A stretch of 64,000 nucleotides of DNA from Daucus carota subsp. sativus (taxonomy: Eukaryota > Streptophyta > Magnoliopsida > Apiales > Apiaceae): contig NC_030383.2 in the NCBI RefSeq assembly GCF_001625215.2, forward strand, positions 3,484,779 to 3,548,778, written 5' to 3'. This document shows, piece after piece, positions 1 through 64,000 of the stretch (position 1 is its first letter; each line of letters opens with the position of its first letter). The notes beneath the pieces were generated by a model, which saw only the letters and a list, made by a program, of their open reading frames with translations, was not told the DNA's origin and searched no databases. A program made the translations under genes and the position numbers.

Positions 1-787
1 GGTGTGAAGTGAATTTGGGAGTTGTTTAATTTGGGGGTATTTGGGTTGTTGATGAGAATAGGAATGAAAGGAAAATGAGAATGAAATGTAATTTTCGGGT
101 CGAGTGAGGAAAGGATTACTTGTTAATAGGAATGTGTTACGGTTCCAATTAAATGAATTATTGGACTAAATGGATTGGGGATTTCTGATTTCTGTTAAAC
201 CGGTCCATTAAGATTGAACCAAACACATCTTTACATGGGTACATCGTATATTGTTAGGTTGGTTTTCATGTACATGGGTACATGAAATGTCCTGATTTTT
301 TTATATATTACTGATGAAATAAGAGGATCTAGTCCGCTGTATGGAATCCGGAATAAAAATCATCGTGTCCTTGTGTTGATCTTAGTGACAGAATACTTTA
401 TGTCAGCTCCATGAGCTAGAGGTTATAAAGTGAGCTGTTAATGTCAAAATCCTTAATGGCAATGAATTGTGAACGTTTTTTCATTTCATGTGAAACCAAG
501 TTGCTTTAGTGAAACTCCCCATGATGGAGTTACTTGAAGAAATGCTGATACCATAGGTTAATATGTGAGAATCCAAAATATCTTAACATCATTTAATTTT
601 AACACTGCATATGTTCACAAGCTTTTGAAAATCAGCATCAAGGCATTCATGTCAATGGGCCTTTATTTTTTTGGGTGTGAAGTAGGAGACAGGCGTGGGA
701 AGAATGTTGCAAACATTGTCCTCACTTATTTGCACCTTTACAGCTGTTAGTGTCTCACTAATAGTGCCTCCTATATATTCTAGTAGT
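1..787. other. NDUFS6 intron, left part (no gene seen)
   Basis: No coding signal is convincing here. The 61-codon frame at 565-750 has no recognisable domain. By inference this is intronic sequence upstream of the NDUFS6 exon at 2342; no exon 1 encoding a presequence was recognised. Confidence 0.5.
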
Positions 788-1413
788 TGTTGTCGAGTAT
801 TTTGAAGAGTATCGTTCGCAGGGAAGGACTGGTATCAATACTAATTTCAAATCTCTTATCTCTTGCAATTCAGAAGTGTGGAGAAGAATTTGGTGGGTTT
901 TATCTATCAACTAATTAATATAATAAATCAATAAATATAATAAATATGAGAGAAAACAACCCAAGAATTAGAGTTCTTCAATGGCTACCATGAATGCATA
1001 ATTTGTGTCTCTTGTTTGCTAAAAACAATCCTTCGAATAATTATAAAATCCTCTCCCAAGGCAAATTATAATATCTACAATTATTCTCTAAATGCCACTC
1101 CCATGATCAATCAAAGCACAATTGTAAATTACTAAGCACCAAGGATCTCATGTCTCATAACTCGCATAATAATCTCCCAATTAATTAATTGGGTTATGTC
1201 TGTCATATCATGTACTAGAATTATAACTCCTCTCCCGATTCGTTATAACTCCTAGAGATTCAATCACAAGTTAGCTACTCTTGTAATTGTATAAAGAGCT
1301 CAATGACAGATTAACAAATCAAGGGAAAACACAATCCAACTAAGCAAACATAATAAGCCAAAGAATACTACCCAACTCTTGGATCAAAGGATTAGCTACT
1401 CATGATAAGATGA

Positions 1414-1471
<58 letters not shown>

Positions 1472-2094
1472 CCACAAACCATGAGAGTAAGAATTTAAGT
1501 ACGAAGAATACAACTTGACGAAAGTGCTTGACGTCCGGATGAATCCCTTCACTCCTTCCAATCTCTCTCACAAGTGTTTCTCTCCCTTTTCTCTCTAAAA
1601 AGGCTATTTCTAAATTATTCAATATGATACAAGTTAGTTGTCTCTAATCTCTATCAAAACCCTAATATATATAAGAGTTTTCTTAATTTACAAGAAAATA
1701 AAATAATATCCTAAAGCGAGTTGGATTCTGATGCTGAAATTCGTAGGCTGCTGTTCAGGCCTGATTCTGGGCTGATCCAGTTAGATTTTGATATCTGGAC
1801 CACCTTAAACTTGTAGAAAATTCCAATATCTTCGCGTGGGCTGTTGAATCGCCCAATTCTGACATCCAGAACTCAAGTTACGGCCCAAACAAGATTTTCT
1901 TCGCTGGCTATTCATAAAGTTCGAATTTCCATCTAATTAAGCCCAAATAAGCTTGATTTAATCCAACTTTAGGAATATTTATTTTCCTGAAATTAAACAC
2001 TTAAAATCAATTAGTAACATCCCGATTATTTACAAAATACTAAAATTATGGGAATAAAATCATATAAAAACATATATAAATATATGCTCTATCA
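788..2094 (-). mobile_element. Solo LTR of a retrotransposon
   Basis: The 1307 bp segment starts TGTTGTCGAG, ends GCTCTATCA, and is flanked on both sides by the 5-bp direct repeat GTAGT (783-787 and 2095-2099). TG...CA ends plus a 5-bp target duplication are diagnostic of an LTR retrotransposon; with no internal gag/pol sequence this is a solo LTR left by recombination. On the minus strand it begins TGATAGAGCATATA, which I take as the 5' end, but orientation is tentative. It contains a long (AT)n run. Superfamily is not determined. Confidence 0.82.
1419..1467. repeat. (AT)n microsatellite
   Basis: About 24 uninterrupted AT dinucleotides inside the solo LTR. Confidence 0.95.
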
Positions 2095-2341
2095 GTAGTA
2101 CATTGCTATCAGCAGTATGTTTGTTGCTGTCTTTTGATTCTTCAATGACAATTGTATTATAATTATACAATGCATAAGACCCTTCGAGAACCTTTGGGGA
2201 AGCATTCTACAAAGCCTTTATATGATTGTACCTTGAAATTTCGAGAACTTGCATATGGTTGAATGTAATTACCCCCTCAGTTTTTATCTTAAAATAAGTT
2301 AGTCATCCCTGAGCGTTTATCGTTTACTAAATGTTTACCAG

Positions 2342-2701
2342 GCTACTGACAAAAAATCACCAATGGAGCTAATCAATGAGGTTCCACCAATCAAGGTTGA
2401 TGGAAGGATTGCTGCTTGTGAAGGGGGTTAGTTTGTCTCATAAAGCCTTGGGTTAAATTTTTCCTGCCGACAATCTTATCTATACAGACCCTAGTTCATA
2501 ACTTAAAATCTATCTTAAGTTCATTTAGGCAAAAGAAGCTTTCGGTTCTATTGCTTTTGCGGCTTTCTAATCTGCTGCCAATGTGTTGCAGACACGAATC
2601 CTGCACTTGGGCATCCAATTGAGTTCATATGCCTTGATAAGGATGAGCCAGCTGTCTGCAAATATTGTGGTCTTCGCTATGTCCAAGATCATCATCACTA
2701 G
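2342..2701 (+). CDS. NDUFS6: NADH dehydrogenase [ubiquinone] iron-sulfur protein 6 (complex I 13 kDa subunit), 3' part
   Basis: Two exons are visible, 2342-2426 and 2592-2701, with CAG acceptors and a GT donor; the joined frame gives the C-terminal 64 residues and a TAG stop. Visible motifs are KKSPMELINEVPPIKVDGR, then NPALGHPIEFICLD and CKYCGLRYVQDHHH, the conserved zinc-binding C-terminal region (Cys, His, Cys, Cys) of the mitochondrial complex I peripheral-arm subunit NDUFS6. The first exon, with the mitochondrial presequence, was not found between 1 and 2341, so it probably lies left of the window and the window opens inside the intron. That intron carries a solo LTR. From memory, the Arabidopsis ortholog also neighbours an ATAD3 gene. 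Identification is firm; only the 5' end is missing. Confidence 0.93.
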
Positions 2702-3514
2702 GAGCTCGACACTTTTACATTATTGCTGCGTGGGGTGATTCATGATTGTCACTTGTGAAGAGTTAGTTCTGTACTCGCAAACTTGTTAAATGTACGGCCA
2801 GTTGTTACTGCCAGCAAAAATAAAATTTACACTCTTGTCACTGGTCTATATACTCATAGCTGATCTTCCCATTCTCTAATTGTATGTTGTGCAATTTGGA
2901 TTTTTTTATCTTGCAAGGGAAGGATGTCATTCCTCCAGGTTTAGTTGGCCAAGGTTAACTGAATGGAATTGGTCTTTCTTTATTTTTTGAATAGGCATTT
3001 TATGTACCTCCGAGTACCATTCCTCTCCTAAGAACACCTTCCAGTCGGACTAATGTCAGAATCGTCTCGAGGTATTTGGTTGAATGTAGACTACCCGGGA
3101 GCCTTGCTGTTTCTCTTTACATTCACTAGCCTTGCGTTGCTATTTCTATCCCTAAAAATCCATTTGTTTTTGCTGCTGCTTTCTTTAAAGCATCATCTGT
3201 CAAGCCCTTAATATCCATCTTCTGGCGTCAATTCCTGAAAATATTTACTTGTGACAATCCTAACTTTCTTTCCTCTGCTTGTGTGTACACTTGTCGCCAT
3301 AAGGCGCCCTCAGAAGCTTACTTTTTACATGTCAGGAAACTTAGATTTTGAAGAATCACTGCGGCATCTTTGATTCAATTGTTAAAAATGGACATTTTGT
3401 AAATTGTCAATCTCGACAAAAGCTAATCGAGAGAAATATGATGAAGACTTTTAAATCGTGACATAAAATGTAACACAAGTGTGCCCTCACCTGAGTCACC
3501 TCCCATCAACCAGT

Positions 3515-3800
3515 ATATAGGAGCTCATCACCTCTCATTGTGGAACTAGATTGGGGCTACTGGGAACTATACTCACTTGAGGGAGAAAACAGGTGCTGAT
3601 ATTTGATGAGCTTGGTGGGAACTTTACACCTCTTATTGGAGCTATATAGGACCGGTGAGTACTATACTCATTAGAGCAACAAGAAAAATGCTAGGAATAT
3701 TTTATGGAGCTAATGAGAACTATCACCTCCTATTGGCGGAGCTAGACATTAGCTAGTGGATGGTAGACCACTATACTCATTGTAGCGAGGAATATTTTTG
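3515..3800. repeat. Degenerate ~100-bp tandem repeat
   Basis: Three diverged units share GGAGCT, GGGAACT, CACCTC-TATTGG and ACTATACTCATT blocks in the same order (about 3523-3608, 3609-3715, 3716-3800). No open frame crosses them. The rest of 2702-4320 shows only the NDUFS6 3' flank and AT-rich sequence. Confidence 0.6.
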
Positions 3801-4323
3801 TTTGGATATTTAATGTTATGTTAGCCTTACCTACATATTTTTTGGGTGTTGGCCCCAAATATTATTATTTAGCAAAAAAAATAAAAAATCTATTAACACA
3901 TTATGAAAAACTGACCAAAAATATCATTTTAAAACGCAATTTCATGTCATGTTTATGATACTGGACAAAAATGTGATTTTAAGTTGTGATTTCAGCTAAA
4001 AACGCGACTTCGAGTTGTGTTCCTCACAAAATTAAAACACAACACGAAATTGTGTTTTAAAATAATATGTCAGATCATTTTTTTCAAAAAAACATTATAA
4101 CTCATTTATGATTTATGATTTATATTAGTGGTGTTTTGCTACCTTTTCTCATATTTTTCTTTCTTCGGCCCCTAAAATTGAAGACCTCGTTTGTGCTTCC
4201 TAGTCTGCATATGTGCAGAGTACAACAACACACTCATCTCTATGTCTCTGTCATTTATGTACATAAATATATGCATGTTGATCATTTACTATGCCCAGTG
4301 CCACATTAGTCTTTTTCAAATTA

Positions 4324-4571
4324 CTCCCTCCGTCCCGAAATAGTTGTCACATTTCTATTTTTATTGTTCAAATTGACTAAGTTTTGACCAAAGATTATAA
4401 GTCAATCACTCGTTATTTTAAAAAACTGAAAATTACATATTAAAGTAGATTAAAAGTTATTTCTGTGACATTTTTTTTATTTTGTCAATTGATAAAATAT
4501 TAATAAATTTCAGTCAAACTTTAATCAATTCGACCGGCACAAAACCGACAATTATTTTGGGACGGAGGGAG
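4324..4571. mobile_element. Stowaway MITE
   Basis: Ends are CTCCCTCCGTCCCGAAATAG and its inverted match ATTTTGGGACGGAGGGAG, flanked by TA at 4322-4323 and 4572-4573. This terminal inverted repeat and TA target duplication are typical of Stowaway (Tc1/mariner) MITEs. Length is 248 bp with no coding capacity. Confidence 0.93.
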
Positions 4572-4629
4572 TAGCACACAGGCCATTAATTAGGCTCTGG
4601 CAATGAGCTTGAAACCTTCCCCTGTTTAG

Positions 4630-4821
4630 TAGTTGTATTAGGACAAAAGCTCAGTCGGTAAGCTCGCAACTTGTAATGTTTAAAATTAGTTGATAATATT
4701 AAACGAGGCGTGCCCTGAATCACTTGTATAAACTAATTCGAGATATCTGAGATTTTGAGTTGCCAGGAATCTTAACAGACGGCTCAACCATCTCTCGGAT
4801 AAGCCGATAAAAAAAAAAAAA
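4630..4821 (+). mobile_element. SINE-like retroposon with poly(A) tail
   Basis: An A-box-like AGCTCAGTCGGTAAG (about 4648) is followed by a weak B-box-like stretch near 4736 and a 14-base A run at 4808-4821. This fits a tRNA-derived SINE, but no clear target duplication was found, so both borders are approximate. Confidence 0.45.
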
Positions 4822-4995
4822 AGAGAGATGTTAACTGTGGCATTATTTTATAGTTAATTTTTTCAATGATATCATCACATTTTTACTTTATAATTCTGTA
4901 TATTTGATTTTTCCGGGATAATACATTTAACAGTAAAATGCAGGAGATGACTCTTATAAATCTAAACCATAATTAAAAGAGTGAGATAGAAATGA

Positions 4996-5140
4996 TGGGT
5001 GTCCGAGGTGGACAGCGACGCTTAAGACTTGCTATCTTAAGATCACGAGTTCGATACCCCCGGTATTCCGGGAATAAGTAGGCTATTAATTTCTCATTCG
5101 TCACCTAAATGATGTAACGGTCGTTAGCTTTAACCTACTA
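4996..5140 (+). mobile_element. tRNA-derived SINE head in the dirigent promoter
   Basis: The sequence GTCCGAGGTGGACAGCG (about 5001) resembles a tRNA A box, and GAGTTCGATACCCC at 5047-5060 is a good B box at pol III spacing. It does not fold as an intact tRNA (disrupted acceptor stem), so I call it a tRNA-derived SINE. It ends just before the TATA box of the dirigent gene; the 3' border is uncertain. Confidence 0.5.
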
Positions 5141-5145
5141 CTGCC

Positions 5146-5153
5146 TATAAAAA
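5146..5153 (+). promoter_or_regulatory. TATA box of dirigent gene
   Basis: TATAAAAA lies about 104 bp before the ATG at 5257, leaving a leader of roughly 75 bases. Confidence 0.7.
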
Positions 5154-5256
5154 CATAGTCATGACAGTCTATTCAGCCTCACACTCACATCTTAAAACCA
5201 AACCAAAAACACTTGTCTTATAATACAAATACAAAAAAAAAAAACTCAAGAGCAAA

Positions 5257-5832
5257 ATGGCAAGCTTAGCCATGGTTTTAACGCTCGTTTTAATCGCAGC
5301 AACCGCAATGCCACCAGCATTCTCCGGTACGAGCACCGGAGAGCCAGCAGAAGTCGAAACCTGGTTCAAAAGGCTGGGAACAAAACAAGAAAAGGTGACA
5401 AAAATGCACTATTTTTTTCATGATTTAAACCGAGTCACTTCTGAAGTGGTGGCCAATGCTAATACCACGGCCACTTCACCAACATTATTCGGTATGGTTA
5501 AAGTGTGCGATAATCCTGTCACGGCTGGCCCTGAATTTAACTCGAAACAGGTGGGAAGCCTGCAGGGCACGTACAGCTATACTTCTGTTAGGGATATTGT
5601 CAATTTTATTTGCGATTTTACGTTGATTTTTACTGATGTGAGGTACAATGGGAGCACAATAAGCATTTTTGGCAGCAATCCGCCTAGTCTGCAGCACCGC
5701 GAGATGGCGGTGGTGGGGGGAACAGGGGTTTTCCGGATGGCACGAGGGGTTGCGGTGCTTTCAGCTTACTATTTTGATGTTGCTAAGGGTAATGCCACGG
5801 TTGAACTGAATATTGTAGTTCAACATTATTAG
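5257..5832 (+). CDS. Dirigent protein
   Basis: Intronless gene for 191 residues, a normal length for dirigent proteins. Residues 1-24 are a hydrophobic secretion signal. The family block HYFFHDL is at 51-57, and the C-terminal signature with GGTGVF at 154-159 (REMAVVGGTGVFRMARG, 148-164) is intact. N-glycosylation sequons occur at N69, N131 and N179. Dirigent proteins are apoplastic beta-barrel proteins that guide coupling of phenoxy radicals (lignans, lignin) or act in terpenoid/isoflavonoid chemistry; the product here cannot be assigned. The ATG is preceded by an A-rich leader and a TATA box, with SINE-like sequence just upstream. It sits between the convergent NDUFS6 and ATAD3 genes and looks like an insertion into that old pair. 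Family call is secure; substrate is unknown. Confidence 0.95.
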   Translation: MASLAMVLTLVLIAATAMPPAFSGTSTGEPAEVETWFKRLGTKQEKVTKMHYFFHDLNRVTSEVVANANTTATSPTLFGMVKVCDNPVTAGPEFNSKQVGSLQGTYSYTSVRDIVNFICDFTLIFTDVRYNGSTISIFGSNPPSLQHREMAVVGGTGVFRMARGVAVLSAYYFDVAKGNATVELNIVVQHY

Positions 5833-5996
5833 CATTTTTTGTGGTTTTTCTGGCCAAAGTTCAGTGATTAAATGTGTCGAAAAAGGCGCGTTTTTTGTGG
5901 TTTTTTAATTTAATTACGTTGGATTTGATTGTGAGAATGCAGTGTAAGTTCTGAAATGCATGCAGTGATGCTTTGTAGTACTGTGTTTATTTATAT

Positions 5997-6241
5997 CCCA
6001 TTATAAGTGTCCTGTTTTGACTTTAAATGGTCAAATTGACCAATTTTTAACCAAACATAAAAAATAAATTTGTTATTTTTTTAAAAAACTAAAAATTACA
6101 TTTTATAGTATATTGTACTATGTACTTTATAATGACATAATTTTTTTCACTTTTAACAATTATATTATATGTGTAAATCTCAGTCAAAATTTGGTCAATT
6201 TGATCATTCAAAAGTCAAACTGGACACTTAAAATGAGATGG
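5997..6241. mobile_element. Degenerate inverted-repeat MITE (Stowaway-like)
   Basis: The 5' arm (TAAGTGTCCTGTTTTGAC, GGTCAAATTGACC) is matched by an inverted 3' arm (GGTCAATTTGATC, GTCAAACTGGACACTTA). The interior is AT-rich and non-coding. Ends are too diverged to define a target duplication. Confidence 0.6.
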
Positions 6242-6482
6242 ACACTTAAATTATTTCAATATGTTTTTTAAATCGAGTAAATCCGAGAATACATAACTGT
6301 TAAAATCAATCAACTTTATTAAAATAAATTCTGGTTTATAAAATAGCATTAGATTTTGAAGTATTACTTTTTAATGGGATTGTTAAAAAATGGGCAGTGC
6401 ATGAACCCATTTTTCTTATCCGACTCCATTTATGTATCAGCTCAGTAAAAATCCATTTTCTTTATTCGACTCCATTTACATA

Positions 6483-6731
6483 CTCTCTCCGTCCCATAAT
6501 AAATGTTGTAATGTTTTTCAAAAAAATTTACACGTTTCCAAACTTATAAAAAACATATTTGTAGATATTATTTTTTTCGTGTTTTTTGTTTTCTATAAAA
6601 ATAGGAAGTTCAAAATTTTAATACAAAATAAAAATACGATAAAATAATATTTCCAAGTATGTATTATATAAAATTGGAAATGCATGGAAAAACTTGAAAA
6701 AAATTAGAACGTTTATTATGGACCGAGGAAG
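6483..6731. mobile_element. Stowaway MITE
   Basis: CTCTCTCCGTCCCATAATAA and its inverted match TTATTATGGACCGAGGAAG bound 249 bp, with TA at 6481-6482 and 6732-6733. The small plus-strand ORF at 6432-6647 lies mostly inside and is not a gene. Confidence 0.88.
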
Positions 6732-7137
6732 TACCAACTAAGCAAAATACGGACTTGAATACTCTAACACATTAGCCCCGGCAAGCAAGATTTCTTGCTG
6801 TAGCTGCTGATAACAGTACTATTTAATATACTGTTAGTATTATCAGTCAATACTCAATAGAGAAGCATAATAACAACTAAAGAAGGTATAAATATACTGT
6901 TCGAAGCCAAGAACAATACCACTTCCAGCATAAACTCTATAGAAACATACTTGTCAATTCTTCTAATTTATTGATTGGTAGTTGGGACAAAATTTGAATT
7001 ACCTAAACCCAAATAATTACGCGCATTCACTTGAATACTCAGCCGCTCAATGTTGTATGATACAAATGAATAACTCATCTGCTCAATCTCTATGATCAGG
7101 CACAAAACCAAGAAAAATAGATAAAAGTAACAATAAC

Positions 7138-10100
7138 CTATGATGCACTTTTAACGGCCATATTCCTTCTCTGTTGATGTTCCGCAACTTTATAATCTAT
7201 GACTTCACGGAAGAGATTTGGGTCAAGGACGCAGTTCTCACTCCCATAAACAGCAGCCTGAACACCAGCCATCAGCTTTGCTATCTCTCTCCCCGAAAAA
7301 CCATCTGTTCTTGCTGCTGCTTCCCTCAAAATATCATCAGTCAAGTCCTTGATTTCGATCTTCTGTTGTTCTTTCTTGAAAAGATTTGAGAATAATCCCG
7401 GCTTTCTTGCCCCAGCTTGTGCAATGTACTTATCCAGATAAAGCTTGAGAAGCTTGAATCTTTCATCTTCACCAGGCAAAGGAAATTCTAGGACTTCATC
7501 TATACGATCTGCAACTGCTGAATCAAGATCACCAGGACGGTTTGTAGCCAAAGCAAGGACTATGTCTTTAGACTGGTCGCCTGTGCGGAAAAGGAGGGCA
7601 TTGAGGGCACTCCTTTGAGCTTCACTCATATAGGTTTTGTTCCGCCTGAAAGCAACCAGAATCAAATTCGGAAATATCAATACTCCACCATAACATATGG
7701 GATACGGTAGGTGCAGATATCTTTACTTGATCAAAAATTCATCAAATGACAATAAAAATTAAATCGAAGAATCACATCTGTGGTATTGAAATTTATGTAT
7801 AGAGCGAGTGTTAAATATGCTTATTTCCTATATATTATGCGAACAGTTCTCTTTCTAAACTGCAAGAAATTGACTAGTCCTAGAATAAATAAAGCTTCCA
7901 CAACCGAAGAGCACCATAAACAACTCATGTTTCAACTTTGAAGACACCAACATTGATATATCACTTAATCAATACATTGTTATAGAATTATGTTGCGGCT
8001 CACTTACTCGCATAAAAATGCATCTGCTTCATCTATAAACAGTAACAACCCTCGGTTAGATTTCTTTGCCCAATCAAACAACTGGTGTATCTTGGTAACA
8101 GCTTGAGCACCAAGTGGAGCAACATCTCCACCTGTCATTAATGCATAATCAAGCCCCTGAAAATAAGCCGGAAACACATCACATACATAACAAATATAGA
8201 TGGTCAATAAAAAGTATAGTCAATTAGATTTGCATCCTATACAGTGCAATTATAAAAACTAAAGGACCGGCAAGGTATGCATGGAGAGAAAAACATAAAG
8301 TCTCAAGTGCAAATTTTTTGTGAACCCCAGAGCAACTCAAAGAACAGTAAAGAATACAGAAATTTGAAGGCCGTGGATTTTGATGTCAATACAAAAAGCG
8401 ACTTTTGAGGAGAATAGTAAAGTGAGCAACAGAAGCACACAAGTTTAAAGCTCATACCGATTTGCGAGCTAGTTCTCTTGCAGCCATTGTTTTTCCTGTT
8501 CCAGGAGGACCAAAGAAGAGCATGTTACGGTATGGTGCCTGATGGGCTTTTGTATTGGCTGTTGCCCTAGCCAATTGCTGAATTCTTTTTTGAAGAGATG
8601 GATGTAAAATGACATCCCCAAAGCCATTCCCATTTTTCGAAGTAGAGCCAGTATTTCCCCCACGTAAGAGAGTGCTAAAGCGACGTGAGGAGCCTGACCA
8701 AGGGAATTTCCCGATGGTGGACTCTCTAACCAGTGATGGCTGTCCTAATATTCGATCCACATAACTCCAAATAACCTTTGCCCCTTCTCTACAATTGCAA
8801 AAAGAGACTCCCATTAACCATTGTTCCACTGAGATCAGACATATGGCGAATAGGCTAATACGGATATTGACTTTAAAAACAAACATAATTATTGAAATAT
8901 TGATTCAAAAACGAACACCCTGTGACATCTTTGAGTCTAACTCATTGTTTAATCAGAAATAAAGGCAATGCTGTGCCCTTAAATGTTTATAAACAAAGAA
9001 AAGAATAAAATTTCAGATAGAGCGTTAAAAACTTAAAAGCAATGTAATAGTATCACGAGTGCAATAACATTTTTGATGGAGAAGGGGCCACAAAAAAGAC
9101 ATCAAAAGCTAAAGTATAAACAGAATGGCAAATACAAGATTATTTAATGTAAATCAGTAAAATACCTTGTCGTGTAGATTCCTGCTGCAAGGGCTGTCAC
9201 TCCCCCAACAGTTACAACTAACTTGTTTTGATCAGTCAATATTGCTCGTAAACCCCCTAGATGCAAAAGATAAGTCATTGTCAGACAACTTAAAAAGAAC
9301 TATACTATAAAAAGAAAGGGAAAAAGTATTGGTGTTTGACTGCAACTAGTAACAGGAACTGATCAACCCAAATTATAGTAAAATAGACAATCTATAAGGC
9401 GAACAAGAAAATCTTGGACTAGATCACATACAAAAGCAAAACAAGAAACCTAGTATCTATGTATTTTGATAAGGAAATATTATCCCATTTGACATTGTTT
9501 CCCTAATCACAGAGAAGGATTCCAAAATTGTTTTGACAAAAGAAAAATAAAAAAATTACAGTTCAGATGCCTTTTTTTATAGTCAATTCTTTTATATGTA
9601 ATCTTTGGTAACTGATAAATGCATTTGGGAATTGCAAAGTGTTTGTCAGGTGGACCTAGCACCAAAAAGAAAATGTATACCATTAATTTGGAACTCAGAC
9701 TATGTAATCATATTGCTTACAGTGCACACACCAAATACCAGCAACTAAATATACAAATAGTATCTTTTTTCATAAGTCAAGACAGTTAAAGTTTCAAATT
9801 AGACTGAGTGTCGCTCTGATGTCTATTATAATATATGGAAATAGCAAAACAGAGTTCCCAAGTATGACTTAAAAACATTTACAGTATAGTTATTTCTTGA
9901 TGTTACCAATAAGTTCAATCAAAATATTCCTCTACAAATATAGTGCAAGGAAGTACCTCCAATATGATCAAAAGTTGTATTAATAGCTGCAACCCACTTC
10001 TCTCTCTCTGCACTTGCACGTTCCACTAGCATTCTTCTGTTAACATCTTCAGCAAGCTTTGCTTCATGGGCTCGTCCTTCTGCTTCTGCCATGGACCTAA

Positions 10101-12400
10101 CCCTAATTGTTTCTCTCTCTATCTCGGCCTTTTCCCTCTCTGTTTGCCGTCGCTGTGCCTGGATTTGTTCTTCTGTAGCTCGTCTAGCTTGTTCTTGCCT
10201 GATGGACGACTCTTCCTGCATTTTTACAAGCTCTTGGTTTCTTGTTCTGTGATGTTCATTTTCAGCCTGGACATGTGATTAGAAATTTAGTCATTAGTCT
10301 CCCTCCAATAACGAGGAATTTAAACAACAAATATAACATGCCTGCATCCTCTTCCTTGCCAATTCATCCTCATAGCGAGCCATCTGGGACTTAATCTGAG
10401 CCTGCTGCTGAGCTAACTTTTTTTGTTCATCATATATTACCTTTTGCCTCTCCTGTAAAATAGCATAACTAATATTACATTGAAATACAGTAAAGTGGCT
10501 ATCTATGAATTGTGGAACTGGAAATATGTATTTTTAGGAAACATAGGTAACAAGTCATCTACCTACAAATAATTCTAGATTGGACACTCATTTTTGAGCC
10601 AAATAGCTCCGGCCCTTCCAGTGGTCTTATAGCGTGAGGAGAAGTCGTGTCGGGGATGGACATCTGCAACGTCCTCCCACGCCTTTCTTTTTTTCTTTTT
10701 TGCCATGGGTTTAATTACTTAATTCATTCATAACAAAACTGGAACAAAATCACATTAATGTAGAAGATTGATTGTGGTGACGGCTTTAGGAAAGGTTTTT
10801 GCTAATGTGTTTATTTCACAAGTTAATAACTGTCTTTAGCCTCTGGCTCATTAATATCGATGTTCGGATAAGAAAGTCCCAGCCTTGTCACAATCTTTAT
10901 AAACTCGATAAAGTCTGTTTCTAATCTCCGTAACTGTAGAATATTGTGCCCTCTGGTTCCTGTTGTGTAAATAGCTACTAAGATGGTAACGTCTAGCTAA
11001 CTGAATATTATAATAGCCATTAAGTTTATAATGGACCTGAATCACAATTAACCAAAAACAACTCACATCTTTTGGCAATAATAACTATAAAATTAATGAT
11101 AGAACTTGTGCAGATAGGTTAATATTAACAAAAGACGATACAATAAATTGAAACTAAATCAAAGATATATAACGATTTGACGTGTAAGACAAACAAACGA
11201 GAAATGCAGTCAGTTAATCAAATAATCATCTTTATGTAATATATTCTCAAACAAAATGACAACAATAAGTCAATAATGTAGTGGCATACAAATTAGAGCT
11301 TACAGTTTCAGCCTGAGCTTGCAGTGCCTTATATTCTGCTTGCTTAGCAATCAATTCTTTCTGCCGTGTTTCTTCTTGCTTTTTCATCGACTCAAAAACC
11401 TAAATAACACCACATAACAATTAGTTGTGCAGCCTGTATAACATCCAAAGAAGAAAACATCATAACGCGATTAAACAGCTCGACTATCAACATGTCACCA
11501 TTACCTCAGTCCAAAAGAAACAATATATGAGCATAACTATACTGTGGGGTACCATATTGACCATCCTTCTACCGAAATACTACCAAGTAATAAACCTATA
11601 CAAACAAGGGTTCTGAAAATTACTAGCCTGGTCTAGACGGTTAAGTCGCCTTCTATCAATTATTAGGCGATCAACCGAAAGATACAGGACATATCACTAA
11701 TTATTCCAAACTATACTTACTTCAACATAATTACTTAGTTTATTAATTCATTTATTAACTACTATACTTATCAGTTTTTTTTAAACCAAGCTAACACTAG
11801 GAAGGATTTAGTCAAAAATCAAAACTTTCTAGGGACTAAAAGTAACAAGAGGAGCCAATGCAAACAAATAATCCATTACCAAAAGCTAAAAGTTGATCTT
11901 TTACGGGGCAATTGTCAATTACAGACACAACACGAGGCTCGACCTAAAGTCACTACAATGCTATGCATAGTGTCATCATCTTTTACAGCCAATTGACAGG
12001 CAAAGCTAATTTCAATACATACATAGATATCTACACATATACAAAGCAAAAATATCAAAATCCATCCACCAACTAAAATTTACAAGACCTGTTTAGCATG
12101 AGAGGATTTATTAATCTCTTTCAAAGCCTTAGCACCTCTCTCCAACGCTTCGGGATCAAACCCAGCAGACGTAGTCCTCGGCTGATCATTCCGAACACGA
12201 TTAGCCTTCTCCTCACTTTCCACCCCCTTCCCCTTATCCCCTGCTCCACCAGAAGCTCCAGGAGCCTGAGAATTCGACACCGGAGAACCCGAAAGAGGAG
12301 CAAAATTAAATGGAAGCCCATCAGCATAAACACACTCAACCCCGCCAATTGCAGAAGCTATGGCGGAGAAAAGCCCTGCTGTTGCCACACCTTTCACCAT
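7138..12400 (-). CDS. ATAD3: ATAD3-type mitochondrial AAA ATPase
   Basis: Eight exons on the minus strand: 12400-12089, 11399-11304, 10452-10342, 10266-9957, 9256-9166, 8788-8458, 8156-8008, 7645-7138. They sum to 1908 nt, 635 residues, the usual size of plant ATAD3. Order of parts: N-terminal Ala/Gly-rich region, a long charged coiled coil (about 105-270), a hydrophobic segment at 289-305, then the AAA module with Walker A GPPGTGKT (400-407), Walker [10 protein letters not shown] (454-462) and the sensor-1 region [13 protein letters not shown]3 is an inner mitochondrial membrane ATPase linked to nucleoid and complex I maintenance. The start is the ATG at 12400; the frame can be extended 9 nt only to a TTG. 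Intron 3 has a GC donor. It is convergent with NDUFS6. Confidence 0.94.
10267..10341 (-). other. GC-AG intron of ATAD3
   Basis: On the minus strand exon 3 ends CAG, the intron begins GCATGT and ends TGTCCAG. The frame across it (KRMQ then AENEHH) is the expected family sequence, so the donor is really GC. Confidence 0.85.
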
Positions 12401-13500
12401 TCTTGTCAAGATTCAAGAACCCTCAGATGGGTAATTTCAAATTGGGGGCAAGATTAAATTTTTATAAAAACTGTGTGTTTATTTGTAGATTTTTTGAAAT
12501 GGGTCAGTGTTAAACAGGGGCTGTTGAGATGTCAAATGTTGGCTTCTTGTTCCATGGGAGCTGGGAAAAAAAGAGTTCAGGGTTTTTGTAGGGTTTGGGG
12601 ATTAGTTGAATCCTTTTTATTTTGTTTATCAGTACAAGAAGAGTTCACAATTTTCGATATGCTAAAATAGTGAATAGTCAGGTAATTGGATGTTTTTTCA
12701 ATTAATAATTTTATAATAGAAATAAAAATATTAAATTATTATTTCAAAAATTAAATTTATCTATTTCAAAAAAAAAATAATTAAAGTTATCATCACTAAA
12801 TACAGAGTCAAATTTTTTCAAATTACTTGAAAATTTAAATCGAATCGCATGATGACTTCAATAAATATATCGTATTTTGTTAGCTTGAAAATATTATTTA
12901 TATATTTTGGAAAATATGATTATGTTTTCTGAACTTTACAACTAGATATAACTAGATTTAATTAAATATTATATAGAGTTTGGGGATTAGTTAGATACTT
13001 TTTACTTCAATTAAATATTTTATGTGGTTCTCTCACCCGTCCTTTAATCATACTGCTTCGTGCATCTAGTCAAAATTTCGACATTCAAAATAAAGGTATA
13101 CTCTTCCCAATTCTTAACTTACATATTTATTTGACTTTTTATTTTCTTAATATATAAAATATTGTAAATTTTTAAACTTTTTGCAGAAAATATTTCCATT
13201 TCTCATTAATTTTGTATGTGTGCGATAATCAATTATTACAAAAGTTGTTTTATTTTTTAATTTTATCTTTTCTGATTTATCAAGAAGATGAGAAAGTTAG
13301 TGAGATGTGGTCAAACTTATTTTGTATATTATGTGCATAATATGTTGTTTTTTTTACAAATTCTTTTTCTGTCACAAGTTTTTTTTTTAATTGTGTTTCT
13401 GAACTTGTAGAGGTTAGAGTTTGTATATCGTTGTTGTTAATGACAATGACGAGATTATGGTGCTTTAATGTCGGTGATGACTGATAATGAGATGGTGCTA
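12401..13500. other. ATAD3 upstream region, AT-rich
   Basis: This stretch holds the ATAD3 5' flank and AT-rich DNA. Short ORFs seen on both strands lack domain features and overlap the ATAD3 first exon in the wrong frame. Confidence 0.4.
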
Positions 13501-13725
13501 TTCTAGAGAATTCTAATTTGATATTTATTAAGGGAGGTAGATTTTGTTGTTGATATTTTGAAAAAGGTAGTTCTGAAACTTGGTTCAAATATATCTGAAA
13601 CTAAAAATAAAAATAAGTTTCAAATTCTGATTTGATATTTACTAAAGTAGGTAAATTTTATAGTTGATATTTTGAAAAAGGTAGTTCTGAAACTTACTTG
13701 TAATATATCCGAAACTAAAAAAGGT
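13500..13725. repeat. Two-copy tandem repeat, ~115 bp period
   Basis: TTTGATATTTATTAA, TTGATATTTTGAAAAAGG and AGTTCTGAAACTT recur in order about 115 bp apart (first copy near 13517, second near 13632), with scattered substitutions. Confidence 0.75.
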
Positions 13726-14640
13726 AGTTTTAATTTTTGATATCTTTCATCAAAAATTTCAGAAAATTAGAAAAATAGAACATAGTTATCTGACAGTCGC
13801 CACCTACACGCCCCTCGCTTCTCCTTTATATAAGTATCGATGATTGATTAATTTGTTACTTAGAGTTTTAGATATTATTTTGAAGATTAGAATTTTATAT
13901 TTTAATACTTTTATTTTTAGCTACATTCCTAGTAATTATTCAGCTTGTTATATATTTAGCCAAATGACCTCACTTTGGTTAGATATATTTTTCTCTTTTT
14001 TTTATATTTTTCTTATTTTTTTGACAAACTACTTTTTATTTATCTATTCATCTACTTTATCATCTCTCGCAAACTATACTGATTTTAATAATTAAATATA
14101 TTATTATTATTATTATTCCTCTTATTAATTGATTGTATTGTTTTTAGACAGTGTGGTCTTAAAATTAAAATGTTTTATTTTTCGACATTAAATTTTTATT
14201 ATCTAAACTTTCGTAAAATATTCATATCTTTTGATTATATAATAAATTTTATAAATGAAAGGCGCTCTTAGGATATGGATAACACACTGCAATAAGTTGC
14301 TCATTATTTCTCATATGTCACATAAACAGTTTGCAGTATAGTGTACAATTTTTGTAATCTATTTGATTTTTTTAATATATTGTTAAAATGATTTTATAAA
14401 TCTTTTAAAAAATTATACTTTAAATAATTTTATTGTCACTTTATTTTATTATAATTAATATTTTATCTGTCAGCTAACTTTGTTTGTATAATATATTTTT
14501 TTTGAAATTAGATTATAAAAATAAAATTTCGATTTTTAAATATTGTGAAAATAAAATCAATGAATCTGCATCTCAAATAGTTGAGTAAAGTAGCAATTAG
14601 TATAATATTAAAACTGTGAGTGTTAAAAACTTATTTTTTA
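13726..14640. other. AT-rich intergenic DNA, nothing recognised
   Basis: Very AT-rich, with no domain-bearing frame and no clear terminal repeats. The 83-codon ORF at 13844 is a low-complexity Phe/Ile/Leu/Tyr frame typical of AT-rich noise. Confidence 0.4.
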
Positions 14641-14647
14641 AAATTAT

Positions 14648-14872
14648 GACAATGTTTCCCCAATTTTTTTATTTATTGACTGATAAAATCAAAAGCAGAC
14701 TCAAAAACTCAATAGGATTTAATTGAACATAATTTTAAAGATTTGATTGAACATAATTTTGACAATGTTTCTCTAATTTTTTTATTTATTGACTGATAAA
14801 ATTAAAATTAGACTCAAAAACTCAATAGGATTTGATTTAACATAATTTTGGGGATTTGATTGAACATAATTT
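14648..14872. repeat. Two-copy tandem repeat, 113 bp period
   Basis: GACAATGTTTCCCCAATTTT at 14648 and GACAATGTTTCTCTAATTTT at 14761 begin units that both run through GACTCAAAAACTCAATAGG and end GAACATAATTTT. Confidence 0.88.
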
Positions 14873-14880
14873 TGGGCGCA

Positions 14881-15680
14881 GATTGAAATTATTGATAATC
14901 GGTTATTTTATCTCTAAAATCCAAAACATAATGGAAAAGTGATTTTTTATTTTATAGTAGTAATTTTAGAAAAGGAAATAACGAATCTATAAAGACCGGA
15001 AAGAGGGTTGAGAATGAAAACGACAAAAGTTTCTGCAATGGAGTAGGGTGGAAGTAGCCGAGGAGTAACTTTGATGACCAGAAACAAATTTGGGATGTTG
15101 GAAGAAGTGATGGAAGATGACGAACGAGTTGAGCAATAGCAGGCAGTAATGGCAACTCCTAGTTTTTACCATAAGTGTGGAACAAATCAACACAAGAAAT
15201 ACACATCTTCTCATGCCTAAAAAATATCAAACAACACTCTTCAACTGGCTACTCAAAAAGAAGCACGAGCGGATGAAGTTGCTTTTTCATGATAAGCTTT
15301 ATCCAACACCTTTGGTAACAGCAATTCATTTCGGGTCCTAATCGATCCCACGATTCTCTGCACCTTGCTGAAACTTATGCACTTACCATCTCTGACCCCT
15401 CATGAATCTAGGGTGGTATCAGATTTAAATATGTGGTATCAGATTTAAATGATGAATATATGTATAAAGTCACGGTTGATATTGTTCGCAGCTCTCATCT
15501 ACGCTGATGCTATTCAAAATTCCACGCAGTCAATTATTTCTTTGATCTTCGATAAAATCTTAGATGATAAAGACTCTTCTGAGGGTTGGACGTGGCATGA
15601 GTGGCTTAATTTTCGGCGGGTATTAGGTAATGGGCAGAACCTCACATTGTTCTCTTACCATGGCGTAAGAGACTTGACCT
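14881..15680. other. Intergenic DNA, no gene identified
   Basis: Short frames on both strands (14952-15214 minus, 15449-15682 plus) lack recognisable domains and splice-supported extension. A short direct repeat of GTGGTATCAGATTTAAAT occurs at about 15410-15450. Confidence 0.35.
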
Positions 15681-15835
15681 AATTGACTCTTTAGTTAAAA
15701 AGCTTCATTTCCGTAACAATCATCTAAAGTACAGTTAAAAAGCTTCATTCCCCTAACAATCATCTCAAGTACTGTACCTAATTGACTCTTTAGTTAAAAA
15801 GCTTCATTCCCTTAACAATCATCTCAAGTCACTTA
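15680..15835. repeat. Three-copy short tandem repeat
   Basis: The core AGTTAAAAAGCTTCATT followed by AACAATCATCT recurs three times (near 15692, 15733, 15793). The first and third copies also share the preceding CTAATTGACTCTTT. Confidence 0.8.
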
Positions 15836-16205
15836 TACAGACATGCGGAAAATTATTATCAAAGATGATGCTCCATTGATTAGTATTTTAAATCATCATT
15901 CTCGTGACGACACTTTTGTTGTTGGAGTTGGGGTTGTCACCGGCGGCACCCACTCTACTTACTCTACTACTCTAATGCAGTGAAAAAGATGAGGCAGAGG
16001 AGAGGAATCAAACTATTATAATTGATTAGGAACTCAAATCATCATCTCTATGAGAAAAAACCCCTTGAGGAAGAAGAAGCCCCCTGAGGAAGATCCTACG
16101 GGTCAAAGTTTAAACATCTTCAAATGCCGCAACATAAGGACTATCTAAACAAAACAAACGATACACGTGCTTCAAGTTCTTGGTTTACTTTCCCAACTGT
16201 ATGTT

Positions 16206-16311
16206 TTACAACACCTCGTTATCATAAAAAAATGATCTAAAATCAATAAAAAAACAATTTACAACACCTCACTATCATAAGGAAATGATCTAAAATCAAT
16301 AAGAAAACAAT
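16206..16311. repeat. Two-copy 53-bp tandem repeat
   Basis: TTACAACACCTC followed by TATCATAA, AAATGATCTAAAATCAATAA and AAACAAT occurs twice with a 53-bp period and few differences. Confidence 0.85.
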
Positions 16312-16430
16312 CAATACAAATTATTAAAGTTGATTTTTATCCCATTTAAGATTTATTTGATTTTACCGGGTGCATAAGATTTCATTTGATTTTACCGATG
16401 CATAATATTTCATTTCAAGACTTGCTCGTC

Positions 16431-18366
16431 TCAATTGTTTCCCTCTTGCTAATAATCAAATTACAAGACTTTTATCAAAAACTATATACACTAGTTTTCA
16501 GACGCTGCATGTTGGGCGACGTCGTTTTGGGGAGTCTCTTTGTCTTCGTCTGAGACAAACATTTTTGGGGTTGTGTTTGTAGTAGAGTACAATACTGTGG
16601 ACATCTAACCCCAAATTGACTCGAGCTTTATTTTTGGATTTGGTAAAGTATTTTCTCAATTTTATATGTAATCAAGGTGCGCTTCTTTCTCGATTATCTT
16701 GTTGCTCAAAATAAATGTTTGTCGTGTATTTTGTTGTTTGTAGTGTTTGTTTTGTATATTTTATGTTAGCATGTCTACTTCATAGTAATTTTTTATGTTT
16801 TTCCTCTTCTAATTTTAATATTCTATAGTTTTTTAGATGATCGAAATCATGGATTTGTACTTGGTTTGGAAATTTTGTTTGGATTAATTTGTAGATCACG
16901 TCGAGTTTTGTAGTCTTTCCGACATGTTTTGTCTTAGTCAGATTTGTTATGGTTAGTCGGAATATTGTTTTAAAATTAGGTTTCTTGTAAATTTCGATAT
17001 GTGTTCTTGATTGTGTGGGTATGTTTAATGTGTGTTTTGATCTTCTAAACTAAAAGTTTTTATTTTTAACATGTTTTTAGGTACATGTTTTGTTGATGAT
17101 AAATTTGTTATGATTTCAATATTAATTTATTTTTAATTATGACATTGTTTTTATATAAGATATATGTATGTGTATTAATGTGCAATAATTTTTAAATTAA
17201 AAAGAATTAAATTTTTCGTTTTTTTAAAGGAATATATTTAGTACAATTTATTGTGGTTTTTATTGTTGATTTTAATCGGTTTAAATGATGATTGTGACTT
17301 GATTGAGGCGAATTTGTACCAATCATGGGTGGCCATAAATGATGGCGTATATTTCAGCTTGTAAGAAGCAATTAACTAATTTTTAATTACTTTAGGGGCC
17401 GTTTGGTTAGAGGTACTCAGGAAAGGGAAAGGTAATCAGCCTGATTGATTCCTTTTGTACGTGTTTGTTTCTTAAAAATCATCATTCCCTTTCCCTATTT
17501 TTAACAGTGGGTTTACCCAATAATGCTCCTAGCTCATTCCCCACCCCCAACTAGGTATTTGGATTCCCTTTCTCCACCTTTTTTCTATTTTGAGTTATAA
17601 TTCATATTTTAAACAATTAAAATAAAAAATTATCTTATAAAGTATTTTTAAGAATTAAAAATAATTTTTAATTTAATTTTTTAAATTAAATATAATTCTG
17701 ACATAATTCACATGTTAATTTATTTAAAAAAATTATTAGTATGGTTAAATAAATTATATTAATTTATTAGAATGTAAATAAATTATCTTGTTATAGATAT
17801 AAATACATTTAACTCTTTTGAAATTATATAATATTAAAAACATCGAATATAAAATTAAGCACACAAATTTCCATTCCGTTTCTGCAACAAAACCAAACAA
17901 GTAAAACAATTCAGCATCATTCCTTTCCTTTCTCCGCGTTTCCCTTTCTGCATTCCATTCCGTTTCCTCAAAGCGAACCAAACGGCCCCTTAGTGTCTAA
18001 CCAAAGATCCTTCTTTGGTTGAGACTTTATTTTATTTGTTATTTTAGTATATATACACACACCCCCTTAGAAATAATTTGTTTTTGGATATATTATCCTT
18101 TATAATTTTTGTATTGTATATATTTTTATATATGAATTTATGTTTCTTCTTATTTCGTTCGTTTTTGCAGGACTCTTGGTAGAGATTTATACGGGTTTTT
18201 CCTCTCAGACATTAAAGTATTATTATCTAAACGTCCGGAGATATCTTTGCATGTCTTTCGGTTAGATAGTAATCTTTTTTGAATGAATGAATTCCGTTGT
18301 AGCGGTTATTGTATCTCGAGATACAATTCATCTACGAGTATGTAGACCCTGGCAAAAGAAAAAAAA
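16431..18366 (+). mobile_element. LINE-family retroposon copy A, with poly(A) tail
   Basis: The right end is an A-rich tail (18354-18367). The ~190 bp before it match copy B (inverse) and copy C: shared blocks include TCTAAACGTCCGGAGATATC, TTTCGGTTAGAT and CATCTACGAGTATGTAGA. ACTTGCTCGTC at 16420-16430 and 18367-18377 is a probable 11-bp target duplication. The body is T-rich, has no long ORF, and includes a later Tourist-like MITE (17395-17989), leaving about 1.34 kb of retroposon. No reverse transcriptase was seen, so it is a non-autonomous or 5'-truncated copy. Confidence 0.72.
17395..17989. mobile_element. Tourist/PIF-Harbinger-like MITE
   Basis: Terminal inverted repeats GGGGCCGTTTGGTT and AACCAAACGGCCCC bound 595 bp, flanked by TTA at 17392-17394 and 17990-17992, the 3-bp target expected for PIF/Harbinger elements. 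The minus-strand ORF at 17754-17981 is entirely inside it and is not a gene. Confidence 0.9.
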
Positions 18367-19156
18367 ACTTGCTCGTCATATATTGTTGCTTGAATCGTCT
18401 TCTCGGCAAAAGAAAGTTGTTGGACATCCACACACACATTAAACAAACACTTGTCATCAACACCAACGCGAATATAATCATAAAAACAATCTAAACACAA
18501 GATTTCACTATTTTGGTCAAACAAACCATATAAACTAGCCTTAAAAGAATCTAATGAGGTTTTTTTTTTCAAAATATGAGGTGGAAACTCTAATGACAAA
18601 CCACACTAATGACATGAGAAACATCAAAATTATCAGAACGACTTAAAAACCTTCACAAATATCCCCATCATGCATTCTGCTATAAGTATGATTGTCAGAG
18701 TGAATAAAGCACAAATAAATATTTTAGTTATTTTAAGTATGGTATCATTAAGTTAATTTATATGATTAGTTTTTTGTTAATATTATCATTCATTATATAC
18801 AATTGAACATATCATAAATAGTTCATTATTCAAGCGATGGTTTTAATTTCAAAATTTCTCCTCAACCATTAATCTAATTGGCTAATTTATTTATTAAATT
18901 GGATGTATGTTTCTTAGTTTAATTTTTTACGATTTTAAAACCAAAACCGCACCAATTAAAACCGAACCGGGGTTAAAATCAAAATCGAAACCGCCAGTTC
19001 AATTGCGGTTTTGATTTTCAATTTTTAAAACCAAAGACCTTCAGTTTCGGTTTTATCCAAAAACCGAACCGAACCGAACTGAGGTTTGCTCATCACCGGC
19101 AACTGTGCATGTGTGGACTCCGGCATTTCGAAAAAATAATTAAAGCTATAAAACAA
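18367..19156. other. Intergenic DNA with AACCGAAC-rich inverted segment
   Basis: No gene is supported. Around 18935-19085 runs of AAAACCGAACC and GGTTTT occur in both orientations, like the ends of degraded hAT-type MITEs, but no borders or target duplication could be set. Confidence 0.35.
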
Positions 19157-19165
19157 TTATATATT

Positions 19166-19719
19166 GGGTTAATTATCTAGTTGGTCACTGAAGTGGGCTT
19201 AATGTATTAAGTTGGTCACTGAACTGAAAATGATATCAAGATGATCGCTGAAGTCACCATAAATTTCAAACAAGTACCTCGAAATATGAGTTCAAGTAGT
19301 AAAAATATTATTTAAAGAGTTTTACGCATTATTCTTGAATGTTACCACAACCAACTAAAAGGTTATGACTTGTAGTATTTATGATAATATATTTAGATTT
19401 TATCAGGTTTATTTATTATTTATTTTTAATTAAAACAAATAAATAAGTATATAATTAAAAATAAATAATAAATAAACTTGATAAAATCTAAATATATTAT
19501 TATACATACGAGAAGTCATAACCTTTTAGTTGGTTGTGGTAACATTCAAAAATAATGGGTAAAACTCTATAAATAATATTTTTACTACTTGAACTCATAT
19601 TTTGAGATACTTATTTGATATTTATGGTGACTTTAGTGACCATCTTGATACCGTTTTCAGTTCAGTGAATAACTTAATACATTAGGCCCACTTCAGTGAC
19701 TAACTAGATAATTAACCCT
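19166..19719. mobile_element. Long inverted-repeat (foldback) MULE-MITE
   Basis: Almost the whole 554 bp is one inverted repeat. GGGTTAATTATCTAGTTGG is mirrored by CTAACTAGATAATTAACCC, and the arms stay paired through AACCAACTAAAAGGTTATGA and its complement to a short AT-rich loop. TTATATATT occurs directly outside at 19157-19165 and again at 19720-19728, a 9-bp duplication as for Mutator-like elements. It lies 0.5 kb upstream of BiP. Confidence 0.85.
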
Positions 19720-20054
19720 TTATATATTTTCACATATATGTTTAAAGTTAGGATGATATTTAATATATATTTACAATTTATTTTCTATATTATAATAAGA
19801 TATTTAATATTTAATATTATTTTCAAATGAATTTTATATTAAATCTGTTAATGGCTTTGAAGTACCATACTTTTAATATACCAAAAATCATCGTAACAAT
19901 TGTACATCCTGCGAAAGAAGTTAAAAATTTAATTATAAATAGTTTTTTTAGAGAAAGTAACCTTTTTTAATTTACACAAACACTTCTACCACCCAATTTG
20001 CTTGATTAACCCTATAAACCGAATAACTGTCTAACAACAAATAGCTCAAATCTG

Positions 20055-20070
20055 ATTGGTCCATGTAATG
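20055..20070 (+). promoter_or_regulatory. ERSE-II/UPR-element-like site of BiP
   Basis: ATTGGTCCATGTAATG differs at three positions from the plant unfolded-protein-response motif as I recall it (ATTGGTCCACGTCATC). It sits about 85 bp upstream of the TATA box. Function is inferred from position and gene identity. Confidence 0.45.
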
Positions 20071-20138
20071 GAATATGACATGTCTGGTCGTCATTAGAAA
20101 CTCTGAACAGAGTAGAATAATAAGTACTATCTCGTACT

Positions 20139-20147
20139 CTATATAAG
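20139..20147 (+). promoter_or_regulatory. TATA box of BiP gene
   Basis: CTATATAAG lies 84 bp before the ATG at 20231. Confidence 0.75.
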
Positions 20148-20230
20148 CTGCTTGCATGTTGGCTTCATAACATATAAAATTATAGAGCTACAAAGTTGAA
20201 AACAATTCTGATCAGTTCAAGCTCGAAGCT

Positions 20231-23080
<2,850 letters not shown>

Positions 23081-23565
23081 TTTAGTTACTGATCATTTAT
23101 AAACTTAGGATGCATATAAGCCTGCATTGTCAAAAAAAAAATATTTTCTTAATTTAATTTTCTTCTTACTGTTTGAACACTATAAATTCTTTAGCTACCT
23201 TGTTCTGGAGAGAGCAGTCTAAATGGCCATTAAACTTCATACTTATCTCCAATCTGGTCATTTTGGTTTAATTATTTTTTTATTAGTCACTTAACTACAT
23301 ACTTACTTAATTAAGGTCATTCTATTAGTCACACCCTTAAAGCATATAACTTGTACACTGCTATTCTTTGCTTGCATTTCCTATTACAATAAATAAACAT
23401 ATAAATAGTACTTATGTCCATGTAGAGAAACCAGACAGCCAAATCACTCTGGCTTCAAGGAGGAAAGAACTTTGACAGAAAATATATAGAGGGACTAGAC
23501 GCAGACAACTAGAAAAACTAGTTGAGTAAAAATATATTGCTGGATTCAACATGTATTGTTATCAT

Positions 23566-24476
23566 TAGGCTTGTCAATGGACCAGAGCTCCGGCCCGATC
23601 CGAACCGATTCGGGATCTTCTTAGTGGATATGGATTCGTCAAAAACAAATCCGATCCGAAATCTGATCCGATAAGAAAAATCCGATAATAAATGGAGCGG
23701 ATATGGATTTAAGGTGATCTGATCCGTTAATAACCCGATCTGGTGGAATATATATATATATATTATAAAATTTTTAAATTGTAGTAGTGACTGGATAGCA
23801 TTTATGTGAGTCCTTGGATTGTAAATGTGTTTGAATAATCATTTAATTAATTAGGATTTTCTCTTTTTTTTATACGACACTTTTGACTTGGGCACGTATC
23901 CTTAGGTGGGTTGATCGGATAGTATAAAATATTTTTTTTAATTGATTTTTTTTGTAAATTAAAATTTTGATTACATATTTTTATTCATAAAAAGAAAATA
24001 TTAAAAATACTTTTAACTAACCGGTCAAAGCACTTAAAAATGTGTGCCAAAAAATCAAACGTCGTATATTAACAAACAAAAGGAGTATGTATGAGTTTTG
24101 AAGTTAGACAACTAATATCCTCGAAATCATTATACCATTTTGTGTATTTTCTTTCTAACTTAATTTGTGATTTTTTTTATCGAATGAAAATATATCATGC
24201 TACTTACATCATGAAATCTCGTTTAATCTTGTCCTTCCGGAACTTGAAGAATCACCGACATGAATTTTTTTAAAATATTTTTAAATAAAAAAAATAAAAA
24301 AAATTAAATGGATTCGGATATCCGATCCGTGATCCGTGTTCCTAATGGATCTGGATATGGATTGGTCTTTAAAAAATCTGGTCCCAATCCGATCCGAATC
24401 CGAATTCGAAAAAATAAATGGATATGAATATGGATTTAGGCTGATCTGATCCAAACCCGACCCGTTGACATGCCTA
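23566..24476. mobile_element. hAT-type non-autonomous element
   Basis: Ends TAGGCTTGTCAATGG and CCGTTGACATGCCTA are inverted repeats, and GTTATCAT is duplicated exactly at 23558-23565 and 24477-24484, the 8-bp target of hAT elements. Subterminal GGATATGGATT and GATCCGATCC repeats fill both ends. The ORFs inside (24091-24487) carry no transposase features. Confidence 0.93.
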
Positions 24477-24977
24477 GTTATCATCATCTTTGTGGAGATT
24501 TTATCTATTTATCCATTTTTCATTTGTTTAATTTGCCAAATCCGTAACTGAACCTCGCACATTTTCTTGCTGACAAACTCTAATCTTAAACCTTCAGTAA
24601 AGAAGATACCCTTAGAGCTAGCGCCCTGCTGTAGCTCCAAGTAATTTGCAGAGAACATTCATTCAGACATATTTAAATCAATGCATGAAGTCACAGAAAA
24701 AAGCATTTTTAGCAGATAAATATTGAAATGCTACCTAAAGGCATTTTTAGCAGTTACATAGTTGTGAAAATGTGATATCTACAGGGCCTGTTAATTTTAA
24801 TTTGAGGCAGTGTGGCTAAATGTTATGGCAGAACAGACCTATATCATGTGTACAATGTTGATGCAACTCATGATTTTCCAACCTAACATTAACTAAACAC
24901 AAGCACCTGGAAAGGAAAAAACATGTTCATAGTCTTACCAAGTGTAAGCTGCTAAAAATCATTTCATGCAGTAAAAC

Positions 24978-27900
24978 TTTTTTTTTTTTTGATAGAAATG
25001 CACTTGCTCGTATCAAGAAAACGCCGCTACTCCGAGGAGTTTCTTTCATTCAAAAAACTTATTATCTAACCGAAAGACATGAAAATGTCTCCGGAAGTTT
25101 AGACAATAACACTTAATGTCCGAAATAAAACGTCCCAAGCTCTAGATCCACTTTATTTCCTTCTCATCCCTGAAACCAAGGAACAAAATCTCACTATTAA
25201 TAATTAAAGACATTAGAATTAGTAATTATTCAAATCTCAGCATCAATATAATTTACAAGATATAAGAGAAGAAAATACATATCAAAAGAAATTAGAAAGA
25301 AATAATAAAAGAAAATCTAACCAAAGGGGGACCTTTGGTTAGATACTAAAAAACTTTAAGGATATTTTCCTATATTTAACAATTATGATGTACTTTTCAC
25401 TTGGCCAAGACTCAGTACTATTTAACGATGAATCATACAATTAAAGTTTGACAAATATGCCTCAGTATATTATCAAGCAGTTAATCAAACTTCATTATAC
25501 AGGTCCTGTTCGATTTTTCAGAAAGAAATGAGATATGCAGTCAGAAAGAGGGTGTAACAAACTGGGGAAGATACAATGAGATTTAAAAGAAATTATGAAT
25601 CGATATTGAAATTAGAGTTACATAGATTATGACTGTTGATAGCATGTTCCATTGTACTTCTTTAATACTATCCCAGTTTGCTAGATTTCTGTATTATATG
25701 CGCTTCTCATAAGGCACATTACAAGAATGTTTAAAGTTCCTCTCTAGTCTCCATATTTCGTGGAAGTTTGGAGCCTATCTTTCTAAACACAGAGTTGAGT
25801 TGTTGATACTTATAGCTTTCATATATTCTGCAGGAAGATCTGTTCTATCCGCACCCTTTCATACAGGATATACTTTGGGAAGCTCTGGATAAGTTCGTCG
25901 AACCTTTATTAATGTATTGACCTAGAAAGAAGTTAAGAGAGAAATCTCTTCGGAATGTTATGGAGCACATACATTATGAGGATGAAATACTCGGTGTATA
26001 TGTTTAAGGCCTGTTAATAAGGTCAGTTTACATTCCTTGATAGTGTTATTTCTCATTGTTTGAATATATAACCTCATTCTCTACTCCTCATATCCCTAGT
26101 ATCCCAACAATATAAATCCATCTCTGTGTTTAACCTGAAGTATATCCCAATCCCAAAAATAATGCATCTCTCCGCAATCAAGACAACTAAGAGCTACAAA
26201 ATACAAGCAGCCCGAGTACCTAGACCATGCAGCTCTCAGTCTATATTTAACAATCAAGTTACCATATCCTGCAAACATTTTCTGAGCACACCCAATAATA
26301 ACTTGTAAATTCAAATCTATATATATTGTCATAATAGATGTTAGGTACCTTAAGCTGAGCACATACAGTGAGTCCAAAGTACATATTACTGGAGAAAGGT
26401 ACCTTTCCTATGTAACTTAGGAGAAAGTTAAACTTCACTGCTTTTGAAAAAGTATTCTCACCTATCAGTTATGTTGAGTTAGAGAAATTTTATTTCTAAA
26501 TTTGCGATCTCTCCTAATAAGTTACTAAGATACTAATTTGAATTAGCACCCTATTTAGAGTAGTTCTTATCATGCCAGCCTGTCTAGCATTCATCTCGGG
26601 GGGCCAACCAGCCGCAGGTAGTCCTTCTGTAGCCATCAGATCAGCCTTGGGCCAGACCGACAACTAAATTTAAGTGATAAATCACATACTTCAGGATATT
26701 AGTAAAACAAGCATGCACTCACTAAGTCCCGTGGTAAAGATGCTAGTGCTTATAGATGATGACTAGCCGAGCTAATTAACACTATGAGGAAGAACAGATA
26801 TTTCTGCAGCAGTCTGCACTCCATCTGAGATCTGTTAATGCATCTCATTTAGTACGTAACATCATCCAGAACAAGAATAGACAGTTAATTGATCATGTAT
26901 TATAATAATTATTTGTAACCTGAAGAAACAGCTAAAACTTGTATACCCTATCTTAAAAGATTCTTTGATTAAAAGTATGTTCAGACAATGAGTGTGCGAT
27001 GAGAAAAGAAAACTGTCAAATCTCCTTCCCGTACTCTTGATTCGAAATGTATATCGTAATTACAGTGGTGTCTTTCTTGATTGAAAATTAGTCATTAGAA
27101 TACCAGAATATTGTATCATGTTGTACCTCTATTGGATGGTATTCTACTTATCTTTTATATACTTCTGATAATGAGTCCAATAGTAAATTCTGGTGATTAC
27201 AGCCCGCCAGCAAGTCTGGAGAAGAAAATTATAGAAACCAGCACCTTTTGAGCTTTTCATCTTTCAAAAGGAAAGCAGAGACTGAATGAAACAGAGCAAG
27301 AAACATAAAGAAGATATTGGAATACATACCTTTCTCCAACAATATTAACATGATTGTCTAGTATCGTCTTGTTCACAATTAATTGCAATCTATTCCCCCC
27401 TTGTCTATCAACTACATGTTCAAATTTACTTAATTCTACCAGTAAAAGACTTTAAAGATTCCCTTTTAAGTGAGGTAGTCAACCAGAACTGAATATGATA
27501 TTAACTTTAAGTTGTAAGTTCAACTTTAGAAGAACACTGGCACCTTTGTAATTAAGATATGTCACTCACATTATGGCTTTACATACTCTTATATTCTGAT
27601 GTATGCATAAGCACCTCGTATTCATATTCAGAGCTCTATACTAATTGCTGATCGACTGATAACATTCCCAAATGTCTAATATTCTCACAGATCATAAGAA
27701 CTACTAATGCAACAAAAATATAATGAAATACAATCTGCTCACCAGCAATAAACAATGAAAAAGGACTCAAGACATTATAATGGATTTGGTTGGTTAATTA
27801 ATATCAGGCTTTTATGTCCTCACCTGATGACCATCGAGACTCCTCGATTCTTTAGCCAGTAATAGAATTTTGCTAGTTACCAGATTACCAGGGCAGAGTT

Positions 27901-28451
27901 TCAGGCTTCAAAACACCAAAATCTAACATCTCTCCTCTCAAAAGAAGCCTGTAGAAGAGTGGCAAATCATCCTGATTAAAATACTAAAACAGGATCCTTA
28001 TCATCCTGGAAACATATCTAGCTTTATAATATCATAAAGAAAACTAAGACTAAGGAAAGAGAATACTATGCTGAACTCTCAAAATTAATTCCTTTTAAAA
28101 TTTACACGGTTTCCATAAATCCTTTTCAACATAATAGTTATTTCGGTTGTGTAAAATACCACAACGAATAAATTTTCAATAGGTGCATGCAGAACTTCCT
28201 CACAGTAAAACTACTTTAATACCCACCTTTTAGGCAGAAAAGAACCCTCATATCAGGACTTTTCATGTCTACAACGCTCCTTATCTATGTATAATTGTTC
28301 CTAATGGATCCATTCATGAAAGTTCTTCCTCTATTTGCAGGGCATGTTTGGCTAGATCATGTGCCGAAGAATTATCGCTGCGCCTTACATGAGAAATCGG
28401 TATACCTGGGAAATTTCCTAACAACATTTTTATATCTGATAGAAGGATACC
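24978..28451 (-). mobile_element. 5'-truncated LINE, copy B of the retroposon family
   Basis: CATTTCATGCAGTAAAACT is duplicated at 24960-24978 and 28452-28470, a 19-bp target duplication. A T run (24978-24990) is the poly(A) tail of a minus-strand insertion. The 3' ~200 bp match copies A and C (ATTATCTAACCGAAAGAC here in inverse). The 5' end opens inside a reverse-transcriptase polyprotein: 28451-28314 (-) encodes 45 residues including HVRRSDNSSAHDLAKHAL, the C-terminal RNase H motif of plant LINEs, then a TGA. The remaining 3.3 kb is non-coding, long for a LINE 3' UTR, and may hide further insertions. Confidence 0.85.
28314..28451 (-). pseudogene. LINE RNase H domain, C-terminal remnant
   Basis: 45 codons open from the truncation point to a TGA. 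The sequence PGIPISHVRRSDNSSAHDLA is the end of the RNase H-like (RVT_3) domain found after the reverse transcriptase of plant non-LTR elements. It has no start and is not expected to be functional. Confidence 0.85.
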
Positions 28452-29193
28452 CATTTCATGCAGTAAAACTGAAGCTAAGTAACTTCCAAAATAATATCTA
28501 ATGTCTAACCAATAAAATTACTCAGAATAGCTTCATCTTTTCGTCGTAACTCAAGGGAACGGTTGACTCCGTTGTTGTGCTACATTCTTCCAAATATTTG
28601 CAGCCTCCTTGTTAAGCTCCAGGTCATTATGATAAAATGGTTAATCAATGAAAGTCAGATATATTAACTTCAGTTCCAGTCTCATTGCTTGTTAGTTTCT
28701 GTATTTTTTTTTCTTTTCACCTTTCACAATAAAAATAAAATTGCTATCAAATATAGAAAACTAATCTTTATATTCTAAATTGAAATAAACAAGTTAAAAA
28801 GACTTACCGATAATATAATTCTTCTGTTAGTTATACACAGCTAGTTGAAAAATGATGATTAGTGAAAGTAATTATAGTATAGTTACCACAATAAAATATT
28901 TTAAAGTAAAATGACCAGATTGAAAACAAGTAAGAAGTTTAATGACCATTTAGGCTGCTCTCTCCTTGTTCTACATATTCCGAAGATAATGAGATTACTG
29001 TTAGCTCTAGTTTCATTAATAATGATGATCTCATGCATGCATAAAAATCTCGACCAATCAAAATCTTTAACCCAAGTAAAAAGTAGTTACTGACCACACA
29101 TTATAAAGACCCTGCAATTGGATTCCTCATATTCGGAAGAAATATTTATTTTTGAGAAATAAGACTCATCAAACACACCCGGTGTCCCAGAAT

Positions 29194-30660
29194 TCACTGG
29201 TCTCTGAGTTTCTTCAGCTCTTCAATCAGCACCATCAAATTCTTGTGTGAAGAACCACCTTCTTGTACAGCCTTCTTAGCCACATCCCCAAGCTCTTCAA
29301 TTTTCCTCCTCATCTCCTTCACCGTTTCATCCTCACCGTCCATCAACTTCCTCACAGCCTCTTCTATCTTCTCCCTCCTAACAATTTTCTTACCAGAATC
29401 AACCCATAAGTTCCACTCCTCTGCCCCAACTTCCACTCCAATCCCATACACCTGAGTCAACAGCTTCTCATTATAAAAATGCTCAGCATATAAAGGCCAT
29501 GTCACCATTGGAACTCCACAGCTCACAGCTTCAATCACAGAGTTCCATCCACAATGACTCACAAATCCGCCCACTGACGGATGATTTAAGATGAGCACTT
29601 GCGGCGCCCATCCTCTGACGATCATGCCCCTCTTGGTTTTAATCACATTCTGATAAAAACCAGAGGGTGTCCATTTAATCATGTCATCATCCTTCTCCTC
29701 ATCCTTTCCGAAAACCACCCAAATAAAATCTTTCCCGCATGATTCTAACCCGCAGGCTATTTCCATAAGCTGCAGGTCAGGAAACACACAGGCACTCCCG
29801 AAGCACACATAAATCACCGAATTAAAATTTTTCTCGTTAAGCCAATTGAGACGGTCGTTGTCAGTGACGACTGTCTCATGGCCTCTCTCCATCTTGTTAT
29901 TGCTGTTCGAGTTTAATAACGATGTCGGGCCGACATGGAAGATTTTAATCTTTCCTCCCGTAGCATCTTTGTAGTAATCAGTGTACACAGAGTCGAGCTC
30001 TGAAAAGTTGTTAACAATGATGCCGTAGCTCTTCAATTCAGCCTCTCTCCACTGTTCCATTAGCTGAGTGTACCCGTTTGGGGTTCGTATATAGTCCGGA
30101 AGCTGTGACCGTGTCATTGTGATCTTGTGTGGGAGATTTGGGATGACAAAAAGCTCGTAATCTGATTCAACACTGTGATGTGGTGAATCAGATTTACGAA
30201 CCTCGTGTTTGAGGGTCTGTGCAAACATGCACACCCCTTGAAACACGATCCTTGGAACGCTGATTTTGGCAGCAAAATCAGCGGTCCAAGGAAAAAACAT
30301 ATCAGAAACTATAACATCGGGAGGGTTAGAGATCATGAAACTTTCGAGGTCTGCTTGAAGAAGAGTCATTGCAGCGTAAAGTTTAGAGGCAGTAGGAATG
30401 TCTTTGGCAGATAGAAAGTTTTCGAGGCCATCAGGAAGGCCGACTTGTTTAGCAGGGAAGGGAAATGTTTGGACGCGGAAATTAGGCGAGTCAGTGGTTT
30501 TTTTCAGGAGAGAAGAAGCGTTGTGAGGAGTGGTGAGGATGGTGACATTTTGGGCGGCTGAGGAGAAGAGGTGGCCGATTTCGGAGAGTGGGATCATGTG
30601 GCTGAAGGAGAGGAAGGGGAGCATGTAAATCTCCAGAGGACGAGAGGTGCTCATTGTCAT
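29194..30660 (-). CDS. UDP-glycosyltransferase, UGT73-like, with His at the PSPG end
   Basis: Single-exon gene of 488 residues, normal for family 1 plant UGTs. The start is taken at 30660 (MTMSTSRPLEI); the frame runs 41 codons further upstream but across the TATA box. Catalytic His is H21 in SFSHMIPL and the activating Asp D120 in SDMFFPW. The PSPG box runs from W351 (WAPQVLILNHPSVGG) through HCGWNS to AEH at 394. Most UDP-glucose enzymes end the box with Gln; His there is found in several galactosyltransferases, including the UGT73P2 saponin enzyme, which also shares the MLPFLSFSH-type start. It is cytosolic, and the acceptor is probably a triterpenoid or flavonoid, but this is inference. 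A relic of its 5' end lies at 39415-39537. Confidence 0.94.
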   Translation of the reverse strand: MTMSTSRPLEIYMLPFLSFSHMIPLSEIGHLFSSAAQNVTILTTPHNASSLLKKTTDSPNFRVQTFPFPAKQVGLPDGLENFLSAKDIPTASKLYAAMTLLQADLESFMISNPPDVIVSDMFFPWTADFAAKISVPRIVFQGVCMFAQTLKHEVRKSDSPHHSVESDYELFVIPNLPHKITMTRSQLPDYIRTPNGYTQLMEQWREAELKSYGIIVNNFSELDSVYTDYYKDATGGKIKIFHVGPTSLLNSNSNNKMERGHETVVTDNDRLNWLNEKNFNSVIYVCFGSACVFPDLQLMEIACGLESCGKDFIWVVFGKDEEKDDDMIKWTPSGFYQNVIKTKRGMIVRGWAPQVLILNHPSVGGFVSHCGWNSVIEAVSCGVPMVTWPLYAEHFYNEKLLTQVYGIGVEVGAEEWNLWVDSGKKIVRREKIEEAVRKLMDGEDETVKEMRRKIEELGDVAKKAVQEGGSSHKNLMVLIEELKKLRDQ

Positions 30661-30707
30661 AGTTTGGTGAGATGTATGATACTGGAAGTGTTGTGTAAAA
30701 AGTGCTG

Positions 30708-30715
30708 GTATATAT
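30708..30715 (-). promoter_or_regulatory. Probable TATA box of UGT gene
   Basis: GGTATATA on the plus strand (TATATACC on the minus) lies about 50 bp upstream of the ATG at 30660, implying a short leader. Confidence 0.5.
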
Positions 30716-30789
30716 GCTACTTTAAGTGATTCATACGTAGATTTGGGGTACAAAATGGTCCCTGTAGCATGTGCATGTAGCATTGCTCG

Positions 30790-30976
30790 CAGGGGCGGAT
30801 CTAGAGACGGAATTTAGGAGGGCACCAAGCAAATTTTTGAAAAACACTTGTATATATTTTAAAATTTTAGGGGGGGCACTTCTGTAATTTTGTAAAATTT
30901 AGAATGGTGGAAAAATGTAAAAAAAAATTTTAGGGGGGGCACGTGTCCCCCGTGCCTCTTACTAGATCCGCCCCTG
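30790..30976. mobile_element. Short hAT-like MITE upstream of UGT
   Basis: CAGGGGCGGATCTAG and its inverted match CTAGATCCGCCCCTG bound 187 bp. The flanks ATTGCTCG (30782-30789) and ACTGCTCG (30977-30984) match 7 of 8, an 8-bp hAT-type target duplication. Two internal TTTTAGGGGGGGCAC blocks are direct repeats. Confidence 0.88.
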
Positions 30977-31208
30977 ACTGCTCGTATGCTACTAACTGAA
31001 TGAGATGTACTGAAGTAAGAATTGTATGAGAATTTATTAAGCACTGACTCTGAGGAATGATTGTAACTGTGTCTTGCTACAAATCAACGAAGCTAGAGTG
31101 TGATTGTGAAATCTGGTGTCATTGAGGTTTGAATTGCCATGCAGAAGACATGCAGCAGTGGGTACTGGGTAGTGGGGACTTATTCATTATAGTGCCCATG
31201 ATTTAGTG

Positions 31209-31437
31209 AGGTTTCTTGACTTCATGTTTTCTGGAAGTTTTCATTTCTCGGGTGCAAAACTGGGAATAGAGTTAAATACTAATATCTATCCGCGTTTAAA
31301 TTGTTTATTTTGCTAGTCTGTTTTTGAATTTTAAAAGGTTAAATTATAGTTGATATATAATAATTATTGTGATAAAATTTCAAAATTCTGAAAATCATTC
31401 GAAGAAGATTATATATATTTTCCAATAACATAATCTT
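31209..31437. repeat. Duplicated block, copy 1
   Basis: About 210 bp from GTTTCTTGACTTC through GGTGCAAAACTGGGAATAG and ATTCGAAGAAGATTATATAT recurs in the same orientation at 36846-37050, continuing at 39200 after an insertion cluster. No ORF is involved. The rest of 30985-31846 shows nothing recognisable. Confidence 0.88.
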
Positions 31438-31846
31438 TTATTTTTATATTAATATTATAATCAAATACATGCATCTCCTCCCGACCAGAAACAAGATATG
31501 CATATTCTTGCACAGAGTGTGACATCAGATCTAATTAACAAAGTGTTCAAGTACAGAGTGAACTAATTATAAGCAGCAAGAGCCAGTTGCATTGCCATTT
31601 TATGGTTTTTTAAACCATCACCAAGATGATATATTTTAAACAGAAAGCATGAGTACCAACCACACAAGACTAGACATGATAACCATGAAATTCCAAAGGA
31701 GTTATACTTAACAAAATGTTAATATCCAATATGTTGCAGACATTAATGAGCAAATGCAAATCTGATTTAACAATTCCCAACCTCTCACGACTAATGCTTA
31801 TGTAATTTTCATAGTCAAAATTCAAAAGATCCGCTAACAAAAAATC

Positions 31847-34836
31847 TTATCTTTTTCTACCACCACGCTCTCTCAACGAAAGGGAAAGTGTTTCTCCTCC
31901 TGAGACATTGTAATAAGCAAGGGAAAGATTATCCTTGAGAAAGCCAGCCTTTCCACTCAGTTTCTGTTTGTTTGAAGGAAGCTGAATCCCTCCCGCAATT
32001 TTTTCTTTCAAACTGCTAACCGTCTCGGATAAAGATTGTACTCTAATCTCCAGTACCTGCCCTTTCAGGTTTACATCATCAACATTTGGCACAGACACAT
32101 TAATACTTGCCGGTCCCTGAGGTCAAAGAAGAAAAAATCAATCAGAAATGCTACATAGAATGAGAAGTCAGAATTACTGAATCAGAAATGCTACATAGAA
32201 TGAGAAGTCAGAATTACTGAAACAGAGATGCAACATAATAATGAGAGATCAGAATTACTGAAACAAAGGCTATAAAAAAGAAGATCATTGTTCGATTAAA
32301 AAATTAAATACCCACAAACTCCTCAAATTCGAAGTAAAGTTAGAGAAAAGCTTTACACCTGTAAAGCATTTAGAAGACGTTCCCAAGCTGATCCTAATAC
32401 TATTCTGCTCTTGTACTAAGTCATAGTTGTTTGAGTCATAGTGAATTACTCGTTTGTAATCTTAATTAGTGGATCAACTTTTTTTTTTTTTTTTAATGTT
32501 CTTATCACATAGACTGCATCCGGTGATGATGAAAGTTGGTGTTTGCAGCTCAATTTTTAACAGGACTCTTTTAATCCATGACAGTGCTATGGACAAATTG
32601 CAACAAAATTTTGTCCTTGAATTCATAATATTAACAATAGTTAACTTTGGCACCTTATCCGGTATGAGGCAACAAAGAGTTTAGTTCGGAAAGGAAGATG
32701 CAACGTGGATACAAGTTCAAGGGTAAAACTTGCAGTAGAATAATAAAATTAAAAGATACTCCATACCTGGTGTTGAGCCAGGAACTGATCTTCAGGAATG
32801 AGCATAGAATCATCACCGAGTCTTTTCCTCTTTGGCTCAGGCTCCTCCAGAAGTGGAGGCGGTGGGGGAATTCCAAGAGGCATAGGTGGGTGAATTCCAA
32901 GATGCATCCCATGCTGGGGCATGACATTGGGTGCATAAGGTCGAGGAGCTGTTAGAGGTGTATACTGTGATCCTGGTGGGGGTGGCATGGGAATACTGGG
33001 TGGATTCACAGAAATTGACGGAGGCAAAGGAAGAGGTCGATTAACCATGAAAGGCTGCTGTCCGTAGTTGATTTGCAATGGGGGAGGTGGAGCGCAAACT
33101 TGAAGTGGAGGCCGTGGTGGGGCTGGAGCAAGGACCCCAGCCCCCAGAATCAGGGGTCGAGGAATATTAACAGCAGCAAGGTTTGCAGGCGGAGGAAGCG
33201 GCCGTATGGATGGCATACCAGGTCTTGGAGGAGCAGCAGGACCAGGAAGATTGCTGGCCACATCATTTATTTCCTCTCCATTAGGATTTTGAGACATGGC
33301 CTGGGGGGTTGCAGTACGTCCAATACTCCCTGTATGACCATCCCATATGACCTGCTCATATTTTTTCTTTTCAGTCTCTGCCTTGACTGCGTTAGAAACC
33401 TCCTCCTCGGTCGTACCAAATATATCAGGACGGGTCCGTGCAAGTCCCATAATGTTTTTGGATATGTCATCATCCTGGGCAAGGGTGGTATCCCGAATCT
33501 TAGCAAACATTCTCTCTTTCTGCTCCTTGTACTTGGGATCAATGAGAGAGATTCTCATGTGTTCAGACATCTCATTTATCAGAATTAGCTCACCAGTGAT
33601 TGGGGAAACAACGTATTTAGTTGGATCTCGATTTCTCTCCTCAGGCCTCTTCCAGTTCTTCACAATTCTCATTGGTTGATCCTCTTCCATTGGGGTTATT
33701 GTGGCTTCACTTTGCTTACCGCCGCCATTTTCTTTAAGACTAGCAACCTTCATGCCTTGTTCGAAAAGCTGAACCTCTTCTTCATCAATCTCCATTTCTA
33801 CTTCCTTTCCAGGCTCAACAATTAATTCTTCCTCCTCCAAAGTTGACATCTTGCTTCTCCTTATGACTTCCTCAAGTGTCATTGGAGCTGGTAAATCATC
33901 ATCCTCGTTATTGGCAAAGTCTATCATCTCGACAACAACGAAATCATGCCAATCAATAATCCTGGCCCTCTGTTTCCTTTCTTGCCGCACCTTATCCATG
34001 ATATTTTGCCTTGCCTGCTCTTGAGAACGCTCCCACTCCAACCTGTGAAGGCAACGTTCAAGGATGGTCGTCATGCTGTCAACACTGCTCTGCAGTTTAT
34101 CAGTCAAACCCTTCGGAGGCATTAACACTTTCGAATATGCATCTGTTAGAGAAGTAAAAAACTTAAACAGGATGCTATGTTTGGGCTTCATGAAGTTGAA
34201 CTGGGGGTTATTCCCCTCCCTACGTGAGAGTGCTTGCAGAAATGATTTCCCATTCCGAGCTGCAAACTGTGCTGTGAGCTTAATCATATCCAACTCCTCC
34301 CCAGTAATTCCTTCAGGAAGACGAACAGTGTACTGCTCTGCTGCTGGGGGTTCAAGGGGTTTACGAACAGTCCAGAACTGTTCCGAGGGATCAGGCTTTG
34401 CCTCCCCATTGCTGTCATCAGCAGCAGGAGCTGCTGACTCAAGACCAGATGCATCTGAAGTCTGACTACGAGATTCAGATAAACGATGCTGATAATAGGC
34501 ATGATACGGGTCTGAAGATTTTAAGAAATTGAATTTTGGATTGTTGGGAATATCATTCATAATCCTATGTTCGAATTCTTTCCTATCCTTTGCCTCAAAA
34601 GCCACAAAAGTAGCTGTTTTCTCAACAATGGTTCGAATATCCGGAGGTGGATGAATAAGTCCAATAGTTTTTGTGTGAGTGGCAACAGATACAGAAGCCG
34701 AGCTAGCCTGCCTTGCTTCTTTCTCCTCGATATCATCATGAATCTCCCTATCTTGCAATTCAGATGGAGGGAGAGGACCAAGATTCCCATCAATCGGTGG
34801 AGCCGGAAGGGGCAGTATCGGCGTGGAGCCTAACAT
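31847..34836 (-). CDS. SF3A1: Splicing factor 3A subunit 1 (SF3a120)
   Basis: Two exons: 34836-32767 (690 codons) and 32116-31847 (89 codons plus TAA), 779 residues, as expected for plants. Two SURP/SWAP domains lie at about 68-119 (KFNFLKSSDPYHAYYQHRL) and 182-238 (PQFNFMKP), followed by an acidic Glu-rich segment, a region PKYKEQKERMFAKIRDTTLA, a long Pro-rich stretch (about 530-680), the basic EPKRKRLGDDSMLIPEDQFL motif and a C-terminal ubiquitin-like domain ending RERGGRKR. SF3A1 is the scaffold of the SF3a trimer of U2 snRNP, needed for branch-site recognition in pre-mRNA splicing in the nucleus. It is divergently paired with SF3A3, another subunit of the same trimer, 560 bp away. Confidence 0.97.
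32141..32261. repeat. 40-bp tandem repeat in SF3A1 intron
   Basis: Two identical 40-bp units (32141-32180, 32181-32220), each starting ATCAGAAATGCTACATAG and ending AGAATTACTGA, are followed by a diverged third copy, all just upstream of the last-exon acceptor (on the minus strand). Confidence 0.93.
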
Positions 34837-35396
34837 CTTGCCTTGTTCGAGAGAGAGGAGCGGGGGGGGGGGGGGGGGGGGGGGGCGAGAGAGACGAGAG
34901 ATATGTTCTCCTTGTTAATTCAATACGGTGGTTAGAATATATAGACAAGCTGGCCGGATTTTTCTTTTTCGACACGGATTAGGCTTTGTATTCCGATTCC
35001 GCCCAAAATTTGTGTTCTATTTTCTGAATTTGCTATCGACTCAGTAGCCTCTCGATAGATAAATACAAAAATATATCAAAGCTCTATCAAAGTGCATCAA
35101 AAAACAAAAATATATCAAAGTTTTGCCTCATAATCCTATTTGAATTCAGAGAAAAATTTAACAAAGACAATGAATGTTTCCATCACAAACCATATCGAAG
35201 AGGGAAAGAATTGATTCACTCCGAATTGATATCGACTAAGGTTAGAAGTTAGAACTTTGCTTTTGCATCTATATAAGTCACATAATCAATTCTCCAAAAC
35301 CCTAAACTTTTGTCACAAAACCCTCAAATCAAAGAGATAGAGAGACCAGGGAGATATAGAGAGAGAGAGAGAATCATAGAGAGACCAAGGAGAGAG
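34837..35396. promoter_or_regulatory. Shared bidirectional promoter region of SF3A1 and SF3A3
   Basis: The two start codons face away from each other across 560 bp with no other gene. It contains a run of 23 G at about 34862-34885 close to the SF3A1 start and GA-rich leader sequence near the SF3A3 start (35341-35396). No clear TATA box was seen for either gene, which suits housekeeping promoters. Confidence 0.7.
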
Positions 35397-36818
35397 ATGT
35401 CGGCGACTTTACTAGAGGTGACTCGCGCGTATCACGAGCAAGTCGAACGCCTCGAGCGAACAATCGTCGAGGAATATCTCCAAAACGAACCTACTTGTAA
35501 CAGAGACCGTCTTCACCAGAGCCACCGCGTTCGCAGTATGATCGATCAAATCTCCGCCACGACTTACAAACTCATTGAGATTTATCAAGATGACGACAAT
35601 GCCAGGAAAGATGAGATTGCGGCTCTCGAATGCCAGATGGATAACGAACATAACCTGTTTTACGATCTATTGAAAGAGATTCGGGAGTATCATAGGCGTC
35701 ATCGTGTTGTTGATCATGCAACTGATGAAATTGAGCCAATGCTCGAGGTAATTTACTTCAGTGGCGAGGAAGGTTCTGGTCGTTATCTAGATCTGCACCA
35801 ACTTTACAACGATTACATTAATTCTAAATTTGGAGAGCCCGTTGAGTACTCCGCCTACCTTGAAGTGTTTCCACAAGCTCATCGGAAAATACCTCGCAAA
35901 TTGAAGCTTACAAGGCAATACAAGGAGTATCTGAGCAAGCTGCTGGAGTATCTCATAGGTTTCTTTCAACGGACAGAACCCTTGCAAGACCTGGAAACCA
36001 TTTTCTCAAAGGTTAAAACGGAGTTGGAGGAGAACAACAACGGACATGATCCTTCTCGACACACTGCCATTGATCTTGATGACTACAGCACAGTTGAAGA
36101 GCTCATCGAGGCGGGACCTGAGCGGTTAAAGGAGGGTTTGGCAGCACTAGGACTAAAGACTGGTGGTACTATTCTTGAGCGTGCAGAGAGGCTTTTCCTT
36201 ACCAAGAATACACCTCTCAAAAATTTGGATAAAAAGCATTTTCTGAAAGGAGAACAAGAAATTGCCTTGATGGAAGCTAAGATGGAAAAGCTATGCGATC
36301 TGTTACATAAGACAATAGTACGTACAAAAGAAAATGTTGAGAAGAAGCAGGCTTTAACATACCGAGAGATGGAAGTAGAACGATCAGAAGATGATGAGGT
36401 ACAAGCCGACACTGAAAGTGATGACGATGAGCAGAAAATTTATAATAATCCTTTGAAGTTGCCAATGGGTTGGGATGGGAAGCCTATACCATACTGGTTG
36501 TACAAGCTTCATGGTCTGGGTCAGGAGTTTAAATGTGAGATATGTGGGAACCAGAGTTACCGGGGCCGTAGAGCCTATGAGCGTCACTTTAAGGAATGGA
36601 GGCATCAGCACGGAATGCGTTGCCTTGGCATTCCTAATACCAAGAATTTCAATGAAATCACATCGATTGAGGAAGCGAAACAATTATGGGACCGTATACA
36701 AGAGCGTCAAGAAGTGAACAAGTGGCGTCCGGACCTTGAAGAGGAGTATGAAGACCAAGAGGGAAATATCTATAGTAAGAAAACATACACCGATCTGCAG
36801 CGACAGGGGTTGATATAG
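35397..36818 (+). CDS. SF3A3: Splicing factor 3A subunit 3 (SF3a60)
   Basis: Intronless gene of 473 residues. The start is the ATG at 35397 (MSATLLEVTRAYHEQVERLE); the frame can be extended 29 codons only to a TTG. The N-terminal helical region, the EYHRRH and YLDLHQLYNDYINSKF blocks, a SAP-like LAALGLKTGGT segment and an acidic linker precede the conserved C-terminus. The matrin-type C2H2 finger has Cys380, Cys383, His397 and His403. The end KKTYTDLQRQGLI is complete. SF3A3 binds SF3A1 and SF3A2 in U2 snRNP and is required for prespliceosome formation. It shares its 5' flank with SF3A1, so co-expression is likely. Confidence 0.96.
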   Translation: MSATLLEVTRAYHEQVERLERTIVEEYLQNEPTCNRDRLHQSHRVRSMIDQISATTYKLIEIYQDDDNARKDEIAALECQMDNEHNLFYDLLKEIREYHRRHRVVDHATDEIEPMLEVIYFSGEEGSGRYLDLHQLYNDYINSKFGEPVEYSAYLEVFPQAHRKIPRKLKLTRQYKEYLSKLLEYLIGFFQRTEPLQDLETIFSKVKTELEENNNGHDPSRHTAIDLDDYSTVEELIEAGPERLKEGLAALGLKTGGTILERAERLFLTKNTPLKNLDKKHFLKGEQEIALMEAKMEKLCDLLHKTIVRTKENVEKKQALTYREMEVERSEDDEVQADTESDDDEQKIYNNPLKLPMGWDGKPIPYWLYKLHGLGQEFKCEICGNQSYRGRRAYERHFKEWRHQHGMRCLGIPNTKNFNEITSIEEAKQLWDRIQERQEVNKWRPDLEEEYEDQEGNIYSKKTYTDLQRQGLI

Positions 36819-36845
36819 GCTAGCTATCAACACTCGGTTCCTTGC

Positions 36846-37050
36846 AGGTTTCTTGACTTCTTGTTTTCTGCAAGTTCTCATTTCTCGGGTGCAAAACTGG
36901 GAATAGAGTTAAATACTAATATCTATCCGTGTTCAATTGTTTATGTTACTTGTCTGTTTTTGAATTTTAAAAGGTTAAATTGATATAAAAAAATTAAAAA
37001 TATTCTGATAGATTTCAAAAATCTGAAAATAATTCGAAGAAGATTATATA
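36846..37050. repeat. Duplicated block, copy 2 (interrupted)
   Basis: Matches 31209-31418 in the same orientation and lies directly after SF3A3. Homology breaks at a (TA)n run and resumes with TTCTAATAACATA at 39201, so a 2.1 kb cluster was inserted in the (TA)n tract. Confidence 0.85.
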
Positions 37051-37071
37051 TATATATATATATATATATAT

Positions 37072-37481
37072 AGGCAATTGCTCAAATAGAAACCATTAAA
37101 ATAAAAACTAAAATGGAAACCAAGAGAAACTATACCTAAATGACCTCATCCACCCCCTATATGTCATCACCCACCCCCTATATGTCATCACCCACCTAGG
37201 GCTCACCCTCACCCCCACTCAATCCACCCGGGCCCTCTAAGGCCTCGCCAAGGCTCCCCACAGGCCCTGGACAGGCTCCAGACAGTCTTAAAGAGCCAAA
37301 CCTTGGCCCCACCATGGTCCCACTAGGCCCCGACCCGGCCCTATTAGGCCCCACTTAGACCCCGTCTAGGCCCCCTCGGGGTCCATCCCCGGTCCCAAAA
37401 CCCGCATCATTCTACTTAATCGCATTGGTTTTCATTTAGTTTCTATTCTAGTAGTTTCTATTGGAGTAGGACCCTATATAT
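37072..37481. mobile_element. (TA)n-targeted element, member 1
   Basis: The left end GGCAATTGCTCAAATAGAAA and right end (inverse TCCTACTCCAATAGAAAC) match the ends of members 2 and 3. (TA)n lies on both sides. The core 37140-37400 is strikingly C-rich on this strand (CCCC and GGCCCC blocks). Confidence 0.65.
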
Positions 37482-37492
37482 ATATATATACA

Positions 37493-37542
<50 letters not shown>
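37482..37542. repeat. (TA)n(TG)n(TA)n microsatellite
   Basis: Compound dinucleotide repeat separating members 1 and 2 of the (TA)n-targeted elements. Confidence 0.9.
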
Positions 37543-37547
<5 letters not shown>

Positions 37548-38209
37548 TACTCCAATAGAAACCTCCTTATTCTACAAACTAAAAACCAAGCTGAAATATC
37601 ACTAAATCCTAAAGCAAATACCACTAAATTTTTAAACAACCCCAACCCCACCTCCATCTTCACCAACCCCACCTCCACATCCGCCACTGGCACCACCTCC
37701 GTCGTCGCCTCCTCCATAACCACCACCACCTCTATGCCGCCCACCCCCTCCACAACCACCACCTCCATTATTTCTTTAACAACACAATCTCCACCTCCAT
37801 CTTCACCAGCCCCATCTTGGTCGCTGCTTCAACCTCCTTCAGCTCCATTCATACTTCTTTCTCCACCTCGGCTCAACTTCAAAACGTGGCAGAGCAGCCA
37901 CTATTCCGGCAACGCTCCAACCCCCTACTTCAAGCCGCCCAGACCTCCGCTACAATCATCCTTCCTCCATCTCCATCTCCACCACCGTCACCACCATCTG
38001 AATCAAAAACGTGAACAGATCTGGAGATTCTAAGTAGTTTCTAGAACATATCTGGAGATTCTGGCCAGTTTCTGCAAGTTTTCACTAATTCCTGCAACAC
38101 AGATCACTAAATCCTAAATAGAATATCACTAAACTGTACTGAGAATATCACTAACTTGTATTGGTTTCTAGTTTTTATTTTAAGAGTGGTTTCTATTTGA
38201 TCATTAGCC
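37543..38209. mobile_element. (TA)n-targeted element, member 2
   Basis: The left end GTCTTACTCCAATAGAAACC and right end ATTTGATCATTAGCC are surrounded by (TA)n. Subterminal ATCACTAAAT-type motifs recur (about 37598, 38104, 38126, 38145). The core is CCACC/TCACC-rich and gives spurious Pro/Ser-rich frames on both strands (37547-38033) that I do not call genes. Confidence 0.65.
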
Positions 38210-38227
38210 TATATATATATATATATA

Positions 38228-38678
38228 GGCTCATGATCAAATACAAACCACCCTCTAAATGAAAACTAAAAACCACAGCCCAATCCAATCAAATACCAGC
38301 CCAGCCCAATTACTTTAACCTATCCACTTTCTAAACAGTCTGCTAGCGTGTTTTCTAGAAATTAAACCAGTGATATACACGCACGATACATACAACATAA
38401 TTAACACTCACACCAAAACCCCCATCTCTTTCGTGTTAATCGTCTTCTTCTCTCTAAGTCTGCTAATTAAGAGTGTTTCCATGAAGTTCTCAGTAATTAG
38501 TCTGTGTTTTGAAGTCTAATTGAACAAATCACTAATTTTATAAGAGAAATCACTAGTTTTTGGAACACAATCACTATTTCGCAAAGGGAAAATCACTAAT
38601 TTCTGAAGTGCATATCACTAATTTGTACAGCAGAAATCATCTCAACAGGTATATTAAAGCTTTACCAACGTTATAATC

Positions 38679-38726
<48 letters not shown>

Positions 38727-39178
38727 GATCAGGCGAGGGGACGGGAAAGGATGGAGGTGGTGATGGCAGAGAGAGGATGGAGGTGATGATGACGAAGAGT
38801 GGGCGAGGATGTTGATGGAGGGAGGGGCAGAGTTGTTGAAGATGATGGTGAAATCAGGGCGGTAGTGTTGGCCTGGATGTGACAACGGAGGTGGAGATCT
38901 GTGAAGGTGGTGGAAGAGGCGGTGAAGGTGGGGTGGACGTTGTTGGTAGTGATGGTGGAGGCGGAGTGGAGAGATAACGGTCGTGAACGAGGCGGCAGGA
39001 GGTGGCAGATGTAAAGGGAGCAGCAGACATGGAGTTGCCGAGAGTGAAGATAGAGTTTGAGAAGATGGAGGTGGAGGTGGGGTTGTTAAAAGATTTAGTG
39101 ATATTGTGTTTATAATTTAGTGATATTACAGCATGGTTTTTAGTTTGTAGAATAAGAGGGTTTGTAGTGGAGTATCAC
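38228..39178. mobile_element. (TA)n-targeted element, member 3 (inverted relative to member 2)
   Basis: The left end GGCTCATGATCAAATACAAA matches the inverse right end of member 2, and the right end (inverse ATTCTACAAACTAAAAACC) matches the left end of member 2. ATCACTAAT motifs recur five times at 38527-38625. It contains a (GA)n run and a GGTGGAGG-rich core complementary in style to that of member 2. Confidence 0.65.
38682..38723. repeat. (GA)n microsatellite
   Basis: About 21 GA dinucleotides within member 3 of the (TA)n-targeted elements. Confidence 0.95.
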
Positions 39179-39414
39179 TCTATATATATATATATATATA
39201 TTCTAATAACATATTTTTTTTTAATGCTTAATAATTGTATAATATATGTAGCATTTTTGGAATGACAGATCGACACAAAAAATAAATTGAAATAGTGGTT
39301 GGATATAGAGATCGTTCGGCTACTTATTTTTCAGAAATAAAAACTTATTTTTTGAGAATAGTGTATAAAGTTTTGCTCTTTTCTCACATAAGTCCTTATT
39401 CTTAGAAAATTGAA

Positions 39415-39537
39415 ATGGTGACATTTTGGGCGCCTGAGGAGTGAGGAGAAGAGGAGTCCAATTTCGGAGAGTGGGATCATGTGGCTGAAGGAGAGGAAGG
39501 GAGCTTGTATACTTCTAGAGGACGGGAGTTGCTCATT
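39415..39537 (-). pseudogene. UGT 5'-end fragment
   Basis: The stretch GGTGACATTTTGGGC through TCGGAGAGTGGGATCATGTG and GGCTGAAGGAGAGGAAGG matches the N-terminal coding part of the UGT gene (30540-30656) with a 7-base insertion that shifts the frame. Nothing of the rest of the enzyme remains nearby. Confidence 0.85.
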
Positions 39538-39630
39538 CCGCCGGTTGAATCGTCAGTTGTCTTGATACTACTAGTAGGGAATGAAATATCAGTGTACAGA
39601 GAGTGTCTAAATTATTGAGAAGTATAAATA

Positions 39631-39883
39631 GGGTAATGTTCAAGAGAGAACCATAGAACCTTTTACTTTATTTCTAGTATTAGGTAGGATTCTGCAGCAG
39701 AACTTAAGTATTAGTTAGGGTTCTGCAGCAGAACTTCACATGCAAAAAAATGTCAATATCTAATTATTTTTGAACACACAGCGATGAAAAAACATGAAAA
39801 AAACATGTATTTAGATTTAGATCCTAAAATTCTATTTAAAATTTAAAGTTCTGCAAGGACCGATTCTCTCTTGAGCGCGACCC
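39631..39883. mobile_element. MULE-type MITE
   Basis: The start GGGTAATGTTCAAGAGAGAA and the end TTCTCTCTTGAGCGCGACCC are inverted repeats with mismatches. AGTATAAATA is duplicated exactly at 39621-39630 and 39884-39893, a 10-bp target as for Mutator-like elements. It contains two TTCTGCAGCAGAACTT copies, each an internal palindrome. Confidence 0.88.
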
Positions 39884-39893
39884 AGTATAAATA

Positions 39894-40488
39894 ATATACA
39901 CTTTTAACATCTATATATGTATTTAACCATTTTGAAAATTTGTTAATTTTTGACAACTCGAAGGACAATCTCTTGACAACCATACGATTTTAATAGGCCG
40001 ACGACCAAGGTTGTCATGCCACATGAGATTTGCCAACCCACGGAGATGTTTATATATTAGTCTGAAACAAATTTAATTAAGTTCAATATTTAATAATAAT
40101 AACGATTATGATCATTTTGAAGATTTTTGATATCTATACTTGAAAATTTTTGCTAGAAAAACACATTGACACCTAGACTCTATGAGTCCACCTACAGGCT
40201 GAGGCTTGAGGCGTCCATATTTTTGTAACTTGAGGAGTGGAACTTATGACTTCTGATTCTGAATGCTAGTCCGCAGATGTGATAGTGTTCATTGTGTAAC
40301 TGGGAAAAGCTTGCATAGGATAACAATTGTAGAAATATAGACAGGTAATCGACGGTAGATTGAGGAACCAGGTATCTACTGAAACATAAAATTACACATG
40401 AACATACATACATATATCTATGGGAAGGTTGATGGAAATAATATAAACGAAAAGATGCAAAAAATAAAATATTACTTGACAAAAAAAA
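39894..40488. other. 3' flank of exostosin gene
   Basis: AT-rich sequence without a supported gene, probably including the 3' UTR and polyadenylation region of the minus-strand gene that ends at 40489. Confidence 0.4.
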
Positions 40489-43400
40489 TCAGGACAAGGG
40501 TCTTGCACTTGTGAAGTTGGCAGGTTTGCAATCGCAAGAACACACACTTCTGGATTCTTTCACCAGTCGCTGAGACCTTCGCGTGTGGAGCTTGATATTT
40601 ACCAGCTTACCAGACAACTACTCACAACACGAGAGAAAAAAGAAAATGGATTATCCAACAGTTTGCAAATATTTTACAAAAACCAAAATAAATTATTCTA
40701 TCAGGAATACTACAAGCATGTATAGAATTATAGATGCACATGCACGTCGATACGATGACATATGCAAGAGGAGCACCCTGATAATAACAAAATATTAGGC
40801 TGCATGAAAAATACACTACTAGAGAGATCAAAACACTGTCAAGAGTGTCATGACATGAATTCAGAAACAAAAGGCAAAAGGTTTCACTGTTTTACCTCTT
40901 CTTTTTTTTTGCTAAATTGTTTCACTGCTCAAGGAAGGGTTGATAATTTTAGCTCATTTACAAAATTTACTATGAAACTAAATAATTGCTTAACAGTTTG
41001 ATACTAACTTAAATATAACTTCTAGGAGTCGGGTTACCTCTCTGTCCCTGTTCATACTTACTAAGCCAGCCTCTCACCAGTTTAGGCAAAGAATTAAAAG
41101 TGATACATTGCCCAGAAATATTAATCATCCCCCAACTTAAAATAATATATCAAAGTACCCATATTCGAACTAGCATAAACTTTACTCTATTATCATTTTT
41201 TGGCCAAGAAGGTAGTAAAGAATCACAATATGCTTACAACGTCCTATGTTCACAGCAAAGTATATTACAACACCCTTTACATCTATAAAACAGTGATTTA
41301 TATAGACTATGGAAGTGAGCTATACATCTACATGTAGTAACGTAAGATAAGTGCCAAACTCTTTTTAAAGGAAAACAAGAGTCAAATCATAGGGGAAAAA
41401 GAAGTCACGTAACATGAGAACACACCATTCTCCAGGCCAAATCTTCTGGGCCCAATGGTTGAGCTGGATGTGAATATAAAAAATGCCTCGAGTACTGGAA
41501 TAAAAAAACATCATAATATCAATTCCTGGTGATTATAATAGAACTAGGATTTGATAAATAAGCATCATTTACTGATTAAGGATCAGCTGTGTAGTGTGCA
41601 CGTGAGGTGTTGTACAATTTACAAAGAAATGCAGTACATTATGCACATGGTGTTGTCCATTGGAGCTCAATCAGTAAGTTTGGAGCTTATCAATCATTTC
41701 ATTAAAACTAAGGTTGTTAATTTCTGAATAAAAAGGAATGTTCAAGAATTGAAAGCTCTTATATATTAGAGAAGAGAAAAATAATCTGAAGCAATTCATT
41801 AAACTCTGCAACTTGACACTAATTTGAAAGAGAAAAAAGATCATGGATGCTTTCTTTTAAACCAAACTATTGCTGAAACAAGATGAATTGCAACAGACCA
41901 TATAGTTACTGCACAAACCTTTGCTAAGTTAATTCGCATTTCTTTGAGTTGAGCAGCACTAAAACTTCTGAGATATGTCAGAAGCCAGCCTGGCTCCACG
42001 GCATCGTTTGAAGAAACAAATACAGCTATCTGCATTTAATAACCACAATGAATGCCTCAGTATATAATAGAGCGTAAAAGACTGGAAGGAAGAGAGGAGA
42101 AGAACAGTAACATGCATACCTTCCGATAATCAAGTATTCCTTCGAAAGGAAGTTCCAGTTCATCACTTATAATAACAGGTATGCATCCACTGACTATAGC
42201 ATCAAATAGTCTAGCAGATGATGGAGTGTCACCAGCCGGACTGAGGCAAAACACAGACCTGATCACCGACAAAACAACCAATTCATATCCTGAGAACACA
42301 GAAGATGAAGTAGCAAAATCGATATGTACAGTTGTTATTTCAAAAGTGGTCTCGCCACCGAAATTACAATTTACTTGCTAATACTATGTTTTGTGCATAA
42401 TGACAAATTTCCTTTTAAGGATATAACTTTCCGAAATGAAAATTGCATGATGAAGTAGCATTTGGAGACGAGATACCACTTACCTGCGCATACCTTGCTG
42501 GGCTGCTGCTTTCCCTACCTCTCCTGCAGTCCCTTCCTCAATTACAATATTCTCAGCACGATTAAGTTCTGCAACAAGCTTAGCACGTATCTTACCTCCC
42601 TGAAAGGATAACATCATATATTAGGCAACTGATATCATAAAACTTAAAAGAATATTGAATCAAGCATCAGCAACTAAAAGTAAACAAATAATAATTTGAA
42701 GAATAATACTTATACTTGGCCGATTTCTAAATTGTTGCTATTAAACACAACTATAATAAATACCAATATGTATCATATGTACATTAGTTGCTATCAACTT
42801 CCTATTCAGACAGTTCAAATTACCCATGTATTTTATAATCAATTTTCCTAAAATTCACATATTATACTTACTATTTAGTGCTATCACCCAATGGCCTCAG
42901 AAATTCAACCTCACCACTAAGATAGATGCTCCCCAGGCAGCACGTTTAGATTGTAGATATTTCTAAGTTTATATATCTAAATATTTTCTCACAAGAAAAA
43001 TCAGAAAGTTATTAATCCAGACATTTGAATGACAATTTAATATGGTGTAAATAGTAATAACAGAACATCTTACAGCATTTCTTTTAAGCCTTCCACGAAA
43101 GTATAGGAGTGTGCTTCTCTTCGATTCACTTTCTGATAAACATTTGGCATCACATAATTCGAGATTGGCAACATAAGGAAGTATAAGGTCCTTTTCAAGT
43201 GAAACTTGTCCAGGCTTGTACCTGACACATTAGGTTCATTTACAAATCTAAATCAAAACATAAAGTAAATAAAGTCAGTGTTTACCATTGAGCTATATAC
43301 TGACCAGTTACCCGTGGAGTCCATATCTGGTAGCAGCCAGATAGCATTCTTCATATATTTGCGAACAGACTTGAAAGACCAAGGATGGTGAACAGGAAGT

Positions 43401-45184
43401 ATGTGATCTCTTCCTCCGGACCGATTCCATGCTGGCTGGTCAGTTACCCACTTCAAAGCTTCCTACATTGTATAATTATCAAATGAAGTAGAGAAAAAGC
43501 AGTACTAACAGGTTCAAGAAATCCTATTTATGCAAATAAAACTGATAAAACATTTCAGTATGTTTATAACAAATCTCAAAACATAATACTTAAATTGTAA
43601 GTACCATACACTAGCTTTATGCTTGCAAAGTTGCATGTACATATCTTGCCAATATGGCAGCCACTTTTTTCTAATAAGAACACCTAGATCATAAATACTG
43701 CAACTTGTGAAACCCTTCACCCTTTTTCAATTGTCAAACTTGTCAAACGATTAGTTTCTTTTCAACCCTTAAAGCTTTTCCAATCAATTCTAGTAAAGTT
43801 CAGAGCACAGATTTCAAAACCTTACACCTTTAATGACTAATATCATTAGCATCCAGTCTAAGGAACAAAAGTAAACTTTAGGCATACAGGCTATCATGAG
43901 TTGCTGCATGGTAGGGAGCAGGACACAATATAGTTATACATAAACACACATTTCTAGTATATTTTAAGTGAAAATGCTAATTTATTCATGTTGCAGTTAT
44001 TAAATTTAAAGCAAGTCAACACACACAAAAAAAATTGATGGATATAAGATTGAGCTAAGCCTTCGGAAAGGCACTCACACCCTATAGAGTGACTTGCATT
44101 GTTGTTTCTCCAACAAGAAATAACTAATCGTTGTAAAGAAAGGAATGTAAAACAGATCGGCATCCTCCTGCCGATAAACTCTAACAACATTCTTCAAAAG
44201 CCTTTGTGATTCCGGAGCAATCAGATCTGCCCACAGCCAGTAGTCAATAGAATGCTGCATCAAAATAAAACCCCTTCAGTTATCGAACCAATGCTCAATC
44301 ACCAAACAGTAAACAATTTCTTAAACATTCCAATTAAGTTTCAGACAGTAGTTCCTTACAAAACAAAAGGATCTTGAACTTAATATTTGATCGCAATAAA
44401 TATTACACAAAAAAATACAACATAGTATTCAATTAAACTAAAGCATTTTTCAAACTATACAACTACATCAATTCACCAATTGCATATCAAACATAAAAAA
44501 ATAAATCCACAACCTTCTTGTACAATATTTTCAACAGTCCTCTTAAGTATCTAACAACAATTTCTTCACACGAGTCCACAGACAGTAAATAGTCAGTTAA
44601 ACAATACTTCCAAGTTATAAACAATGGAGCCTAAACTCAAAACACGGCTAAATAAAACACACAACGCATACAAAACGCAAATCAATTAAACTAACACATT
44701 CATCCAATCACAGGTACACAAGCAACACAAGTGCAACAACCTGTTCGATAAGCCGGTGCACAGGACTACCATTAGAAGTCAAATTAACCGTCTCCTTATA
44801 CGTACTCCAAAACAATTCAAGCAAATCATACGTAAACTTATCCGGCATTTCGTAAACATAAACATTAACAACTGAACTAATCGAATTTGTGTACAATCTC
44901 TCCGTCTCTCTTCTCCACACCAGCTCATCTAATCTCCTCACATCGCTGGCTGCGCTTGTAATAGAATCGTCTCGATGGCGGCGTGGTTTCGAGGAGAGGA
45001 ATTTCTGGAGAGAGGAGAGGAAGGAGTAGTCGACGGTGGGGTTGAGTGAGGGGTTTTGGGAGAGATTCGGGAGAGATTTGGGAGAGAAGAAGAGGAAGAG
45101 GAGAGAAATGGAGAGGAGAGAGAGGGAGACGAGAAGGATTAGGGATCTGAGTCTAGGGTTTCCGTACGGTCTCCCACCTGCCAT
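40489..45184 (-). CDS. Exostosin-family glycosyltransferase (GT47), Golgi type II membrane protein
   Basis: Nine exons: 45184-44741, 44254-44081, 43462-43305, 43221-43074, 42599-42484, 42258-42120, 42029-41919, 41494-41426, 40617-40489; 1488 nt, 495 residues. A signal anchor is at 14-33, then a Ser/Pro/Arg-rich stem. The catalytic region starts near [17 protein letters not shown] and includes [43 protein letters not shown] and the donor-site block [19 protein letters not shown] from 350, with [18 protein letters not shown]. It closely resembles Arabidopsis At5g16890 as I recall it. GT47 enzymes build xylan, pectin, xyloglucan or arabinan side chains; this clade's substrate is not known to me. 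Its neighbour on the same strand, a TOM1-like gene, is also its Arabidopsis neighbour. Confidence 0.94.
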
Positions 45185-45377
45185 TTTTGAGCGCTTGTGA
45201 GCTATTCAGGGAAGGTCATGTTTTCTTCGAAGGACAGGACGGATCTCATATTTCGGGGTCAATTCGGATTTTAATTTTTTTTATATTCATGTAATTCAGA
45301 TTTTACGATTTTGTAACAGAATTTTACAGTATTTAATTAACATTTTAAGGAATTTTTTTTTGAAAGAATATTTTAAA

Positions 45378-45550
45378 AAAATTAATAAATAAGTTCTAAA
45401 CTTTACTATTTAAGTTCCGGTTCAATTTTTTTATTTATCCAAATTACATTATCGCCACTAATATGGATGAAACATGTGGATAAATATGGTATAAAATTTA
45501 GAAGTGGAGCTTAAATAGTAAAATGTGGAGTTTATTTATCAATTTCTTAT
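45378..45550. repeat. Short inverted repeat (MITE-like)
   Basis: AATAAATAAG...ACTTTACTATTTAAG is mirrored by CTTAAATAGTAAAATG...CTTATTT across about 170 bp. No target duplication was resolved. The rest of 45185-46096 is AT-rich with no gene. Confidence 0.55.
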
Positions 45551-46096
45551 TTTTGAATATATTATAAAATATGATGATATTCAATCCGAATTTTAAATCA
45601 AACTTAAAAATTCGATGTTATATTGTTATGATTATTTAAAATTTATTAAAATTTAATAATATTTAAAGGCTGATAATTTTTTTTGAACTTCGAAAAATCC
45701 AATTAGAATTTACTGTGAACTTTAAAATTCTAATCAAATACATAATTATATATTTCCGGAATGAATTCGATTAGGATATTATGATTAGTTTCTCCAGATG
45801 GACTCTGCTTTCCTTCTACATAGAAGTGCTTTTTCACAATGAATCCTGTTTTGCAATTTTTCATATCTACAAGATTCACAAGCAATCACATACAGCATTT
45901 ACCCAACTGACTACATGAAAGTGTATAGAAACAAAGCCAGCAACAAACACGACGAAGAAGAAACTAACAATGGTCAGCTTGCATTCAAGTTTATGAGGAT
46001 TTATTAATCAATCTCCATAAGAAAACAATTTACGTGACCTGAAGCAAAACATCAACAGCAGTTCTTTGAAGTTCTAAAATTTTCTGTGCATAAAAA

Positions 46097-48776
46097 TTAT
46101 AAACTAATAAGATCATCTTTAGGTGAACCTTTATTTCCGGTATGCCCTGTTCCAGACGTGCCATTCGCACTCTTGCCAAAGAGCATTTCATCCAGATTAT
46201 CCATCACTTCGTTATTGTTCATTCCTTTCGATCCACCTGTAGAACCAGAAGGCTTCCTAATGAGTGCATCTTCCTTGCCTTCAAGGGGTGTATCAGCTGG
46301 CTCAGCCGCTATAGGTATCATAGCACGTTCTGGTACTGGGGGAACTACTGGGATATGTACCTTCATGTCCTCAAACTTGGATATGACATTCTGGATTTCG
46401 TCATTTATGCTTAAGGCTTCAAAGAGCAAGGCTTCATCATCCACAGCCGACTCGATGATTCTTTGGACAGTATTTTGGGACTGATGGCACTGCTGCACAA
46501 GTGTAATTGTCAAGTCGCCCTGCCAATAAAATTTAACATATTAGTGTTTGAATTGTCCAAGAAAGAACAAAACACAATTTCAGGAATCCTCCATTCTTAC
46601 TAGCCAGACAATAGTTCCATGGCAGTACTGAGTTCTACTTACTGATGAAGTATTTGTAGGAAGCGTGATCCTTGGGCTTTGGCTACAAGGTGTAAGGTTT
46701 AGGCCAAAATGTTTCCATGCAGGTGAGGATTAGTTCCTCTTCAACGAAGCTAACTTCAATACCTTTGCAACTTGCAGCAGATGAAGCAAGAATGCAGGAC
46801 ACTAGGTTTAAAGACTGAACCCTAATGTGTGGATACTTAAAATGACCTAAAACAGTTGGGCCATGTTTGTTTAAAAGGATTATAATCCCCGGACAACTAC
46901 ATTATTTTCTTTAAATTAAAAGGACTATAGTCAAATGTGATTGTATTGCAATCACCTTTTTGATTCATTTCTATGGAGTATAATACCTTCTCTCACAGCT
47001 TCCCGTTATTTATTTGTTCCAGAAGCAGGAAGAACGGCCTAGCTTTAATTCTTAGGTGTAATAATCCTATAACTTAATTTTGCTTTAGTTTCCGCATTTA
47101 ATTTTTCAGTTTTCTGCTATTTTTATTTTTTGATGAAGTAAATTTTGGCTCCCACCCCCCACTTAAAATCCCGTCTCTTCCACTGGATACACATAGTCCT
47201 GTCCACATGTCTGATTGCATGAGTTCAGACTTCAGATGGAGATACCATTGATGAAGTCATGATCTACAAAAACTTAGCCAAACAGAAGAACACGTGCTTA
47301 GGTGCATATTTGTCAAGGCTAATGGCAAGGCAAGGCGCCAATGAATACCCTAGCGAGCAGTCTTCTCCAAACAAAGGGGCAAGATCCTAGGTATCCACTA
47401 GGCGAATAAGGGAATTCGACTATTCACGGTGAAAATTATCTGTAAATCAACTATTATTATATGCTACCTAGAGTATATAATACTATTATATATAAATTAG
47501 ATACACATAACTAGGCTAGTTTACTATATACAACTATACAAGTAATATAACTTGCATATCATTACTGTAAAGAACATAAGTAACTTTTAATAAACATAAT
47601 ATATAAAAATTGGTGGAAAAAGTTATGATAACTGAAAAGAGCAACATCAGAAGAAAAGTTTGCTTTATGTATGAATAAAAATTAAGTTACATAATAGAAA
47701 CAGCGTGGTATCAATGCATTATACTATTATTAGCATAGACAAAGCTTACAACTGGATTCTCATTTAAGAAACTACTCTAAATTATATTGTCATATAGTGA
47801 CTGTCAATCTCAGTTAGAAGATATAAAATACAACCATATATGATAAAATACCTGTAAAGCTTCTTGCTCTGGTGAGGAGGACAAAACTGTCGTAAGAAGT
47901 TCAATACTGTTTCTTGCAACATCAAATACTTCTTTTGTTTCCTCAGGAGAAAAGCTTATCACAGGAACCTCATTATACATTTGTTGTGCCAAGCTCGCAT
48001 TTGGCTCCGGTGCTGTGGTCGAACGAGGAGGAGTGAATATAGGAGCCAAACTCTCACCATCACGACCAGGAAAACGTATACCTCTGGATCTCAAGCTCTG
48101 AAAAAACCAAGGCCCAAAAAAGAACATATCCCCACGGTAATAAGTTAAGTAAATAAAACAGAGGAAACAGTAAAGAACACGGAAACCTGAAGCATTGAAT
48201 TTAAGATTCTGCATGTTTATTGACACTAAGCAATCATATTTGCTGGTACGAACATACCTTGTACGTCTCCTCATAAACAGGCAAATAGCGAAGCTCATCC
48301 GAAGATTCCCCCCACGCTTCAATCAGAATTAAAGCCTTATTGCGATTATTAACAACAGTCTGAGGATCATCAACTATCTTCACCATCTCATCAAGCACCC
48401 TTTCAGCCGCAAATTCCGAAAACGCTTTCTCACAATTCTTAGAAATAGTCTCAAGCAAAACCAAACCCAAGTACTGAACCCTAGGAACCTTCATCATAAT
48501 CCTTTTCTTCACACCTCGAATCAATTCAAGGCTATTAATCCTATCATGATTAATCATATCACAAAGCTCAAGATTCGTAGCCCAGTCAGGCTCATCTAAC
48601 GTATCCGCAGTCGCTTCCTCCACAATCCTATCAACCTCACTCGACCCTTGAAAGAACTCCCTCATCTTGAAACCAACCGAGCTCATTCCTTCACTAATCT
48701 TCTGCCCCACCTCAGACCCTCCAATCTTTAACTTCTCGCCGAACGCATTCACTTTCTCCATCAAATTATCACTCAT
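46097..48776 (-). CDS. TOL1: TOM1-like protein with VHS and GAT domains (ESCRT-0-like)
   Basis: Three exons: 48776-48258, 48097-47852, 46519-46097; 1188 nt, 395 residues. The start is the ATG of MSDNLMEKVNAF; an upstream in-frame TTG is not used. The VHS domain spans about 48-180 (VDRIVEEATADTLDEPDW, WGESSDELRYLPVYEETY). The GAT domain is at about 213-310 (SFSPEETKEVFDVARNSIEL, VDDEALLFEALSINDEI). An acidic tail contains DNLDEMLFGKS. TOL proteins bind ubiquitinated membrane cargo and start its sorting to the vacuole, taking the place of ESCRT-0 in plants. It most resembles Arabidopsis TOL1 in its N-terminal EKVNAFGEKLKIGGSEVGQK extension; paralog assignment is by memory. Confidence 0.93.
46520..47851 (-). 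other. Large TOL1 intron (1.33 kb)
   Basis: Separates the two halves of the GAT domain. Near 46860 GGGCCATGTTTGTTTAAAAGG resembles a MITE terminus, but no partner end was found. Confidence 0.5.
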
Positions 48777-49698
48777 TTTCCAAAACCCACTTCTCAAATC
48801 ACACCTCTAGGCTCTAACAAAACCCACAAACACAAACAATCCTCAACTCATTAGAAAACCTTAACACTACTTACAAACATGACACATGAACACATAATCA
48901 TACAAAACAACATAACCCCAGATATCATTATATCAAGAATCAATTCTAACAGTACCCAACAATTCAAATTAGTCTACATCAATTAAAACCAACAATTCAG
49001 GTTATAAACTTGTACATGTAAGTGATGATCAGATTAATTGAACATATAAATCACGTTAAATTCGGGTCATATAGAAAGATACCTTAAAATTGAGGAAATA
49101 GGTTGCTTTGAAAAGTAAAGTTTCCAAGTTTGTTAGATTTCACATCCAGTTTAATTTAGTTCGGGTTTGTAATTTATAGTATATATATTTAGGTGTGGCC
49201 GTGTGGGGTAGAAAATCGAATATATTAAATTAATTTTTTCAAATTATAATACTCTCTCCGTTCCCCTGAATTGTATACATCGGGAAACGGGGACGTGACA
49301 CGGATTTTAATGCTCTTGTAAGGTGTAGTTGTAATTTATTTTTAAAATTTTCTTTTTCTAAATTAAAGTTTGGATGTTATATTTTTATTTAGAAAAAGAA
49401 AATATCAAAAATAATTTACAGCCCTAGCCGTAAGCTAGCCATTAGATCCATATGTGTAAACTCTTTGCTCTGCATGAGGTAATATTCCGTAACATATTTA
49501 GCAAGGCAAAAAGAAGGAAATATATATTTTCTTATACATATACCATGATCTATAAAATACCACTTATTTGGCATGAAACAAAGTTACTTATTTTATTCTG
49601 GGTGAAAATGAGTGCGCTAGCAGTTCTCCGACGAAACACTGAATTATAGGAAAAATACATTACTTATTTAGATTATCATCATGCAAGCAACAGAGTTT
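48777..49698. other. TOL1 5' flank with truncated Stowaway end
   Basis: TACTCTCTCCGTTCCCCTGA at about 49250 looks like one Stowaway terminus, but the opposite end is missing. No gene is supported here. Confidence 0.45.
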
Positions 49699-50472
49699 TC
49701 AGGCCTCAACTCCGGACACCAAATGATTGGCAGCAATGTTCATCATAGCCATCAGTGGGTCAATCGAAACAACGGAAGCAAGCTTCGGATCAGCATCTTC
49801 ATTAAGTTCATACTCGATCGTGTTTCTAGTAATGCAACTTTTTTCATCTTTCGCAATGACATTCATCCTCACGAGGTACCATTTGAATCCCATCTCGAGA
49901 AACCCTCCTTCCACGACCTCGACTACTTTCTCCATTTTCTCGTCGTCAATCTTCGTGAATTTCTCCTTGTAGGAAGGAAACGGAAATGCCCCTGATCATC
50001 AAAAAAAAAACGTACAACTCAAAGTTTTAGAAGAACCGGTGGTTTAGTCAATCATTATTGAAAAAAACGTAAACTTGAAGTTTTAGGAGAACTGGTGGTT
50101 CAGCATCGACTAACGAGAGTAATTGAGATCGAGATATGTGAGAGTTGTACAACTCAAAGTTTTAGAAGAACTGGTGGTTTAGTCAATCATTATTAATTAA
50201 AAAAAAACGTAAAACTTGAAGTCTTAGGAGAACTGGTGGTTCAGCATCGACTAACGAGAGTAATTGAGATCGAGATATGTAAGAGGTGTACCTGGATGAA
50301 AGGTGAAGTGGAGTGTGGTACCAACAGAACCATCACCTTCAGCTTCAATTTTATCAACAATGTGATCGAGTCCTTTTTTCGTGATCTTGATTAGGTCCAG
50401 AGAATTATAGAGCTTCCACGCCTTGCTTGCAGGCACATTCACCTCAACTTCACCGCTAACTGGACCAGCCAT
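49699..50472 (-). CDS. MLP-like / Bet v 1 family protein
   Basis: Two exons, 50472-50292 and 49991-49699, joined within a Gly codon as usual for the family; 474 nt, 157 residues. N-terminal GEVEVNVPASKAWKLY, the glycine-rich loop GDGSVG at 46-51, and FLEMGFKWYLV, ITRNTIEYELNEDADPKLAS are typical of the START-like Bet v 1/major latex protein fold. These small cytosolic proteins hold hydrophobic ligands (hormones, alkaloids, flavonoids) in a cavity. The ligand is unknown. A TATA-like ATTTATA (50551-50557, inverse TATAAAT) lies about 80 bp upstream. The intron consists almost wholly of a duplicated sequence. Confidence 0.92.
50012..50289. repeat. Tandem duplication filling the MLP intron
   Basis: GTACAACTCAAAGTTTTAG begins at 50012 and at 50147. 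Both copies run on through GGTGGTTTAGTCAATCATTA, GAACTGGTGGTTCAGCATCG and GAGATCGAGATATGT. Each copy also holds two related AACTGGTGGTT half-units. Confidence 0.92.
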
Positions 50473-50490
50473 CTTAATCGTATATGCTTT

Positions 50491-50546
50491 CGGATTAAGT
50501 TTGCTGAATGAGTTTTTGTTTTCTGATTAAGTTTGCTGAATGAGTT
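50491..50546. repeat. 34-bp period direct repeat in MLP leader
   Basis: GATTAAGTTTGCTGAATGAG occurs at 50491 and 50525 between the MLP start codon and its TATA-like box. Confidence 0.85.
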
Positions 50547-50550
50547 GTGT

Positions 50551-50557
50551 ATTTATA
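50551..50557 (-). promoter_or_regulatory. Probable TATA box of MLP gene
   Basis: TATAAAT on the minus strand, 79 bp upstream of the ATG at 50472. Confidence 0.55.
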
Positions 50558-50599
50558 GTACAACATATCAGCTGTTAAGATCATATTCAAAGAGAATGC

Positions 50600-51895
50600 T
50601 CGGAAGTCATAAATTCTACGTTGGACTAGTAGTAGTAGTTTAGAAGGATCCATAAGTTTGTGTTGTTTAAATTGTTTATTATATAAATAAAATTATGGAT
50701 TATATAAAATGATATAAATATCAAAAAATAGATTTTTCTCAAACAAATTTATAAAAAAATAAAATTAATTTTTTATTAAAAATAAATAAAATACAGTCTT
50801 TTTTCAAAAAAAATAAAATTAATTATTGAAAAAATACAGTCTTCCAACTCCTAACTTTTTCCTGATTTCTGACTTATTTTTAAATTTCAAATGAGTGTCT
50901 GAATTGTTAATGTATATTTAATTTAAAATCAATATGATTTTAAACCCGTCCAAGTAAACGGGGTCTGAATAACAAATTCAATTTTGGTAGGCGCCGGGGC
51001 AAACAGTTATGTCAAATTCTTCTTGTGTTGGCGCCAGAGTTATTGAGCCGTTGAACAAAATACTAGGCTGTTAGTTCTGTATGAAGTTCTCTTCATTTGA
51101 TAGTAATTTTTCATGTCATAAATATCATCGTACAATCCAAATCGCTAAATTGATAAATATTATTTTACAATTCAAATCGCTAAATCATCTGGTGTTCATC
51201 ATTTTTTCGCTTTTTAATGTCAAATCATGTAGCGTTTTGAAGTCCTAAACGTTATTTCAAGTAGCAATCTAAAATATCAAATCATGTTATGTTTTGTAGT
51301 GATTTTTAGACTTAAACACAACACAATGTAATATTTTTAATCTAAGAATCAACCTATTGAATTATCTGACGTTAATAAGTGATATTTCGGACTATTTTTC
51401 ACGATTATGGTATCTTGGACATTATTTGAAGAAATTGTGATATATGAAGCTTTTTCTCAAACAGAACAACATAAAACTAAAACAATCGAGCAAAGCAAAC
51501 ATGTTACATATTCTAAGCTAGGATCACAGGCACAGACAGGCTTATTATCAAACCATGGACAATAGCCAGACCACAGCCAAACCACCGTTCTTGGACTGTA
51601 AGTCTGTAACACGACGACTGCGACTGTAATCCCTGCTTTCGTATTTGCCATCCGTCAGAAATCTATCTTTCCGATAACACTGAGATGGTCTTTTTTACAG
51701 TATCTCCGTATCTATGAAGCTTTCTACAACAGAATCCTAATCCCATATTCAAATCTGTTCTATCAAGTATCAGGGGTCTCAAAAAAATAAGCGAGACAAA
51801 ATGAAAAAATGAGTATAGTATTGTGTTATTTCTAAGATGAAACTTGTGTAAAACACTTATTTGTTCTATCTACGATACATGTTAATCACATATCT
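50600..51895. other. Intergenic DNA, no gene supported
   Basis: AT-rich. A 64-codon minus-strand frame at 51457-51651 begins with ATG but has no recognisable domain or conserved pattern; it could be part of a downstream transcript and is left uncalled. Confidence 0.35.
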
Positions 51896-52210
51896 CTAGC
51901 CGCATTGACCATGGCATGCATCATCACATGCATCTACAGTACGAACTGCCGGTGATGGGTGGTTCATGCACTTTTCCAGGCACGGTTTGTAGCAGGTGGC
52001 ATCATTGTCCTTAACCGCAGGGGCACCAGGAGGCTTGGTGGCAGCCCCAGGAGGCGCAGTGGCAGCCCCAGGAGGCCCAGTGGCAGCCCCAGAAGGCCCC
52101 CCAGACGGAGGAGTAGACCCCGGACTATCAGCAGCAAATGATCCCATCACAAATAGGCACAACACTAGCACCCCAACAACCCTCTCATAATTATAACCAT
52201 AAGAACCCAT
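51896..52210 (-). CDS. Small secreted Pro/Gly/Ala-rich six-cysteine protein
   Basis: Intronless frame for 104 residues. Residues 1-26 are a signal peptide (VVGVLVLCLFVMGSFA). The mature region begins with a Pro/Gly/Ala stretch built of PPGAAT repeats (about 38-63), then a compact C-terminal module with Cys73, 77, 81, 95, 99 and 103, i.e. C-X3-C-X3-C-X13-C-X3-C-X3-C. I do not recognise the family. The pattern suggests two short helices held by disulfides, somewhat like a helical hairpin, secreted to the apoplast. A TATATAA-like site lies about 70 bp upstream. Function is unknown; the signal peptide and the symmetric Cys spacing make it a real gene in my view. Confidence 0.75.
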   Translation of the reverse strand: MGSYGYNYERVVGVLVLCLFVMGSFAADSPGSTPPSGGPSGAATGPPGAATAPPGAATKPPGAPAVKDNDATCYKPCLEKCMNHPSPAVRTVDACDDACHGQCG

Positions 52211-54124
52211 GTTCTGAAATCTTGCGAGCTTTACCTGATTTCTAAACGTTTATTAGATCCCCAATATACCTAACTAGTTATATATAACTAATTATCTACG
52301 AGGGTTATAAGTAATTAAACTTCGATTTGTAATGTGTGTGGTGAGAGAAGGCTCTGGGATTTCATGATATAGCATTAAGTATGGCAATACACGACTAATA
52401 CTGGTATATGTGTGTGTAGGCTTGTTTTTATCCCCACCCCTAATGTGTATAGTTTGTATGTGTGTATCACAATCCCTCTCACATAACAAAAATCAATATG
52501 TCTATAATGAGAAAAATATTTACAAGATTTTTTTGGGTTCTAATTGGTGAAAACCGTATCTTATGTTACACACAGTGACATTAGAAAAAACAAGTACATC
52601 TGCGACAATTCTTATTTATAACTCCTCTGCTTTATGGGAAGCACAAGAGCGGAAGCACTCTTTCTTCCTCACATTATCAACAATATCAAGGAAGCATATC
52701 GAACAGAATTATTTCACTTGGTTTACTATCTTTTTGCTCAACAAAACACAAGAGAAGTGTGTGAGCTGTGCATATAACATACAGGGTCGTGATAATGAAA
52801 GAAAATATAACTTACAGTGTCGGGAAGCCACTTCTCTTTGTGCTTACTACCACCAGTACAAGCATGATTCCAATCTGCATCAATCGAAACAAAAGCCATC
52901 ATGTAAATTACGACACACTCGAAGATGGTCAATTCAATAAATCGCAACTGAGACAATTAAGGGAGGCCACCTCAATTACCTCATGGAAACAAGTACATTA
53001 CTATTTCTCTGGGTACTTATATCAGCATCAGGAATAATAAGCCCGCCATAAGTTTTTTCCCCAGGCCTGCACTCAATAAACTTTGATATTCATAAGCACA
53101 TATACAAATTTATCCAGACAAATGATCATGGGATTGGCAGGCATTCATGAAAACTGACAAGTACAAGACAAGATGCAAGTAGATCCTCAACTCGGTAGGC
53201 ACATCTTATCTCAACTCAGATAAAAATAGAGAGTTCGTTTGGCAAAGAAAACTTAGTCACACCGCAAAGATTATCGAGTTAATAACTTTATATATTTTCA
53301 GACAATCTCTATACAAATAAATTTTAATGATTCATGAGATAATATAAAGAACTTGCAAAACTACAGAGTATACATAATTACATACCAACATCATACAAAT
53401 CTAAACCGACAGAGTGGCTAACTAATAATCTGAAACATTACTAACTGGTAGTGGTGTGGACGTTTGTCTTAGTTTGAACATCCGTAAAGAAGTGTTCAAA
53501 CTTTAAGAGAGTTAAATTCAGTCAGGGTTCGAGCATAAAGCTAATATCCCTGGAAAGGTTCAAGCAAAGGAAACTTCGAGATGCAGAGTATGTAGAATCA
53601 GTAAATTTTAGAGCCTGACGAGGAGAAGAATTTAAGCTGCAGTCCATGCACATATTTGGTAACTACAAGACTCAGCCAATTAACCATCATTAAACAAACA
53701 AAAACAGATATATATATTGCATCATTTCCGTAGGACCTTGCAACTGAACTTTGCAGCAAAAGTTGAATAAAACGGAATGGAGTAAAATAATATCAGAACA
53801 CAGATTTGAAAAATAATCTTTTCATGTCAAACTGATGAAAGCACATTAGATTAAGATTCACAATTCTCATGCTGCCACCCCACTATATGAACTATTAAAT
53901 AGCAAGAAACGGAAAAAAGAATGAAAGAGTAAATACAATCTTCACCACATACAAGATATTCCAAGAACAGGAACAAAAAAAAATATAAGCATCTTGGTAA
54001 AGTTCTTTCCAGTTCTGCAAACAAGAAATGGAAAACATGTAATTTAATAAACACAATCAGATCCAAGATATAGCCAATATACATCTCTAACAAAGGCATA
54101 ATACCAAGCCGTAGCTGGTCTGCT
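52211..54124. other. Intergenic region with two possible unidentified minus-strand exons
   Basis: On the minus strand an AG-bounded open stretch near 53063-52972 reads RPGEKTYGGLIIPDADISTQ before a GT, and another near 52891-52832 reads DWNHACTGGSKHKEKWLPDT between AG and GTAAGT. They are protein-like and have clean splice sites, but no further exons or family could be recognised. They may be remnants. The rest shows nothing. Confidence 0.25.
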
Positions 54125-57100
54125 TTACTTCTGGCTGCTAGGACTCTTCTTTTTCAATAAGCTCCCAAATTTGTGGAGCAAAGGCTTCTTTTTCTTGTGA
54201 CTATGTTCTTTTGTCGGTGAGCTTCCACCATTCTCCAGAAGTACTGAAGGATCTTCGGTTGAAGACAATCCATTAAACTGGTCAGAGGTATCATTCTCTG
54301 TCTTTGTGTCAACTTCCTCAACGGATTCCTTCTCTGTTGGCTCCAAAAAATCATTATCCTCAATCTTGCAGCTTTCCCACATCTTAAATTCAACTTCCAC
54401 TGAATTATCATCGTCCTTCTCTTTAATTTCATTCGCTTTAAACTTTCCATCCAAATCCACAGCTTCAGCATCAGAATCAACTGCCTTGACATACAAGACA
54501 TTACTCTCCTCCAGAGGTATATCTTTTACAAGTTCTGGAACATGTGGCAGCTCTAATTTGGTATTCTCTTCCTTTCTATGTCCATTTTGTTCAGAGAATT
54601 CTACTACCTTTGGGAGCATATCATATTCCTTTTCACTGTCTGTAAGATCACCATTCTCTTCAGCTTGTTTTCTAATTGTAGCTTCTTCTAGCAATTTCGA
54701 CAATTCTTTGATCTTATTCAGAGAAGCCGATTCTTTACTCTGAAGTTCTTCATTCTCTTGAATAACATTCTGCAGTTCAGTTTCTTTGTCCATCAAACTC
54801 TCTTTCAGTCTCATGCTTTCAGCTTTTGCTTCCCCAAGAACTTCCTTGAGATACTTTATCTCAGAGTCAGCTTCAGCTAGGGTGTTCTTTACCTGAGCTT
54901 CTTCTTCCTTCGCTTTGGAAGCTTCACTCTCAGCTTCTTTTAGTGACATGACTAGCTTGCTAACTTCTTTTGTCATTGAAGAGCTTTCTTCTTCAGATTT
55001 ATAGAGGCAGTCCATCAAATGAAGCTCTCTTTGCTCCCTATCAGCCTTGGCAGCCTGCTTATCTTGCTCGGCCTTTTGGATCAAATTGGTAAGAACATCA
55101 ATCTCATGCTTTGCATCATCAAGCATACTCTCATATTTCTCATTCGATGCCCTTAAAACCAGCTTTAAATTTTCTACCTGGGTTTCAAGATTTTCATGTT
55201 CATCTTGACTAGACAAGAGTTTTTCTTTTGCTTCTCTAGCTTCTAAAGAAACTTCATGTAATGCTGAAGCTAAACTCTCCATTGCTTTCTTACTTTTCTC
55301 TTCTTCTTTCCTAAATTTTTCCAACTCATTTATTATTTTATTTCTCTCTTCTAGCAGCGTCTGAACACTATCGGCAGCAAGCTTTTCATTGTTCAAAGCC
55401 TGAATTTTCTCATCCTTCACAGTATCAAGCTCATTCTTTAGAGATTCAATCTCCTTTGCCATTTCAGATGCTTGTTCCTTGGCCATATAAATATTTCGCT
55501 CGGAAACCTCAAGATCACCTCTCTGTGATCCTATTGACATTTCCAATAAACCCACTTTTTCTTTAAGAGAAGCAATTTCAGATTCTGCATCATGCAACAA
55601 ATCATTACTTTCCTCTAGTTGTTGCATGATTGAGTCCAAAGACTCTGATGCAGATTTTTCTAGACGGTTTGCTTGTTCAGCATTGATCTCTAATTCTTTA
55701 ACCCTTTTCTGCCACTCTTCGAGCAAATTATGCGCATAAGATTCAGCCATTCTTGCAGCCTCAAGCTCTACGTTTAGTTGCTCTATTGCTGCTTCAGCTT
55801 CCACTACCTTCTCCTCGTGTTCATTTGCTTTCTCAAGTTGTTGTTTCAGTGTCTCTATCTCCGATTTAAGCTCCGCCGCGATATTTCTTTGATTGCTAGC
55901 CTTCACCTCATAGTCTTTTACTTTCCCATTCGCAGAAGCTTCGGCAATTTTTGCAGTCTCCAGCTCAACATTTAGTTGCTCTACAGCAGCCTCTGTTTTT
56001 GCCAGCTTCTCATCATAAAAAGCATCTGCTTTCTGAAGTTCTTCTTTCAATGCATCTATCTCTGATTTAAGCTGCAGCACCATTTTACTGTAATTATTGG
56101 CCTCAGATTCAAAATCTTTTGCTTTCTCTAGTTCTTGTTTTAATGTCTCTATAGTTGATTTCAGCTCCAAGACTGTATTGTCATTATTTTCAGCAACTGA
56201 CTCGTTCCTGCAATCAAGCAGAGCCTTCAACTGGGCTAACTCAGCTGTCATAGTCTCTACCTTCTGCATGTGAATTTCAGCAATCTTAGTTGCTTCATCA
56301 GCGTGGGAAAGTGCCTGATGTTTTGCATCAGTAGTCATTGCAAGTTCTTGCTTCACCTTTTGGAGTTCCTGATTGGCAGATAGAAGAGCAGAAACATCTA
56401 ATGCATGCTGGTTCTTCACATCTTCAAGCTCCGTCTTCCATTCGTCATCCTTCTTTTGACTTGCATCAATGCCTGCCTGTTCCATTTCAAGAGCACGAAA
56501 CTTCTCGATCTCAGACTCCTCTTCTGCTCGCTTTTGAGCAACCAGAGCTTCTGTGAGTTTTTCATTAGCTTCCTCAGCTAACCTCTGAGCTTCTTTCAAC
56601 TCATCAATTACTTGCTCTTTTTCTTCCTCAACCTCTGCTAACTTCTCATTTGCCTTCTTCAGGTCTTCTTGGACAAGATTTAGTTGAGCTTGTACTTCCG
56701 ATCCCTTCGACAGCCGTGTCGATTGCTTCTAAAGTAAGAAAATATATAATGTCAATAAAAATCAGATCATATACCACTTTCAAATGTCCAAACATGCTAA
56801 TTACACTTGCAAGGACTGTATGACACCAAAAATATATGCAATCATACTGATACTACGTGGTCATCTATTGCATTAATGTTTATCAGATACACTTAAAAAC
56901 TCAAAGAGCAATGCTTTAGCCAAAACTTACATCAGGAGTGGTACTAATTTTTGGCGATCGCCGATCCACCGAGGGCTTTGAAGTGACAGATCTTGGAGAA
57001 CTATCCACAGAGAGGCGTGAACTTTGAAGGGGAGATGGCGAATTTGTCTCAGATTTCGCAACTCCACGGCTCGATTTAGGAATCCTAGTAGTTGCTGGTG

Positions 57101-57705
57101 ATCCTTTGCTGTTGGGAGTCACATTAGAAGCTTTGCTAATAGGATTTCCTGTAGTTGCTTTGGCATTGGGAGTTCCTGCAGATGCTTTGGTATTGACAGT
57201 TTCTGTAGATGCTTTATTATTCGGAGTTTCGGATAATTTGTTCAACCTGCCATGATCACATCAACAAAGATACAATCCATCTTAACACAAAGAATGCAAG
57301 AATCTACACTCATAATCCATGTCATTACTAATCAACCATAACCTGCAACAATCACATACAAAAACACCCTAGAGGTGGAAACTTTATCACAAAATTAACA
57401 ACTAAAACGCATAATTACTACACACACACTTGAAATTCAATCAATACAGCTAGATCCACACTATACAATCACAAAACCACAACTTCCAACACAATTCATC
57501 AAAAGGGTCATCAAGATTCAGCCCAAAACAATCAAAATCCAAACCCCATTACAAAAAACACACAAAATAGCAGCAAGATTGAAACTTTAACACAAATCAA
57601 TCAAAAAAAACCCAACCCACAAAACAAAAAATGCAAATACACACAAATCAAACATCTTTAGATCAAGACAAAGAGATCAATGAAATACTTGGATTTGGTA
57701 GCCAT
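54125..57705 (-). CDS. WEB family (DUF827) long coiled-coil protein
   Basis: Three exons: 57705-57689, 57246-56931, 56728-54125; 2937 nt, 978 residues, longer than the ~850 I recall for Arabidopsis At5g16730. The first exon is only 17 nt (MATKS plus two bases). The N-terminal region is Ser/Thr-rich with four 9-residue KAS/KAT repeats and the family motif SVTSKPSVDRRSPK. A coiled coil runs from about 115 to 800 and contains a 67-residue repeat (units from about 329 and 396: LKSEI...EQLNVELE). The acidic C-terminal part ends KKKKPLLHKFGSLLKKK. WEB-type proteins act with PMI proteins in light-driven chloroplast movement or as cytoskeletal linkers; the specific role of this member is unknown. Confidence 0.92.
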
Positions 57706-58550
57706 GGCTGCAGTAGAGAGCAAATGCAAAGCTTGGGGTGGATGAGAGAAGTAGTAAAAAACAAAGAGTGGCTACTGAAATAGTAGTGTGTATATTTTAT
57801 TATAAAATAATGTAGACATACATCAACATTATTGTAGCTGTGTGTAAAATCTTAGGCTAAAAACTTTTTGGGCTTTCAAGATTTTTAAATAAATACAAGG
57901 GTTTGTGTGTTTTGTCAAGAACAAATAAAGAGAATGGAAGGAGAAGCAGAAGCAGAAGCAGCAGCAGAGTTGCAGTAGAATGTGTAGAGATGGAGTTTAG
58001 TGTATTTTCTTTGGCTTGTGAACTGTTGAGAGTGACCACAATATCACTTTAATGTGTCTCTTTCCTCTCCCTCTCTACATCTCTGTCAACTTTTTATGTC
58101 AATGTACAATTATAGCCCCCCAGATTTTCTTACATTTTTTCCTTAAAATTCATTTCGGATGATTTTTGTAAGTGGTTTTTTTTTAAAAAAAATCGCCCTG
58201 ATTTGATTGCTTTATGATAATCCGATTATTTGATCAAATTTGCTATTATTCATTTCTCGGTCTAGTACCCGATTAAATGGACTCGATAAACTTCTGATTT
58301 TGGAACACTCATTCTAATATATAATCATATTAACCCATTTTTAGAATTTTACTATTGATATATGTATTAAAATTTGGTGTTTATAAAAACAAAGGTTTCT
58401 ACTTTAATCCTGTATATGTTATATTTTAAAATGTATTCCATGATTATCATCCGATTAATTCAAATTTATTTTTGTAATAATTTGAATTAGTATTTTAAGA
58501 TTTTCTGATTTATTGAAAAAAATATGATTAATTTTAAAAAAATATATTTT
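57706..58550. other. WEB gene promoter side
   Basis: A short AGAAGC/AGC repeat occurs near 57942-57968. No gene is supported. Confidence 0.4.
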
Positions 58551-58552
58551 AC

Positions 58553-58706
58553 TGATTACATTCCGAATAAACTAAAAATCTTTGATTTATCGAAAAAATC
58601 TCGAATAAAATTGGAATATTCATGAATTAGTGATTACATTCAAATTTAACTAAAAAATTTGATTTATCAAAAAATCTCCAATAAAATTTGTATATATATG
58701 AATTAG
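58553..58706. repeat. Two-copy 78-bp tandem repeat
   Basis: TGATTACATT begins units at 58553 and 58631; both carry TTTGATTTATC, AAAAATCTC and AATAAAATT and end GAATTAG. Confidence 0.82.
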
Positions 58707-59296
58707 TTTAAAATTCGGATTTCTGCCGTCACAATTTGAAATTTTGAATTATTATTGTGAATCCCGAGGAACAAGGTGGGGGTGTTTAGAAGATCGAACC
58801 AAATCTAAAACAAGCGACTTGACTCGAAAAAGAATTAGACAACCACATTTTCCTCGCATAAATGGATGCAAACATGGCCTTGTTAATGCGTTTGTTATCT
58901 TCCGCCATTTTTTATTAATAAATTAATCAACAACAAACAAGGTAAATTAGAAGAATAAATGGTTGGAAAAGGACCGGCCAACTATATATTTATAAGTACG
59001 TTTCACCTGCTACTTTTTTTCTGTTCAAGAATCACGAACTCGAAATGTTTAACACGATATTAGGTGAGAGTTGAGATACGTTTCCTTCTATATTGCAATT
59101 ATTCTCTCACAGTACTACCTGGCATTTTTCTAATAATAAAATCGTAATAATTATTGATTGTATTTAGGTCACAGGTAGGCCGTAAAGAGCTCGTCCCTCG
59201 GCTTAAAAAAAACTCTGGTTCAAATTTAATTCGATTCACAAACATGTTGATATTAATTGCAAGATTACATATCGATATATAGATATAAGAAGAGTA

Positions 59297-59579
59297 CTCC
59301 CTCCGTCCCTCCCAATTCTTATCGAATGGGTTGGGCACGGAGGTTAAGGAATATGTATAAAGTATTGAAAAAGAGAATGAAAAGTGAGTGAAGTGGTGGG
59401 ATCCGTTGACTTTTAATGTATAAAAAGAAGATAGTGGAGTAAAAGTAGTGTGAAAAGGAAAGAAAAAGTGAGGAAGTGGTGGGACCCATGGACTATTTTT
59501 GGTAAGTTTTGAAATGTAAAGAATTGGATGGGACATCCAAAAAAAAGAAAGTGTAAAGAAATGGGTGGGACGGATGGAG
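59297..59579. mobile_element. Stowaway MITE inside a retroposon target duplication
   Basis: CTCCCTCCGTCCCTCCC at the left and GGTGGGACGGATGGAG at the right are inverted repeats, with TA at 59295-59296 and 59580-59581. Excising it rejoins AAGAAGAGTA and TCAATT into the left target duplication of retroposon copy C. The minus-strand ORF at 59099-59536 overlaps it and is not a gene. Confidence 0.92.
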
Positions 59580-59587
59580 TATCAATT

Positions 59588-61660
59588 AAGAATCACCCTT
59601 TCATCCCTCGCATGTAATGGTCGACTATTTCGAACACCATAAATATTTATATAATCACATATGTGCATTTTATTGGTCTTCTAATCACAAAGATGATGAT
59701 AAACATAAACCAGTGCAGCCGAAGAAGACAGTAAAAATGGACGTCCCTGCAGAATCATCTTCACATGCTTCACCTGTATGTATATTCCTCATCACTTCTT
59801 ATTATCCTCTTCAATTACTGTTAATTATCAATCTATATCGTTGATGCTGGCTGTTTATTATTTTAGTTTGCTGTAATTTGTTATGTTTTATATGTATTAA
59901 TGGCTATTGAAAAGTTACCACTGCACAACAAAAATGAATGAGTTGAATTCAAATCCGGCCAACTCGTCGCCGTTCACCCCACTCTCCTTCTTGGAAAGAG
60001 CCGCCGTCGTTTACGGCGACACTCCCTCTCTCATCTACAACCAAACCACCTACACTTGGTCTGGTTTGCAATATATTCGCTAATCGGCATGATTATGATC
60101 ATGGCTCAAGAAATCGCTCCCGACGTGTATTTTCATCTTTTAAAGATGTCGATGTTGATCGTTGTTCTGATCGATTTGTTAATTGTCACTGAAGATTCCT
60201 TCTTTTCAAATTTGTTCATGACTGAGATCGAAAAAACAGGTGTGATCTTTTCAGAACACAGATCTTCATGTTTATGATTATGTGATGATTGAGTGATTTA
60301 CAATATATATATTATTGTGATGTGGTTCATATTTTATTTTTTTATGATTAGGTAAAATTGTGTAATTGAATCCTTCTTGTTTAGATTGTTATGTTTCTGT
60401 TTCGATTTTTATTTTCGTTTTATCTATTTTGTCCGAATTTGAAGAGATTGGATATGTGTATTCAATCTTATACTATATGATTAGTTTCATTTTACGTGTT
60501 ATGTATGCTCAGTGTCCCGGATGTTAATTTGTCGTTCTTGGATGGATGGTGGCGATGGTGGTGTAGTGGTGACGCAATTAATGCGCGTTGTTGAAGTTAG
60601 TTTATTCGGATTGACTTCTTGCATAAATTTAGTTTTAATTTTATAATTTTGGATATACTTGTTTTCAATAGTAGTATTTATTGATCATGATTTTAGTTTT
60701 TTAAATGACAAGTTGACTCTCTTAATTTGTTTATCTTTAAAATTTGAATTTTCACTAAATGTTTTGATTCGATTTTTTGTGTGTTCATTACAAGATTAAT
60801 TGTTGATAGTATCTTTATTGGTGATTATTGTACCTGAATTTCATAATTCATGGGGATCATTTAAGATGATTTTATTGTGCCTTGATAAGGTATTATTGTG
60901 CCTTTAAGAGCTGATTGATTGATTGGCGTATACCAAATTCAAATTGTGTTGATAATAATTATTAGCTATAATCTTGTTTTATTTGTTTCCCTAGATTTTT
61001 CCTTGTATATGTGTAGGTATATCTTAAATATTTTCCCAAATTTATATTATATTTTCTTTATTATTTTTAAATATTAATTAATATTATTTGTCAGTTATTT
61101 TCTGGTGAGATTTATTTTTATTATGTATTATGTTATTAGAAATCTAACCAAAGAGATCTCTTATCCTAACAAAAAATTTAAATTTTAGTTTATGTATTTT
61201 TGTCCTCAAAAGGATAGATTAGTATTTAGTATGTTTCTGTGGTATTGTGTGTCTAACCAAAGTTCTTACTTTGGTTAGACATTATAACTTTTCATTTGTA
61301 TCATATTTTTATAGTTCCTAATTATACTCTTACGTTTGAATAAGTTGTTATTTTATTATGTTTTTTTGTTTAGGAATTATATGTCATAATTGGTTTTAGT
61401 TCCCCCCACATATTTTTTACTTAATTTATCATTCTTATATTTCTTTTTGTTTACTTTGATTATCAGGAACTTGGAAAAAGACTTTACGGGTTTTCTTTTC
61501 GGACTTTAAAGTCTTATTATCTAAACGTCCGGAGATATCTTTGCGTATCTTTCGATTAGATGATAAACTTTATTGAATGAAAGTATTCCCTGAAGCGGCT
61601 TATTGTATCTATGATACAACTCATCTACGAGTATGTAGATCCCTGACAAAAAAAAAAAAA
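59588..61660 (+). mobile_element. LINE-family retroposon copy C carrying an acyl-activating enzyme fragment
   Basis: The right end is an A run (61649-61662) preceded by the family 3' end (TCTAAACGTCCGGAGATATC, CATCTACGAGTATGTAGAT) shared with copies A and B. AAGAAGAGTATCAATT follows the tail (61661-61676); the same 16 bases lie at the left edge, split by a Stowaway MITE (59287-59296 plus 59582-59587). The 5' half contains the start of an acyl-activating enzyme gene, so the copy is chimeric. Confidence 0.8.
59934..60083 (+). pseudogene. Acyl-activating enzyme (AMP-binding ligase) first-exon fragment
   Basis: The frame MNELNSNPANSSPFTPLSFL then ERAAVVYGDTPSLIYN and TTYTWS is the N-terminus of plant AAE/butyrate- or benzoate-CoA-ligase-like enzymes, with an intact ATG. 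Homology stops after TWS (about 60063) and the frame reaches TAA at 60081. The AMP-binding catalytic domain is absent, so it cannot encode an enzyme. It lies inside the retroposon bounded by target duplications. Confidence 0.85.
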
Positions 61661-61676
61661 AAGAAGAGTATCAATT

Positions 61677-62698
61677 CAAATTATTTTAGAATTTCCAAAA
61701 TTTTGTACTAGAGTCTTTAATCTTCTGTTACATTCAATTTTATACGTATTTTTCAATACTCGACACGCATTTAAATGTTCTAATAAGATATCAATTTTTT
61801 CCAAAATAAAAATTTAAATATTAAATTTTATTAAAAAAGAAAATTTTAAAAACAAATTACTCCCGGGCTGGTTGCACAGAAAAGTATGCACTATTCGTGA
61901 TTGAGATAACACAACTTGTTAATCTCAATGATGATTTCAGATTACAAAATTTGTGCTTTGTCCGTCTTGTAATACACACATTACAAAATTAAAATTAAAG
62001 TAAGAATTAATGTGATTAGCACCTACACACTGAAACACACACACATGTGCATGAATACACACATTGACAATCACAGAGAGGTCCAACTCAGTGGCCAGCT
62101 CAGATACACACTAGAGTGCCAATTTAAAGAAAAAACAGAAGGTTTCAATAAGCAGCTGTAAATAGGACCCTCCCACATTATAAATTGTAGACATGGGGGA
62201 TGCAAAAGGTGTGACAGATAAGGCCAGCCTCAGAGATCAGAGTGAATGATTGGGTTCCACAGTTAGATAATAGTACTAAATATTCACAGATGGAACTTAC
62301 AGATATTACATATACTCCACTTGGAGGCTCGTTCCGGGCATCTTCTTTGAATCTCCGAATCTTGTGCTTCGTAATATTTGTTATTCTCGGGTTTTCTCGG
62401 AAACAGCCTCTATACCTCGGAGAGTAGGTGTATCGGGGAATCAACACAAGTACATAGTTTTGGAATCGGTGCATCTCTGGCAACAATATAAAACTTGCAC
62501 CTCTAATTTCTAAATCATCACTTAGACACGACAAAGAAATTAAACTTTAATGACAAAAAACACATTCAAGTACATTTTTCAATGCTCTCAATACTTTCGA
62601 AGAACTTGAAAAAGGTGAAAATTTTCTTCCCTGCAGCCAAGATATTCCTGCACAAATATAGCATGAAAACTAATAAGCAAGAGATGATATCAAAAGAT
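61677..62698. other. Intergenic DNA with possible unidentified minus-strand exons
   Basis: On the minus strand the frame ending near 62305 reads KHKIRRFKEDARNEPPSGVY and runs into a GTAAGT donor, and near 62655-62580 a frame after TTTGTGCAG reads AAGKKIFTFFKFFESIESIE before a stop. They look protein-like but I cannot place them in a family or link them into a gene. Confidence 0.25.
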
Positions 62699-63027
62699 GG
62701 GTCATGGTCCCGAGCATTTATATGCTGGCAAGAGTTTATTCAACCTACACTTTTATAATCGTTGGATGATGTCTCGAACGGTCGGGATTATAACAAATTT
62801 CTGTTACGTCTTGCCGGACAACTAAAATGATTAATTTTCTGTTCTGCAGTTTTTTTAGCTAGACGACCGAAATGAGTATTTTACCTATTTAGCGGGGGGA
62901 AAGCGCGGGACGTCACAAAAATTTGTTATAATCCTGGCTATTAAATACATCATCCAGCGGCTATAAAACTGTAGGGTAGATAAACCCTCCCCAGCATATA
63001 CATGCCGGGGAGGCGGGGCCAGGACCC
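62699..63027. mobile_element. Foldback MULE-MITE
   Basis: Inverted arms of about 100 bp start GGGTCATGGTCCCGAGC and end GGGGCCAGGACCC, pairing through TATATGCTGG, TTTTATA-CG-TGGATGATGT and GGATTATAACAAATTT. TCAAAAGAT is duplicated exactly at 62690-62698 and 63028-63036, a 9-bp target. Confidence 0.92.
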
Positions 63028-63036
63028 TCAAAAGAT

Positions 63037-64000
63037 AATACAATTATCGAAATAGTGTTCTTCCAGTTCTGAACAAAAGAATTGGGAAGCTCACAGGTAT
63101 CATGATACAAATTTGGTTATCAGAAGTCTGAACCCCACTTACATGCTTAGTTTCCTATGAATATCTAAGAACTAAGGACTTATGTGGAGTGTGGACTACT
63201 ATTGCAAGTACCCTTGTCTTGCAACCAAATTTCTGACTTGAGGAGCAAAGGTTTTTTCTTCTTCTAACTTAGCTTGTTCATTGTGAACTGCCTTTGCCCT
63301 CTAGATTTCTGTCATGAAGTTCTTATAAACTTGTGCAGTAGAGGAGGTGAAAGTTGCTAGTAGCTCCACAAGGACCGCACTCAGCTTGCCGCTGGCTGTG
63401 ACTTGTATGTCCAGACAACGACTATTACATGTTCTAACGAACAACGTGCTCTTTACTTCAGATTCTAATAAACAACATGCTAATACCTGCCCCTGACCCC
63501 TTACTGCAGCTGCTGGGACGGAGTTAGCTGGGCTTCTTCTGAGAGTTATGTCATGATCACGCACCAGATGAGAGAGCTTTACATGGGCTTTCTAATTTAA
63601 ACAAAGCACATTATGTTTCCCTACCTTTCAGTTCAGGATGAAAAAGCCATCTATGCAATACCTGATTCTTTAACCTCCCCTGTGCGCTAAATTCAAAGAA
63701 TTAAGAGACTAGGAAGTTATAGTCAAGAGTTCTCCCAAATCTAATACTAATAATTTTTTCCCTGAGTTAAGAATACCGCCATCTCATCTTCTTTTAACTT
63801 GTTCTTGTTCCATTTTGGCTTTCCTTTTAAATTGTAGCTTTAGCAAAAGCATCAACTCCCTTCACATACTAATGTATTGCACTCCTCTATAGAATTGTAT
63901 TGTGCAAGATTCTATAAATTCTAGTGTGGTGACTCTGATTTTCAGGTCTCCTCTTCCCATATACACTTCGACCTGAAAATTCCATGCCTTTACCTATAAA
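63037..64000. other. Right edge, no gene identified
   Basis: A minus-strand open stretch at 63300-63210 (EEEKTFAPQVRNLVARQG) follows an AG and may be an exon of a gene beyond the window. The ORF at 63301-63564 (-) has no recognised domain. No firm call is possible. Confidence 0.25.

Follow-up and report, generated by a model that had tools for sequence, protein, structure and literature searches.

The genes for SF3A1 and SF3A3, two subunits of one spliceosomal complex, lie head to head in a 64-kb stretch of the Daucus carota genome (64,000 nucleotides; hereafter, the window). Does this order reflect a divergent pair kept by selection, with a shared promoter that balances the supply of the two subunits, as the initial annotation proposed, or did it arise in some other way? 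Throughout, C1, C3, C6 and C8 denote contigs of D. carota's own genome (441 Mb, 11 contigs searched); the window pair is on C3.

The divergent pair and its products

The proposed arrangement was borne out. The ATGs of SF3A1 (minus strand) and SF3A3 (plus strand) are separated by 560 bp in which no gene was found, and the only frames of at least 110 aa (stop-to-stop) that enter the gap are 5' extensions of the two genes themselves. Measured between ATGs, this distance lies under the 1 kb between divergent starts that delimits bidirectional promoter pairs, which account for 13.3% of Arabidopsis genes (as quoted in a passage of PMC3834115). The features of the locus are as follows.

31209..31418, plus strand: direct repeat R, 210 bp, to the left of the pair; matched at full length in the genome search by R' alone
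31598..36839, no strand: segment common to the window and C8, with gaps; the pair and parts of its 3' flanks
32116-31847, minus strand: SF3A1 exon 2; ubiquitin-like (Ubl) domain and stop codon
32117..32766, minus strand: SF3A1 intron, 650 bp, GT..AG; same place as in the C1 gene
34836-32767, minus strand: SF3A1 exon 1, 690 codons; encodes two SURP domains, a PRP21-like region and a proline-rich tail
34837..35396, no strand: intergenic divergent region, 560 bp, GC 38.9%
34938..34943, minus strand: TATA-like site on the SF3A1 side, palindromic (TATATA), 107 nt from that gene's ATG; retained on C8 copy B
35116..35217, no strand: central stretch, C3 and C8 copy B the same at 101 of 102 aligned sites; chosen after viewing the alignment
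35270..35275, plus strand: TATA-like site on the SF3A3 side, within CTATATAAG and 127 nt from the ATG of SF3A3; missing from C8 copy B
35297..35304, plus strand: telo-box-like AAACCCTA, near the expected SF3A3 start; missing from C8 copy B
35397-36818, plus strand: SF3A3 copy, 473 codons, single exon; lacks every one of the 11 C6 introns
36846..37053, plus strand: direct repeat R', right of the pair; starts 7 bp past the end of the C8 BLAST match

The spliced SF3A1 encodes 779 aa (the one alternative GT-AG solution gives 769 aa), and its exon 1 shares 87% amino-acid identity with the full-length C1 SF3A1. It has the domain set of SF3A1/SF3a120, namely two SURP domains, a PRP21-like region and a C-terminal ubiquitin-like domain, with Pfam scores of 116.4 bits for Surp (over two stretches), 154.8 for PRP21_like_P and 38.2 for ubiquitin (at 31850-32119); exon 1 of the C1 gene scores 140.2 for Surp and 181.7 for PRP21_like_P. 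SF3A3 has the three domains of SF3A3/SF3a60, scored here beside those of the C6 protein: SF3a60_Prp9_C (191.9 bits; C6, 191.6), SF3A3 (59.8; 62.9) and SDE2-like (SDE2_2C, 85.1; 101.4). The best PDB matches are the SF3A1 and SF3A3 chains of entry 5z56, a human structure.

In domain set and order, both proteins resemble the SF3a trimer of U2 snRNP (yeast Prp21/Prp9; Arabidopsis atSAP114-1a/atSAP61). They differ in that the window genes are secondary, and in that both the SF3A1-binding helix and the SURP domains have lower scores than their counterparts in this genome's canonical genes. For the helix (Pfam SF3a60_bindingd, cut-off 22.3 bits), the window SF3A3 reaches 19.2 bits as a whole protein, below the cut-off, and 25.1 as a 49-aa fragment, compared with 40.1 for the C6 protein and 57.7 (59.7 as a fragment) for the human one. 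Relatives of SF3A3 were confirmed neither in prokaryote genomes (whole protein and C-terminal 123 aa) nor in viral contigs (two scans), Rfam gave no match within the window at gathering scores, and no folded structure above shuffles was found in the SF3A1 5' leader.

The annotation had also placed the Arabidopsis genes on different chromosomes. According to an excerpt of PMC545797, this holds for the main genes (At1g14650, chromosome 1; At5g06160, chromosome 5) but not for the SF3A1 paralogue At5g06520, which is on chromosome 5; the label 'lineage-specific' for the pairing came from the contrast with Arabidopsis alone. Among the papers found in searches on this gene pair, plant SF3A genes and plant divergent pairs, none describes a plant SF3A1/SF3A3 pair in its title or abstract opening.

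Copies on other contigs and the origin of the pair

A search of the plant's own genome found SF3A3 split over exons on C6 (12 coding exons, 509 aa) and uninterrupted on C3 and C8, and a second full-length SF3A1 on C1, with the same donor as the window gene and a candidate Ubl exon 2. Judged by sequence, the window pair is a set of secondary copies, the canonical SF3A1 and SF3A3 being those on C1 and C6. The head-to-head pair is found again on C8, twice and in tandem, one copy nearly whole and one truncated, in the same gene order and with 499 bp between ATGs. Since the arrangement recurs there, chance frames or a single misjoin are unlikely explanations, and a misassembly is likewise unlikely. 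The C8 copies are decayed by frameshift (in SF3A3), truncation and deletions. When a 30-kb stretch of C8 was compared with the 64-kb window, matches at E up to 1e-6 comprised the pair segment and three short ones, at 13571-13850 and 18934-19077. Past SF3A1, homology between C8 and C1 extends further than that between C3 and C1.

How might the two genes have come together? The window SF3A1 looks like a DNA duplicate, because its intron is kept. SF3A3, on the other hand, is most likely a retrocopy, because it has none of the 11 GT-AG introns found in C6 and no promoter in common with C6 is detectable: the longest match (E up to 1) between the 560-bp region and the 1.3 kb upstream of the C6 ATG is 16 bp, although unconstrained sequence of such age might no longer align. 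No poly-A remnant was found in 36819-37060 (longest A run, 7 nt) and no target-site duplication around SF3A3 (best common word, 9 bp); both signatures may have been lost by erosion at a dS near 0.48. Plant retrogenes are processed gene copies that acquired a promoter. Like them, the window SF3A3 is an intronless copy with an open frame, an intron-bearing parent elsewhere and no parental promoter carried along; unlike them, it has as its neighbour a duplicate of the gene for its protein partner, and both were apparently later copied together.

We therefore consider it very probable that the pair is a secondary two-gene module, made of an SF3A1 DNA duplicate and an SF3A3 retrocopy and then copied between chromosomes. 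SF3A1 would first have been duplicated as DNA with its intron, and a reverse-transcribed SF3A3 mRNA would then have inserted upstream of this copy in the opposite direction, producing the head-to-head order. A later interchromosomal copying step, most likely with C8 as the source and C3 as the destination, would have brought the module into C3 as a single segment of ~5.4 kb, flanked by 210-bp direct repeats of the target. These flanking repeats, which find a full match only in each other (in a genome DNA search that skips very common words), suggest that the C3 pair was copied in as a unit. R and R' differ at 23 of 208 aligned sites (K2P 0.12), close to the SF3A3 dS between C3 and C8 (0.110). 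Two results speak against this account. Positions 31419-31597, between R and the C8-homologous part, have no other match in the genome. For SF3A1, the C3-C8 dS is lower (0.045; Fisher P = 0.003), so a single copying event is no clean fit unless there was conversion or uneven rates.

R and R' might instead be what remains after the entire pair was duplicated in tandem on C3, rather than a target duplication made by insertion, a possibility that we hold to be real but unlikely. R does occupy the position expected for the tail of a left copy since lost, and the module is duplicated in tandem on C8. However, no trace of SF3A1 or SF3A3 was found left of R in the window (tblastn, E below 1), and R' starts no more than 7 bp from the end of the C8 match, as a target duplication predicts, though a tandem duplication would look alike there.

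Constraint, decay and promoters

Equally doubtful, in our judgement, is the idea that the pair consists of pseudogenes in progress, with frames open through recency alone. The decay of the C8 copies would be consistent with this, as would the Surp and SF3a60-binding scores below those of the canonical genes. Since the C3/C8 split, moreover, the SF3A1 of the pair has undergone 17 nonsynonymous and 5 synonymous substitutions with no detectable amino-acid constraint, a pattern that fits neutrality on both C3 and C8 copy B. Against this, the C3 branch of SF3A3 carries 16 nonsynonymous to 15 synonymous changes (P = 0.004 against neutrality, uncorrected, as one of six branch tests), the two genes run through 473 and 779 codons without a stop, and C3-specific indels preserve the frame in both: all 5 in SF3A3 and 10 of 12 in SF3A1 have lengths divisible by three, and the two exceptions in SF3A1 (16 and 2 nt, lying three columns apart) total 18. 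The difference in SF3A3 constraint between C3 and C8 is not significant (P = 0.07), and a low dN/dS against C6 (0.135 for the C3 copy) is in itself no evidence, since the frameshifted C8 copy reaches 0.183. By these counts, the C3 SF3A3 looks to be under amino-acid constraint, and the C3 SF3A1 seems to have kept its frame while accepting substitutions.

A selected divergent pair, with one promoter balancing two SF3a subunits, is improbable. The head-to-head order is kept at two places, the C3 SF3A3 substitution ratio is in its favour, and both TATA-like sites on C3 stand at promoter-like distances, as happens in 1.2% of shuffles. Comparison of C3 with C8 copy B also shows just 3 differences over 216 aligned sites in two intergenic stretches, whereas 44 of 637 synonymous sites differ (P = 0.0009), but the stretches were picked post hoc, and the entire region differs at 40 of 400 aligned sites; the central stretch gives a 104-bp BLAST match of 99.0%. 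Yet the canonical SF3A1 and SF3A3 are on separate contigs, the SF3A1 of the pair shows no detectable constraint, and the interface domains, helix and SURP alike, are lower-scoring, all of which argues against balanced supply through the pair. Nor were the two genes kept together on C8 copy B, where SF3A3 has lost its frame and the TATA-like site on its side, and the SF3A1 side is retained.

The two TATA-like sites, separated by 332 bp, each stand at a promoter-like distance from a different gene and so fit two core promoters better than one, whereas plant bidirectional promoters are described as having fewer TATA boxes (PMC4885881); the same source also gives them higher GC. With its ATGs a few hundred bp apart, the pair resembles At3g03150/At3g03160 (518 bp between frames, in an excerpt of PMC4222868), but it departs from plant divergent pairs in these two sites, in products that belong to one complex and in consisting of two secondary copies. 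As both frames and both TATA-like sites are intact, transcription of the C3 genes probably continues, with a separate core promoter for each, the main SF3a supply probably coming from the canonical C1 and C6 genes.

Very unlikely, finally, is a private SF3A1-SF3A3 half of SF3a, serving a U2 snRNP variant dedicated to certain introns or tissues, in which the binding helix and the SURP domains would have changed in concert under a single divergent promoter linking the two genes. This reading became less likely because, in the SURP domains, residues shared with human were not found to be changed in excess.

If the pair is indeed a secondary module, then an operon-like pair can arise by a probable retrocopy landing beside its partner's duplicate, followed by joint copying. 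This is a warning that co-regulation should not be read from gene order before other copies have been checked. Should the module prove to be expressed, it would offer a natural test of whether linked duplicate spliceosomal subunits last longer.

The window pair and its relatives

Pfam and PDB searches identified the two genes of the window as SF3A1 (SF3a120) and SF3A3 (SF3a60), and they face away from each other, SF3A1 (-) and SF3A3 (+), across 560 bp from ATG to ATG, just as the initial annotation had placed them:

34836-32767, minus strand: SF3A1 exon 1, followed by a 650-bp intron with GT..AG ends
Ending at 31847, minus strand: SF3A1 ubiquitin-like (Ubl) exon; whole protein 779 aa
35397-36818, plus strand: SF3A3, single exon, 473 aa

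Human and window SF3A3 are identical at 220/462 aligned residues. The SF3A1 intron holds three 40-bp tandem repeats (32143-32265).

In a search of the carrot genome (441 Mb, 11 contigs; the window is C3:3484779-3548778), SF3A3 matched the window, an uninterrupted copy and a fragment on contig C8, and a gene on C6 that is split into exons; C7 gave one further, weak hit in the SDE2-like part, at 51% and with one stop. The C6 model has 12 coding exons, 11 GT-AG introns and a 509-aa open frame, and because its successive exons align consecutively by BLAST along the window frame, the window SF3A3 is without all 11 of these introns. When the 560-bp region is compared with the 1.3 kb that precede the C6 gene, no match exceeds 16 bp. 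Intron loss and the lack of an upstream match fit a window SF3A3 that is probably a retrocopy; a poly-A tail and a target-site duplication from its retroposition were looked for and not found.

A full-length SF3A1 lies at C1:52009965-52012082, with 87% amino acid identity to the window copy, the same exon 1 donor and a candidate Ubl exon. Homology between the two takes in the exons, portions of the intron and some of the 3' flank, with the start codon as its 5' limit, an extent that makes the window SF3A1 look like a DNA duplicate. Upstream of the C1 gene, the sole frame of at least 100 aa within 4 kb is co-oriented with SF3A1, and thus no head-to-head arrangement is seen there. Two SF3A1-like pieces (C1:4686517-4686991; 55-64% identity, with stops) may be the remains of an inactive old copy or come from a different SURP gene whose introns were read through. 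A 575-bp palindromic element of the window (19155-19729, 90% to its own reverse complement) has another copy about 6 kb upstream of C1 SF3A1.

Probable copying from C8 to C3

One of the C8 copies (copy B, or C8B) is also head to head, SF3A1 (-) and SF3A3 (+), with 499 bp from ATG to ATG. In its SF3A1 the proline-rich region is shorter by about 115 residues, and there are other gaps; its SF3A3 frame is broken by a 2-bp deletion. Copy A, a tandem duplicate, is truncated. Within 30 kb of C8, matches to the window were limited to the pair segment (31598-36839) and three brief hits (13571-13850, 18934-19077), and the UGT adjoining the pair had no match in these 30 kb. Matches so confined point to a copied segment rather than a duplicated chromosome region. 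On C3, the pair is flanked by two direct repeats:

31209-31418: direct repeat R, left of the pair
36846-37053: direct repeat R', right of the pair

R and R' differ at 23/208 aligned sites (K2P 0.12), and R' starts 7 bp past the end of the BLAST match with C8. In a genome search that skips very common words, their only full-length matches were each other, and their last 50 to 65 bases also matched five further places. C8 shares more of the sequence beyond SF3A1 with C1 than C3 does. We infer that the segment was copied from C8 to C3, and that the C3 target would have been duplicated during repair, giving R and R'. Alternatively, the repeats could derive from a tandem duplication of the pair on C3, followed by loss. 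The 179 bp between R and the C8-shared segment (31419-31597) gave no further hit when searched against the genome, which counts against the copying scenario. Downstream of R', the interval 37057-39201 holds several MITE-type inverted repeats rich in TA, among them a 158-nt pair (37521-37678 and 39044-39201; 84%), and a second UGT is represented by a fragment (39415-39537) that shares 85% identity with 30539-30655, within the UGT to the left of the pair.

Synonymous divergence (dS) gives rough ages. For SF3A3 it is 0.478 between C3 and C6 and 0.110 between C3 and C8B; for SF3A1, 0.399 between C3 and C1 and 0.045 between C3 and C8B. Both genes of the pair would have diverged from their canonical relatives at roughly similar depth, with a much younger split between C3 and C8. 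The two C3-C8B values differ (P = 0.003), and a single copying event does not explain this gap without conversion or uneven rates.

Tests for constraint on the proteins and the intergenic region

Substitutions since the C3/C8 split were assigned by parsimony and compared with a neutral nonsynonymous share of 0.749 (transition weight 2), in six branch tests with uncorrected P values. By this uncorrected measure C3 SF3A3 departs from neutrality (16 nonsynonymous, 15 synonymous; P = 0.004), whereas C8B SF3A3 (24 and 8; P = 0.57), C3 SF3A1 (17 and 5; P = 0.71) and C8B SF3A1 (26 and 8; P = 0.69) do not; the remaining two tests, on canonical genes and shared stems, showed strong constraint. The SF3A3 counts of C3 and C8B do not differ significantly from each other (P = 0.07). 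Against C6, SF3A3 dN/dS is 0.135 for C3 and also low, 0.183, for the frameshifted C8B, so this ratio is largely set by the C6 lineage and the shared stem. Indels specific to C3 preserve the frame in 5/5 cases in SF3A3 and 10/12 in SF3A1, where the exceptions (16 and 2 nt) are separated by three columns and total 18; in C8B SF3A1 all 10/10 are multiples of three, yet its substitutions look neutral.

A long amphipathic helix of SF3a60 binds SURP2 of SF3a120, as described in a section of PMC4666396. The Pfam model of this helix scores 19.2 bits in the whole window protein (cut-off 22.3) and 25.1 as a fragment, versus 40.1 in the C6 protein and 57.7 in human; SURP domains score 116.4 (window), 140.2 (C1) and 161.2 (human). 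Residues common to C6 and human are lost from window SF3A3 at 5/17 positions in the helix region (human 71-107) versus 22/219 elsewhere (P = 0.03). Window SF3A1 has lost human-shared residues at 3/29 positions in SURP1, 2/26 in SURP2 and 5/48 in the next stretch, with no excess in the SURP domains. Since there is no such excess, and since window and C6 SF3A3 are about equally identical to human over all aligned sites (216/457 and 236/490), these data count against a special interface. Both the helix core and the SURP2 leucine that aligns with human L169, an important position, are kept.

The 560-bp region has a TATA-like site on each side, at 107 nt from the SF3A1 ATG and at 127 nt from that of SF3A3, and 1.2% of shuffles had such sites on both sides. 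C8B is without the TATA-like site and telo-box of the SF3A3 side. Plant bidirectional promoters have higher GC and fewer TATA boxes, according to a portion of PMC4885881. Between C3 and C8B, the SF3A1-side core and central stretch differ at 3/216 aligned sites versus 44/637 synonymous sites (P = 0.0009); as these stretches were chosen after the alignment was seen, and the whole intergenic region differs at 40/400 aligned sites, many in purine repeats, the comparison hints at a possible special conservation of the promoter. A run of 24 G (34862-34885), poly-C in the transcript, falls within the presumed 5' leader of SF3A1; the corresponding place on C8 has mixed GA/GGGA repeats, so the length of the run may vary or be due to the assembly.

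Significance of the arrangement

In the part of PMC545797 that treats these genes, the main Arabidopsis SF3A1 and SF3A3 lie on different chromosomes, 1 and 5, as the initial annotation had said, an SF3A1 paralogue is likewise on chromosome 5, and atU2A-atCdc5 is a named cluster among splicing genes. Divergent gene pairs are not unusual in plants, making up 13.3% of Arabidopsis genes (a figure quoted in a passage of PMC3834115). The proposal that the carrot pair could enforce a balanced SF3a supply was not supported: the arrangement is real but secondary, and it provides no evidence of coordinated supply. Rather, the sequences suggest a probable SF3A3 retrocopy facing a duplicated SF3A1, which would have been copied between chromosomes as a unit and of which the C3 copy is intact. 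The window pair is an odd, testable arrangement.
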